Positions 1-64,000 of a stretch of DNA of 64,000 nucleotides are shown here, piece after piece. Position 1 is the first letter of the stretch. Each line of letters opens with the position of its first letter. Under the pieces are notes generated by a model. It saw nothing but the letters and a program-made list of their open reading frames with translations. It was not told where the DNA came from and did not search any database. Position numbers and translations under genes: made by a program. This DNA is from Sisyra terminalis (Eukaryota; Arthropoda; Insecta; Neuroptera; Sisyridae), in the NCBI GenBank assembly GCA_958496175.1, contig OY292277.1, positions 35,041,050 through 35,105,049 of the forward strand, in the 5' to 3' direction.

Positions 1-147
1 CAGTTTCTGGAGTTGGAACTTATTAGGATAAGCATAAAATAGAAAAATAATCTAGTAAGCCTGTAACTTTGTTAACTCAGGTTTTCTTTTGCATTGGATA
101 AATTTTAAAATACAAGAAAATTTTGTTGTTTCAATCGATTTTCCACT

Positions 148-1000
148 AATCCTAGATGATTCTAGGATCCTGCAAAGTCTTGGTATTTTTAATGGAACAG
201 AAGAGGATCTGGTTGAATACTTTATCGCGGCTAGTAGTGAGTTCATGTTTTCTTTTGGAAAGTGATGAGAAAAATTAGCTTTGAAGTTGACGATTGTGCT
301 ACCCTTATATATCAATAAGAAAGGACAATGTTTCCGATTATTTCTAGTTCCTAACTATGTACCTCCGATACTTTCGCCCAATCCTTTTATAATACAGCCA
401 GCTAAATTAATTTTATTACGAATCCACAACATGGAGGTGATTTAAAAAGCGATTGTTGATAATTCAGGAATCAAAAAACTATATGAATCCACATGTTTAA
501 TAGATAACAATTCACTCTCCTGAAAGAATGGATGTTTGAGAAGGCGTTAGTTTGTATCAAACTTTGATTACAATCCCAGAAGATTCTAAGATCCTGCTAT
601 GTCTTGATAGTTTTAACGGTAGAGGATATTTTGACGGAGGAGGCCTATAGCGCATTGATGTTATTTTTTTTTTTTTTTTGGAAAGTGATGAGAAAAATTA
701 GTTTTGAAGTTGAAGATTGTTACCTTTGTATTTCTCATAACATAGAGAAGAACAATGAAAATCTATGTAACAGATTATTTCTAGTACTTGTTTGGGTCCG
801 ATACTGTATATTTATTCCGAAAGATCTTTTTATAATACAACCGTCCAGACTAGATTACTATTGTTACGAATCTATAACATGGCTGTAATTTGAGGAGTAA
901 ATTGGTAGTGAAGAAACCAAAAAACCATAAAACCCCATATTTTTAATAGGTGCCATTCGTTCTCCAAAAAGGGTGGATATTCGAGGGAGGGTAAATTTGT
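148..1000. repeat. Two diverged direct copies of a ~420-bp repeat
   Basis: Two stretches, about 148-555 and 568-1000, run in parallel with the same order of short conserved blocks: a block with GATTCTA.GATCCTGC near the start, then GGAAAGTGATGAGAAAAATT, GATTATTTCTAGT, TTTTATAATACA and a final block with ATTACGAATC and AACATGG. They are clearly homologous but well diverged by eye, with indels and a poly-T expansion in the second copy. No protein is recognisable in either, and I see no terminal inverted repeat or target duplication. They lie in what should be intron downstream (in gene sense) of the pore exons. Likely an old dispersed repeat or local duplication. Confidence 0.6.
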
Positions 1001-1710
1001 GGTGAACTTTTACGGTAGTTTCGGAGTACATGTGATGGGCGTTGGTTCTGAACAATAAAATTTAGCACCCGACATTTTTTAGTACTTTCAGACCTCTCAA
1101 TACCGCATTTATCGAAAAAACGGCAAAAAACGACGTAAGCTCCTAAGCCATACGTTTAGTAGAAAATGATTTCAGCAAAAAAATAAAGAGTCAAATTTCA
1201 ATTTGGTCTCTTTAAATCCTCTGGAAATCCATTAAGTAACCAACTGATATATGAAGACCGTTTTGCTGGATTTGCCAAAGAATTTTATGTCGAACCGTAA
1301 AAATGATCAGAAATTTCGAGTTTTTATAAAGACTTCTTTAGGAAATAACATATTTATTTAGGTAACTACAAATCAAGGTAATAAAAATTAGATAGGCTGT
1401 AGAAATTAGCACGGGAATATGGTTCTTATAAGACTTGTGATTTTAATACTACAATTTTTAGTTACTGTTAATTGAAATTTTGGATTATTATTGATTTTGG
1501 GCAATTTTTTTAACTATGCAAGTATTAGTAGATTTTTTTGAGTACAGGAATGAGTTTGGACTTAAAGTTTTTAGACAGTTTAAATTTCCTTTTATACAAA
1601 TTATTATTAATGCAATGCCAAGTCTAAATGAGGATGATTTGATTTGGACTTTTTGAATTTTAGGTTTGGGTGTAAATTTCACTCGTTTTGCTGAATTTCG
1701 TTGGACTTAC
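1001..1710. other. Intronic stretch without recognised content
   Basis: This AT-rich sequence follows the second pore exon in gene direction (minus strand). I searched it for the M3 exon, which in this family carries the SYTANLAAF motif, and did not find it on either strand. The rest of the receptor gene must therefore lie to the left of the window. A 49-residue or longer open frame at 1488-1682 (-) has no recognisable similarity and no splice context. Confidence 0.5.
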
Positions 1711-1848
1711 TTAGGTGCAATATCGGACCCTTGTTGCATGAGTGAACCAATTGTGAACCAGAGTGAGTTGAGCAAACTGAATTGATTCTCAAGTACATCG
1801 GGTTCGTCATTGCACGGATGTGGATTATCCCATTCATATGGGCTGAAT
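1711..1848 (-). CDS. Kainate-type glutamate receptor, alternative pore exon b
   Basis: Second of two tandem exons encoding the pore loop (M2) of the receptor. It starts after TTTCAG with one base completing the split Arg codon of the preceding exon (CG|A). It reads [24 protein letters not shown] and [14 protein letters not shown], and ends as AA|GTAAGT inside a Lys codon. Length is 138 nt, identical in length and phase to the exon at 1898-2035, and 33 of 45 whole codons encode the same residue. The Q/R-site residue is a genomically encoded Gln (MQQG). The residue after MQQG is Ser, as in vertebrate GluK subunits, whereas the sister exon has Cys. In family terms the loop lines the selectivity filter, so the swap could alter permeation or block; that effect is inference. 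The exon is intact, with no stop and good splice sites, so it does not look like a dead duplicate. Confidence 0.93.
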
Positions 1849-1897
1849 CTGAAATTGATACAACAACGATATAAATAGGAAATCTGGGTAGACTTAC
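1849..1897 (-). promoter_or_regulatory. 49-nt spacer intron between the two pore exons
   Basis: This is the whole interval between the donor of pore exon a (GTAAGT) and the acceptor of pore exon b (AATTTCAG). At 49 nt it is the shortest intron of the gene here; the neighbouring short introns are 60, 60 and 117 nt. Skipping or joining it keeps the frame, because each pore exon is 138 nt. Exclusion of double inclusion therefore cannot rest on frameshift and nonsense decay. A very short spacer can stop both splice sites being used together, a known mechanism for mutually exclusive exons, but some insects splice introns of about this size, so the mechanism is only a suggestion. Confidence 0.55.
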
Positions 1898-2035
1898 TTG
1901 GGTAAGAAATCACAGCCCTGTTGCATTAGCGAGCCGATTGCAAACCACATACAATTCAGTAGTGTAAACTGATTTTCCAAATGATCCGGATCGGGGTTAC
2001 ACGGATGCGGATTGTGCCATTCGTACGGTGTAAAT
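1898..2035 (-). CDS. Kainate-type glutamate receptor, alternative pore exon a
   Basis: First of the two tandem pore exons. The acceptor is a T/A-rich tract ending TTACAG; the first base completes the Arg codon split by the previous exon. The exon encodes [24 protein letters not shown] and [14 protein letters not shown], and ends AA|GTAAGT, as does exon b. It covers the M1-M2 linker with its conserved PYEW.NPHPC block, and the re-entrant M2 pore loop. The Q/R site is Gln, so unedited calcium permeability would be expected from family knowledge. The GCD that follows MQQ resembles AMPA-receptor pores, whereas exon b has GSD. The twelve residue differences from exon b are spread along the exon and include H/D, P/D, D/E, H/V, M/L, A/T, C/S, F/I and L/A. 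Confidence 0.95.
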
Positions 2036-2152
2036 CTGTAATTTTTTTTTTTGGAATTTTTCCAATTTTAATTGACACCAGTATTACTTATCGAGTCACA
2101 ACATACGCAACAGAACCTTTATGATTATTAATGGAAAACGAAATTAACTTAC

Positions 2153-2583
2153 CGCGCAAGGATAAAAAGTAAAACTGAAACACCTAAATAGGCCGTTGCC
2201 ATGTAAATCCAAACGTCGAGCGATAATGGTGACAAAAACGAGAATAAATTAGGTGCTTGTTTGATCGGTTTGCGATACAAAATACTAATTCCCAAATTCA
2301 TAAATGGCATTGTGAAGTCAACGGCTTGCTCGCGATCGTAGGTAATTGTCAGATCAGCAATAGCTAAATCCGCTTTTTGATCCAGTAATTCCTTCATCAT
2401 CCCATCCCATTCCTTGGTTTCCCGATTCAATGAGCCATAACGTCCATCGGGAGCAAGTCTAATCGTGTAATTGAACCCAAGAATCCGGGATATTTCATGA
2501 ATCAAATCAATAGCATAGCCTTCAAATTGATCATTTCCGGTAAGTTTCTCGCTCGAATCCTTTCGCATACAATACGGTGAACT
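2153..2583 (-). CDS. Kainate-type glutamate receptor, S1 ligand-binding and M1 exon
   Basis: Exon of 431 nt between ATTTTAG and CG|GTAAGT, entered in phase 0. It encodes most of segment S1 of the glutamate-binding clamshell and the first membrane helix. Visible landmarks are SSPYCMRKDSS, GNDQFEGYAIDLIHEI (the Tyr in FEGY is a ligand-contacting position in the family), the lobe-1 block ADLTITYDRE, and FMNLGISILYRKP before M1. M1 is the hydrophobic YMATAYLGVSVLLFILA. In ADLTITYDRE the Arg corresponds to the residue that binds the alpha-carboxylate of glutamate in AMPA and kainate receptors, and the Thr of LTIT is kept. The usual Pro of PLTIT or PLAIT is Asp here. The protein acts at the plasma membrane as one subunit of a tetrameric cation channel. 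Confidence 0.96.
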
Positions 2584-2643
2584 CTAAAATATTAAATTGT
2601 CACATTAATTTCAACGAAAATAATACTAATATTGAGAACGTAC

Positions 2644-2862
2644 CAATATTGTTGTCACTACAAAAGTTTTGTTTTGCAAAATTTCGACTATCTGCGTGTA
2701 TGCTTCACCGTAGGTCCGAGTGAAGTTAACCCCTTCCGTCGAATTCCAGGTGCCGATTTTCTTCAACCCATCTTTCGACAGCTCTACAATGTCTAAAACG
2801 AAGTCACTACGAAATCCTTGATGATCAAACTTAATAACGCCCGTGAGTCCTTTCATTTCAAC
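2644..2862 (-). CDS. Kainate-type glutamate receptor, end of amino-terminal domain and start of S1
   Basis: Exon of 219 nt (73 codons, phase 0 on both sides), from GATAG|GTT to TTG|GTACGT. It encodes VEMKGLTGVIKFDHQGFR, then the linker VELSKDGLKKIGTWNS, and ends QNKTFVVTTIL. In the family the GLTG.I.FD..G.R block closes the amino-terminal (LIVBP-like) domain, and the VTT.L strand is the first strand of the ligand-binding domain. Three N-glycosylation sequons are visible (NST, NFT, NKT), which fits an extracellular location. The flanking introns are both 60 nt. Confidence 0.95.
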
Positions 2863-2922
2863 CTATCAAGTAGAAAATATTTTATTCGGATAAGATTGTC
2901 CGCCGTTTAGCGAATTACGTAC

Positions 2923-3075
2923 AATTTTCATGTAATTTATCAAACTGTAGCCGTGGGGCCATGTATCAACCGTATCGCAACTTAACGGCTTTATATCGAT
3001 TTGCTGACTCGTATCAAGATCATGTAGAGCTTTTGCGAATAAATGAACCGCATCGTACATCAAAGCTGTTTCGGC
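2923..3075 (-). CDS. Kainate-type glutamate receptor, amino-terminal domain exon
   Basis: Exon of 153 nt (51 codons, phase 0 on both sides), from TATTTCAG|GCC to ATT|GTACGT. It starts AETALMYDAVHLFAKAL, the conserved helix of lobe 2 in kainate receptor amino-terminal domains, and ends DTWPHGYSLINYMKI. The Cys in LSCDTVDTWPHG is the family's conserved disulphide position near the end of the domain. It follows a 5.8-kb intron and precedes a 60-nt intron, so long and very short introns alternate within this gene. Confidence 0.95.
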
Positions 3076-5099
3076 CTGAAATAAGAACAGAATCAAATCA
3101 CTAAAAGCTTCACTATTCTGAATAATTAATTACAGCAGGAATAAATAAGCTTTTACTTCACACGAACTTTATTAATAATATTGCGGATTTGTTCTGTTGT
3201 TTGCTTTTTTTCAGCAATTTATCACAAGCTTTTTATTTGTACCTCAGACACAACAAAGCCAACGTTTTTCCTTCGGTTTGTTGACAAAATAAATTATCCA
3301 CAACTATTTTCCGGTTACGTTTTTAATCTGACAAATATTTATCTAACATATAATTCAGTATGTAAATATTTGAATATAATTGTTGTGGCGCTCCTCAGAC
3401 TAAAACCGATGAAGAAGCACAAGACCATTGTTTTTAAAAGTTATTAAAAAAAACAGTTAAGATAATCTAATGTTGAAATAATGAGAAAAAACATTTTATA
3501 AGGATTTTGAATTATTGAATAAAATTACGTAACAAAATTTTTCTATTACATGATCTATTATAGAACCACCACGTATTCCTATACGTCTCCAATCTCGATG
3601 GAAAATTATAACTTAATTTTGGAGGATTGCAGCATAATACATGGCTTATAATTTTTTCGGTCTATGGTTTTTAATAGTAGAAGAAAGATTAAGTTTTAAA
3701 CTTATTAAAAAAAGGAATTAATCACCCCGATTTGAAGAACCTCGCCAGGGATACACAACTATTGGAAAAAAGAATCCAATCACGATAAACTAACTTTGCA
3801 AGAAATCAAAAAAATATGGCTAGTATTTTGACTGGCAATTTTTCTACTTTCAATACTTTTTTTTTGGGGTTTACCTGAATTTTGTGTAAATAAAATGGGA
3901 AAAATCTGAGTCAAATTTATGGAGAACAAAATCGGAAAATAAGAGTAAAGAATTCTGGTAGCTGCCCTGATTAGGTTCAAAAGTTTATAATTTATAATTA
4001 GCTTTGTCTTTTCGAAAAGAATAACTTGGAATATCATCGACTATTTATTACGTATGTTAAATTTTCAATTTCTTAGGAATACACTTTTTATGCAAACCTA
4101 CTTTGGTGCGTTTATTTTTTGAAAATATTCGAGAAATATACGCACTTTACAATGGTTATAAAGAATTGTAAGAGCCGTTTTACTCATATAAGTAGTTATT
4201 CAGACAATATAATATTCAATAAAAAATAAAAGAAAATAACACCTGTATGCTTGAAATAAAGTTCGAAATATATAGCGTAATGATTATTTCGACCCTGGAG
4301 AATTGAAAATGTAAATACCCGAGTTACATGTATCTAAAAACTCTCGTATAATACCGTAAAAATCTTCCCTTGAGCCAAACAAAGTAAAGAAAAAAGTGTA
4401 TGATCCTGATGGATGCACATAAAAATTATATTTCTTTGTAAAATAACTAGGTTGTGGTCTTATTTGTGTAATATAATTTACAAAAGTAAACTATGAACCT
4501 AAGTTTTGAACAAAAGTTCAAACAAATGCATTACTAACGTATTGCCCAGGTACGTATTTCGATTGCCAAGCATTATTGGATCGCTTTGTAACTGGTATGT
4601 GATGAGTCATAAAGTAATCACGGATCAATCTTAATTTATGTGTTATTGTAAATTATATTACATATATAAGACCAAAATATATTATGTTTATTATTTTAAT
4701 AGTATAACTGTTCAAAGTCAGCGAAAAAATTAAACTTTAAAATTACTAGAGTTTTTAACAGAATTTGCCTCAATATAACTATATAAAAAACTTGTAAAAA
4801 AATCATAGCCATCAATGACACTACTAAGGTTGACTAAGGTTACCACTTGTACTTTATTATAAAGTATTGTACGTAATTTAGGGTCATTGTACTATATACT
4901 TTAGAAGAAAAATAAAGTACGAAAAAATACTTTATTTCGCACGATTTGATTTCTCTGGGATTCATTTTACGTATAATATACAAAAAAAGGTTGGTTGTAA
5001 GAATATTCGTGAAAAATAGAAATAAATATTTCATCTAATATTTTCGAATCACAATTAATAAATAAATGAATAATTATACACGCTGTATGGCTCAATTTC
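3076..5099. other. Left part of the 5.8-kb intron, no gene seen
   Basis: AT-rich intron sequence with many short chance open frames, none with recognisable protein motifs. About 4495-4625 is a diverged repeat whose partner is at about 16965-17100; both contain CAAACAAATG, a block close to TACGTATTTCGATT.CCAAGCA, and ATGATGAGTCAT. Otherwise nothing stands out. Confidence 0.5.
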
Positions 5100-5154
5100 T
5101 TTATTTCTTTATTGAATATAATGAGTTTCATCAGTCATTAGCTGTCATCGTCAG
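5100..5154 (-). repeat. Older repeat fragment interrupted by the hAT element
   Basis: Contains TTTCTTTATTGA and, on the minus strand, CTGACGATGACAG followed by a GAAAC block, the same motif as in the foldback elements at 11580 and 40345. The sequence resumes after the hAT element at 6761 (GCAATTTG after the duplicated ATCGTCAG). A second related copy lies at about 6955-7020. This fixes the order of insertion: this repeat first, then the hAT element. Confidence 0.65.
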
Positions 5155-6760
5155 CAGTGACGTGCACAGAGATTTTAGGTAGGGTAGGCAGAAATTTTTA
5201 AAAGCTACTTTAATATAATAAAAAATGCTGCATGTTGGTTTTAGTTCGTCGTTATGATGAGTAAATAATGAACTCTATACCGATTAGCCAACAAAATTTT
5301 AAAGTGTGAATTTTCTGATTTTTTTTTGCCAATCGATGGGAAATCGTTCGTAGAGGTATGTGAAAGAAACCGTTTCGATTGTGACAAAATAGTTTAGCGG
5401 TAATAAATTAATTTGAAAAATTAATTAATTAATTAGTCATAGATATAGTAAAATGTAAAGAAAATATGGTTCAAACAACATACAATAACAAAAATGCGGG
5501 AAAATTTAGGAAACGGTTGGTTAAATGTAACACTAAAAAAAAAGTTAAGGAAAACTAAACAGAATCCCCCCCTTCGAAAAAAAATAGAAAAAAAAAGGCA
5601 ACTCAGAAATTAATTTTTTTCCTCAAATTATATTTTCCCAAAATTTTATAAAATAACAAAATCGAAACATAATTAAACAGGCTTTTCTCCAAAATTTTTT
5701 CATCGCTTATGAAAATCAACATATCGCACAAAAAATTTTTGAAAAAATATACATATATACGAAGTAGAACATTAAGTGTTTTTTGCAATTCGGAAAATAT
5801 TTTTCTTTGACTTTTTTTAGTTTTAGTTTTAACCAACCGTTTCCTAAATTTTCCCTAATTTTTGTTATTGTATGTCGCTTTACACCTTATTCTTTTTAAC
5901 ATTTTACTATATCAATGACTAATTAATTAATTTATTTTATGTATTTAATTACCGCTAAACTATTTTGTCACAAACGAAACGGTTTCTTTCACAAACCTCT
6001 ACGAACGACTTCCCATCGATTGGCAAAAAAATTTCGGAAAATTCACACTTTAAAATTTTGTTGGCTAATCGGTATAGGCTAAATAATGATGTTGATATTT
6101 TTAAGCACAAATATCCATAGATAGACTCATTTTGTAAACTTTATTAAAGAAATACAATATAATCGTCAGGTTAAAATAATACAGATAATAGATAATACAT
6201 TATTAAAATTTATTAGAATTAAATAATAACAATGTACGTAGATTATTGATCGTTTAATCGATTATGGAAATCAATAAAATTCAAATTTGTAATTGCAGCG
6301 TTAATGAATAAGAAAGAATGCTACTGCGGTAATTATCGTAATTTGTCGTGTTGTAAGAAGACAGTGTCTTTTTATGAGGTTGTGTGCGTGCGTATGTGTA
6401 GAATTGTATATTTGTATTATTGTTTTTATACGAACCCACACACTGACACACATATAGCTATGAATGCACACATATAAATATTTAGGCACGAATAGTTTGT
6501 GTCTTTCCCGCCGCGTTGCCAGGAGCGCTAGTGCATTGCAATGCAAATATTACCAGTCGCTTACTTGAAATTGAACGAACGAATGAGCTGGCATGATCTG
6601 TATACTGTATAGATGATATCCGTTAAGATTTTTTCTTTATTGATATTTGATAATACTCGTAAATTAAATAAAACTAGATATCAGAACAAAATTATAAATA
6701 TTTATCTGAATTATGTAGGGTAGGCAGTGTCTTTTTGTCTATATGTAATGCACGCCACTG
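5155..6760. mobile_element. hAT-type DNA element, 1.6 kb, non-autonomous
   Basis: Left end CAGTGACGTGCA and right end TGCACGCCACTG are inverted repeats with one mismatch, starting CAGTG as in hAT elements. Both sides carry the identical 8-bp direct repeat ATCGTCAG (5147-5154 and 6761-6768), the duplication size expected for hAT insertion. A second subterminal inverted block follows (GTAGGGTAGGCAG occurs at both ends, at about 5180 and 6717). No transposase reading frame is visible. The central half (5272-6079) is a second element that jumped in. The intact duplication suggests a fairly recent insertion. Confidence 0.85.
5272..6079. mobile_element. Foldback element nested in the hAT element
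   Basis: About 150 bp at each end form long inverted arms: left CTATACCGATTAGCC through GTGTGAATTTTC, CGATGGGAAATCGTTCG, GAAAGAAACCG and CAAAATAGTTTAGCGG, mirrored at 5945-6079. It is bounded on both sides by TAAATAATGA (5262-5271 and 6080-6089), a 9-10-bp direct repeat that looks like the target duplication. No coding sequence is seen. The same termini occur in the elements at 41665-42742 and 45736-46442, so this is a family; this copy appears internally deleted. Confidence 0.8.
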
Positions 6761-6768
6761 ATCGTCAG

Positions 6769-7419
6769 GCAATTTGTATTTATTACTGATTACCTGACGC
6801 TAGTAGCCAGAGACTTTGGTTTCTATAGAAACTAGAAGACTATAAAAGCTATAATTTCTAGCGTGTTTATATTTTCACTTTGCAGCGATCACCTACCCGA
6901 CAGAATTTAGAAATTAATTAATAATTTTATGTCAGATGACTCAAGTCAACTCAAGTTTTTAATTTCTTTATTGAGTACAACGCGTTCCAACAGTTTTTGG
7001 TTGTCATCGTCAGATAAGTTTTTTTATGACTGTTTGCCTGATTATAACAGCTAAAGACTTTTGAGATGCATTGGATTCAATAAAAAAAAAATAAAGAAAT
7101 TTAGTCATATGAAATATATAATTATTCATTCATTTCTAAATTCAGTTGGATAGGTAAGAAAGGTAATCGCTGCAAAGTGGAAATAAATAAACACGTTAGA
7201 AATTATATTTGTTCAGTATAACATTTCCTCACTCCTATTTTTAGATTATTTCAAATATCGATTTTTGACAAACATTTTTTGAAGTTCTGTCGCTATATTA
7301 CTACTATTTGGGCAGGAATTACTATTTAAAAAGTGTATATGATTTCATTAAAGCTTTTGGCTTGTTTTAAGTATTTTACTGTTGATTTTATCGTTAAATG
7401 TAAAGTATCTTGTCTTTTT
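6769..7419. repeat. Continuation of the interrupted repeat, with inverted sub-blocks
   Basis: The sequence here continues the repeat cut by the hAT element at 5155. Inverted pairs are visible: CTAGCGTGTTTAT..TTCACTTTGCAGCGAT near 6860-6890 is mirrored by ATCGCTGCAAAGTGGAAAT..AAACACGTTAGAAAT near 7165-7205, and the GTTTTTGGTTGTCATCGTCAG motif lies between. The stretch therefore looks like another foldback, spanning about 6850-7210. No reading frame is recognised. Confidence 0.5.
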
Positions 7420-7562
7420 AATTGTTATTTACCGCCACTATAACTTCTAAGACCTTTAGCGACTCTGTGGTTAATTAAAATCCGTAAATCAAGAAATATT
7501 GAAAAGTTAAAAACACCTAACAGTTTTGGAGCGGCTATCTTAACCACTCGGTCACTGGTAGA
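7420..7562 (-). repeat. tRNA-derived SINE copy 1
   Basis: Read on the minus strand it has the shared head (ACCGAGTGGTTAAGATAGCC, box A-like), then AAAACTGTTAGGTGTT, CAATATTTCTTGATTTACGG, GTCGCTAAAGGTCTTAGAAG and the tail ATAACAATT of the family best seen at 45046-45207. The box B region (GGTTCGAATC) is deleted in this copy, so it should be inert for transcription. Confidence 0.75.
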
Positions 7563-8850
7563 TTGTCTAATTTTTGTTTTAAAGTTTTATAAGTTTTAAA
7601 TTTATCGCCTTAAAAGCATATTTACTTAACTAAACAAATGCGTTATGGGAATTTGTGGCAAAAATTTTATTTTTAGTTGATACTTTACAATAATATTATT
7701 GCTTTGCAGATTTGCCTCAATTTCATGTGTAGACACGTGAATATGGTCCTTTTGCATAAACAAAATCGAGAAAGTTTCATAGGCAATTTTGTTGACTGTT
7801 GGTCTTCAATCAATCAGAATTCCCCACTGGTTAGAAATCTAATCGATTAATTGAGCCATATAGTTGGCGAAAAAATTTAATTGGATTTTAAAGCTAGTGG
7901 CTCATCTTTTAACTGCTGCATGACTTTTGTGATTTTCTTTGTAATTTATTAGTTATCCTGGAGAACATTAATTTCCTCCAACAGCATACAATTTATTTTT
8001 CACTTGTTTATGTTGAGGTTTGCCTGTCTTTTCTTTTCAAATTCACATTCGCACAACTTCACTGGAGACCTGGAACTTTCATATTAGCTGTTGGGGTGAA
8101 TGTGAGTACAAATTTATTTATCTACGTTCAAGTGTGGACGTGTGTAGGTACATACATAGACAGTATACCATTAAAATGAAATGCAAGCTTTGTGCTTTTA
8201 TAATTTATACATGTGTGGAGTTTGTCGTGAAAACTGCTGAAAACGCCGCTAGACAACACAGAAACTACAACTACAACAACAAGAACAACAACCCCAACAC
8301 CAGTTCGTATAAAAGATGGAGTTTTACGATCTGCGTTGTGTTTATTTTATTGTGAGAATAATGTAAAGATAATGTACATACTAGAGCCAGAAGCCATAAG
8401 TATAATACAAGCAAAGTGAAGTTGTTACGACAGCATTAAAAAGCTTAATTTAAATTCACGTTTCAGAGATTTTTCAATAACAGCTCACAATGATTTCACG
8501 TGTCACCTGAGCAATAAAATTTCACACAGGCATTATTTCATTTTTCTACGTTACCTTAATAAATGTGATGTTGTCCTTTATTCCGCACAGGTGAGAATCG
8601 ACATGGAAAAAGACAAAACCGTTCGTTTATTTTAATTAAGATTTGTCAAGATTTTGTTCACGTCATTAGTAATTACATAAAAGGGGAATTTTAATTAAGT
8701 GCGAAAAAAGAACGGTAAGCGAGAAAAACTCGCATCATGTTTATTACTCGTATAGAGAATATGGCTGTAATAATGTCACCATTAAAAATGTATACTATTC
8801 AAAGGAAAAAAAACGTGGGGAAATACAAACGAGGAAGCTTTTTGTGTTAC
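7563..8850. other. Intron stretch next to exon D, no supported gene
   Basis: A 111-codon open frame at 8020-8355 (+) ends in an Asn-rich run encoded by CAA/AAC-type triplets. It lies antisense inside the receptor intron, has no recognisable domain and shows no splice or start context beyond an ATG, so I do not call it a gene. The rest is AT-rich sequence with no recognised repeat. Confidence 0.45.
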
Positions 8851-9018
8851 CCGTAAGCTGGCGAGGCCGAGATCGAGCTTTCGTCCGTAGCGTGCTTCTC
8901 CGTGGACCCATTCCCGGACCACTTTTTGAAGTTCGGGTTTTTCGGGATCGACTAAACGAAACGCAGTTATATTCGTGCCGCCGTATTTAAATTCCTCTAA
9001 ATCTACGCTATGTAAGTC
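8851..9018 (-). CDS. Kainate-type glutamate receptor, amino-terminal domain exon (lobe 2)
   Basis: Exon of 168 nt (56 codons, phase 0 both sides), from GTTCCAG|GAC to CGG|GTAACA. It encodes DLHSVDLEEFKYGG, TNITAFRLVDPE and VVREWVHGEARYG, a strongly conserved part of the kainate receptor amino-terminal domain, with one N-glycosylation sequon (NIT). The open frame runs on past the donor with no similarity, which supports the chosen end. The next exon resumes exactly with AETALMYDAVH. Separated from exon C by an intron of 235 nt. Confidence 0.94.
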
Positions 9019-9253
9019 CTGGAACAAAACAAATATTGAGTGAAATATTTATGAGAGTTGGCATGAAAGTTGACGGTTTTCAACTGTAAGTGGCTTTTTC
9101 TGTTATTCAGCTTTGTAGCAGTTTAACTTTGATTTTTGCCTTAAAGATTCAATATCTTTATATTTACATTATACAAATACATTATTTTTTTTAATCTTCT
9201 TTTTGCAATAATATTAAAGAGTATTATTTCACAAATAACTTTTATAAACTTAC

Positions 9254-9395
9254 TAAAGTCGTTATTAAGTAGCTATGGTAATCGCTCATCATTCCAATTT
9301 GTTGAGCTTGTTTTAAAACATCGTAGATTCGATCGGTGGAACAATCGAGTACTATATGAGACTCTGCTGAGTTTTTGATTTGCTTCAATAATGGT
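9254..9395 (-). CDS. Kainate-type glutamate receptor, amino-terminal domain exon (short)
   Basis: Short exon of 142 nt, found from the splice frame. It starts after TTTTTTCAG with one base that completes the split Arg codon from the exon at 39635 (AG|A), and ends TTA|GTAAGT in phase 0. It encodes PLLKQIKNSAESHIVLDC and LKQAQQIGMMSDYHSYLIT, matching the family pattern in which a Cys-containing strand precedes the QA...GMM.DYH.Y helix-strand unit. It joins directly to DLHSVDLEEF in exon D. The intron upstream, back to exon B, is about 30.2 kb. Confidence 0.94.
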
Positions 9396-9646
9396 CTGAA
9401 AAAAGAAAAAAAACACATTAAATTTCTTTTTATAAAGGATTTTTTTTTTTAAATGTAAAATAGTTTAGCTTATTGATGGACGATTGATTAAGATGGCCAC
9501 TAAACTAATAGATGATGGAATCGAATATCGTGACGAGAACATTTTTAATACATGTAATCTTCAAATGTTTATTAACTCTATTGTTCTTAGTGACTTTCGT
9601 AATTATAAAGTAAAATATTATTGAATGACCTAAGAAAAGTAAAACC

Positions 9647-9800
9647 TTCTGATGGTCGAGTGATCAAGGTGGTCACTCAAAAACAGGTAGGTGTTAGGTT
9701 CAAATCTTGTATCGAGCAAATTTTTGATATTTCTCAATTTACGGATTTTTATTAACCCTAAAGTCGCTAAAGACCTTGGTAGTTATTATTGACATAGGAT
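9647..9800 (+). repeat. tRNA-derived SINE copy 2
   Basis: Starts CTGATGGTCGAGTGATCAAG (a mutated box A) and continues with GGTAGGTGTTAGGTTCAAAT, CTTGTATCGAGCAAATTTTT, ATATTTCTCAATTTACGGAT and GTCGCTAAAGACCTTGGTAG. It is more diverged in the tRNA-like head than copies 3 and 6. It lies on the opposite strand to the receptor gene. Confidence 0.8.
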
Positions 9801-9950
9801 TAACATAGTACTCAATTGAAAATCACTAATATCCCACAGATTGTACTCAAGCTTTTTAGCTCATATGACTCCGTAACCAAAAACAGAATTCTTATATTTA
9901 TCTTTTCCTGACTTTTCATAAGTCCCAGCTATTTTACTTGACGATTATTC

Positions 9951-10078
9951 TAGTCTACTGGTGGCCGAGTGGTTAAGGTGGCCATTCCAAAATTTGTAGG
10001 TGTTGGGTTTGAATCTTGCATCGAGCAAATTTTCAATATTTCTCGATTTACGAATTTTATTAACTCTGGAGATTCTTA
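9951..10078 (+). repeat. tRNA-derived SINE copy 3, 3'-truncated
   Basis: Head CTACTGGTGGCCGAGTGGTT gives a clean box A (TGGCCGAGTGG). Box B is GGTTTGAATC, and the body has ATCGAGCAAATTTTC and ATTTCTCGATTTACG. It breaks off after TTATTAACTCTGGAGATTC, so the shared 3' tail is missing. Copies 2 and 3 are about 300 bp apart in the same orientation. Confidence 0.82.
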
Positions 10079-10400
10079 CTTTACTAAGCTGGGTTTTCCA
10101 GGGTAAGGTAAATTGAGGTTGCCTCAACACTACAGCTTCAGGGTTTATTGCATTTTATGGGTCCCTACTTCGCCTGGTTAAGACCAAGTAGCAAGGTGAC
10201 TCTCAGCAATCGAGGCACTAGGTGTATTCCGACTATTTCCGTTCCAGGGCTTGACATCCTCAATTCTTCGTGTCCTTTATCCCATTCATTCAGAGCACCG
10301 CTTTTCCACAGGACGGGAGAAGCGATTTCATCCTTCGCCTGGTAGATTCTGCATTTGGACTTGCAATCCAGGTACGAAAAATGTATTGTTGGTGAGGTGT
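10079..10400. repeat. Locally GC-rich segment of unknown origin
   Basis: This stretch is distinctly richer in G and C than the flanking intron. It contains chance open frames on both strands (for example 10148-10345 +) but no motif I recognise. It sits directly between the truncated SINE and the piggyBac-like end at 10430, which suggests it is also transposon-derived, perhaps internal sequence of the element ending at about 10595. That origin is inference. Confidence 0.35.
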
Positions 10401-10429
10401 GTATTATTAAAGTTATACAAAATGCTTCT

Positions 10430-10595
10430 CATTCCTTATGGTACCGATTTTAGTGATATTAGTTGTTAATGTTATTATATTTAAGAATACTATTTATACT
10501 ATAATTATATTTTGAATATTATTTATGTTGTTTAACTATAACTTTTAATGTTAATTGTGTCATTGGACACAACTAACCCACGAGTGTTGCAAGTG
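10430..10595 (+). mobile_element. End of a piggyBac-like element
   Basis: Homologous in inverted orientation to 31253-31410. Shared blocks are ACCGATTTTAGTGATATTAG (inner side) and, at the outer end, TTGTGTCATTGGACACAACT followed by CCCACGAGTGTT. The outer end reads CACTCGTGGG inward. In the other copy it is preceded by TTAA, the target of piggyBac elements. Here the terminal TTAA is replaced by TTGCAA. No transposase is visible. Confidence 0.5.
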
Positions 10596-10599
10596 TGTA

Positions 10600-11575
10600 A
10601 TATTGCAATTATTGTCAAGAGACAGATGGTGCAAAAACAAAATTAGTAAACAAAAAAAAAATCCTTATGGTGACTCTTCAATTATATGGTGGAAAATTAT
10701 GAAAAAAAAATAATTTTTGTTACTTCCAATGTTTGAGCTTAGCAAACGACCAATGAAAAAATATTGTTTTTTTGAAGGTCTGAGAAAAAATGAAATAAGA
10801 TTTTTTGTAACTATTTTTAATTGATGAAGGCAAAAAACCATTTGTTCGGTAACGTTGTTTCCTACTACGAATCTATCATACTATTCTTTAGTGTTCTTCA
10901 CTGTGCGTGGTCCAACAATTACTTATCGGAGCTTTTAAAAACTTGTTTAAAATTAGTTTATCTATAAGATTTAGTATCCTTCCGTTGAAAGAAAACGTTT
11001 TTGTCATGTTCGACTTTTATTTTAAAGGATACGAAACTATGTTAATCTCGGTAAGCGCAAAATATATCCTTAGATATGAACGATGTTCGTGGCTTTTCTG
11101 TTATCTTATTCATAACTTAAGAACGCTCCCATTACTATTAGTCAATTATTATTAGCACAACATATAAAGCACCAGAGATTAATTTAGTGAATACAAGACA
11201 AATGATACGACGTATAAATTTTATTAGGATTTATAAGATAAATTTGAAAAAAAATGGATAAAAATCTTCTGAATTAATATACTATAATAATTTTACTTGA
11301 CAGAAACTTTGTTAGGTGAGCGAAGCGAGCAGAAGGCGGAACCCTCAAGCATTTATTATGAAACCTGGCAGATTGAGCAGAATTAAATTATGATTTTGAC
11401 GAGATATGAAAATAAAACAACAAAAACATCATTTTCCAGGTCTTGAATTTAAATTGAAGATGCAAATCCAAAGCAAATGAAAGAAAATGCAATATTCTGC
11501 AAAATTCGAACTTTGAACAAAAACACCTTCTGTGAGAAAATTTTGGATCTACTAGTTAATATATTTAACAACTAT
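10600..11575. other. Intron stretch, nothing recognised
   Basis: AT-rich intron with chance open frames, for example 10907-11155 (+), none with recognisable motifs. A short GC-richer patch at about 11315-11345 (GAGCGAAGCGAGCAGAAGG) is out of keeping with the surroundings, but I cannot assign it. Confidence 0.4.
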
Positions 11576-11579
11576 CATG

Positions 11580-11845
11580 TAATGGATAATATATATATAT
11601 ATATATATGTCTTTGAGATTCAATTAAAAAATTATTTTATTACAACGCGTTTCGACAGTTTTTGACTGTCATCATCAAATTATATAAAACAAACAACCAA
11701 TATGAAATTTGTTTAAAATTGACAAAATAATAATAATTATTATTATTATTACCTGATGATGACAGTCAAAAACTGTCGAAACACGTTGTAATAAAATAAT
11801 TTTTTAATTGAATCTCAAAGACATATATATATTATTATCCATTAA
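11580..11845. repeat. Foldback (palindromic) element with hammerhead-like core
   Basis: Two arms of about 80-90 bp are near-perfect inverted copies: TAATGGATAATATATAT, TGTCTTTGAGATTCAATTAA, TTATTTTATTACAACGCG, TTTCGACAGTTTTTGACTGT on the left, and the mirror from 11754 to 11845. Each arm carries, in one orientation, CTGATGA or GATGATGA, then GACAG, a TCAAAAA loop, CTGTC and GAAAC. A TA microsatellite is part of both outer arms. No coding sequence is present. The element belongs to a loose class sharing the same core with those at 5100, 6955, 22370, 36040 and 40345. Confidence 0.75.
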
Positions 11846-13550
11846 TTTATTGTGATTCGGAAGTAATTAAAATACTTATCAATGTTAAACTATCATGTAA
11901 TCAGTATATTCTGAACATATTGGAATTGGTTCCGATACAGAAAAGCTTGTAGATAAAATATTTTAGAATAACTGATTTGCAAAACAAATCGTTATTTACA
12001 TAACAAAAAAAAGAAGGTAAATAGCTTTCTACAGTAATTGTTAGGTGGCGCTTCTAACAAACTTCCCAAACAAAACTATAAAATTTGATATTTACTGATT
12101 ATATTTATTTGTTACTGTCTAGAATTCTAGAACAATTTGAATAATAAAAGCTTTAAAAAAGCTTAAATAGACTTTTTTTATGAAGTTTATAAAAAAACAC
12201 AATTCTCTAACAATGGAAATAAAGCTGAATAAAAAAAACTACATTTGTCGTTGTTATACAATTTTAATGTGTAGAAAAATCCTACAATAATATCGAGATT
12301 TCAATGATAAACAAAATAATTTTCTTGATCTTCAAAATGCTTTGTCTTTAGATGAATTTGAATGGAAAACGAGTTAAAAATGACGCAGTTACTATCAATT
12401 TAATGAGTTTCATCAATAAAATTTTTGTCAGGTAAATGCCATTAAATAACATCGATTAAATGAACTAAATGGCAATTTATTGATGCTTTTAGAGGTATAA
12501 ATCATTCATTATTTTATTAAGGCTTTATTTTCTTCTCATGTGCTATTTTTCTTTATTTCCTCCCACATAAATATTTGCTATAAACGTAATAAAAGTAACG
12601 CGGAGTAAATATTTATTGATCGAGAAAAGAAGAAAAAAGTGTTTAATGATCTCATCTCAAGTTTCAAATCTTCATATTATTTTATAAAAATAATTTTATA
12701 AAAAAAAAAAATAATTGCTCTCTGAAATTTTACGTTTCGAAAAATATCAGATAAAATACAATTTTATTTTTCAAGTATAATGATTGAAAAATGTAGTAAA
12801 GTGGGTAATAATAAATTTTCCGAGTTACAGAAAGCTGTATTTTATCTTTTACTAACCGCCACCCACCCGTTCGCTGGACAAATTATAAAATCTATGCTTA
12901 AAATATAATTGGAACGTATTTCTTTTAGTATATAGGATATATGCTCAAGGGGTTAAATCGCATTTTTAAATGATTTTTTCATTAATTAAATTCTCTTAAG
13001 TAAAAATTCAATAACATCGTTGCGTTTTTAAATTTGACGGATTTGATTGGATTTGTATTTCAGGACATACAACAAAAAAAATTATTTTATTTCACTAACG
13101 TTTTTTTATTTCATACTTATTTTTTTACAGCAATCATTTATTTATTTATTTAACACTATTACTGATTCATAACAAATTTATAACTAATTCACTAGGTGTT
13201 TAAAGCTAATTGATTCACTATTACTAATTGTTAACTGATTTATCCACCTGCGGTCAACTTCTTTTCTAGTGACTTAGACATGCTTCTCGATTATTAGAAC
13301 TTACAAATTCCTCCATCTCTGGCACTTTTGAACCTATTTTTTACTGTCTATCCATTATTCACTTAAATCAAAAATCTCCAAAGAAACATCTAGATCATAT
13401 TTCTTCTCTAATTCTTATACTTGTAACGCATAATTTACGTAATTTCATAATTGGTTTTCATGCAATATAAATAGAAATACTTTGTTAAAGTATCTTAATA
13501 TAAAGAAGTATTCTTTTAGCGTACTCCTTTAAAGAAGTACCTCCTTGTAT
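11846..13550. other. Intron stretch, nothing recognised
   Basis: AT-rich sequence with long A and T runs. I found no protein motif, no clear repeat partner elsewhere in the window and no terminal repeats. The stretch just left of the Helitron relic (about 12850-13550) could be part of that element, but shows no hairpin plus CTRR end that I could identify. Confidence 0.4.
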
Positions 13551-13566
13551 AAGAAATTCCAGGTTT

Positions 13567-13860
13567 TCACTTCAGGTGGTAATTAAAACTCACTCTTGAG
13601 CGGGACACATAAAACTGTCCATATGGGAAGCAGTCCCCCCTCAAATCGATTCCTGCTGCTTTTTCAAATGATTGACTCTGGGCTTTATTTATTCTAATGA
13701 AAAAACAAAGCTTAAAAAGGAACTGCAGTCTCTTAAACCCGAGTAGATAGTCTGACGGTATAAGTGGTATTCGAAGTATAAACATTGATTTACCTCGAAC
13801 GCAACCACCAAATATAGTAGCTTCTACCAAATTTTGATGCAAGGCTTTCAAGTAGCCTGA
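13567..13860 (-). pseudogene. Helitron helicase (PIF1-type) C-terminal fragment
   Basis: The open frame 13851-13567 reads QNLVEATIFGGCVRGKSM, FILRIPLIPSDYL, FKRLQFLFKLCFFIRINKAQ and GQFYVSRSRVS. These match the C-terminal end of the Helitron Rep-helicase: the RIPLIPSD..FEFKRLQFPV..CFA.TINKAQGQS block (helicase motif V area) and the motif VI block HGQ.YVA.SRV. It is broken: QSQSFEK departs from the family's QGQSL, and the frame ends shortly after RVS without the usual extension. There is no Rep domain nearby. This is a dead Helitron fragment lying in the same orientation as the receptor. Confidence 0.85.
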
Positions 13861-15125
13861 TTACATTGCATAACTTCGGTGGATTAAGATTTCGTAGTAG
13901 GATTACTGGGGTACTTCATTACTGGGGTACCTACTTTCAGGATAAGGAATGAGACGGAAGACCAGGTGGATTAAGTGTATTAATTTGTATTTTTGTACAG
14001 GATTTGTACAGGTATTCGATTCTCCGAACGATTTCAAGAAAGTATCATTAGTATTTTGTTTTTCATTTATAGCGATAGTATTTTCGTTTCGGTTTCAAGT
14101 TCAAAAAAACAAATTTAAATTAAAAAAGTTATTCAATTTTTAAAATCGTTTAATGTTTCGTGTTTAATGATACGATTGATTATTAAATTTGATATTTCAA
14201 TTGTTGATCAGGTTCCACGTTTCGCCTTATAAACGTTGTAACCCTTTTTCATCCTTTTTCGGAAGGAATTTTCAAAAAATCATTTTTATCGGATGACAGC
14301 ATCATATAAGGAATACACCCTCCAAATGTTACACCTCTAGGACCAGGGTTTTAGGCTGTGCGTTGATCCATCAGTCAGGACGAATGATTTTATGTATGTA
14401 TATTGATTATAAAATTGATGAAAGAAAGTTTGTAAGTGAAATAGAAAAATAAATGTAATAACTCTTTTTAAGAACTAAGAAAAAAATAAATTACTCGCAA
14501 AAAGTTTTAAATTTTTCTTGGATTGTAACGCCTTTTTAGGTATCCATATTAAAATCAAATATTTATAATTCTGTTCATATGTAACGGTTGGTAAGTTAAC
14601 TATAAAGTAAAATATTTAAAAAAAAAGTTGAATTCTATGAATACTACTGTATTATAGTAGAAAAAATATTACAAGTAGCAAAAAAATTATTACTGAGATC
14701 ATAGCAAAACTAAAAAAATATATATTTCATTTAAACTAAAAGTTCATGAGATATTTATTTCTAAAATTGTAAAGGTAGTTTTCCTTAATGGTAGTCCTCC
14801 GTAAAGGTATAACTGTTATTCATACAGAAAAAAAAATGAACAAAATAGACTGATAAAGTTTAGAAAATACTTACAACGATACTAGGATTAAAAGTGGTAT
14901 AAATATATTTCGTAAAATTTTTAAGGGACGTAATATTTTCTGATATATACAAATTTTACTTTTTTGTTAAACTTTCATAAGAATTTTGAATTTTTAAACT
15001 GGTAAAGAAACCTTATCAGTTATTACTCATATATAAACTATCGGTTTTATGATATGAAAATGACAGTTTATTAATGTAATATGTACGATAGCTTTTAAGG
15101 AAAATACATAGGTAGATAGATACAT
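13861..15125. other. Intron stretch with a likely transposon remnant at 14210-14400
   Basis: Most of this is featureless AT-rich sequence. The part from about 14210 to 14400 (CACGTTTCGCCTTATAA ... TTTTAGGCTGTGCGTTGATC) has the look of a common insect repeat, often found with Helitron-type elements, but I see no second copy in this window to define its limits. It is placed right after the helicase fragment, so it may belong to the same insertion. Confidence 0.35.
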
Positions 15126-15410
15126 TGTGATTGGAGTTAAGGAGTTTAGATTCCAATGCATGCTAGCCTAGGGGCTTATTGTGTTTTCTACTGACCAGTT
15201 AGAGAATATATGTGTTCTTAACTAGTTCCAGAATTTGTTTCCTAATGCAATTGTCTGTACTTCCTCTCAATTCCGTTCCCTACAAAATCTTTCTTCTCCA
15301 AGAGCCAATGAGTTCGTTGCGAAGGGTTGAAATGTTTGGTAGTCTCTTGAGACTATTCCTATATTCTGCAGCTGGTATCACCATAAGTCTTCAAGAACTT
15401 TAAGTTAACA
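15126..15410. other. Stretch of higher complexity, unidentified
   Basis: The base composition is more even here than in the flanks. Both strands show short open frames (15212-15403 + is the longest), but reading all frames gave no motif I recognise. It may be an eroded transposon coding segment. Confidence 0.3.
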
Positions 15411-15554
15411 ATCCATATATTTACTAGCAGAATGAAAAATCGAAATTGATTGTAGATTTTAATGAAAAAATCTGGAGAATAGAGGATCTTTTTTATAAAA
15501 TTTCCCAGCTGATACTTAATTATTTTGCGGGGCCGGAAACAAATTTGAAGTTCG

Positions 15555-16540
15555 TGTTCCAATAGTAGCTCTATTTTTTGAGAAATTGATGGTAAGAGAT
15601 TTTAACAAAAGTAGATGAACTTTGAAACTAATATCTTTTATTAAACAAAACTACCATGATTTTGCTTTTCTTTTGAAAAATTTCCTTAAATGGACTGAGT
15701 ATAAAATACTACTATGAATGCTTCAGCAGTATTCAGTTATCATATAAATCAGTATCAGTAATCAGCTACCAAAGAGCATTCCAATGCTTTTTAATGAGCG
15801 AAGAGCTTATATAATGCCTTATGGCAGAAGTCTTCAACTATTTTGAGCCTAAGAACACAAGCGGGCACATATAAAATAGTCGGCAGGTACTATGGTACCT
15901 ACGGGCATACAGTTAGGGACCACTGCCTTATGGTCTTAAACACTTACGTGGTAAACATCTCCACGTGGTTTAGAGTGAGCAATTGAATATTGGTTAAGTA
16001 TAAATTAAGTAAATTAAGGAAATGTTATCTCTAGTTCTAAGGGTGAGAAATCGTCTTAATCGTCTAAATCATCCTTAAAGGTGGATGAGCTACTTTTATG
16101 AGCAACGGTATGAAAATCAGAAAGGTAACGTGAAACCTCCTGATAACTTATCCCTAGGATATTATATCCTTAGAATATTATAGCCTCGAATATGGGCGTC
16201 ACTTAAAAGGGACAGGAATGCAAATCTTCCGACCAACTAAATTTAAATTAATAATTAATCTAATAGCCAATAAAAATATTATAATCAAGAAACATATCCA
16301 TGATACCTAAAAAAGAATAAGAAGATTACAAATCTTAAGTCCGTTTTTCAATAGCTGCTTTTCTTTCAGAGGTATTGATGGTAGTAGATTTTAACAAATA
16401 CACCTACATGAATTTCAATTATAAAGTTTTTGACTAAATAAAACTAATTTTATTTCGTTTTCCTTTGTAAAAATTTCATGAATGGACTGAGTCTAAGTTA
16501 CTACTATGAATGCTCTCGCAGAAATCAACTATCATATTAG
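15555..16540 (+). repeat. Pair of ~180-bp direct repeats
   Basis: About 15555-15735 and 16345-16535 are diverged copies in the same orientation. Shared blocks are ATTGATGGTA, AGATTTTAACAAA, AAATGGACTGAGT or GAATGGACTGAGTCTAA, ACTACTATGAATGCT and CAGT/AACTATCATAT. Spacing is about 800 bp. No coding potential is seen. The small hAT element at 15825 lies between them. Confidence 0.6.
15825..15925. mobile_element. Small hAT-type element (101 bp)
   Basis: The ends CAGAAGTCTTCAAC and (inverted) CAGTGGTCCCTAAC are degenerate inverted repeats beginning CAG. The element is flanked by a perfect 8-bp direct repeat CCTTATGG (15817-15824 and 15926-15933). Inside there is a second inverted pair around GGTACTATGGTACC. 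It carries no gene and is a MITE-sized derivative. Confidence 0.72.
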
Positions 16541-19500
16541 TATTCAAACGATCTTGATATCGCCCTTCCATTATTTCATCGTATTGATGGAAGTGTGCTA
16601 TCTATAAGTCACCTAAATTTTCTAGAAAATTATTTAAATGACTAAAAAGAAAATGTAATTTAATACTTATGTCGCATTTCAGTTGCTAAAAGTGCAGGAT
16701 CAGTTGTCATCAGTCCGATAACTTTTTATTTCCTAAAAAAATTTAATCATTCAAATTTATCAATTTTCTGATATGAAAGTTATCAAACATGCCTGTCTAA
16801 GTTTTTTCAGAACTCAATTTCGGAAAAGTTTAAAAAATACACTTAAAAAATCCACCATTTTTGCCAAGAACTTTTAAAAACTATTCGTTCGTTTTTAAAA
16901 ACGGTCGTTTATACAATATTTAAAATATATTGTGTCAAAAGATAACTATAAACATAAAGTTGAATTAAAGTCCAAACAAATGTATTTTTGACATATTACC
17001 CAACTACGTATTTCGATTACCAAGCAACTTCCTAAGTGGTCATCAAGTAGTATTGAACCACTCCGGAACCGCTATATGATGAGTCATGTGGGGGCGTTTT
17101 CATATGTTCTTTTCATTGTTGACATCTCGATAAATTTTGGAAATTTGTTTAATTTCTTGTATGATTGGAACAAGTATGAACTTAGTAGTATGATTCGGGA
17201 GGGGGGAAGTAAGGAAATATGAATCTCAAATACTAAATATGCTGTTTTTTGAATTTGGTATATATGACACCTAAAATATGTTCATAATTGAAACAATTTT
17301 TTCCAAGTGTTCGGCTTTTCCAATATCTATATTTAACAGGTGTCATAGATTGTTTGAAAATTAATTTGTAAATAGCATGGATTTTTGTAAATAGGTCAAA
17401 ATATTATATAATGAAATACTTTCTACAAAGAGAACGTATTAAACGTATATGTAATTTATTTTCAAAGAAGAATATTTTTTTTAATTATACATACAAATAA
17501 GAATACTAATGCATTTGATATGCCCTATATAATCCATAAGTCTACATTGTAAATCAAAAATTAAATGTTTATATTCTCTTGAATTTCCATAATATTTTCT
17601 TCGTGGTATTTACTTTTCATCATCAGAAACTGAAATCTATCTTCGTAGTACTTATATCGAGTAGGAAAATATAACTTGGTAAAAGTACACAATTTATATT
17701 GCTTCGAAGAAACTTATATAGTGCGTTATTTTAGTCAAAGCTCGCATAAATGTTTGGTTTATCGAATCATTCTGTATGTGTACAATAATTGTTTGAGTAG
17801 TTGATCATGTTGGAACTATAATATTCAGTTTCATCAAATATAAATTAAAATAGAAACTTTCTGTTCAAGGCGGTAATAAGAACCTTGCCAATGTTTTCCT
17901 TAACATTATCATAACGAAAACGAATGTTTTCTATTCGAACACACATTTGTACTCATAGAAGAGACGTAGTGCATAAAAATTTCCATTAAGTTTACACCGA
18001 CAAGCCACCCCTTAGCTATGTAGATCAAGACAAAAGGTGCTAGTTTGTAAATGTTTATAGCAGCAACAGCAGCTGCTGGGGAGATTTTATAAAAAAAAAG
18101 AACAAACAAACATGACAAAGACTAGCGAGACATAGAATACAAGTTTTCTCGTTCAATAATAAAGTCAAGAAGCAGAATTTTGTGCAAACCTTTCTTTATA
18201 GATTTTTTTATAAATTGATAGCTGATATTCATAACATTGTTTGCAGGAACACTGTATTATGACAACAATATATAAAAACAATGTTGGAAAAAAAGACTTA
18301 AAAAGTTCATATATTGAAAAAACTATGCAGGAAATTTCTTTGCAAACAATGTTTGCTTTTTTATGATTAAGTATAAAGATGTTATGGAGATACAATCGAA
18401 GACAAAAGTACATAAAAATAGAAATTCGTGAATAATTACGTCGTATAGTATACCATGAGGTGAATAAATAAGTCAATACTTAAAAAAATTGTAGGTATAT
18501 AGTTTAAGGAAAATCGGAAATTCATCCAAAAATTTTAAACAAAATAAGAAAAAGAAGAAAAATATAGACAATTTTTAACTAAATTTTGGGACTGAATATG
18601 CCTTGACTTCAATTTTACAAATCAAAATATTATTGATTTGATACCCATAAGTTATGAATTAAGAGTGTTTTAATATAATTAAATCATAATAAAAATATTC
18701 AATTATCACGTTTTCAAGAAAATTATAACTAAAAAAATACAGTGCATATACTTATGTACGCGCGTGACAAGTTATACTTCTTTGGTATAGTTAAAAAGAT
18801 GTTTTTAACCCACTGTCGTAGCCTCTTCCAGTAGAATCTGAACTTGCACACCAGTTATAAGGTTGTGATTACTTAAATATGATACAATTTTAAACACAAA
18901 TTATCTTTAATATCAAAATACATAATAACCAAACGTATATGTAGCGGCAACGACAAGGACAAAGAATATAAAGTTTTAATACATCCATGTTTGTGGAATA
19001 AAAATATAATAATTACTGGCTAAAATTTGATCTATCATGTCATTACTTTCAACTGTCATTTCGATTATATTCAATTGCTAATTTTAGCCATTAGTAAATT
19101 GTGTCAGAGTTGGGCTGTGAATATTTCACAGAAAATTACTGGTTTTCAAATAAAAAATTAAATTGACTATTTACACATCGATACCATATGTTTACACATT
19201 TGGTTTCTTATGAAAAATGTATATTACATATTATATGAATTAACCGTTTAACCAAATTAGCAGCATGGTTCACATGTACCGAAAATACTTATCGAAAACA
19301 TTAACCATATAGAAATAGATTGTCGCCATTAAATATCATATATAGGTATGTAAAAACAATCCTAAATAGCGACATCCTTAAAATTATATTAATACAATAG
19401 TAATTGAATATTTTATTTACCTATTTACAGCTATGCATTGAAAACGACTTTAATTCAAATAAAGAAAAATATAATGTAGTCATTCGACTTTTCATACGTT

Positions 19501-19630
19501 ATTTTAAATATAGCATTTAATAATTTAAAATATTTTTTTTTTAATGAATTTAATTTTCATAATAATAGTATGCAAACAAATGTAATTTGTATACATATAT
19601 GTCGATTAAGACAAAGAACAAGTATTGTAA
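16541..19630. other. Intron stretch, one old repeat partner, otherwise empty
   Basis: About 16965-17100 is the partner of the diverged repeat at about 4495-4625. Beyond this I see only AT-rich sequence. Open frames at 17909-18118 (-) and 18165-18476 (-, 103 codons) lack any recognisable motif and are rich in AT-driven residues (Ile, Tyr, Phe, Lys, Asn), so I treat them as chance. Confidence 0.45.
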
Positions 19631-19635
19631 ACACA

Positions 19636-19950
19636 GTATTTGTTATGAAAAATTTGTTTTTATCGGAAAAAAAGTTATAATTTTAAAGAGCAAATTAGAG
19701 TTTGAAAACAAGGGGTGCACCTTGGATCTTCTGTGATGCATAGTACACATCAGTACGCGTTTTGGAACCGATATATAAACAAATCATTTAGCGGTTACCA
19801 GGAAAACAGTAATAATTTACACATCATTTTACATTTTTTGCAATTTTTCGCCATGGAAAATATTTGTATTCCCTAAAAATTACTATCAATTTTTTTCTTT
19901 AAGAATAGAGGTAGTGCAAATTGTAAATTGTTTAAATCATTAACATAATA
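19636..19950 (+). repeat. Dispersed repeat A, copy 1
   Basis: Shares with 36603-36943 and 37225-37500 (same strand) and with 21600-21925 (opposite strand) an ordered series of blocks: TATGAAAAA.TTG, GAGCAAAT.A.AGTTTGAAAA, TCTTCTGTGA, a middle block with ACC..TATATAA, GGTTACCA..AAACAGTAAT, TTTACACA, TTTTTCGCCA and ACTATCAATTTTTT followed by AGAGGT. Copies are diverged. No terminal repeats can be fixed in this copy. Confidence 0.7.
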
Positions 19951-21599
19951 TTTAATCAACTTTCGACATTTTCTTTGGTCCGCTGCAGATATAAAAATCT
20001 TAAATTTAATCCTCTACAAAATCATGTTGCGCACCTCTGTCCTAGTTACTTTTAAACAGATAATTGGAACTTTGACAAAAAAATTAAACCCCCAAAATTT
20101 CAAAATTTTAACGTAATAAGCACTTAAATATGGTGAAGATTATTATTACTTTTTATTAATAAACGAAAATTCTTTGAATATTAATATTATCTTTTTAATT
20201 TGGAGTAGAAACTCTTTATATTAAAATCTGCGTTAAAAGAATAAAGACTAAATTTCAATTTTAAAATTTACATAAAGCGTAGGTTGTAACAAAAGTAATA
20301 TCAACACGCAATATTAAGATAAACTTTAAGTTTAAATACAAAAAGAATATAGAGCATTAACGTCGAATTAAGGGTAAATTGTTTTAAATTTTAAATTTTC
20401 AAACAACATCAAAAGAGATGAGTCTTCATTAATTTTATATTTATCTCATTAAAAGTTCACATTGATCAAAGAACGCAAAAGTCTACTTATTACATAAAAC
20501 TCAGCTTTTCCTCAAATTTTACGCTTCCAATATTCAATTTATATTCATTGAGTTTTATAATTTGGTCGCAATAGTTTTCACGAGTTGAAAGAGAGCGCAT
20601 TTCTTTCTTGAATTAAATATGAAAAAAAAGGAACATTTTGCCCTTATTTCGCAAGAAATGATATTTTTACGTTTCATATTTGATTCAAAATGGGAAACTT
20701 ATGTACGATGGAAGCGAACTTTTCATAATTTAAATGTATAGTAAGAAGGTAGAAATATATGCTTGAGTATGAAGAATAACTCGTTTGAGTACGACGACGG
20801 ACATTTTAATTAAAATTCCCGTTTTCTTTGCTAAAGGATTTTCTACAAGTTTTGAGCATTGAACGTAAATACGATATCATATTTTCAAGAAGGATTAATA
20901 ACGAGTTTTTCTTTGTAAATTTTGAATTTTAAAGTTACAGCTCTTGAATAATATGTGTGGGTGGTTCATTGGCGGGACGTGAAATTTTCAAATGGGGGTG
21001 CTGCCTTAAAGTATTAAGTAAAATACGACTATACTGTTAGGTATATTTACCTACATATATTAGATTTATTGTATATATATTTGATAAAGGTTTTCTATGC
21101 CATCTTTCAAAGGTTTTTTATAATGTAAAGTTCTACAAAAATAATGTGGCTTTAAAATTTGCTTATAAGGTTCTTCTTTAATTTTATTCATAGCATTAGA
21201 TAAAAATCAAGAAAAACAAGCATAATTGCATAAAAACAATTGTAAGATTTGTACAACATATAGGCAGGGCCGAATCTTGGATATGAAGCCCCCTGGACAA
21301 AACAAATTTTGGCATCCTTTTATATAAAAATATACGTGTATCCCGTATCTCAAACTGATTTATGATTAAAAATTCTATGTCTAAGAAAGTATATTCGATC
21401 CTGTAATTAATTTGATAGCTACTTAATATAGTACTTCAATATTTCAAACGAAAAATTACCTAAAATCTAGTAACTTTAGGAATTTTTCCAGGTAGGAAAA
21501 TAAAGCTTACAGATAAACAAATTATATGCATCCTGCTTTATTTAATGTGCCAACAGTTTTCAAAAATATCAACAATTATGTACCATGTTTTTGAAAATG
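19951..21599. other. Intron stretch with traces of hAT-like ends
   Basis: Mostly plain AT-rich DNA. Two GC-richer patches resemble single ends of hAT-type elements: CATTGGCGGGACGTG near 20968 and CAGGGCCGAATCTTGG near 21265 followed by GAAGCCCCCTGGAC. I could not find matching opposite ends or target duplications, so they are at best truncated remnants. Confidence 0.35.
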
Positions 21600-21925
21600 T
21601 AAATTGTAGATTGAGAAAATTAGATATAGAATCAACACAACCTCTATTCCTAAGAAAAAAAATGGATAGTAATTTTTGGGGTATATTTTTCACGGTGAAA
21701 AATTGTAAAAAATGTAAAATGATGTGAAAATTATTACTGTTTCTCGGTTTCAATATATGTACTGATGTGTACAGTGACGTCACAGAAGATCTATAAGCAT
21801 ACTTATCGTTGTCGGATTCTCATTTGCTCATTAAAATCAAAACTTTTTTTTCTGCCAAAATACAAGTTTTTCATAACTAAAAGTTATTTTTTTCACATGT
21901 CAATTAATAATGTCCTTTATTGATT
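21600..21925 (-). repeat. Dispersed repeat A, copy 2 (inverted)
   Basis: Reverse-complement relative of copy 1 at 19636: read on the minus strand it has AGTTATGAAAAACTTG, ATTTTAATGAGCAAATGAGA, TCTTCTGTGACGTCA, CATATATTGAAACCGAG, ACAGTAATAATTTTCACATC and ACTATCCATTTTTTTTC. Two overlapping open frames here (one per strand) are by-products of this repeat. Confidence 0.7.
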
Positions 21926-22149
21926 GAAAGAAATGTGCATATAATCTATTGGATTTAGGGTCAGTGATGGAGCACAATAGTTTTTCACTACAGAAGAGTC
22001 TGTAGAAAGGTCTCCAGACAATGGTATGTGTAAAGTGAATTGCGCATTTCGAAGTAAACAAGTATAAACCAGTATAGTTTAGTAAATTAAGTCAGTATTA
22101 TAAACTTTATGCGGTCTTCGGAATAGTTTAGTTAGGGAAAACGCTCTTT

Positions 22150-22345
22150 AAAGAAGAAGCTTAGTTTCGGGAGTTTTCTTAATATTGAAAATTCTTTTTT
22201 TTGCACCATTAATTGGTGTTTTTACCACTCGAGAGTTCTGAAAAAAATATGGCTTGTATATTTTCCCGGAAAACTATTAAAATAGTTCTATTTAGACATT
22301 TCTCAAATATAAAAGCCTTAAAATTTATACAAAAAAGGAAAGAAT
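22150..22345 (+). repeat. Dispersed ~150-bp repeat B, single copy
   Basis: Contains the family blocks TTAATTGGTGTTTTTACCAC, TCGAGAGTTCTGAA and ATATTTTCCCGGAAAA, preceded by ATATTGAAAATTC. Several copies of the same unit are clustered head-to-head at 27965-28641, and a partial copy closes the window at about 63895-64000. Confidence 0.72.
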
Positions 22346-22369
22346 ATTAAATATTTTTATTACATTTAT

Positions 22370-22545
22370 GGTAAAATTTCAGACCCTTGGTGATAACAGA
22401 TAAATATAAATTGCCAGAGGACTATGATAAAAAAAAGCAATTAAAACTTGATTTTAACTCGCGATGTTTCGGTCTCTTTATTAAGCCTTCCTCAGGCGTT
22501 CATAAACAATCGCTTTAATTTGGCAACAATAATCCTTGTCATGGT
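22370..22545 (+). repeat. Dispersed repeat C with GAAAC core, single arm
   Basis: Same sequence as the left arm of the foldback at 40345-40745: GTAAAATTTCAGA, CCTTGGTGATAACA, AAAACTTGATTT, then TTCGGTCTCTTTATTAAGCC, TTCCTCAGGCGTTCATAAAC, AATCGCTTTAA and AATAATCCTTGTC. Only one arm is present here. On the minus strand it has CTGAGGA, an A, a GGCTT/AGACC imperfect stem and GAAAC. Confidence 0.75.
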
Positions 22546-22699
22546 TCATTTTTTTAGATACGATACAGTTGATAAAAGCAATAATAAAACTTCCAAGAAA
22601 GGTACATAAAATTTCAATAAAAATAAAAAATAATTAAAAATTAGTTAAGAATTAATCTATTTTAAACCCAACCATTCAACATTGCTGAGCAGAGACTCA

Positions 22700-23900
22700 G
22701 CAATGTAAACTAATGAAAAAATCTTTAGTTGCAATGTTGCACACAATACATAGCCATGTTTTTCAAGTTCCGCCTACTGGTCAGTTCTCAATTGTGCCAA
22801 TGTGGATAGATAAATGTAGTTCCTTTTGTGCAGCGCTGAAAACAGAATCTTCTATTGCCCTTATGCCCTTCACCTGTTCGGAACCTGTTTCGTTTAACGG
22901 TGTTTCGTTTAGCACTGGAACATATCCTCGCGTTGAGAAGGGTCTTACTGTACATAGTATTTGGATAAATTCGTATATAGAAGCTGTGTAGAAGAAGTGT
23001 ATAGAAGCTTTAATAAGACTATACAATTAAGATAAAGTATGGTATACTAGAATGATTCTCTTTTATAAGTAACAAGTATATTGCGCTTGATTTAATAAAA
23101 CTAATATGAGAAAAGTTGCTGGTATTTGGGTTGTAAAAAATACGCAGGGTTATGAAAAATATTTTTTATATCTTTTTCTGTAGGAAGTACAGTGCCATTG
23201 TGGCAGTGCACCAGCCGTCAGTGATGGTAAATTTAAAGAGTTCAGGGAATAATGCTTTTAATGTTTGGAAGTTTTTATTCAATGTTTTTCTTGACAGATG
23301 TTGGTTTCCTTGAGTGGTGTTTACCAAGATAGCTCGATGTCGCCATATGTACCATTCAAAAATGGAACATTGTAATTTTTCATTGAGTCACCGCTTCGTT
23401 TCTTCGTTCACCTTCTGCTATCAAGACTTGAAGAAAGAAAAACATAAATTGAAGAAGATTTACATTTTATTCGCATAGTGAATGGTGAAAAGTTGACATT
23501 AAAACCGTCGAAAACGTGCATTGTGCATTCACGTGCAACAGATGACGTCAAACTCCAATAAATCTCATGAAACATAACTCAGAAAACGGCGAATTGCTTT
23601 TCAATAATGTGCACCTGATCCCAATGCATCTAAATATGCTTCATCCCAACAAAGATATGGCGAAATCGATGCAAATTTATGTGATCAAGTGACCTAAATA
23701 TACACGATGCGGTTGGAACCATAAAAGAATAATTAGATGAGCAACTTTATTATGTTGCGAAAACTTTCGATGGTTTGCAACTTCAACGATGATCTCTTTT
23801 ATAAAACAAATAAAAAGACCAATATTTTTTAACAGCTTCTCCTCCACCAATGCTTTCTTATGAATAAAAAAACCAACTGGTAACAGCCTGTATGGAAAGG
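22700..23900. other. Unidentified, possibly eroded transposon coding region
   Basis: Base composition is more balanced than in the flanks over about 22730-22990 and 23190-23720. Open frames overlap on both strands at 22713-22991 (+) and 23026-22781 (-). The minus frame (FSTRGYVPVLNETPLNETG ... FSAAQKELHLSIHIG) has a non-random, less AT-driven composition, but I cannot match it to a family. Stops interrupt every frame beyond this. It may be a dead transposase; that is a guess. Confidence 0.3.
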
Positions 23901-24829
23901 GAAATAATAAAAATACGAAACTAAAATAAAATAGGGGATGATCTCATAGCCCCAAGGGGATAAAATTATCAAACAATATAAAACATTTTTAATTGAAATT
24001 GTAAAAGTTTATACAAATTTTTTCATACACTGCATTGTCTAATATTCATGAAAGTTGATTTTTCTCTCTCGATATTTTTGAAACGACCCAACCTGTATTC
24101 CCGCAGGGATTTGAAGCCAGAAAATATTAATATTATATATAAGACTGTTATTTTTCGCAAATATAATCAAAACAAGTTTAAACTGTTTGTGAAACATTCA
24201 ATATATTTGTTTATTACAAGAAAATTTTCTATTAAAAATTGATTTTCTTTTTCTCATGAAGAATAGTCGGAATTGAATAAAAAGAATAGTTGACGAAGAA
24301 AAATCGAAAGAAGAAAAGACGTTTCTTTATTTGTGTAAAGATTCAATTATAAGAACTAACTGTTGTATTGAAAAACGAAGAATGGAAGAGAATGAAAAGA
24401 AAGAGACTTTAATATTCCACCACACCACGGTCAGTTCTTATTTTCAATTTCAATTACGTTAATGATTACGAAGATAAAAAGTCATATAAGTTTACAAATG
24501 AATTTTACTTCATTTTTCTTGAAACGAACTTTTTGCTGGAATGAAAAGTTTTCTTTTAATTTGAAAGGTTAAAAAAAATGAGGAGAAATGCTTAAGAACT
24601 TGAAGATAACGAGGATACTTTTAAATGCTTCTAAACCTTTTATATTTTGAACTTTATACTTTCTTTGTTTATCAATATTGTTATATAAGCACTTATAAAT
24701 TATAAGTTTATTTTTTTTTTTTTTACTTTAAATTCATAATTACTTTTGTAGGAAAACTTACTACAACGTTTAATCTTCTCATAGGTTCTTATAAAATATT
24801 TTCTTATTGCTTCTCAACATCTCAATTAA
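23901..24829. other. Intron stretch, nothing recognised
   Basis: AT-rich sequence up to the TTAA (24826-24829) that bounds the piggyBac relic. No motif or repeat partner was found. The open frame at 24048-24242 (+) has no recognisable content. Confidence 0.4.
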
Positions 24830-26249
24830 CCTTCCCGGTCCGAAGCGGGGTTTTTACGTACCCCAGGCACCCCATGGATCACTTTAAAATCTTCAACTTT
24901 TTAAAAATTATTTTAATGATTATATGTTTCACTCTACTACGGCACAAAGAAGAGAGACAGTTTTATTGAGTTTCTTCTGTGATTACTTCATAATTCTCAA
25001 AATGCAAATTGCAAAGTGTAAACCGAAAGTGATAATTGTAAAATGCATTGTTTTCTTTCTCAAACGTTTAGTTGTGTATTCATTCTTGAACGTGCAACAT
25101 CTTATCGATCTTACCTGATTATTTCTAAACCAGTGTTTCTAAATTTCTTTACATCAATTCCTTTAGCGAACAATTTTTTTTTAAATGATGTGACTCTCAC
25201 CGGAACAATCAGGAGAAACAAAAGAGAAATATTTATCAATCAAAAATCAAGCGGTGACTATTATCCACAGAAGTCAAAAATATTGAAGTAGAAGATGGTC
25301 CGCGAAAAAGGCCAAATATTATTATTCATTATAATAAAACCAAAGGAGCTGTCGATACTGGAGACAAAATGACCCAACAGTATAGTCTTGTTAGGACTAC
25401 TAGAAGGTGGCCGTTCAGAATAGTCATGGAAATAATAGATATGACTGCATTAAATGCTTACATTATTTGGGTACAGAATAACCCAGATTGGCGAAAAGGA
25501 GACCGTAGCCGAAGACAAGCATTTCTTCGAGAATTGGCTACGGAATTGCTAAAAGAAAATGTTTTAAAACGGAAAAACAACAATGTAAATTACCACAAGC
25601 ACATTCAACACGGCTTTGAGTTATTTGACCAAGTTATCAATAATGGAAATAGCACTCCAACGAAGAACCTTCAATTGGCAGTAGAGCAAGACCAGCAGGA
25701 TATACCAAAAACTACGAGTTGTAGTTTTTGCCCAAGAAGTGAAGACAGAAAATTTAAAATTCGATGTGACTTATTAATAATATGATGTAACTTATTCACC
25801 GCTATCAAATTAAAACAATTTCTTGTCCAAATTGTAAACATTAATTTATAGTCTGTAAAAATGTATTATAGTAATCTAAATATATCTAAAAAATCTAAAT
25901 ATATAGTTTTATTATAAGTAAATTAGTTTTTGTAATATTTTAGCTATATAAACTATATGAACTATTTCTTTTATACCTAAGTTCTTTTGTAAATAATTTT
26001 TATTTTTTATTGTTTTTAAGTTGTAATTATATTATTTTTTTTAATTTTGATTACCATTTAAAAAAAATATTCACATATTATGTACTTTAGAATTTTTTTG
26101 AAAAAATTAAAATATTTGTAATACTCAAAAAAAATTTTCATTTAAAAACATATTTCACTTTGTTTGAGAAGCACTGGATTTGGTCTGGGGTATGTCGGAT
26201 ACCCCGCTTCGGACCATTTGAAATTTTTCAACCCTCCGTGTCGGAAAGG
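24830..26249 (+). mobile_element. piggyBac-type element, 1.4-kb internally deleted relic
   Basis: Flanked on both sides by TTAA (24826-24829 and 26250-26253), the target of piggyBac. The left end is CCTTCCCGGTCCGAAGCGGG and the right end, inverted, is CCTTTCCGACACGGAGGG. The block GGTCCGAAGCGGGGT recurs subterminally near the right end in inverted orientation, so both ends have the structure expected of one element. About 1.4 kb remains, where a full element would need a transposase gene of roughly 1.7-1.8 kb, so most of the gene is gone. Confidence 0.9.
25133..25785 (+). pseudogene. piggyBac transposase fragment
   Basis: Two collinear pieces of the DDE_Tnp_1_7 transposase survive. The first (about 25133-25234) reads FLNFFTSIPLANNFFL and TLTGTIRRNKREI, the family's region just before a catalytic Asp segment. 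After a frame change the second piece (from about 25285) reads HYNKTKGAVDTGDKM, the block with the last catalytic Asp (VDTGD.M), then RTTRRWPFRIVMEIIDM and TALNAYIIW. It ends at a stop after CSFCPRSEDRKFKIRC, within the cysteine-rich C-terminal zinc-binding tail. The N-terminal half and the first catalytic Asp are missing, so it is inactive. Same strand as the element. Confidence 0.9.
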
Positions 26250-26300
26250 TTAATTAACTATCAAGTTTTTAAGTAACAATAGAAGATATAACTTTTACAC

Positions 26301-27079
26301 CAGTGGTTCTCAATATTGTTGGAGGTACTAATTCCCACCAGTTTCATATACTCATTCATCGAACCCTTTTTAATTGGAAAAATAAAAAATGTTTTTTTTT
26401 TTTAAATTTAAAACAAAGAATTTTATTTATCTACAGTTCTTGTCCATTATAAAAGACGCACTATAGGTTTTGTATAAAATCTGAAGTAAGAACTATTTTA
26501 TTTTGGGTTCATATTAATTTTTGGGTCCACAAATTAATTATACATCTTCTTAATTATGGCGAGCTGAATTGTTTAATATTTAATTAAAAGCCCGTTTACT
26601 ATTATATTTAGGTTCCCATTCTGTGCAATCTGCGCTGGTCTATAGGACAATACCGTCAGCTAAATTTGTGGATGATGATTCCATACATGGATATTTTTTC
26701 TAACGGCTATTTTTCTGTTGTGACCACCTCTTTAACTACTTTTTTCTTCAGCAATGTCCACATATTTTCAATGGGTTTCAAATCAAGGCTATTATCCTAA
26801 AGTAGGGTAGTAGGGATAGTAAACAAGGTTTTACCCTTATCCAGAAAATTTAATTTTTAAAAATCAATACAACTTTTTATAATGTAAAAAGTAAACAATA
26901 TTTAATTTAATTTAGTAAAATATGTACATTTTGTATAAAACCTTAAGTGCGTCTAATAATATGGCTAGGGACTGTGCATAGATAATATGACTCGGGGGTC
27001 AGTCTTGATCTGCGTCGAACCCGTGAGACTGACTCACTCCACCCCTGGGGTTTAATCGAACCTCAGTTAAGAATCATTG
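26301..27079. mobile_element. hAT-type element carrying a Tc1 relic
   Basis: Left end CAGTGGTTCTCAA and right end, inverted, CAATGATTCTTAACTGAGG are degenerate inverted repeats. The flanking 8-bp repeats are TTTTACAC (26293-26300) and TTTTAGAC (27080-27087), one mismatch. The right subterminal part (GTGAGACTGACTCACTCCAC, CCCTGGGGTTTAATCGAACC) is repeated inverted at 45333-45425, so this is a family. Positions 26434-26974 are a later Tc1 insertion. Confidence 0.75.
26434..26974 (-). mobile_element. Tc1-like element, deleted copy, nested in hAT element
   Basis: Ends CAGTTCTTGTCCATT and, inverted, CAGTCCCTAGCCATATTATT are followed on both sides by AGACGCACT and a TATAAAAT-rich subterminal block. 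A TA precedes the left end. On the minus strand the relic encodes NSLDLKPIENMW, the region around the last catalytic acidic residue of Tc1/mariner transposases (DLNPIE..W), then a TAG stop shortly after. The copy at 33302-33900 shares the same stop. It is non-autonomous. Confidence 0.82.
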
Positions 27080-27089
27080 TTTTAGACCT

Positions 27090-27960
27090 AAGGGGAAGTT
27101 GAAGTGGAGATAAGTCGGATGACGTTAAAATTTGTCTTCGTCGCCAATTATGTTTTGGGTGTTTAAAACTTGCTTGCCAATCAATAATTTTATTTCAATG
27201 TTCCAAAAAAACGTTTTATATTTATTTTTCTAAATACATTCAATCATTTTATAGAATTGAATTTATGATTTTTGGTGTTTATTGTTTAACTTTAATTATT
27301 TTATTTCAGTTTTGAATTATACTTTATTTATTGTATTTATTTATGTCATTTAATCATTTCATTGTTGATTTTTTCTTTTTTTACATGAATCGACGTTAAT
27401 TATAATTTCACTTAAAAATATATGAGAAATATTCGGTACCTCGGTAACCGGAATTTACGGTTACCGAGTATTTTTCTTTACTTAATTGTTCAATACATTG
27501 TTTAAACTTGAACTTAACTACATGAAAAATAACGGGGAACAACTCTAAAATTCGTAAATATTCAAATTCACGTAAATCTGACTAAAATATCGCTGCGTGG
27601 TTTATTTATAAACCCGATGGTGATTTTTTAAGACGCTAACAAATTTAAAATAACCGCCATAATTAAAACGCGTTATTCGGGAAATGTGTGCATTTCGATA
27701 CCACAAGATTTCCAGTGTCAACATCTTAAGTTCAATTCCCATACAAAATATTTTAAATTAGTCAACAAATAGAATGAAATAATGATTTTGCAAAAGCCAC
27801 GAACTAAACAAGAACTAATTAATATCAAACGACTTATGGAAAAATCATATGAAAAAATATACTTAAGTAAAAAGTGTCATTTTGGGGGTGAAGAAGGAAT
27901 TGTGTATGAAGGACCGTAACTCTAGTATACTATTTGTTGTACTAAATTTATGTGTAGAGC
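27090..27960. other. Intron stretch with one perfect hairpin
   Basis: AT-rich DNA with no gene. At 27440-27468 there is a perfect inverted repeat: CTCGGTAACCG, a 7-nt loop, CGGTTACCGAG. Its GC-rich stem stands out in this context. It could be a fragment of an element or a protein-binding palindrome; I have nothing to choose between these. Confidence 0.45.
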
Positions 27961-27964
27961 TTTT

Positions 27965-28641
27965 CTATAAATACTTATATTTCGATTTTTACCACTCGAG
28001 AGATCTGACAGAAAAATTTTAGTCACTTGAATATTTTCCCGATAAATGCAATTTAAAGAAAATTAAGGGCTCGATTTAGGACATTCTCTAAATATTAAAA
28101 TTTCGAACTTTCTTTTGCGCCGTATTTAATTGGTGCTTTTTGTCGTTTGAGAGCTTAGAAAGAAAGAATTTTACAGTTTGCATATTTTCCCGGAAAACAC
28201 TATTTAAAGGAAAAGCTCAGTTTGGATCATTTTCCATATATTTGAATTACGCTTTTTTTTCACTCTTAATTGTTGTTTTTTTATCGCTCGAGAGTTGTGA
28301 ATGAAAAATTTCATCGCTCGTATATATAATATTCTTCGCTTGCTATAATATTTTTTTTAAATTATTTGGTTTCAATATTGGAGAAAAATCCAAATAGAGC
28401 TTTTTCTTTAAATAGTGTTTCTCGGGGAAATATGCAAATAGTTCAACGATTCTATTTCTTGCAGAACTCTAGAGCGACAAAGAAGCACTAATTAACGTGA
28501 AATTTTTATGAAAAGTTCAATATTTGAATAATAATCCAAATTGAGCTTTTTCTTTAAATGACGGCCTTTTCCGGAAAAAATATGCAAGTGACAAATTTTT
28601 TTCTTTCATAAATCAAGAGTCACAAAACGAACACCAATTAA
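27965..28641. repeat. Cluster of ~150-bp repeat B units, head-to-head
   Basis: Three units run on the plus strand (around 27985, 28125 and 28270) and about two on the minus strand (28370-28641). Each has the ordered blocks TTAATTGGTG or its variants, CTCGAGAG, a TTTT/ATC stretch, TTTCCCGGAAAA, ATTTAAAG, AAAAGCTCAGTTTGGAT and ATATTTGAAA. The centre of symmetry is near 28345. Single copies occur at 22150 and 63895. The hAT element at 28642 has inserted into the last unit, and unit sequence resumes after it (29322-29470). Confidence 0.75.
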
Positions 28642-29321
28642 TAGAGTCCGACCGAAACTAGTTTTTACGACCGAAGCCGAAACTAAACCGATTTTCGGCT
28701 TTAATCTCAATTTCGGCCGAAACTAAAACCGAAACTTCTATATAAGATCATGTTTTTATAGGATAAAAAGATCATCATAGTCAGTCTTTACTTTTAAATC
28801 CTATATGTATTTATTAATAATTTAGTCCCTAATATTTGAAATAATCATTTTCATAACATATTATTACCCCTTCTTATTTCAATTAAATTATTTATGCTGA
28901 AATATTAGTTGATTTGAATGAAATGCACCTAATATTTCTTTTTTATATTAATCACGAATGACAAAAAATAAAAAAAAAAGTTAGAATATAAAATTACTTT
29001 TTACCTAATATGTTTACGAATACAAAATAGAAAGTACTCTTTCTTCCATCTTAAAAACAAAATATTTTCTTCTAAACTTTGGACAGCTTTCTTTCGAACT
29101 GAAAAAAAATATTAAATAATTGTAATCAACTGATTATTGTCAGTAGTCATAATTGAAGAATCTCATATTTTACGAGTAAGTGAGAAACAATAGTTTCTTG
29201 ACATTTTAATCTCACGAATTCAGTTTCGGTTTCGGTTGTAGTTTCGGCTTGACGACAGCCGAAACCGAAACAAAGCCGAAACTCGTTTTTTCGCTGAAAC
29301 CAAAAATTCGGTTGGATACTA
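28642..29321. mobile_element. hAT-type element, TAGTGTCCGAC family, copy 1
   Basis: Left end TAGAGTCCGACCGAAAC and right end, inverted, TAGTATCCAACCGAA, with 8-bp flanks CCAATTAA (28634-28641) and TCAATTAA (29322-29329), one mismatch. Both ends are made of many short CCGAAAC/GTTTCGG repeats (for example CAGTTTCGGTTTCGG and CGACAGCCGAAACCGAAAC), which can form hairpins. The open frame at 29147-29401 (-) is a by-product of these. No transposase is seen. Relatives are at 35700-36550 and 54229-54490. Confidence 0.8.
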
Positions 29322-29470
29322 TCAATTAATGAAGGAAATAAAAAAAATTCTTTCAACAACATTTTGCGTGAAAATATACGTAAGCAATAAATTTGTCTCA
29401 TTCACAACTATCGAACGACAATAAAACATCAATTAGTGGCACAAAAAAAGTTCGAAATTTCATTAAATAA

Positions 29471-31250
29471 TTAAAAAAATGCATACTAGTGTATCAACAA
29501 GTAAAACTAATTTTGTTAAGGATCTTAATTTCCGTTAAATCCCCGAGACTCATTTTTATTAGATTTACCTTCCTTTATGCTTTAATTTAAGTACCTAATC
29601 TTTTTTGATTTGATCCCATTAAAATGGTGCACTGAAGAGTGGTTTTTTATGTATTCGTGAGCTTTAAAGAAAAAAAAAATAAAATCAATGAGGCACAACG
29701 AAATGTTTTCTTTTTCTTACTCAAATGAAATGCGAATTTTGTGTTGTCTTTATTAGAAAATTGAAGTGGATTTGCTGCCTTTGTGACGTCGTAAATGTCG
29801 TTTTCGTCTCATACAAGACATTTTCTCAGAACGCAGACAAATAGACGCTTTATTTGCGGTTTTAAAGCAAATTTTATTTCAGCAAAAGCTTTCAAAATCA
29901 TCCCACTAGAGAGCATTCGTACTTGAATTAATTAAGGAAATTTCGATTTAATCTCATTTGGCTTTTCCAAATTAAATATCACATTGTGTATTATGTAATA
30001 CAATGTAATTGAGCCAATTTATAACATTGCGAATTTTGGTATTTATCAAGCGAGTATCAAATCATTAAAATTATTAATTACGTTAGAAACGTTAATTAAA
30101 TATACATGCAACAATTTGTTAGATGAAAGATTTGCAGTTGATGCTGGGTTATTGGGGTAATGGGATCGACATGCACGAACGAATGAGTGGCACTCTGTAT
30201 TTGACAGTGGGAAAAATGGAAATGACAAGTTGAATGAACAAAATGAAAAAAAGAAAATAGAAATAGTTTTATTTGAAGCCAATAGTTTCAAGGAATCTTT
30301 CCAACTTTAATTAATGGTGGTAAATCTGATGAACGGCGCATACCACTCCTTTGAGATTTTCGTTCAAAAAGAACTTATTTCCATCGATTGCGTTGAGAAA
30401 CTATTAGTTCACTAAACTTATTTTCTCGTTAAATTGATACTCTTAGAATTATTTACTTAAAAGCTGTTCAGATTCAACCATTTGCAGCTTATGGGATTAA
30501 AACAAGTTGCATCCAAGTAGAAGATTTACAGATGCAAGCCTCTTTGAACACGTAATTTGGATGCGATTTGTGCAAATATCGTACCGTTAGGAAATAAATT
30601 CAATTGAATAATTAAAAACATAAAATATCAAGAATTATATCAGATAAAACCACAAAATAAAGCATAAGCTCATCAATCCTTTGTGACAAAAAAGCTCCCT
30701 TTAGCCAATTGGGAATCGACTACTTTGGTTACGACATCTGGTGAGCAAAAAAAGTATTAGTTTTTTATGCCCTTTTATACACATTTATAATAAGTAGTGA
30801 ACTATAAGTAAATTATAAACCAAACCCAAATTTACTAATTGAAGTTACTAAATACTAGTATAAGAAATTACAGTTGACAGTGCTTTGAAAGGTTATGATG
30901 CTAAATCACATGAAAATGTAGAAATAAGTTTTCTCGCTATATACTCAAGTCTAGTAGCATATAGTTTACACCAAAAATTTGTTCGGAAAGAAAGTAATTT
31001 TTTTCCTACTTTCGAAATTGATCTTTGTGTTTCATGAGGTTCTTTTATAAGAAAAAATGGTAAACAAAACGCTGCGAAACTCATCGCAATACTGTTTGCA
31101 ATTTAATTATTTTACCACATTAAATTAAGAAAATATTGGGTTTCAAGAATTTTTTCTGCGTCAAAAACATTTTTCTGACCTGGATTTGATTCAATGCAGT
31201 CGAAAATTAGTTTTGAAGGAAATAATAATAAATTGAAATATGTTTTTTTT
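29471..31250. other. Intron stretch, nothing recognised
   Basis: AT-rich. Open frames at 30046-30291 (-), 30893-31084 (-) and 31112-31294 (-) have no recognisable motif or splice context. No repeats with partners in the window were seen here. Confidence 0.4.
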
Positions 31251-31252
31251 AT

Positions 31253-31410
31253 TAACACTCGTGGGTTGGTTGTGTCCAATGACACAAGTAACATTGAAAA
31301 TCATCGTAAACCAACAGTAATAGTATTCTAAATATAATTATAGCATAAATAGGTTTTTTAAATATAAAAGCACTAACAACTAATATCACTAAAATCGGTC
31401 TGTCAGGTAA
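31253..31410 (-). mobile_element. End of a piggyBac-like element, second copy
   Basis: Starts CACTCGTGGGTTGG right after TTAA and then has TTGTGTCCAATGACACAA, a small palindrome. The inner side ends at CTAATATCACTAAAATCGGT. It is the inverted relative of 10430-10595. The opposite end of the element is not visible, so it may be a solo end or a short deleted copy. Confidence 0.55.
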
Positions 31411-32762
31411 AGTATCGACACTCTTTTGCGACGCTTAATATCCACACTGTTATCAAGCAGATTCAAGGCAAGGTGGTTTGGATGATCATTAAGTCTAGTT
31501 TAATAATCTAAAATTTCTTTGACATGATATTAATAGAGTAAATAGAGGAAATTCTTTTGAATAAAATAAGTATTTCCGTTTAGAAATAATGAGAGCTTAC
31601 TTTTCAGCAAAAAATATCTTGATCTCATATTAACATGCCTAACAGACTATAATTTCAAGATGTAATCCCAAAATTATTATAACAATCCAGAGTCTAATAA
31701 TTTTTTACTTTCATAACTGCGTTAAAATTATTTCGGACAATTAAATTTTACGTACTTTAGTCTTAATGTAACTTTCGTTTAAGTAAGTTTCTAATAATAA
31801 AATGTTTAATCGCCTGTATCGAAGTTCTTCCTAAATAAATCTAGGTAATTTATTTTTACTTCTCTTTTAGTCTTCTATATAGGCAAGCAAACATTTATAC
31901 ATAAGAAACTTCCTTTTATACAAAAGAATTGTAAATCGCTTTGGTGAAGGTGATAGAATACTTTTTCAGAGAGGGGAAGGTTTCCCAAATTTGCAATTTT
32001 ATTTTTTATGGTTTAGATTTTTTTATAGGATAGCTGAATAATTAGTTATGATTATTAGATGACCTTGTTCTGAAATTATAGGAAAACGTTGAGTTTCATT
32101 TTTATTTCGATGACAAAAAATTACCTATATATAAATTAATTATAATGAATTCTGTATTTCCGAGATGAAAAATAATCAGCCATTTTCGCTAGAGCCTCTA
32201 ATTGCGTTAAAACTTTCATAGTAGTGGTGTACTATATATGATTTCAATATTAAATCAAAAATGTGCCTACCTAAAGGTATTTCTATAATGTACATAAATA
32301 TGTCAACAAAGGAAGTAGTAAACATATTTTTTCATTTTTAAGGTTTTCTATAGGTTACATAATATAAAATGATGTGATTCAGATAAAAAAATTGCAGATG
32401 ACGATATTAAAATTGGAGAAAAATTATCATTATTATAGTCATAAGTCAATTTTAGTTCTTTTCAGAAACTGTTGAATATCCGGGGTGATGGATGTTAATT
32501 GTCTTGGATATACTTTCACAAAATTCTATTCCTGGATAGAATCTCTTTGGACCCAACAAGTCCATGTTTGACAACCAGAATGCTTAAACATTAGGAGTAT
32601 GTTAAACTGAGCTTTAATTATTTACAATAGTTACCAACTGATGATGTTTATATACTGTTTAGATACTCCAGATGTTTTTATGACGATGTGAAAATCTTTC
32701 ACGTAAAAGGTATTCTTTGTGCATTACTTCATTGCCCCATAGTAATAAAAGTACTTTTTTTG
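31411..32762. other. Intron stretch, nothing recognised
   Basis: Plain AT-rich sequence. No protein motif, terminal repeat or repeat partner was identified. Confidence 0.4.
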
Positions 32763-32929
32763 TTAATTATTATTTAGTATCGTTTTATGATTACTACGGT
32801 CTTTAGCGATTCTAGGGTTAATAAAAATCCATACTCAAGAAATATCGAAAATTTTCTCGATACGAGGATCAAACCCAAAACCTGCCGGTTTTGGAGCGGT
32901 TAACTTGACCACTCAGCCACCAGTAGGCT
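32763..32929 (-). repeat. tRNA-derived SINE copy 4
   Basis: On the minus strand: AGCCTACTGGTGGCTGAGTG, GTCAAGTTAACCGCTCCAAA, ACCGGCAGGTTTTGGGTTTG, ATCCTCGTATCGAGAAAATT, TTCGATATTTCTTGAGTATG, then TTAACCCTAGAATCGCTAAA, GACCGTAGTAATCATAAAAC and a TAATAATTAA tail. Full length relative to copy 6. Confidence 0.82.
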
Positions 32930-33301
32930 TTAAAAAAAGTATTCATTCTACATATTTACAAATACGTTAATATAATGTTATGTAACCAATTATGAAGAGG
33001 GAGAGTAGGTCCCAAATTGTTATAATGAACTACGTAAGGGCAAAACATTATGAATAAAAAGTTACGTAATATTGGAACACTCCGTTATCGGATTTTAAGC
33101 AAATGTTATTGTCTTTAAAATAGTATCTAACTTTTGACAAGAAGCGATACACAAAAATGAATTAAATTTTTGAATTTGAAACAAAATTTTTCATAAACTT
33201 AAAGCGTATATTTTTTTTTCTTACATGCAAAAATAGATCATTTTTGGGGCCTTAAATATAACTATTATTCTGAGATTTGTTTTTTTTTTGGTGACATTTT
33301 A
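32930..33301. other. Intron stretch, nothing recognised
   Basis: AT-rich spacer between the SINE and the Tc1 relic, without recognisable content. Confidence 0.4.
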
Positions 33302-33900
33302 CCATCTCAGGCCATATTATTAGACGATTTTATACAAAATGTACATATTCTACTAAATTAAATTTAATATTGATTACTTTTTATATTATAAAAAGTTGTA
33401 TTGATTTTTAAGAAATATATTTTCTGGATAAGGGTAAAACCTTGTTTACTATCCCTACTACCCTACTTTAGGATAATAGCCTTGATTTGAAACCCATTGA
33501 AAATATGTGGAAGTTGCTGAAGAAAAAAGTAGCTAAAGAGGTGATCACAATAGAAAAATAGCCCTTAGAAAAAATATTCATGTATGGAATCATCATCCAC
33601 AAATACAGCAGACGGTATTGTTCTACAGACAACATAATGCGCAGAATCGGAATTTAAATATCAGTAAACGAGCTTTCAATAAAATATTAAACAATAATAA
33701 GAAGATGGTTTTTTAATTTGATGGTTAACATTTTTATTAAGTAAATATGATTTTTTGGTCACGCCGGTTGGTAATAAGCGTAATAAATAAAATTTGTACA
33801 GGAAAGTTAAACCAAATCAAAAATATGGACCCTAAATAAAATAGCTCTTAATTCAGATTTTATACAAAATCTATAGTGCGTTTATTAACATGGCCAGTTT
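33302..33900 (+). mobile_element. Tc1-like element, second deleted copy
   Basis: Left end has GGCCATATTATTAGACGATT and right end, inverted, CTGGCCATGTTAATAAACGC, matching the copy at 26434-26974 in opposite orientation. Preceded by TA at 33300-33301. Shared internal sequence includes TTTTCTGGATAAGGGTAAAA and CTACTACCCTACTTTAGGAT. It is a little longer than the first copy on the 3' side (33720-33840). Confidence 0.82.
33472..33700 (+). pseudogene. Tc1-type transposase C-terminal fragment
   Basis: Reads DNSLDLKPIENMWKLLKKKV, then AKEVITIEK and a TAG stop at 33559-33561. Past the stop, in pieces, VWNHHPQIQQT and similar residues continue the usual C-terminal end of Tc1 transposases. The DLNPIE..W hallmark is present with Lys in place of Asn. 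The first catalytic residues are absent. The same stop occurs in the copy at 26434-26974, so both descend from an already inactive parent. Confidence 0.85.
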
Positions 33901-35699
33901 ATTAATATGGAATTTTTGAAGGTTAGTAGAAAGATATGTATTAGATAGAAAAGAAAAACTATTCATACAAAAATGCTTTTGGTATGTTAATATGATGGAA
34001 GAAATGATTTTTAAATCTTTCCTAGAAAACAAACTTTTCCTCGTATTTTAAATAAAACGCTTCTGCCGAATAAAGATATACAATAAGTGGACGAAGCTGT
34101 AGCTTAAAAGTTCTATTTGGTATTCAAGCGAAGAAGTTGCCTTTACTTTTCATTTTAGCAATGATAAATCGAATCAAACAACGTTATAAAACCTAGAAAC
34201 TCACTCATTCTTCTTATAGGAATTCCGAACGCGGCTATGATTCGTGTACGATTTCCTGCTACGGGAAATGTAAGCGGAACAAACTCTATCTCGCTTCCTT
34301 TCTTTTATTTGTCGTATTATTTATTATTCACATTATTTCGTTTTCATTTCATTCGAAATGGATTGAGTCAATTTAATATTACTTTTCTGGTTATAAATGA
34401 TAGCTGAACTTGTATGGTAAGAGTGTGTGAACAATGGACACTGGCCAGTGGACCACGCCTTTGGATTTGGAACTCGTTTGGTGCATTGGCATTAAGTAGA
34501 AAGTGTGGTCAAAGCTCATTTATCAATCTTGTATGTCAAAAACACAGCAGCTACTTCTTCTCAAGCCTTGGAGCTTTTTCGAGCGATCAACTTCTACGAG
34601 AATTGTTTTTATTCGGAGCTATTCGATCGATTATAACACTTTGGAGAGCTTTATGAGCGATGCGACGAATTGAAAAAAATGAGCTTGAGAAGCAATAAAG
34701 CTGAGCGCAAAATATCGTGTTGCAACACAAGAAAAAAGAACGAGTCGAGTGTCGTACCCTGGCATTTCGATATAATAACGTTGTGGTTGCAGAAAATGAG
34801 AAAGCTGAGTAGATTTGATTCGGCGGGGAGTCGCTGGGTTTTTTGTCGCAGAAATAGTAAGGAGGAGAAAGTCATCTCTTGACAATTGTGCAACGCCAAC
34901 AACGCTATAATTTCCCCGGTGAAATACTATAAATTTAAAAAAAAACACATTACGAACCGTATACCATCAAAAATAATAACAACTTGAAAGAAACACAGGC
35001 CAGAATCGAGGTTTTCTTGTTCCCATGTCGCAAATACTACCAGTTTACTCCTAATACTCAATTAAAGTTGGTACAATTAAGAAAACGTATCTCCATGTTG
35101 ACAATGTTTCGGTGGTATGACACGGAAAAATTTCTCAACATGCACTCGGGCACTCATCAGCTATTTTTCAAGTAGATTTTCATTCCAACGACGATGCATA
35201 CGTGAATACGTGGCAACTAAACTTGAGGAAGTCATGGTGGGTAAGCAAAAGAGTTATATGCACTTGACGTTCAAAGTCTTATAAATAGCAAACATTTTAT
35301 ATAAAAGGGTCTTTATAGTAGTTAGATAAGAAAAGTTTGCATTCAGAGTTATATATTAAAAAAAACACATATGAAAATTGCATAGAAAATATTTACATTA
35401 GGGCTGAAGCAATTTATTTCAACACAAAGAAAATTTGGTAGCTTTACAGTTTTGGCGAAATATTAGTGATTTATTATACTAACAACTTGAAATATTAATA
35501 ATTTATTCATTCGGTGAAAATTCAGCTTTTAAGCAAACTTTGTGTTTATAGAATGGTTGATTTTTTAGGGTGTATGCAAAAAATATGCAAACTTGTCGGT
35601 GTTTTACGTTTTAGGTCAGTAATGACATACCAACTCTTTTAGGGTAGCATGCATCAACAAAAAATGCACCACGTTAGGTAATACCTAATTATTCACGTT
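33901..35699. other. Intron stretch with an unassigned more GC-rich island
   Basis: From about 34220 to 34920 the composition is more balanced, with several overlapping open frames on both strands (34414-34656 +, 34948-34631 -, 34670-34882 +). None encodes a recognisable protein, and no splice-site arrangement linking them is evident. There are purine-rich clusters and repeated GAGCTTTATGAGCGATGCG/GAGCTTTTTCGAGCGATC sub-blocks. Candidates are an eroded element, a noncoding RNA gene or a regulatory region of the receptor; I cannot choose. Confidence 0.3.
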
Positions 35700-36550
35700 T
35701 AGTGTAGGCCGGAACTTTCATAAAAGGTCATGTGTTCGGAGAAAAAAAAGTTAATCATAATTAGCCAGTCTTCACTTTTAAAATTTATAGGTATTCATTA
35801 ATCATTTAGTCCCTAATATTTGAGCTAATCATTAAAATATCAAATTATTATCATTTCTTCTTTCAAATTAACCATTTTTTGCTTATGGTACTGGGTTGCT
35901 TTGGAAGGAATGCTCTTAATATTTCTTTTTAATATTAGTTACAAATAACATAAAATTAAAAAAAATACTTTTAACCTAATATTTTTAGGTACTAGATGAT
36001 AAAATTCAGATCTCAGCTTTTATTTTTTTTAAATAATAAGACAATTCAGGTTGTTTAAGATCGGTCATAAAATATTTTCAATTTAAATTTAATACATTTA
36101 AATTCAATTTATTGAATTTAAATTGAAAATATTATATTTTTGTGAATCAAGAAGCCTGACGAAGTTACGATAAGTAACGAAACGTAGCTAATTGAATAAT
36201 AAAAATATTAAATAAAAAAACCGATCTTAAACAACCTGAATTGTCTTCTTATTTAAAAAAAAATTTTTAAGTACCTATACAAAAATAAAAGTACTCTTTC
36301 TTATATCTTAAAAACCAAATAATTTCTACTAATCTTTGATCAGTTTTCTTTCGAACTGAAAAGAAAATATTAAAGATGATATTAAAGAAAATTTTAATAA
36401 ATTGATAGCTAGCAGTATTTATAATTGAAGAATCAAATAATAAGTAAACACCCATAATTTTTTTAAATTTATATCTCATGAATTCAGTTTCGGTTTCGGT
36501 CGTAGTTTCGGCTTGACGACAGCCGAAACCGAAAGTTCGGTCGGACACTA
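35700..36550. mobile_element. hAT-type element, TAGTGTCCGAC family, copy 2
   Basis: The right end is nearly the same as in copy 1: CAGTTTCGGTTTCGGTCG, GTAGTTTCGGCTTGACGACA, CCGAAACC and GGTCGGACACTA. The left end TAGTGTAGGCCGGAACTTTC is decayed. Flanks TTCACGTT (35692-35699) and TCAACGTT (36551-36558) are compatible with an 8-bp duplication with two mismatches. A foldback element sits inside at 36040-36250. Confidence 0.72.
36040..36250. repeat. Foldback element inside hAT copy 2
   Basis: Outer arms AAGACAATTCAGGTTGTTTA, AGATCGGT and their inverse ACCGATCTTAAACAACCTGA, ATTGTCTT are perfect over about 28 bp. A second inner palindrome is TTTCAATTTAAAT/ATTTAAATTGAAA. Near the right arm is CCTGACGAAGTTACGATAAG followed by TAACGAAACG, the same CTGANGA-stem-GAAAC arrangement seen in the other foldback elements. 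Confidence 0.78.
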
Positions 36551-36602
36551 TCAACGTTATTCATGGTTAGTAATAACATCACAAAAACCACATATATAGT
36601 TT

Positions 36603-37640
36603 TTTTTTATTTTTTATCAATAAAGGACATCATATGAGGAAAAATCAATTGTTAGTTGTGAAAAAAGGCGTTTTGAATGGAGAAAAGATTTTAATTTTAA
36701 TGAGCAAATGACAGTTTGAAAACGATAAGTGTGCTTATGAGTCTTCTGTGACGTCAAAGTACATATCAGAACACATCGAAACCGAGATATAACCAGATCA
36801 TGTACCGGTTACCATAGAAACAGTAATGATTTACACAATTTTTCACATTTTCAACAATTTTTCGCCAAGGAAAACAGTTTTATGCCATAAAAATGACTAT
36901 CAATTTTTTTCCTTAGAAATAGAGGTTGTGGAGATTGTAAATGGTTTAAAGCAGCGGTGCCCAACCTACGGCCCGCGGGCCGGATCCGGCCCGCGAAGAA
37001 GCTCCTAAGATATGCAATTATAAAGAATCCGGCCCGCGAAATCGTATGTCATGATGAATCCGGCCCACGGACAAAAAAAGGTTGGGCAACCCTGGTTTAA
37101 AGCCTTACGGTAAGCCCCTATGGTTTTAATGCTTTAAAAATTTAAATAATTTTTTTCTTTGTGGTAAGGTTCATTTGTTATAGGGAAACGTCTTTGGCAT
37201 TTTGAAGTTTCATATTGTGACGTTATTTTAATGCAAGGACGTTATTAATATGAAGAAAACCCAATTTTTAGTTATGAAAAATTATTGTTTTGACAGAAAA
37301 AAAGTTTTCTGTGACATCATAGTACGCGTATTGAAACCAATATATAAACAGATCATTGAGAGGCTACCAGAGAACCAGTAATGATTTACACAATTTTTGT
37401 CATTTTTCACAATTTTTCGCCATCTTTATACCCTAAAATCTACTATCAATTTTTTCCTTAAGAAAAGACGTTGTGTATAATGTAATTGGTTTAAAACATA
37501 AATACAATATTTTAACGGTTAAAACAACTTTTCCAGTTGTGTTAAAGTACATTTGTCATAGGAAAACGGTCATGGGATTTTGACGTTTCGTATAGTGGCG
37601 TCATTTTATTGCCGGGCCAATAGGAGCTTGTATTTGGCAT
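36603..37640 (+). repeat. Dispersed repeat A, tandem copies 3 and 4
   Basis: Two consecutive copies, from about 36603 and from about 37225. Each has CAATTNTTAGTT.TGAAAA, TCTGTGAC.TCA, ATATAA.CAGATCAT, AGTAATGATTTACACAATTT, TTTTCGCCA and ACTATCAATTTTTTCC. The sequence after each (TAAAGT/AAGGTTCATTTGT, ATAGG.AAACG, TTGACGTTTC) is also shared, so the real repeat unit is about 500-600 bp. The third copy is split by the small hAT element at 36952. A related piece of the trailing sequence (GGAGCTTGTATTTGGCATTT) occurs inverted near 54000. Confidence 0.72.
36952..37094. mobile_element. Small hAT-type element (143 bp)
   Basis: Begins CAGCGGTGCCCAACCTACGG and ends GGTTGGGCAACCCTG, an inverted repeat. 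It is flanked by a perfect 8-bp direct repeat GTTTAAAG (36944-36951 and 37095-37102). Inside, CCGGCCCGCG occurs several times and gives a GC content far above the surroundings. These ends are typical of a widespread group of short hAT derivatives. It inserted into repeat A. Confidence 0.9.
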
Positions 37641-39634
37641 TTTGAATTTAAGGATTTTTTTAAAAATTTTTAAATGAATGTATCTTAAATTTTATCAAAT
37701 AAAGATAAAAAGTAGCAGCTACATTATGTTTTGATATTAGTTAAGAATATTTTTAAAACATTTAAAATAACTTTTAGATCATGTGCATTAGGTCGATTGT
37801 AATTTTTACTGGAATTTTATGTAAATGGTAAAATAAAGTTATTCTAAAATTTTAAGAAATTTTCCTTATTTTTTTGATTTTATATGAAATTTTAAAACTT
37901 CATATAAAATATCAAACTTAATAGACTTTTTCTTTCATTTTTTAGTTTGTAGAAAAAATATCCCCATTGGTTTTAGTAAATCATTATAAATGATTCTATT
38001 AGTTATAAATAAATGAGTTGTAAGAAATAAATAACGATTACGTAAAAAAAGTTTGTTTATTGTTGTCTTTTTCTATAATACAAATTCAAATGAACCCGTT
38101 TATTATATATAATTGTTAAAAACGTAACATTATGAAATTGATTTGATAGTAAAAGTATCAAAAGTATAATAATAATTCCTACGAAAATATCTTCTTTAAA
38201 TCTTTTTATCTTTTTCTTTTTAATAATTTTTCATATTAAATCCAGTATATTTGAGATTTAATGGTATTTAATATAAGTTAATTAAAATTCTTTGGCATTC
38301 AATTTAAAAAGGTCAATGCCATTGTAAATTTTATTGTCTGCGTCCGGAGTCCTTAAGCGTTGTGCTGACCTAAATTATCACAAGTAATTTTCAATTTGAA
38401 TAGCTTAATTCCTCAGAGAGATGAAAGCAGTTTGAATAATTGGAAAATAAAAGTTTGTTGTTGATTCCCTCTTTGGAATATGTTCAAAGTTTTCATCACA
38501 GAAGAGATATCTAACAACTATTTGTGCATATTAAAACGGGCAACAAGTTTTACTTTATATGTCACTTTGTTGTTACTAACGTAGAATTACTACTCCAGCA
38601 ATAATATATAAATCTCGGCAGAGAAATCGCTGAAATTTAACGTTTGTCAAAGGGAGACAGTAAATTTCATCCCCCCGTTATCTTTGTTCCACTTTTAAAA
38701 TACTTGTGGGAAATCACATTGACGATGACAAGCATAGGGAATCTTATACGTGTCAACGATTCTGATTTGTAAAACTTGTTTAAAACTTACGTTATATAAC
38801 ACAAAAGAGCAAATGTCTTCACAATTACAAAAATTTGTCGGAATTATTAAAAATTAAAGGGGCAACTTGACGATGAAATTCAGGCGATAAAACATTTTTT
38901 TTTCACTTTAATCAAGCTTTTATTAATTATGGATAGAACGAATTGTAGGAAGGAACGCAGTAAATTTCATCTGGATTCTAGATGAAAAACGTGACATGAT
39001 TTTTTCATGAATAAACTCAAGTAAAAAAAATAATAATGTAGCTGGAGGTTTCTTTGCTAAAGTTAACCAATTCAGCGCGTTTAATTTCCACCGAAAAAGC
39101 TCGTTAGTTTATTAAGTCCATTTAAATCAAATCAATTCAAAAATGAAATTGAAACGAACATTGTTTCACGATAATCAAATATCTGTGAAGCTTAAGCTCG
39201 TGCTCTTTGCTAGCATAAATCATTTGGGATGAACAAATGCGAACTTTAAGCTTCCGATTCCGTAGACACCCCGACACATGTGCAGCGAATGGCTTTAATT
39301 TGATTCTCCCCCAGGTGAGAAATATCTGATTTTCATTCAGAGGAAAATTGTTGAGGATGAATAGTCAAAGCGGTTAAAGCTGCACATAGAATTAAATCTC
39401 AAATGTAAATCAAAGTTTTATGATTTCTACAATCTATTCAAGTTTTGCTGGCAAACTTTCATACACTTTAATATTCACGATTCAGGAAATGTATTATATA
39501 AATGTGTTGAATTTTAAGAAAACATAAAGTCTTGGGTTTTACTTTGAAGATATAGGATATCTAATGTAAGTTACTGACGTAAATTTTATATAAAATTCAA
39601 TAAAGATTATTTGCCGGAACATCAATAAACTGAC
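37641..39634. other. Intron stretch, nothing recognised
   Basis: AT-rich sequence between repeat A and exon B. I see no gene and no repeat with a clear partner, apart from a short inverted relative of about 37640-37690 near 53940-54010. Confidence 0.4.
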
Positions 39635-39792
39635 CTGTAATCGTTTCCTTCGCCCAACTGTCGTACTGTAATCGGAAATTCGGTTGGTCCATGAGCTTTA
39701 AGCAACTCTTGTAGACGCACCAAACCCTCGTTATTTTCGTAGATAATTGTGAACGATTTCCAATTCCAAGCTTTCACCAAGTCAACGTATGC
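39635..39792 (-). CDS. Kainate-type glutamate receptor, amino-terminal domain exon
   Basis: Exon of 158 nt, from TTTTTACAG|GCA (phase 0) to AG|GTCAGT, leaving a split Arg codon that is completed at 9395. It encodes AYVDLVKAWNWKSFTIIYEN, EGLVRLQELLKAHGP and VRQLGEGNDYR, a highly conserved part of the amino-terminal domain; the W.WKSFTIIYE strand is diagnostic for the kainate group. It is isolated: 21.2 kb from exon A and 30.2 kb from exon C. The upstream part of the open frame (39793-39915) has no similarity and is intron. Confidence 0.96.
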
Positions 39793-40344
39793 CTGTAAAA
39801 ATAAAAAAAGACAAGATTTAAATACGAAATAGAAAATAAATCCTTCTTTACTATGGCAAAAGATTACTTGACATTTTAAAATGATGGTTATTTTAGATGT
39901 TTCACTGACAATCACCCTTTATAGGTATCGCTTGATAAAAAAATCAATAGTTTTTTTGTTTAAATATCTACATGTATTTACTGCCTGTAATTTCATGGTT
40001 AGTAAATTATAATTTCTCCCATTAAACGTATGTAAATTTTATTTACTGCTCTCTAACGTAATTTAAAACTTTTAGGCTTTGGTTTAAAATTAGGAATTTA
40101 TCCTATAAGCATCGTCTACGCCAAATACTTATCATCTTATGTATCATAAATATGCATCAAAAATATGCATCAAAAATATTTTTTCTCTTAGCGTGTCATT
40201 CGCCGTAAAGTTAATAATTGTTGAAAATTTTTCTTCAGAAAAAATTGTTCACGACTCCAAAAATATTTTGAATTTTCATTTTAAGAAATGTACATTCGTC
40301 GACCATCTCCCAAATTATTAATATAATAACATATTATGACCATT
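39793..40344. other. Intron stretch, nothing recognised
   Basis: AT-rich spacer between exon B and the foldback element. Nothing recognisable. Confidence 0.4.
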
Positions 40345-40745
40345 GTTACCATTGTGGTAAAATTTCAGATCCTTGGTGATAACAATTTAATACAAATTCT
40401 CATAGGAATAGGATCAAAATAAGTAGTTAAAACTTGATTTAAATTCGCGACGTTTCGGCCCTTTATTGAGCCTTCCTCAGGCGTTCATAAACAATCGCTT
40501 TAACTTTGTCAATAATAATCCTTGTCCTTGATATAAATGAATTTATAACTAATTTTTATTGAATTTTATGCATCCTGGAAGCACTTATTATTATTTTTAT
40601 TAACTGTACCGTATTTATAAAATGGATCATGACAAGGCTTATTGTTGACAAAGTTAAAGCGATTGTTTATGAACGCCTGAGGAAGGCTCAATAAAGGGCC
40701 GAAACGTCGCGAATAAAAATAAAGTTTTAACCATTTTTTTTGATC
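40345..40745. repeat. Foldback element, repeat C in both orientations
   Basis: The left arm (about 40345-40525) matches 22370-22545. From about 40627 to 40740 the same sequence returns inverted: GACAAGGCTTATTGTTGACA, AAGTTAAAGCGATTGTTTAT, GAACGCCTGAGGAAGGCTCA, ATAAAGGGCCGAAACGTCGC. The arms carry CTGAGGA, A, GGCTC-AATAAA-GGGCC and GAAAC, a good stem flanked by hammerhead-like core bases. No coding sequence. Confidence 0.78.
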
Positions 40746-41385
40746 CTAGTTTTCTGAAAATTTGTTTTAAGCTATGACCATTTTTTATTAATTTTCAATG
40801 CCCTAATAAACGATATCTCACACTATTTTGTAGGGTATAATTTCTTTTGTAACTGTCAGGAAAATGAAGAATTTCTTTCTCTTATTTTTATTTATAAATA
40901 ATTCTCTTACTTTATTTAATGATCACACTAAATTTTTAATACATGGTGACGTCGTCGCTAAAATAGGAAGTTCCTAGCCAATGGTTGGCGAGCAACTTCA
41001 GACCGAAGCTGGCCGATTTTGGGAGCGATTTTGATAGTACTAAAAACGCAGTCGAGTTAACCGAGTAGATCGCTAGCACATGTTTTATGTATTTTGGTAT
41101 GGGAAATCAACTTAAATGAACGACGATGAAGTATCAGTCACCATCAATTCTTATTTTATATTAAAACATCGATATAAGACAATTATATTGATAATAAAAG
41201 GACAAATTGAGTTTGAAATTCAATCATTTCTTAGTTACCACAAATTACTAATAACTGATGTTGACTGATGTTTCATTTTAAGCACTATCGGAATATGCTA
41301 CGGCAGTAGATTAAAAGCAATTTTTTAATTACGATAAATAAGTATAACTTCTCACACGCGAACATAAACGTACACTCATCGCTTT
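40746..41385. other. Intron stretch, small GC-richer patch
   Basis: Mostly AT-rich. About 40945-41080 is more balanced (GGTGACGTCGTCGC, CCTAGCCAATGGTTGGCGAG) but matches nothing I recognise and has no partner in the window. Confidence 0.35.
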
Positions 41386-41561
41386 TTATTTATCGTCGTT
41401 TTATAACTACTAAGGTCTTCCGCGAATTTATGGTTGATAAAAATAGGGTTAATAATAGAGTAATTTCAGAAAAATTGAAATTTGTTCAATTCGAACCCAA
41501 CATCTACCAGTTTTGAAGCGGCCACCTTGACCATTTGTCCACCCTTCGGCCATTAGTAGTC
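41386..41561 (-). repeat. tRNA-derived SINE copy 5
   Basis: On the minus strand: GACTACTAATGGCCGAAGGG, TGGACAAATGGTCAAGGTGG, CCGCTTCAAAACTGGTAGAT, GTTGGGTTCGAATTG (box B), then a decayed middle with insertions, and the tail AGTAGTTATAAAACGACG followed by ATAAATAAA. Longer than the others because of internal insertions. Confidence 0.78.
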
Positions 41562-41664
41562 TTTAAATGTGAATTGTTTTTGCAATATTTGGAAAATAAC
41601 AAAATAATATACTTTGAAACGCTTGAGAATTGCACTTACTATATTATATACAATTTGCAGGCAC

Positions 41665-42742
41665 TAACCCTATACCGATTAGCCAACAAAATTTTTAAGT
41701 ATAAATTTAGAGTTTAAAAGAGGTTTGAGAAAGAAAACATTTCGTTTGTGGCATAATATTTTAACGGCAATTAATTAATGACGAAAAATTAATTATTCAG
41801 TCATTGATATAGTTCAATGTTAAGAAAACAGGGTTTTCTGTTGAAGTCTAAAAACACTCAATGTGCTATTTCTCGTATTTATATTCAAAAAATTTTTATC
41901 GGAAAAATTGATGAAAATATTTGGGAGAAAAGCATGTTTAATTATTTCTCGATTTTTGTTATTTTGGAAAATTGTGTGAAAATATAAATTAAGGAAAACA
42001 ATTATTTCATAATGATGAAAATATTTTCAATGCTCTAGAAAATATATTGAAATAAAATAATTAAGCACAACTACATATTTAATAAAATTTACATTCATTT
42101 ATTTCTACATACAAAAATTTACCGCCTGCCTGTCAATATGTTTATTCTTTATTTATTCTTAAACTATTCGACCGATTTTGATGAAACTTGGAGAAGTCGT
42201 TGTCCGAATCCCAGAAAAGATTTATCATATATAATGAAACCTCATTAAACTTTTATGTAAGGTAAAAAAATAATTTTCGGCATCCAAAGTTTGCTGTGGG
42301 AAAAATTGATTTTCACAAACGATGAAAATATTTGGGAAAAAGCGTATTTAATTATGTCTCGATTTTTGTTATTTTGGTAAATTTTGTGAAATTATAAATT
42401 AAAGAAAAAAATAGTTTCATAACTGCCTTTTCTTTTTTTTCGATGGGGAGGAGGTTCTGTTTAGTTTTCTTTATTTTTTTTTTATTATTCGTTTTAAACA
42501 ACTGTTTTCTAAATTTTCCTGCATTTTTGTTGCTATATACCGCTAAAAGCTTTGTTTTTTTAACATTTCATTATATCAATGAAAAATTAATTTTTCGTAA
42601 TTAATTTATTACAGCTAAACAATTTTGTCACAAACAAAATGGTTTCTTTCACAAACCTCTACGAACGATTTCCCATCGATTGGCAAAAAAAAAATTTGGA
42701 AAATTAAAACTATCAAATTTTGTTGGCTAATCGGTAAAGGGT
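41665..42742. mobile_element. Foldback element, ACCGATTAGCC family, copy 2
   Basis: Left end CCTATACCGATTAGCCAACA and right end, inverted, CTTTACCGATTAGCCAACAA, with long imperfect arms that include GAAAGAAA.C.TTTCGTTTGT and the AATTAATTA.GA.GAAAAATTA block. The interior (about 42110-42300) has CCGCCTGCCTGTC, TTCGACCGATTTTGATGAAA and CTTGGAGAAGTCGTTGTCCG. The right two-thirds (about 42011-42780) is repeated inverted at 45736-46442. Not coding in any frame I could read. Confidence 0.72.
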
Positions 42743-44633
42743 GAAGCACTACATAGGTTTTCCTGAATGGCATAGTTAAATTTATAGTAAAATTAAAATT
42801 TCGATATAGATAAGTTTCATAACGAGTGAATGAAAAACTCGAATTCCGTATATAGAATGAATGTATGGAGTAAACCAGAAATTCTTGTCCTTAGTGAATT
42901 TATAACGTATTAAGCCCACTTTTGCATATGAATTCACTATTGTTGAAGTCAAAAATGTAGCATAAAAATGAAAATTGCCAATCATTTTTGCATATGCGTT
43001 CTGTTCGCATTTCAAGAGTATTATTTATACTGAGTTGCAAATATGTTTAAAATTCCGAGGAATAAAAATAATCAGTCCACGGAAGGAATAATCAGTCCAT
43101 AAAACCAACGGAGGAAGGTAAATAATTATGTAACTAGCTTGGTATTAGTGATATGGTTGTTAGTGAAGTGTAGTTATAGAGAAATTATGACATGCTAATA
43201 CCATAGACATCACCATGACAATATAAGCTTTTTCAGTGGTATAATCGAAATTAAAAAAAAAAAAAAACAAAATGCAGTTATTTGCTGAATGAAAATATTC
43301 GTCTTGAATTTGTTATTAAACTTAATTTATTACCATTAGTTTCTATTTTGAAAACTAAAGTTTCTAAGTGTCCAATTATATTCTTGTTCTCGTTTTGTAC
43401 GAAGACTTTATTGCTCTATGTTTTCTTGTGCAAATCTTTTATTTCTCTATGAGCTTGCGAGGTAATTACCTATTTCTTTGAAGCCTTCTCTAAATGTTGC
43501 TCAAGATGTTCGCTGTTCGAGAAAATAATATTTTCAGCTACAAATATTTTCCACTCAGGAAATTATATTCTAAGTGGAAAATATTCCCTTGAAGATTCAT
43601 TTGAAAAATGCTTTTACGATAGGAAACGCCTTCCGCCGAGTATGCATCCATTCGTATGAATATAAATGTAGGTATGTCAAAATCAACTTAATTCAAATGA
43701 AAACTAAATGGTATTAGAGATGGTGATACAGTTTATATCGTGAAAACAAACCTAATTAATTAAATATTGATGAGGCTTCATTAAGATATTACCAAGTTTT
43801 CACGTGCTTTTCATCGTCTCAAGATCAACAATATTTCGTCAAAGTTTAGTTTTGATAAGTGATTTGTTTCAGTAATGAATAAAGTTTGAAATGAGCATTC
43901 TGTTTTCAAGTTTGTGAGCCATACGTTATGTGATATCATCTCAATCGGAGAAATGAGAAATGGAGTGTAATTATCTTCAAAACTTCAACAAAAAATGTGG
44001 ATAGTAATAATGGAAATTTTGCATAAATCAGCGAATTAATAAGGTGGTAAATACGATTTTTTTACAGCTTTGCTGTAAATGATCATTAAGCAATTTTTGC
44101 CGAGCTGGGTAAATAATTTTTTTTCTATTTTTTTATTTTTATGTTATACTATATCAAAAATTGTTCAATTTGTGATTTACGTTGTTTACGAAAATTCATC
44201 CGATGTTGTTTGTCGCTAAGGTTTAAGCTAAGACAAAAACTTAATTTTATCTTGTTTGTTTCTTTGAAACAAGATATTTCAAAGAAGTTTTTTCAATGTT
44301 TCTAACTAAGCTTATTCATAAAAGCACCCAACAATAAAGTTATAAGGGTTGAAAACCAATAAAAAAACACATTTTTTGGGGAAGGAAGACAATATATAAG
44401 ATTTTTTTCAATCCAGAGGACTTAAAAATGGAGAAACATATTTGAAAACTGATTTTTATGACATGAAATGTTACTTTGAAAATATCTAAATAGAAGATTG
44501 TGGAGAAAATTGACATCAAAGAATGCAACGTATGTCAGGCGAGTATATGTTTTTATATTTGGAAATACATGTCACCCTTATAATGCTACATTTATAGCAT
44601 CTAACAAAATAGTTCTACTTATCGTATCTAAAT
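42743..44633. other. Intron stretch, nothing recognised
   Basis: The first ~40 bases (GGTTTTCCTGAATGGCATAG) recur inverted at about 45705-45735, so the repeated block extends a little past the foldback element. The rest is featureless AT-rich intron. Confidence 0.4.
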
Positions 44634-44842
44634 CAGGGGTGGGCAAACTTAATACTGGTATAATCGGCAATAATTTTTCTAAGACAATAAAAAAAGTTTT
44701 TTTGAATCTATGAAACCCATGTAGCCCCTTAAAGAGAGAATTTTTTAAAAAAAATAAATTTAAATTAAAGTTTCATTGTCTGTTAAAATTTTAGTACCCA
44801 TTTTCATTTAAGACCCTGCGATCGACCGTTTGCTCACCCCTG
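44634..44842. mobile_element. Small hAT-type element (209 bp)
   Basis: Ends CAGGGGTGGGCAAAC and GTTTGCTCACCCCTG are inverted repeats with one mismatch. Flanks ATCTAAAT (44626-44633) and ATCTATAT (44843-44850) are an 8-bp duplication with one mismatch. The interior is AT-rich and noncoding. Typical of short hAT derivatives. Confidence 0.88.
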
Positions 44843-45045
44843 ATCTATATACTAGAGGTGTAGAGCTTGCGATCTTAAAGCTGCATGCAGCTTCTACAGA
44901 AGCCAAAATTTGTGGCTGGCGCTTAAAGCCTTAGTCTAGTGTACAAAAAAAAAACACAAATAGTCTTATTTTTGGATTTTGAACATTTAACTATTTGTAC
45001 TACTATGTGAATTAAGATAATAACTAATAAAGATATAGCACAAGC

Positions 45046-45207
45046 CTACTGGTGGCCGAGTGGTTAAGGTGGCTGCTTCAAAACAAGTAGGTGTTTGGTT
45101 CGAATCACATATCGAGCAAATTTTAAATGTTTCTCGAGAATGAAACTTTATTAATCCTAGACTCGCTAAAGATCTTGATTGGTATAAAGTGACGATAAAC
45201 AACAATT
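45046..45207 (+). repeat. tRNA-derived SINE copy 6 (best preserved)
   Basis: Head CTACTGGTGGCCGAGTGGTT includes an RNA polymerase III box A (TGGCCGAGTGG). Box B is GGTTCGAATC at 45098-45107. The two boxes and the GAGTGGTTAAGG head resemble a Ser/Leu-type tRNA. The tRNA-unrelated body is ATCGAGCAAATTTTA, TTTCTCGAGAATG, TTAATCCTAGACTCGCTAAA, GATCTTGATTGG, and the tail GACGATAAACAACAATTAAA. About 162 bp long; it defines the family for the other seven copies. It is not a functional tRNA: no acceptor-stem pairing or normal anticodon arm can be formed. Confidence 0.88.
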
Positions 45208-45332
45208 AAAAAAATATATAACACGTTTTATCACTGAATTCCCGGGTCTTGTTTTTTTGAGAAAGTTGATTTGGAACTTTTTTATTGTTAATGGTTATTA
45301 CGATACTATAGAACATCATATATGGGTTATAG

Positions 45333-45425
45333 CAGTAGTTCTTAACTTAGAATCAATCGAACCCCAGGGGTTCCGTGAGTCAGTCTCACGGGTTTGACGG
45401 GGTCTAATGGTTTTGTTCATTTTTT
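45333..45425 (+). mobile_element. hAT-type end, truncated
   Basis: CAGTAGTTCTTAACTTAG, then AATCGAACCCCAGGGGTTCC, GTGAGTCAGTCTCACGGG. It is the inverted relative of the right end of the element at 26301-27079. The opposite end is not found, so only one terminus remains. Confidence 0.68.
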
Positions 45426-45735
45426 AAATCTACGTATACATAATATTTAACATAGGTATAGATATTGTACACTGTTTCACAAATCATTTAATTAATTTTT
45501 TAAACATATTCGGTGAAATTCAACAGGATTTGGTTAATTAATATTTTTTAATCACTACAGATAATAAAACAATTTTAGACAATTTTATATCAACTAACTA
45601 AGCACACGTTATAGAAATAATATATTGATTACCTGGTAATAAATAAATAAATAAAAAATAAATAATGATCAAATGTAATTATTAATATAAAAGATATAAC
45701 ACATAACTATGCTATTCAGGAAAACCTGTTAGTCC

Positions 45736-46442
45736 TCACCCTATACCAATTAGCCAACAAAACTTTAAAGTTTGAATTTTCCAAATTTTTTTTTGCCAAT
45801 TGATGGAAAATTGTTCGTAGAAGTTTGTGAAAGAAACCCATTTCGTTTGTGACAAAATAGTTTAGCAATAATTAATTAATTACGAAAAATTGATTATTCA
45901 GTTATTGATATAGTAAAATGTTAAAAAAGCAAAGCTTTTAGCGATATATAGTAACAAAAATGCAGGAAAATTTAGAAAACAGTTGTTTAAAACGGAAAAA
46001 AAAGATACAGAAAACTAAACAGAAAAGGCAATTATCAAAATTTATTTTCCTTAATTTATATTTTCACAAAATTTTCCAAAATAACAAAAATCGAGACATA
46101 ATTAAACACACTTTTTTCCCAAATATTTTTATCGTTTGTGAAAATCAATTTTCCCCACAGTAAACTTTGAATGCCGAAAATTATTTTTTTCGCCTTACAT
46201 AAAAGTTTAATCAGGTTTCATTATATATGATAAACCTTTTCTGGGATCCGGACAACGACTTCTCCAAGTTTCATCAAAATTGGTCGAATAGTTTAGGAAT
46301 GAATAAAGAATAAACATAGAGACAGGCAGGCGGTAAATTTTTGTATGTATAAATAAATGAATGTGAATTTTACTAAATATGTAGTTGTGCTTAATTATTT
46401 TATTCCAATATATTTTCTAGAGCATTGAAAATATTTTCATCT
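45736..46442 (-). mobile_element. Foldback element, ACCGATTAGCC family, copy 3 (partial)
   Basis: Reverse-complement match of 42011-42742, including the terminal CCTATACCAATTAGCCAACA, the middle AAACGGAAAAAAAAG region, GGGATCCGGACAACGACTTC, TCCAAGTTTCATCAAAATTG, and the AGAGCATTGAAAATATTTTC boundary. Only one arm plus the interior is present. The open frame at 45960-46163 (+) is part of it and has no known domain. Confidence 0.75.
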
Positions 46443-47469
46443 ACTAACAGGTTTCGGTTCTTTAGCCTGTTTGGTAATACTCCCACATAGAAATCTCACG
46501 TTTTTAATTAAGATACCTATTGACGTACTTAAAATTTTATGGAAAAATTAATATCAAAGTTTATCATCAAATATGAACTCACCTCTTTTAATTATTTTTT
46601 TTTTAATATATTTGTTAAACGAATAAAGTTCGCTCTCGTTTCTTTCACTTTATTTTACGTGTGTGACATTCTTCTTTTCTGTGTACCGACCGTAATTAAA
46701 AATACCAAATTGCTTGTACTTCTCGACTGCACAAGAACAGACAACAGGAAATTTAATTATCCCAATTTAGAGCTATTTTTCTCATTCTTGCCATTTTTTC
46801 TTTAAATTAGAATTTGCAATTAAGAACAATAAAAGTTTGGGCTTGCTTCTATCGTATAATGTAGGAAAAAGTTAATAAAACCTCGTCAGCTTTCTAATTA
46901 AGAAAAAAAATCAACTTTTCCAAAAATTAATCAAGAAAACAGCACGGCAAGATAATTATATGCTTTTTTTTTCTTTGAATAAGAAAAATCTTGGTATTAC
47001 GTTGTTTTTCTTCAGTGCTAACAATGTAATTTATTTAACGCCGAACTAAGCGGGTCTACATATTAATTATTGTCAAAATTTTTATTTTGTTAATGCTTTA
47101 AGAAGCTAATGAAAGCCAGACGGCGAAGGATTATGTTTCATTAAGTTGAAGAAGTACCAGCAGATGAGCATTTTATTTTAACGTTTTAATGTTCACAATT
47201 TAATTTGATTGCTGTTTGTGTTTTTTGAAGTCATTACAAATACAATGCGTTTTACTTTATTTTAATTAGCGCGAAAAGTACCAACATTTACTTTATTATT
47301 ACTTAACAATTAAAAAAAATATAGTTTATGATAATCTTGATGTTAACTGCAGGAGTATTAAAACTATTTTTTAAAACTGTATTTAATTAAAGTATATTTC
47401 CTAGAAGCTTTGATTCTTCTATAACTCTAAGACTATTATGTAAGAATTGGTAACCGACGAAAATAACGA
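46443..47469. other. Intron stretch, nothing recognised
   Basis: AT-rich sequence. The open frame at 46539-46805 (+, 88 codons) is hydrophobic but has no recognisable family features. Confidence 0.4.
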
Positions 47470-48043
47470 GTGGAACAAAAGTTCCACTATCATTTTGATT
47501 GCCTATAACTTTGTTTAAAGAAAAGATAAGTAAATTTAATTTTCATAAAAAGTTTATTTAATTTTTATTTTTTTTTTTTTTGTAATGATTGAAACATTAT
47601 ATTGTTTAAATAGTGACCGCGATTTACTACGCAACTCTCGGCTCTTTTTAAGACATTTTTCATGACATCCTGTAACATTTCAGGCTGAATTTCTTCAATT
47701 TTAAAGATTTAACAGCACCAGACTGTTTCTTATGGGATTTTTCAAAATCAAAAGTTTATTGAAATAAGCCCCAAACAATTCAACATCTTAAAGACAATAT
47801 TCGTCACGAAATTGAAGAATTTCAACCTGAAATGTTATAGTATGTCATGAAAAATGCCTTAAAAAAAGCCGAGAGTTGCATAACAAATCCCGGTCACCAT
47901 TTAACCATTATAATTTTTTAATCATAACAAAAAAAAAATATGTAAAAATAAAATATTTTTTTTATGAAAACTAAACCTACTTATCTTTTCTTTAAACAAA
48001 GTTATAGCCAATCAAAATAATAGCAGGACTTTTGCTCCACCCG
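47470..48043. mobile_element. Foldback element built from two mariner/Tc-type 3' ends
   Basis: Ends GAGTGGAACAAAAGTTCCAC and, inverted, GGGTGGAGCAAAAGTCCTGC, followed on both sides by GATTG.CTATAACTTTGTTT. Each arm encodes, outward, the same transposase C-terminal tail: left arm on the minus strand EEIQPEMLQDVMKNVLKRAE then SCVVNRGHYL; right arm on the plus strand RHEIEEFQPEML, a stop, YVMKNALKKAESC and NPGHHL. The arrangement is therefore two inverted half-elements joined near 47750. The pieces match the C-terminal end of Tc/mariner-type transposases in general form; the subfamily is uncertain. Inactive. Confidence 0.75.
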
Positions 48044-48095
48044 TTACAAATTCAAATTTATGTTGGTAAATTTTGGACACTAATGGATTCTTTTT

Positions 48096-48260
48096 TAATT
48101 GTTATTTACCTTCCCCTTATAACAACTAAGGTCTTCAGCGACAATAGGGTCAATAAAATCCTTATGTCAAGAAATATCGAAAATTTGCTCGATATCAGAT
48201 TCGAACCCAATACCTACCAGTTTTGAAACAGCCAACTAGATCACTCGACTACCAATAGTT
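48096..48260 (-). repeat. tRNA-derived SINE copy 7
   Basis: Minus strand: AACTATTGGTAGTCGAGTGA, TCTAGTTGGCTGTTTCAAAA, CTGGTAGGTATTGGGTTCGA (box B), ATCTGATATCGAGCAAATTT, TCGATATTTCTTGACATAAG, GTCGCTGAAGACCTTAGTTG and a GTAAATAACAATTAA tail. Full length. Confidence 0.82.
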
Positions 48261-48582
48261 TCCACTAATACAATTACCTAATAAAATTTTTATATTTTCT
48301 GTTTTACTTTAAATTAGACTACAAGAATTTTAGGAGTACAGTTCTATGCTTCTCTTATAAAGTTAGTTTGATACAGTTGCGATTAATTTTTAAATCTACT
48401 GAATAAATTTTGAACTAAAGGAAGTGTAATTACAGGAAACGGAACGCAAGCAAAAATTTCTCATCTTTAAAGCTATTATATAAATAGCATATTTGCTTCT
48501 TTTTACTTCATCTACAATTGTTGATATTGAAATTGAATGAAATTCAATGCGAATTTTTGTCGAACTAAACAATTTTGAAAAT

Positions 48583-48700
48583 TTTTATTTATCGTTGTCT
48601 TATAACTGCCATAAATGAAAGTATGCTCGATACGAGAATCGAATCCAGCACCTACCAATTTTGGAGCAACCACCTTGACCATTCGGTTACCAGTAGGCTA
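48583..48700 (-). repeat. tRNA-derived SINE copy 8, internally deleted
   Basis: Minus strand: TAGCCTACTGGTAACCGAAT, GGTCAAGGTGGTTGCTCCAA, AATTGGTAGGTGCTGGATTC, GATTCTCGTATCGAGCATAC, then straight to the tail GGCAGTTATAAGACAACG and ATAAATAAA. The middle of the body is deleted. Lies about 320 bp from copy 7 in the same orientation. Confidence 0.82.
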
Positions 48701-49630
48701 AGATTTATTCTTTGAGTCAGTAAAGATTTTACAATTCCGGTGAATTAAAATTATACTAAACAAAGTTACGGAAGCGACAAATTCCCTTCATAACGAGAGG
48801 AAGGAGCATTTCTTTAAAAATATATTTACAGCTAAAAATTAATCGAACAACCGAAGAATTGTGGGAAGAAACTTTCTGGAATTTGGTTGTTTGGAAATAA
48901 AATTGAAAAAAAAAGTCATTTGAGGAAATTGATCTTTAGGAGTATCGGGATCGGGGAAACGACGTATAGTGAAGGATTTTCTTATGAAGATGAACTTTTG
49001 TTGAACGAATGCTTTTGTTTCTTGGTGGATTTAAAAAAATATCCTTGCAAAATCTTGTCAAACCTATTTTTTTAAATAGAATATTAGTTCTTTGAAAGCT
49101 TTATTGAACTTAACTTAACGTATTTTACTAATTTATGACTAATAGTGGCTACATTTTTACAAACCGGGTATGGATTATATTACATTTAAATGGAAAATCA
49201 TTTAGAGGTATAAAGAATATTTTTATAGGACAAGCATTATATTATAAGTATTTTTATTCTACAACATATGGATCCACTATCAAATTATATACAAAGCGCA
49301 ATTTTTTTTAATTGCATAGTTTTTATATTTTTTTATTACTCGCAAGTAATATGAATAAGCTACAACAACTAATTAAGAAAGTTGTAGAACCCAGTGAAGG
49401 TTATGAACATCAAAAGGACTGAAATTATAATTATCTCCATTGTGATGTGTTGACTATTAAAAATCACTCAATTGAAAGGGTAAGTATTTGGGCACTACGA
49501 CAAAGAATGATTGGGACCATTCAATAGAGATCAAATGACACATCGCAAAAGCCTAAATGCGTTCCTGAGAATTAATGTACTTATTAAAGACTTGGAATTT
49601 ATTGCTGGCAAATAAAATCGGGCTAAAGCG
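48701..49630. other. Intron stretch, possible eroded LINE upstream part
   Basis: An open frame at 48887-49075 (+) has no recognisable motif. From about 49340 the sequence may be the eroded upstream continuation of the LINE relic, but I cannot read it convincingly. Confidence 0.35.
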
Positions 49631-49639
49631 ATGTTAAAT

Positions 49640-50075
49640 CTTTTCCATTTTGTTTTTACGAAGTAGAATCTTCGACCATGTCGAAAACATTATTCAAAAA
49701 GCTGGAAACCGTTTAAGTATGACATTATCGTCGTGTTCTCAGAATATTGTGGATCGATCATGTAATAAACAAGGAAACCTTGAGAAGAATGAGAAAAGGA
49801 AAAAAATACTGCTCACAATTAAGAAGAGAAAACTGTAATACCTGGGTCACCTCATGTGGAATCCAAAAAAAAGTATAAGTTTCAACTCATTGTGCAGGAG
49901 AAAGTACAAGGGTGGAGAAGCTTATGCATAAGAAGTGTATTTTGGATGAAATAACAAAACAACAGTCGATTCTTTTGGGTAGCAATCGATAAGCTGAGAT
50001 TGGTTCTTCTATGATCACCAACATCCGAAACAGAATTCTTTTTCCTCAAGAAGACGAAAAAAAAAAATAAATGCA
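49640..50075 (+). pseudogene. LINE (non-LTR retrotransposon) C-terminal relic
   Basis: Frame 49650-49838 contains KKILLTIKKRKL, and directly past the stop the reading continues YLGHLMWN. This is the LL.TIK.RKLQYLGHIMRN block that lies downstream of the reverse transcriptase in a common group of arthropod non-LTR elements. In another frame, about 49910-50060, KCILDEITKQQ and SMITNIRN follow, corresponding to the group's final MIANIRNG block. At least two frameshifts and several stops make it inactive. The reverse transcriptase domain itself is missing, which fits a 5'-truncated insertion. Plus strand, antisense to the receptor. Confidence 0.75.
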
Positions 50076-50770
50076 ATTTTTGAAGAAAGTGTTTTTGGAT
50101 CTACCTACTTATTTCTTCAGAATTTTCCATCGTTTAGTTGAAAATTGAAGAAAGAGAAACATACTTTTTAGTTCGCTTCATAAGCTCACTTTGTTTTGTT
50201 AGTTTGTAAGGTGGGGATCTTATAAATCTCATTTTTCACCTACTTTCCAGAACTTTATCGAGCTGAATTTAAGCACACTTCTTACTATAAATGATATCGC
50301 ATAAATCCCATGAAAATTTAATAACGACAAAGTGTTTCTACTTTAATTAAGTATTCAACTTTGAAAACTCTCTTGAAAAAAAAAACTCTTATAGCTTACC
50401 TTCAGAAGCGCATGCAAAAGTGAGTTAATTTTAAGTGTTTGTTGAAGTTAACCTGTTTAGTATCATTTAAAGCGCAAAAAGTAGGTTGTATTAACTTTTA
50501 GTAGCTGCCCGTGAAATATTCAGAGACAATACTAATGATAAAAGGTAAAAAAAGGCAATTGATTTAAATGACAGTTGAAGTAAATGACAACAAACAGTTA
50601 GTTCGAATTTGAGACAATGATAGAGAAAATTGGTAATAAAAATATATTGAAAGACTAAAAAGTAGGCAATAAAATTTTTCAAAAAATATTTTGATACCTT
50701 GTCTCTATTGATAAAATACAATAAAAAAATTAAAAATAATTAAACTAAAAATTAACTATATCTTTGTACC
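50076..50770. other. Intron stretch, nothing recognised
   Basis: AT-rich. The 76-codon open frame at 50491-50721 (-) is hydrophobic with no recognised motif. Confidence 0.4.
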
Positions 50771-50962
50771 CTCACCATTGATATTAAGGCGATATAAGTC
50801 AACTAATGAGAATCGTATGCTATCTAGTTGTGCATCAAAGCAAGGAGTGCAATTTTGTTTTCAGTTTAGTAATATGGATCGCCCCTCGCTTTGATATACA
50901 ACTATATAGCTAACGATTCTTATTAATTGGCTAATATCGTCTTAATATGAATGGTTCAACCG
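50771..50962. repeat. Long imperfect hairpin (75-bp arms)
   Basis: Arms of about 75 bp (50771-50848 and 50885-50962) pair with roughly one mismatch in five: ACCATTGATATTAAGGCGAT with ATCGTCTTAATATGAATGGT, then AGAATCGT, ATGCTAT, TAGTTGTGCATCAAAGC and their inverses. The loop is about 35 bases. It could be a short foldback element. Length and mismatch pattern also permit a small-RNA hairpin, which I do not claim. Confidence 0.65.
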
Positions 50963-51467
50963 ATATTAGATTCAGTTCCTAAATTTATTTTTAAATTTTT
51001 CAGTGCATTTTATCCATAGAAGCAAGGTTTTTGAATTTTTTTTTAAATATTTTTATTTTTACTTTACACGCACATGCTTTATCAAGTAGTGATTGAAATA
51101 ATAATTACTTTGATATTTTTGTTTCCTATTTCAAAACATAGATAACGATACCACACATCTTTAAATGCACTAATATTTTTTTTCCAGGCGATCATTACAA
51201 ATATTTTATAATCCTTTTTTCATTTATATCAATGGTTTCAAATTTTATGGATCTGTGTACCCATTTTATGTTTTTTGTGACGCTGAGTACCCCTTGACCA
51301 AAATAAAATTGAAATTTTATTTAATTCTGTTGTTTAGGTATTTTCTCGCATTAAGCGTAACTAAATTGTGATATACTCCTCACCCCTCTTCCCATACTTC
51401 TGAGTAAATTTGTAACAAACTTTGAGAAATTCGGCTTTATGTATAGGTAGCTAATAATAAACTTTGG
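50963..51467. other. Intron stretch, nothing recognised
   Basis: AT-rich spacer. Around 51230-51400 TTTCAAATTTTATGGATCTG and GTACCCCTTGACC could be one decayed hAT-like end, without a partner. Confidence 0.3.
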
Positions 51468-51686
51468 CTCAAGTCCTTTTTAGAACAGTCAAATCTGGCA
51501 ACAATGCATTTTCTACTTTGTTTATAATTTGATTTGTGAATAAATCGATCCATAATGAAAATTTTGCCAAAAATGATAAATTTATATCACATTAGAATTG
51601 AATTAACAAAAAAATCGCGAAAAGAAAAAAAAGCAATGAAGAAAATGCAACATTGCCAGATTTGACTGTTCTAAAAAAGACTTGAG
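51468..51686. mobile_element. MITE with ~46-bp terminal inverted repeats
   Basis: Ends CTCAAGTCCTTTTTAGAACA, GTCAAATCTGGCAACAATGC, ATTTTCT and their inverse AGAAAATG, CAACATTGCCAGATTTGACT, GTTCTAAAAAAGACTTGAG match nearly perfectly. 219 bp overall, no gene. I could not define a target duplication, so the superfamily is open. Confidence 0.82.
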
Positions 51687-52180
51687 TATAATTTTTTTTC
51701 GAACCTCTTTAAAGTATTAATATTCTGCCAGTATAATGTTTGTTATCTTACTAAATGATCGTACAGGATAGGAAACAATAAGTATTATATTTTTTCCTAT
51801 TTGGCTTCGGAACCCTAAGAAGTTGCATTTGAATTGTTAAAATAATACTTGTTTTCATAATATTCTGGAACGCCAGGGCGTTTCTTTACTGAGAATTAAA
51901 TATTAAACGTAAAGTGAACCTGAACCTTCTTTATGCCTTGTTAAGCAAATTTCAAGAATAAACACAAGTCAAAACATGAAGTATGTTTTTTATTCGTTTG
52001 ACCTCAATTTACGAAAGGAATAAATCTCCCGGTTTACTTCACAGCTTTCGTTTTTCATTTGTCTAAATTTACATAAACGGGCTTAAAAGGAATTATTCAT
52101 ATATCAAAAGCTTTAACTATTGATATGTTAAGATTTGAGCTTTACGTTGTAGGAATATGATTTCGATATGTCTGGGCCTA
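51687..52180. other. Intron stretch, nothing recognised
   Basis: AT-rich spacer between two MITEs. Nothing recognisable. Confidence 0.4.
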
Positions 52181-52483
52181 CACTGATAGAAGGATTTTTT
52201 TGTATTTAAAAAGATTTGTTAATAGTTAATAAATGATTTGTTAGAGGATCGGTCTTTAACAAATATTTATTAACAGTTAATAAATCATTTATTAACGGCT
52301 ATTTCTTTGTGCCAACCAAATATTTATTAATATTTAATAAATGATTTATTAGAGATAAAGAGATCCATTGCATACTAATAAATGTTGTTAATAGTAAAAA
52401 AATATTTCTTTTACTCAAAAAAATAGCGGAAAAAGTTTTTAATAAATTGATTTATTAAATACAAAAAAATCCTTCTATCAGTG
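52181..52483. mobile_element. MITE flanked by TA (Tc1/mariner-type size class)
   Basis: Terminal inverted repeats CACTGATAGAAGGATTTTTT, TGTATTTAA and their inverse are near-perfect over about 28 bp. TA precedes (52179-52180) and follows (52484-52485). The interior is built of repeated TTAATAGTTAATAAATGATT and AATATTTATTAA-type palindromes. No coding sequence. The TA duplication suggests mobilisation by a Tc1/mariner-type transposase. Confidence 0.85.
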
Positions 52484-52485
52484 TA

Positions 52486-54228
52486 CATATTAATATTGTC
52501 TATAGGATTCGTCAACTAGATTTGGTTGTAAAGATATGTATGTAAGTTATCTTGTATGTCTTGTATGGTTTCTGCCACATTACCGTATAATAGTTAACAC
52601 GGAATCGAATTTATTTGCAAATGTGTTTCGCTAATTTACGTTAACGTCGACCACATTTTGTGTTATGTTAACTCTAATTATATTATGCTTGAAGATGGAG
52701 AGAGATGTAGAGCTTGGAGCTTGAATGACGAGGCAGGAAGTGAAAGCGAGAAAATGAATAAGTTAAGGCCCACATATAGGGAGACGTTTATTAACGAACA
52801 AGCACACTAAAGTGGCGGTTAAAGTACTTCCCATCAAATAGATTTCAAGTAGTTATTTCAAGTATTTACTCTTTAGTACTAGTAGTAATCGTTTGCCACC
52901 ACTTGCAGTCGTCAATGTTGCAAAATGATCAGCTTTCTTCATAATGTTTACACAAATATACCTTTTCCTTCCCATTTTCCATTATGGAAGAAAAAAATGT
53001 ACATAACAAAAAATCCCAGCAAATAATATTTTCATCGAGTATTTAATTCTCTCCATTTACCATACAAAACTGTTGGCTTTTTAAAATTATAATCACACGA
53101 TATTTTACTAAATAAGTCACGAAATATTCAACGCTAAACGTTAATATAATTTATTTGTACGTATCACGTCTTCCCATCAAACGAAATTATTCGTCTTTTA
53201 AAACGTAAATTCATGGCGGAAAATTTTAAATCTCTCATAACAAAAACGAACGAATATTAATAATCTTCTATCATCATCCATTTACATAACAACGTCAAGT
53301 CGACTTCAAACAATTCCAATTATTCTTTTAGTCGTCGCTTGAAAATAGATAAGTAGATATTTTGTCTTAATTTGCTCAACAAAAACTTTTGTGAGCTTTT
53401 AATCAATATCTATAACGGCACTTTATCAAATCCTTTCAAACTTATCCAATTTTCGTAATGCAAATATTTACATGTTTACCTTTATGAATTGGAGATGAAA
53501 AAATATTTGATTCGAATCCAATTTTATTCTTTGACACTAAAAATAATTAATTTTCATCGAAAGTTTTTCTTGTACCGATTGTATAAAAGGAATCTTTTGT
53601 TGTTTGACAGAACTTTTCGTTTGTATGGGAAATGGGTGGACCATGACGGAAATTTGAAAACTTTTATCGCATACTATCTATTTATTTATAGAACCATGAG
53701 TTTGAGTGATTATCAAATTTTCATCACATAAAGTATTTAAAATCTTATACATAAATGATCAAATAAAGCTATAATACTTTTGTATGGCTTATCGATTAGG
53801 GGTCCTTAACTTTATATTGATTTAGGATAAAAATTTCTTGCCTCGTTTTATTCTCTTCCAATAGACCTTATACATATGTTTTAAAAATAATTCAAGCTGT
53901 GTAAAAATGATCTAAGCAAATATCTGTTAATTTTTTACTTGAATTGATAAAATCTAAGGAAAATTTATTTAAAAATGCAAAAAAAATCGGTCAATTCAAA
54001 ATGCCCAATACGAGCTCCCTTGTTCTGTGGGAGTGGATCGCTCTGAATAAATAGACATAAGAAACTAAGGAAAACAAAACAAACCCTGGAAGTGAAATAG
54101 TCGAAAAACACCTCGTAAGCCGGTTGATGAGGTTTGCCTAGCTATTTGGTCTCAACTAAAGGAAATAAGGGTCCAGGAATTACAATACGCGCTGCGGCTG
54201 CAGTATTGAAGCACAAAATACTTTTTAC
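52486..54228. other. Intron stretch, nothing recognised
   Basis: AT-rich intron. The 80-codon open frame at 53489-53731 (+) shows no family features. Around 53940-54010 a short piece (CAATTCAAAATGCCCAATAC) is the inverted relative of sequence near 37630. Confidence 0.4.
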
Positions 54229-54490
54229 TAGTGTCCGACTGAATCTAGTAATTTACGGCCGAACCGGAGGCCCAAAGTCTACCACTTTTTCTGTATCGAA
54301 AATGGTATTTTAAAAATAATTAATGATTGCTGTTATCTCCTTTTCATTTTTAAATATCGTATCGGTTCGTTTCCTCTACTAACGGAAGATAAAACGACGC
54401 CAGCGCTCGTAGTGAGAGATCCGGTAGTACCATTTCGATACAGAAGAAGTGGCTAGCCTCGGCCATAAAACTAGTTTCAGTCGGACGCTA
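54229..54490. mobile_element. hAT-type MITE, TAGTGTCCGAC family, copy 3 (262 bp)
   Basis: Ends TAGTGTCCGACTGAATCTAG and, inverted, TAGCGTCCGACTGAAACTAG. Perfect 8-bp flanks CTTTTTAC at 54221-54228 and 54491-54498. The inverted arms continue inward (GGCCGAACCGGAGGC with GCCTCGGCCAT; TTTCTGTATCGAAAATGGTA with TACCATTTCGATACAGAA). GC-rich patches in the middle are noncoding. This is the cleanest copy and sets the family's termini and duplication length. Confidence 0.9.
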
Positions 54491-54888
54491 CTTTTTACGT
54501 AAAAATATTAACTACATATAAAGTATTTTTTTTATATTTATAGACATGGCTTATTAATTTCTTTAAGAACTGGAAATAAAGTGAAACTAAAATAACTGGT
54601 TAAAAATGATATTGGTGGTTGAGGGAACCACCTAGGTGGTTTCAATTCTCTTGTTTATAGTACTTTCTTTCATCATGATAACCATTTTAAAGTAAGCTAA
54701 AATTAAAGAGCAATTATATGGGTAATATCTACTAACATTCGAATAATTTCTCTAGTTGTAATAAGTTATAATCAATGTATATATTTTTAAACCTCTAACA
54801 TTGTGCTTTGAATTTAGTTTTACGACTAACAATGAAATGATTACGGCTTGTTGATTGTTGAATAAAATTTAATCCTCATTTGGGGAGT
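54491..54888. other. Spacer left of the inverted arm
   Basis: AT-rich, without recognised content. The last ~60 bases show weak inverted similarity to the outer flank of the right arm (GAAATGATTACGG here, GAAATCGTATTACGG inverted at about 60650), so the element may extend outward beyond the 157-bp arms. Confidence 0.4.
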
Positions 54889-55045
54889 TCCTAATATCTC
54901 CGGCGCCGCGATTTAAGAACGGATTATGATAGAAGAAGCAAAAACAAATCGAAAATTAAGAATACCAATTTGCGAGTTTTCGCTTCGTTTTCTTGGAAAA
55001 TAAGTTTTTAGCAGAAAAATTACAATGTTATTTCTTATGGGAAAA
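54889..55045 (+). repeat. Left arm of a 157-bp inverted pair framing the satellite
   Basis: From TTCCTAATATCTCCGGCGCC through ATTTAAGAACGGATTATG, AGAAGAAGC, AATCGAAAATTAAGAATACC, AATTTGCGAGTTTTCGCTTC and TTTTTAG.AGAAAAATTACA to TTATTTCTTATGGGAAA. The inverted copy at 60426-60582 is the same length, and by eye about nine bases in ten agree. The open frame at 54913-55095 (-) is an artefact of it. Probably terminal or subterminal inverted repeat of one large element of about 5.7 kb. Confidence 0.85.
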
Positions 55046-56984
55046 AAATAATTTTGAGTTTGACCAATCGATGAAACTTTGCGTAATTTATACATTATAA
55101 AAAGCGTTCATGAAAAGCGCTGTGATTGGCTACAACTGGCTTTAAATATAACAATCCTAGTAGGCCAAGGAAATATGCTCTTTAACTAAATCACTTCGAC
55201 CATATTTAATTCAATTAAAACATCTGGAAACATCTTAAAAAATTAACAAAATTTGAAAATTATAAGAGATAAGAATGCCTACTTCATTAGTGATTTTTGG
55301 TTAAAAACGTATGCAGGTTAATTTCATTTCCCCTTCATCATTGTTTAAACTTTACAATGAATGAAAAAAAAATTCTATTATAATTATAGTCTTTGGATTG
55401 ACTCAAAATAAAAATGATTGAAAACCCGTTATAACAATCGTTTCATCAATAATATCATTCAAAAAATAGTAGTATTATTATTGCCGCGACTTCATTTTCC
55501 GAAATATGTTTGAATGTATTACTTTAAATTTTCACACTCAATGAAAATATTTGCGGAAACAATGAAATTTGAATTTATGTGCATTACGGAGGGAGGTTAT
55601 GTTTTGCTTGGAGAGATTTAGTTATTGTGAACTTTGAAACGGCTAAAAAGACTCAAAACGAGAAGTAAAAAGCGAAAATTTGTAAATTCTGTAAAAACTA
55701 TCTACAGTTTAATTCGGTATTTAAAACATATGCTTGAAAATTGGTATAAAAGTCTCGCCAGGCTTACGTCTCAATTTTCTGGTGAAAACTCACGTCAATG
55801 ATCATTATGAAACCCATTTTCACAATGTTTATATTCCAAACAATTAAAATTTGAAAAATTCTTTGAAACCGACAAGAATCGAAAATTAAAACATCAGTAG
55901 TGGGATATGTGACCAACAAAAAAATCAATTATATTTGCATTTATGGAACTTCATGAGTGATATTGTGTAAATGTAAAGGCAAAGTAAAACTTTCAAATTC
56001 AAAAATAACGTGTTTTTATCCAAAACATTTCATTAAAGTTGACTGTTTTAATACTTCAAATACAAGAAAAAAAATCGAGGGAACTGCGTAATAAACGCTA
56101 ATGTGAACTATTAAATTTGGTGGACTTCATAAATTTTAAACCCGTAAGTTGAATCAGTTACAAAAAGATGTAAATTTATAGAAAACATTTCTTACTCTAC
56201 CTAATTTACAATTTTCTTCTAGAAACGAACAAAAATTTGAAATTCATCCGTACCATTTGAAAGAAAATAATTCAACTAATTCTCGAAGTTATTCAAATAT
56301 AATGTGACTGCCAAATTTGTATAAAATGTAGTTGGTGCAAGGATATTGCGAAGTGTATGTTTCGAAATTAAATGAAAATATTGGTTTGTGTTTAACGTTT
56401 GGGAAATGAATGAATATAAATTTAAATATTATATTTCTATTTTTTAAGATTCTTTCATCAAAAATCAGGGCTTTTTCAAATTAAAATTCAACAAATAATT
56501 TCGAAGAAGTGTTGGAAACCAAGAAATCAAATACTTTATCAAATGTAATTTAAAGAAAGCCTAAAACATACGTAAAGAAAAATTGTCACAATAATATTTT
56601 TGAAAATTTAAAACCGAATAATGAATAAAAAAGTCAAAACCCAAATAAAATACCTACAACACTCGATTATAATCATTTACAAGGGATCATATATACACAT
56701 TGGACACGATAATTAGAAGTATTGTACTTCAAAGAGAGCAGATGATTACTAATAATAATATCCTGAGAGGCTTTAGCGAATTTATAATAAAAAAAAAATG
56801 TGTAAACTTGGTGTTACAAAAAGTAATATGCTAATTTAAATAAGTGATCCAACAACGAAAATTAAACCCTTATTGAGTATCTACGACACTCGCTTATAAA
56901 CATAAATTGTTAATCTACTCACAGGTGAGACAGTGATTAGTAGTATTGATAGTTCGATAAGGACGGACGACTAAAATAAATAAT
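55046..56984. other. Left interior between inverted arm and satellite
   Basis: AT-rich and noncoding in all frames I read. Near 56755-56780 ATATCCTGAGAGGCTTTAGC, GAATTTATAATAAAAAA is a degenerate satellite unit outside the main array, so the unit decays outward on this side. Confidence 0.5.
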
Positions 56985-59235
56985 AACACGAGAGAGACTA
57001 GCGAATTAAAAATGAAGAAAAATATAGATACGTACACCAGGTTAAACTTGCAGTAAATTGTGAATTTTAAGGAATAATAACCCGAGATAGATTAACGAAT
57101 TAAAAACGTAGAAAGATATACATGGGTACGCCAAGCTAAACTTACAGTAAATTGTAAATTATAAGAAATAATAACCCGAGATAGATTAGCGACTTAAAAA
57201 CGTTGAAAGATATAGAAGCGTACACCAGGCTAAAGTTTCAGTAAATTGTGAATTTTACAACATAATAACCCGAGATAGATAAGCGAATTTAAAACGTAGA
57301 AAGATATAGAAGCGTACACTAGGCTAAACTTACAGGAAATTGAGAATTATAAGAAATAATAACCCAAGATAGATTAGCGAATTAAAAACGTAGAATGATA
57401 TAGAAGCGTAAACCAGACAAAAATTAGTGTAGATTGGGAAATTTACACAATAAAAACCCGAGATGGATTAGCGAATTTAAAACGTAGAAAGATATAGAAG
57501 CGTACACTAGGCTAAACTTACAGTAAATTTAAATTTTAAGAAATAATAATCCGAGATAGATTAGCGAATTAAAAACGTAGAAATATATAGAAGCGTATAC
57601 CAGGCTTAAGTTAAAGTAGATTGTGAATTTTAAGAAGTAATAACCCGAGATAGTTTAGCGAATTTAAAACGTAGAAAGATATAGAAGCGTATACTAGGCT
57701 AAAGTTACAGTAAATTGTGAATTTTACAAAATAATAACTCGAGATAGATTAGCGAATTTAAAACGTAGAAAGATATAGAAGCGTACACTAGGCTAAACTT
57801 ACAGGAAATTGAGAATTATAAGAAATAATAACCCAAGATAGATTAGCGAATTAAAAACGTAGAATGATATAGAAGCGTAAACCAGACAAAAATTAGTGTA
57901 GATTGTGAATTTTACACAATAAAAACCCGAGATGGATTAGCGAATTTAAAACGTAGAAAGATATAGATGCGTACACTAGGCTAAAGTTACAGTAAATTGT
58001 GAATTTTACAAAATAATAACTCGAGATAGATTAGCGAATTTAAAACGTAGAAAGATATAGAAGCGTACACTAGGCTAAACTTACAGTAAATTTAAATTTT
58101 AAGAAATAATAATCCGAGATAGATTAGCGAATTTAAAACGTAGAAAGATATAGAAGCGTATACCAGGCTTAAGTTAAAGTAGATTGTGAATTTTAAGAAG
58201 TAATAACCCGAGATAGTTTAGCGAATTTAAAACGTAGAAAGATATAGAAGCGTACACTAGGCTAAAGTTACAGTAAATTGTGAATTTTACAAAATAATAA
58301 CTCGAGATAGATTAGCGAATTTAAAACGTAGAAAGATATAGAAGCGTACACTAGGCTAAACTTACAGGAAATTGAGAATTATAAGAAATAATAACCCAAG
58401 ATAGATTAGCGAATTAAAAACGTAGAAAGATATAGAAGCGTACACTAGGCTAAACTTACAGGAAATTGAGAATTATAAGAAATAATAACCCAAGATAGAT
58501 TAGCGAATTAAAAACGTAGAATGATATAGAAGCGTAAACCAGACAAAAATTAGTGTAGATTGTGAATTTTACACAATAAAAACCCGAGATGGATTAGCGA
58601 ATTTAAAACGTAGAAAGATATAGATGCGTACACTAGGCTAAAGTTACAGTAAATTGTGAATTTTACAAAATAATAACTCGAGATAGATTAGCGAATTTAA
58701 AACGTAGAAAGATATAGAAGCGTACACTAGGCTAAACTTACAGTAAATTTAAATTTTAAGAAATAATAATCCGTGATAGATTAGCGAATTTAAAACGTAG
58801 AAAGATATAGAGGCGTACACTAGGCTAAAGTTTCAGTAAATTTTGGATTCTAAGAAATAATAACCCAAGATAGATTAGCGAATTTAAAACGTAGAAAGAT
58901 ATAGAAGGGTTCACCGGGCTAAACTTACAGAAAATTGAAAATATTAAGAAATAATAACCCGAGATAGATTAGCGAATTAAAAACGTAGAAAGATATAGAA
59001 GCGTATACCAGGCTTAAGTTACAGTAGCTTGTGAATTTTAAGAAGTAATAACCCGAGATAGATTAGCGAATTTCAAACGTAGAATGATATAGAAGCATAG
59101 ACTAGGCTAAACTTACAGTACATTGTAAATTGTAGGAAGTAATAACCCGAGATAGATTAGCAAATGAAAAACGTTAAGAGATATAGTTGGTAATTGAAAC
59201 TAATAATAATGTGAGAGCGACTAGCGAATTTAATA
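56985..59235 (+). repeat. 94-bp satellite array, about 23 units with higher-order pattern
   Basis: The unit marker (C/T)(C/T)C(G/A)AGAT.GATTAGCGAATT recurs at 57081, 57175, 57269, 57363, 57457, 57550, 57644, 57738, 57832, 57926, 58020, 58113, 58207, 58301, 58395, 58489, 58583, 58677, 58770, 58864, 58958, 59052 and 59146. The period is 94, with 93-bp units wherever the AAATTTAAATTTTAAG variant precedes a TCCG start. Unit body: AAAACGTAGAAAGATATAGA, AGCGTACACTAGGCTAAA, CTTACAGTAAATTGTGAATT. Central units are very alike; outer ones are diverged, and stray degenerate units persist at 56760, 59200-59350, 59505 and 59665. Variant order (CCCAAG, then GATGG, and so on) repeats about every five to six units. 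Noncoding. Confidence 0.95.
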
Positions 59236-60425
59236 TGAAGAAAAGTATAGATGCGTATTTTAGGTGTTTCTTAATTTAAGTAATTAATTTTATGAAATTT
59301 TAAACCGTGAGAGATTGGCAAATTAAAAATGTGGAAAAATATTGATGCGTATATTAAGTGTTACTTAAAATAATTTGTTTATTTTTATTTATTATCCAAT
59401 TAAAATATCTGGGATAGTTTAATAAATAAAGAATGCAAAACCTTTACTGGTCAGTGCATATAATGTTCATAGCTCGAAGGTGATAGGTAATAAGATTTAA
59501 TAATATCCCGAGAGAGATTAGCGAATTAAAAATGAAAGTTATAAACGCATATATTTGTTGATACTTGAAATGATTTCGTCTTAGTTAACTTGAACAAGAA
59601 TTTCAAGTTTACTATAATTCTTTCCCGGTGAGACTTATTTTGAGGAAATAGTCAAAAATAATATCCTGAGAGGGATTAACGATTTAAAATTAAAATACTA
59701 AAATGCTAATGTAGGGAGACATTTTAAGGAAAACTGATCTTAAATTTGGTAATGTTATTTTCATAAGTGGTTCTGAATGGATCAGAGTTACCCGTTCCAA
59801 GAAAATATAATTTCTTATACTGTTAAATTTTAGTAGGCTATTCTTTTAATTTTTATTAAATAAATTTTGTCTTTCTTCATTCTTGTAAAATAGTTCAACC
59901 TCATCAGTCGTGTTTTTAGTGTGATAATTTGTGATTTGACAAAATTGAGTGAATTTGTGACAATAGGCTGCTTCATTTATTGGTAAGGTAGCCTAAATTT
60001 TATATACATTAGTTTAAAAATTTAATTGTAGAAACTTACGAAAAAAAAATTGGAAATGAATTTAGAAACATTTTATGAAACATTTCCAATATCTGTCGTT
60101 TTACAATTTTTAAAATTAAATGCCTGTTAGACTTTTGAAATCAATTTTCAAATTCGATTTATACTTTATTTTCGCTAAAACTCGACCATTATAAAATGTT
60201 GAATATTTCCTAAAATATCCCTGCTGTAAAATTGTTGTGACAACAGCTGCCCATTTTACTTAGTAACATTGATTGCAAGGTTCCTTGATTCTTGATCGAA
60301 TAATTTAAATGAAATATGGAATTAACTCAATCTACATGCCTAAAATAAGGACCGCAACAAAAACCTTTGCGTTGAAAATATCGTTATCCGTTGAAGTAGG
60401 CCGTTGGCGGATTTATACAAATTGA
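59236..60425. other. Right interior: decaying satellite units, then spacer
   Basis: Degenerate units are visible at about 59310 (CCGTGAGAGATTGGCAAATT), 59505 (ATCCCGAGAGAGATTAGCGA) and 59665 (ATCCTGAGAGGGATTAACGA). After about 59750 the sequence is ordinary AT-rich DNA up to the right inverted arm. Confidence 0.6.
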
Positions 60426-60582
60426 TTTCCCATAAGAAATAACATTGTAATTTTTCTACTAAAAACCTATTTTCTAGGAAAACGAAGCGAAAACTCGCAA
60501 ATTGGTATTCTTAATTTTCGATTTATTTAGGCTTCTTCTACCATAATCCGTTCTTAAATCGTGGCGCCGGAGATATTAGGAA
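60426..60582 (-). repeat. Right arm of the 157-bp inverted pair
   Basis: Inverted copy of 54889-55045, from TTTCCCATAAGAAATAACAT to GGCGCCGGAGATATTAGGAA. Differences are few, for example GTGGCGCC here against GCGGCGCC in the left arm and a short change around AGCCTAAATAAAT. The distance between arm centres is about 5.5 kb. Confidence 0.85.
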
Positions 60583-60968
60583 TAAGCCCCTCATTTGAAA
60601 AGCTTGAAACCTCTTCTCATTGAAATTAAATCCTTTCACCGTAATACGATTTCAAAAAATTTTTAAATTAAACTTTTAGCATACTCGTAAACTGAATGTT
60701 CACTTTTAAATAAATGGGATTGTGAGATTTAATATAATTTTATCATGTCTAAAAGAAAATAATAACAATTAGAACTTTTATATATATGAAAGCTTTCAAA
60801 TTCAATTTGTAATTATGTGCGCAAAGTTATAATTGCAAAAGCTTTTATGGCTCTTCGAACAATAACACGAGCCGGTATTATAACTACTTATTTTTTGGGT
60901 AGTTGTATGAATTTAATTAGAATTCTAGTACAAAAAAAACTATGGATAATGTATAATGTACAAGTTAC
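60583..60968. other. Intron stretch next to exon A
   Basis: AT-rich intron without recognised content, ending at the donor of exon A. Confidence 0.4.
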
Positions 60969-61153
60969 CTTTGAAAGGGTTGTTGGATGAGGATATAAAT
61001 TAACGAGACACGATTCCCGTCGTAGTCGATAATCCCAACGCGTTTCCAAATGTGGAATTTCCATTGTGTCACAAATACTTTGCACATGAGAGGCAGTATG
61101 GGGCGATTGTGGACCGAAAATAGCAGCAACGCCACTACGCAATAAATGGCACA
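60969..61153 (-). CDS. Kainate-type glutamate receptor, amino-terminal domain exon (most 5' seen)
   Basis: Exon of 185 nt. The acceptor is TTTTTTACAG; the first two bases complete a split codon whose first base is in an unseen upstream exon. It ends AAG|GTAACT in phase 0, matching exon B. It encodes CHLLRSGVAAIFGPQS, HTASHVQSICDTMEIPHLE, TRWDYRLRRESCLVNLYP and HPTTLSK: lobe 1 of the amino-terminal domain, with the family's GVAAIFGP loop and the IPH..TRWD block. The signal peptide and first ~80-100 residues are upstream. I looked on the minus strand to 64000 for that exon and did not find it. Confidence 0.95.
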
Positions 61154-62201
<1,048 letters not shown>

Positions 62202-62637
62202 GAGCGATACCCATATAAACTAGTTTTCCATGAATTTATTTATGTAAAATGAGCTTTCATCTGCTTGAAACTTTTTCCAAGTTAGTTTTCGTTCACTTGA
62301 TTTTTCTTATCTTCTTCAAATAACAGTTAATTAGAAACGTTTTTCTACGTTGAAAAAATCGTTATGAGAAAACTTGAAAAAAATTTGTCTTCAAGTTAGT
62401 GTTGAAAAAAGTTCTAGGATTTCAGCAAATATTTCCCTCTTAATAATATATCTTATTATCCATTTTTGATTTTGTAGTTTCTGCAAAATTTAAATAATTT
62501 ATTCAGGGAACCTCAAAAAGGGTACCATCCATTGCAAACTCGACATTAACTTTGCGACCTAATTGTGTCTACTAGATTACGTCTACCGGAAAGTTCTTCC
62601 CGTTTTTGGAATAAAACGGAGAAATTTTTATTTACCG
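62202..62637. other. Intron stretch, nothing recognised
   Basis: AT-rich. From about 62510 composition becomes more even, leading into the unidentified open segment on the minus strand. Confidence 0.4.
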
Positions 62638-62850
62638 TCAATAAAATTTATTTAATAAGATAATTTCTTTTATAGATAATGACTTCTTGCCAGTGTGAGG
62701 ATAATTTGTATGTCCAATCTTTGCCGAATTTCCAAAGGGTATGTCACCTGGAATTGTCTTGTTGCAGTATGCTATATTTTCCATTGAACATCGCCAATCT
62801 CTATTCTTGAACAACTGTCTTTCAATTATCCTCTTATTGATAATACTTTA
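62638..62850 (-). other. Unidentified open segment without start codon, minus strand
   Basis: About 65 codons are open on the minus strand, ending at a TGA at 62640-62638. It reads NKRIIERQLFKNRDWRCSME, then NIAYCNKTIPGDIPFGNSAK, IGHTNYPHTGKKSLSIKE and a short tail. The composition is far less AT-driven than in chance frames nearby, with Cys, Trp, Gly and Pro. I do not recognise a family. It could be the C-terminal piece of a dead transposon gene. It does not resemble a glutamate receptor N-terminus. Confidence 0.35.
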
Positions 62851-63890
62851 TCCAAATTGAGCTTTTCGTAAGGTTTTAAAAGCTAATAAATCTGTGTTTC
62901 CCCCTTTTCTACTACTTTTATATCCTCGCACGTTGGTAGTGCTTATAGTGGGGCGCTTTTGATGGAAAACCAAATTTTAAATAGAGAATCACCGTCATCA
63001 TTATCAAAAATTATATCTTACAATATTTTACAAGCCAATTTTCATTATTTTTTTAACAAGGTGGCCAACTTAACATTCCACAATTTTTTTTCATGATTTG
63101 TAACCAATTGGTAAAGTTTATATCAATTACTTTAAAATAAAGTTATCGGAAAGTTTTTTAATTAGATCACTAAAAGAACTAGGAAACTGATCTGTATTAA
63201 ACTCTTTGAAGGTGTAAAAGCTTCTTTGTTTTATCTACTCGTTTCTTGTCATGATATAATACGCTCGTAAAAATTGAAAGTGCAATTAATTTTTTATTTT
63301 TAAACTTTAACATTAAATGAGTTTAAAAAAATCTAAACGTTTTTCCTTGAATCAATTTATATATTTGAATAAAATTTTAATAAGAAGTGGTCCACCGAAT
63401 GATAAAATCAATAAAGACAATACGTATATCGGCTGCTGGTTATTATTTAATTATTGAAATTCTGGTCTATTGGTGTGAACAAAGAGAAGTAACGATACGT
63501 ACATCCCATTTTACTGGAATTTATTAGAATTACTTAACTTTAAATCAATCACACTTTCTCACGGTTTTTAAATTATTATCACAAAACACTAATATTTTAC
63601 TATAGCTTACTAGTTTTATAAGTAAAACCTATTTATTCGTAAGATTATGAAGGCAAGACGCTGCTTATATTTGGGAAACAATTTCCATTAATATTATAAA
63701 TATTTGGATAAATTAATTATCCCTCTTAAATCGCAGCAAATAACCTGTTTCTAAGAAAAAATTTGGATCCGCCCTAGGTATCCTAAACTTTTCCCAAAGT
63801 TTTAATATATATTTATAATCATGGAATCAATAAAAATAAAAATTACATAGGCTGAAATATGAAAAATTTGACGTCCATCAAGTTAGCACT
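62851..63890. other. Intron or upstream stretch, nothing recognised
   Basis: AT-rich, no gene. A short GC-richer patch at 62925-62970 (CTCGCACGTTGGTAGTGC, GTGGGGCGCTTTTGATGG) resembles a hAT-type end but has no partner. Confidence 0.35.
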
Positions 63891-63894
63891 ATTA

Positions 63895-64000
63895 TAATGG
63901 AATATTTTGGTGTTATTTTGTCGTTCAAGAGTTCTGGAAAAAAGAATTTGTCGCTCGCATATTTTCCAGGAAAACCCTACGTAGTACTAACTTGAGGTTT
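63895..64000 (+). repeat. Repeat B, partial copy at the window edge
   Basis: TAATGGAATATTTTGGTGTT, TTGTCGTTCAAGAGTTCTGG, CGCTCGCATATTTTCCAGGA and AAACCCT match the unit clustered at 27965-28641 and the single copy at 22150. It runs off the right edge. Confidence 0.7.

Follow-up and report, generated by a model that had tools for sequence, protein, structure and literature searches.

For a pair of alternative exons in an ionotropic glutamate receptor gene, one of the closest described systems is flip/flop of the AMPA receptors: tandem, homologous and mutually exclusive exons of 115 nt, which encode the end of the S2 part of the ligand-binding domain (LBD) and alter gating (PMC8257547, in the portion available to us). 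Since 115 is not a multiple of three, inclusion of both shifts the reading frame. The pore loop (M2) is changed in a different manner, by RNA editing at the Q/R site of GluA2, GluK1 and GluK2, and in GluK2 this editing site corresponds to Q621R (same portion of PMC8257547). The residue at the Q/R site and the acidic residue four positions further on have both been linked to polyamine block and to the permeability for calcium (PMC6307864, available portion). The ion selectivity of a glutamate receptor is set by its pore loop, and at the locus described here it is just this loop that splicing would exchange.

The window, i.e. the whole 64-kb stretch of Sisyra terminalis DNA that was analysed, contains in minus-strand order an exon coding for S1 and M1 (e3), then a pore exon (A) and then a second one (B) (Table 1). 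The two pore exons have a common phase, each completing an Arg codon after ...LA, both have AG acceptors and AA/GTAAGT donors, and their translations are free of stops and frameshifts, with 33 of 45 residues identical and 12 different. In all this the first-pass annotation was accurate, coordinates and 138-nt lengths included. Only 11 of 45 codons are identical. One count has to be amended: the exchange of GCD for GSD is accompanied by eleven other differences and not by ten. Equal length, phase, splice sites and homologous sequence are what is expected of a mutually exclusive cluster, and A and B agree in all of them. An M2 profile run over the six frames of the window (open stretches of at least 12 codons) gave 128.5 and 125.0 bits to the two exons and at most 7.1 to the next best stretch, and found no third M2-like exon in the window.

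Table 1. Features of the receptor gene in the window (positions count from its first letter) and residues of the pore exon that mark A and B, with the number of distinct segments (62 A, 38 B) carrying the marking residue.
Feature	Position	Strand	Basis, remarks or counts
Pore exon B (M1-M2 linker + M2)	1711..1848	-	138 nt; splice borders, translation, M2 profile
Intron A-B, 49 nt	1849..1897	-	best branch-point-like motif 26 nt from A donor (own scoring)
Pore exon A (M1-M2 linker + M2)	1898..2035	-	138 nt; splice borders, translation, M2 profile
Intron before A, 117 nt	2036..2152	-	purine-rich 3' end, weak polypyrimidine tract
Exon e3: LBD S1 + M1	2153..2583	-	homology matches, splice borders
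Exon e2: ATD end, S1 start	2644..2862	-	homology matches, splice borders
Exon e1: ATD	2923..3075	-	homology matches, splice borders
ATD exon, same gene	8851..9018	-	tblastn with C. carnea protein; borders by eye
ATD exon, same gene	9254..9395	-	tblastn with C. carnea protein; borders by eye
ATD exon, same gene	39635..39792	-	tblastn with C. carnea protein; borders by eye
ATD exon, same gene	60969..61153	-	tblastn with C. carnea protein; borders by eye
Mark Thr (A) / Ser (B)	residue 2		A 61/62, B 34/38
Mark Cys (A) / Ser (B)	residue 28		A 61/62, B 38/38
Mark Ala (A) / Thr (B)	residue 32		A 54/62, B 37/38
Mark Cys (A) / Ser (B)	residue 41		A 61/62, B 34/38
Mark Phe (A) / Ile (B)	residue 43		A 54/62, B 36/38
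Mark Leu (A) / Ala (B)	residue 44		A 62/62, B 36/38

At the nucleotide level A and B are identical at 90 of 137 positions (66%), with 37, 39 and 14 matches at first, second and third codon positions, and Nei-Gojobori counting gave a pS of 1.07 (saturated) and a dN of 0.19. Saturated silent sites together with a conserved protein point to an old duplication in which both copies are under protein selection. That the pair could be an assembly artefact or a local mis-duplication is practically negligible as an explanation: we found no point in its favour, the copies have diverged to the extent just described, and proteins of unrelated insects show an A-B pair in the order found here.

Spliced together, e1, e2, e3 and A give 312 residues that match GluK2 (5kuf_A) over residues 2-312 with an E value of 2.4e-107, and the end of the ATD, S1, M1 and M2 are homologous to those of GluK1-3, as in a kainate-type subunit. 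Along GluK2 the two pore exons align with the M1-M2 linker and M2, and not with the end of S2, where flip/flop is located. The highest identity (98%) among the 120 matches listed was to an A-type protein of Chrysoperla carnea, "glutamate receptor ionotropic, kainate 2 isoform X2" (P0128), and several relatives are named "kainate-type ionotropic glutamate receptor subunit 1D". The window gene is the insect KaiR1D ("kainate 2"), and much of it lies inside the window, where the C. carnea protein matches six stretches: four ATD exons, e1-e2-e3-A and B. The M3 exon (SYTANLAAF), S2 and M4, all present in P0128, had no match within the 64-kb window, and the gene from the M3 exon onward presumably lies beyond the window end.

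Several repetitive elements were seen along the same DNA. Only the C-terminal end is left of a DDE_Tnp_1_7 transposase (PF13843, E 9.3e-10), which we take to be of the piggyBac type, inside the receptor gene at 25258-25785 (+). A palindromic element at 5275-6077, with inverted arms of 136 nt (94% complementary) and nested ones of 69 and 59 nt, is probably a MITE-like insertion into an intron. Downstream of exon B there are two 75-nt direct copies (223-297 and 646-720), 81% identical and 423 nt apart, and a long TA-type microsatellite at 61784-62223 shows as IYIYIY open frames on both strands.

The first-pass annotation had recommended a search for the duplicated exon in other insects, and both forms were indeed found in annotated proteins of several insect orders. 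The M2 profile detected one segment in 198 of 281 fetched proteins, two segments in 33 and none in 50. For the comparison of forms we used a representative set of 161 proteins from two long-query searches (120 and 41 more), from which three were dropped. P0243 (1452 aa) and P0244 (1307 aa) contain two B-type segments 724 and 731 residues apart, respectively, and were judged to be fused gene copies; in P0246, from the spider Caerostris, S1-M1 is repeated between an A-like and a B-like M2, which indicates two fused genes and not an exon pair. Segments were assigned to A or B by the better alignment score against the two exons of the window. Among the matches listed, 80 of the 158 remaining representatives have only A, 48 only B, and 30 have A followed by B, counts in which A is favoured by the use of A-form queries; the proteins are 90% clusters and the best 120 per search, so that not finding A or B in a species carries little weight.

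Six species have a full-length annotated isoform pair that differs only within the pore exon, over a single stretch of 12-13 residues: Schistocerca gregaria (X1/X2), S. americana (X1/X2), Macrosteles (X2/X1), Euwallacea fornicatus (X3/X4), Cloeon (X2/X1) and Cacopsylla, names such as X1 being those of automated models. In Cloeon, X2 and X3 differ in the pore exon and in one other stretch, and Cryptotermes has one A and one B protein whose ends are also different. An A and a B isoform are also annotated in each of three Papilio species (P. machaon, P. polytes and P. xuthus), and both forms are present across species of Anopheles. We take the taxa with A and B forms to belong to Ephemeroptera, Orthoptera, Blattodea, Hemiptera, Coleoptera and Lepidoptera, and Anopheles to add the Diptera. 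Near the window species, only the A form, that of C. carnea, is among the matches listed, and scans of viral and genome contigs returned no relative with an orthologous locus at the DNA level. Judging from annotated proteins, it is well supported that the choice between pore exons is widespread in insects.

Of the 12 positions at which the exons of the window differ, six are near-fixed when 62 distinct A and 38 distinct B segments are compared (Table 1). Besides these marks, QQS replaces QQG right after the Q/R site in 24 of the 62 distinct A segments (Lepidoptera, caddisfly, leafhoppers) and in none of the 38 distinct B segments. In a tree of 116 segments one branch separates all 62 A, including that of an ostracod, with a support of 86/76, below the strong threshold, while B and 16 outgroup segments are intermixed. 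The simplest reading, suggestive only with 46 columns, is that B would be the older type and A a derived copy. The ostracod protein (Notodromas monacha, P0247) has an A-like M2 directly joined to a B-like one, in a model that also contains a repeated S1-M1 piece, and it is only suggestive of an exon pair older than the insects.

The first-pass annotation treated A and B as alternatives and predicted that inclusion of both would give a malformed channel. The annotated A-only and B-only proteins of several insect orders agree with the first of these views. Strict mutual exclusion is nevertheless not established, with 30 of 158 representatives holding A and then B, and for the same reason neither is the malformed channel, all the more as the A+B junction of the window, unlike a double inclusion of flip/flop, keeps the frame (359 aa without a stop). 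In 29 of these 30 proteins the two segments are directly joined in frame, the other being P0133 of Dufourea, with 29 residues between them. Several are isoform-named models in the style of RefSeq, namely those of Anabrus (X3), Vespa velutina (X12), Bombus pyrosoma (X4), Helicoverpa zea (X1, X2 and X7) and Cydia (X1). Spodoptera litura has A+B in X1 and X2 and A only in X4 and X6, the sole difference between X2 and X6 being a stretch of 46 residues, which corresponds to B in length, and the A+B protein of Aulacocentrum was submitted as a named receptor. All this would favour an A+B mRNA as a regular product, translated into a subunit with two consecutive re-entrant loops that might be functional, dominant-negative or a dead end. 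M2 enters and leaves the membrane on the cytoplasmic side, so that a second loop would not flip the topology. The predicted structure of one A+B protein (P0220, from a 40-row alignment) had a mean pLDDT of 43.1, too poor to inform. We nevertheless consider regular double inclusion unlikely: many of the A+B models are unnamed or hypothetical (e.g. those of Timema, Exocentrus and Molorchus), six species have clean A/B pairs, and the A-B intron of the window is very short. In moths and wasps the exclusion may be leaky, or else their A+B models may be wrong.

We have considerable, although not complete, confidence in the reading that the tandem pore exons are used alternatively and mostly exclusively, giving two pores on one ligand-binding domain. 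In a KaiR1D-type gene with a tandem duplicate of the exon for the M1-M2 linker and pore loop, the spliceosome would normally join M1 to A or to B and then to M3. The products would be two subunits with the same ligand-binding domain and two pores, which may differ in permeation or gating. In the window species the choice would be mostly exclusive because the A-B intron does not exceed the smallest size that is spliced well. For flies, minima of ~35 nt from donor to branch point and ~15 nt from branch point to acceptor, ~50 nt in total, have been given, and introns of 40-50 nt do splice, only more slowly (PMC5762160, available portion). With 49 nt, the A-B intron is just under this fly minimum, while the neighbouring introns measure 60, 60 and 117 nt; its best branch-like motif, by branch-site weights of our own, is 26 nt from the donor. 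Closeness of donor and branch point underlies the exclusion of the alternative exons of rat alpha-tropomyosin, where the distance is 42 nt (PMC6572816, available portion); here the whole intron measures 49 nt, and the spacing is what we infer to be the likely cause of exclusion in the window. RNA structure was considered as another cause and discarded, as neither folds nor inverted repeats stood out: for the intron before A, folding was no stronger than in shuffled sequences (z 0.49), and for the whole locus it was only slightly stronger (z -1.95, with 5 of 100 shuffles as good).

The two acceptors, both described as good by the first-pass annotation, share the AG but are of unequal strength. 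In the 25 nt before it, pyrimidines make up 68% for B and only 28% for A, which has an A-rich run. The weak acceptor of A would make B the default, and A would need help to be chosen. The poor polypyrimidine tract could also be taken as a sign that the window species uses one exon only, the other being a relic or pseudoexon, and the absence of B between A and M3 in P0092 and P0003 (see below) illustrates that one copy can be lost. This strikes us as very improbable, because the protein sequence of both exons is maintained although silent change is saturated, because the two carry the residues that mark A and B in other insects, and because C. carnea has an A-type isoform.

In part of the flies one of the exons appears to be missing. 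The fly representatives listed with an A-type segment are those of Drosophila (P0254, P0255), Hermetia, Zeugodacus, Episyrphus, Condylostylus and Glossina, whereas no brachyceran representative listed has a B-type segment, although the 90% clustering could hide one. Drosophila KaiR1D, which we take to be CG3822, is the apparent ortholog of the window gene and differs from it in this respect, its two representatives being of the A type. In P0092, M1 runs into A, followed by ~20 codons of apparent intron and then by M3 in frame, with B absent between them; P0003 is similar, except that M3 follows in a different frame (as judged by eye). From their likeness to mosquito A segments we infer that both are flies, and they would then favour a loss of B in flies. 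Exchange of just the pore loop by splicing, conserved in many insect orders but apparently without exon B in Drosophila, would be a way of tuning channels that work on the main insect model had no means of uncovering.

How far the swap alters the pore seems to depend on the insect. The change of selectivity proposed by the first-pass annotation is weak for the window species, where A reads MQQGCD and B MQQGSD: in each, the Q/R site is Q and the fourth residue after it is D, so that exon choice makes no Q/R switch and only modest changes of the pore are expected. Hymenoptera make a much stronger case. All nine listed hymenopteran proteins that contain exon A have R in it at the Q/R site (Vespa, Bombus, Mischocyttarus, Dufourea, Apis cerana, Andrena, Osmia, Venturia and Aulacocentrum), exon B has Q in 12 of 12, and six of the listed proteins show both exons; no sawfly A was among them. 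Overall, R occupies the site in 7 of 62 distinct A segments and in none of 38 distinct B segments, the instance outside Hymenoptera being exon A of the louse Menopon gallinae (P0190). The hymenopteran arginine aligns with residue 621 of GluK2 (583 + 38). A more far-reaching reading, to which we incline only slightly, is that the exon pair is an ancient, splice-operated pore switch of KaiR1D that in bees and wasps has become a hard-wired Q/R switch (A = R, B = Q), in which calcium permeability and polyamine block depend on the exon that is spliced in; the pair would possibly predate the insects, and B would have been lost in part of the flies. The prediction for Hymenoptera is that A-form channels are calcium-poor and linear, and B-form channels calcium-permeable and rectifying. 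If true, splice choice in bees and wasps would do the job of vertebrate RNA editing, and a B exon lost from some of the flies would explain why work on Drosophila missed the pair.

We found no description of a pore-exon pair among the matches listed in searches of openly licensed papers, including the available portions of PMC3303723, PMC3228551, PMC7644725, PMC6110825, PMC6720082 and PMC6307864. What is already known are the isoforms, which stand in databases, and mutually exclusive exons and Q/R editing as kinds of regulation. What appears to be new is a conserved exchange by splicing of the pore loop itself; in Hymenoptera this exchange would amount to a Q/R swap. Compared with flip/flop, which modifies the end of S2, the exons described here are longer, at 138 nt, and replace the pore loop. 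Compared with Q/R editing, the change likewise falls in the M2 loop, and in Hymenoptera at the very position of GluK2 621, but the hymenopteran arginine is encoded in the DNA and chosen by splicing and not by ADAR, while both exons of the window carry Q. The hymenopteran pair is a possible splice-made counterpart of vertebrate RNA editing.
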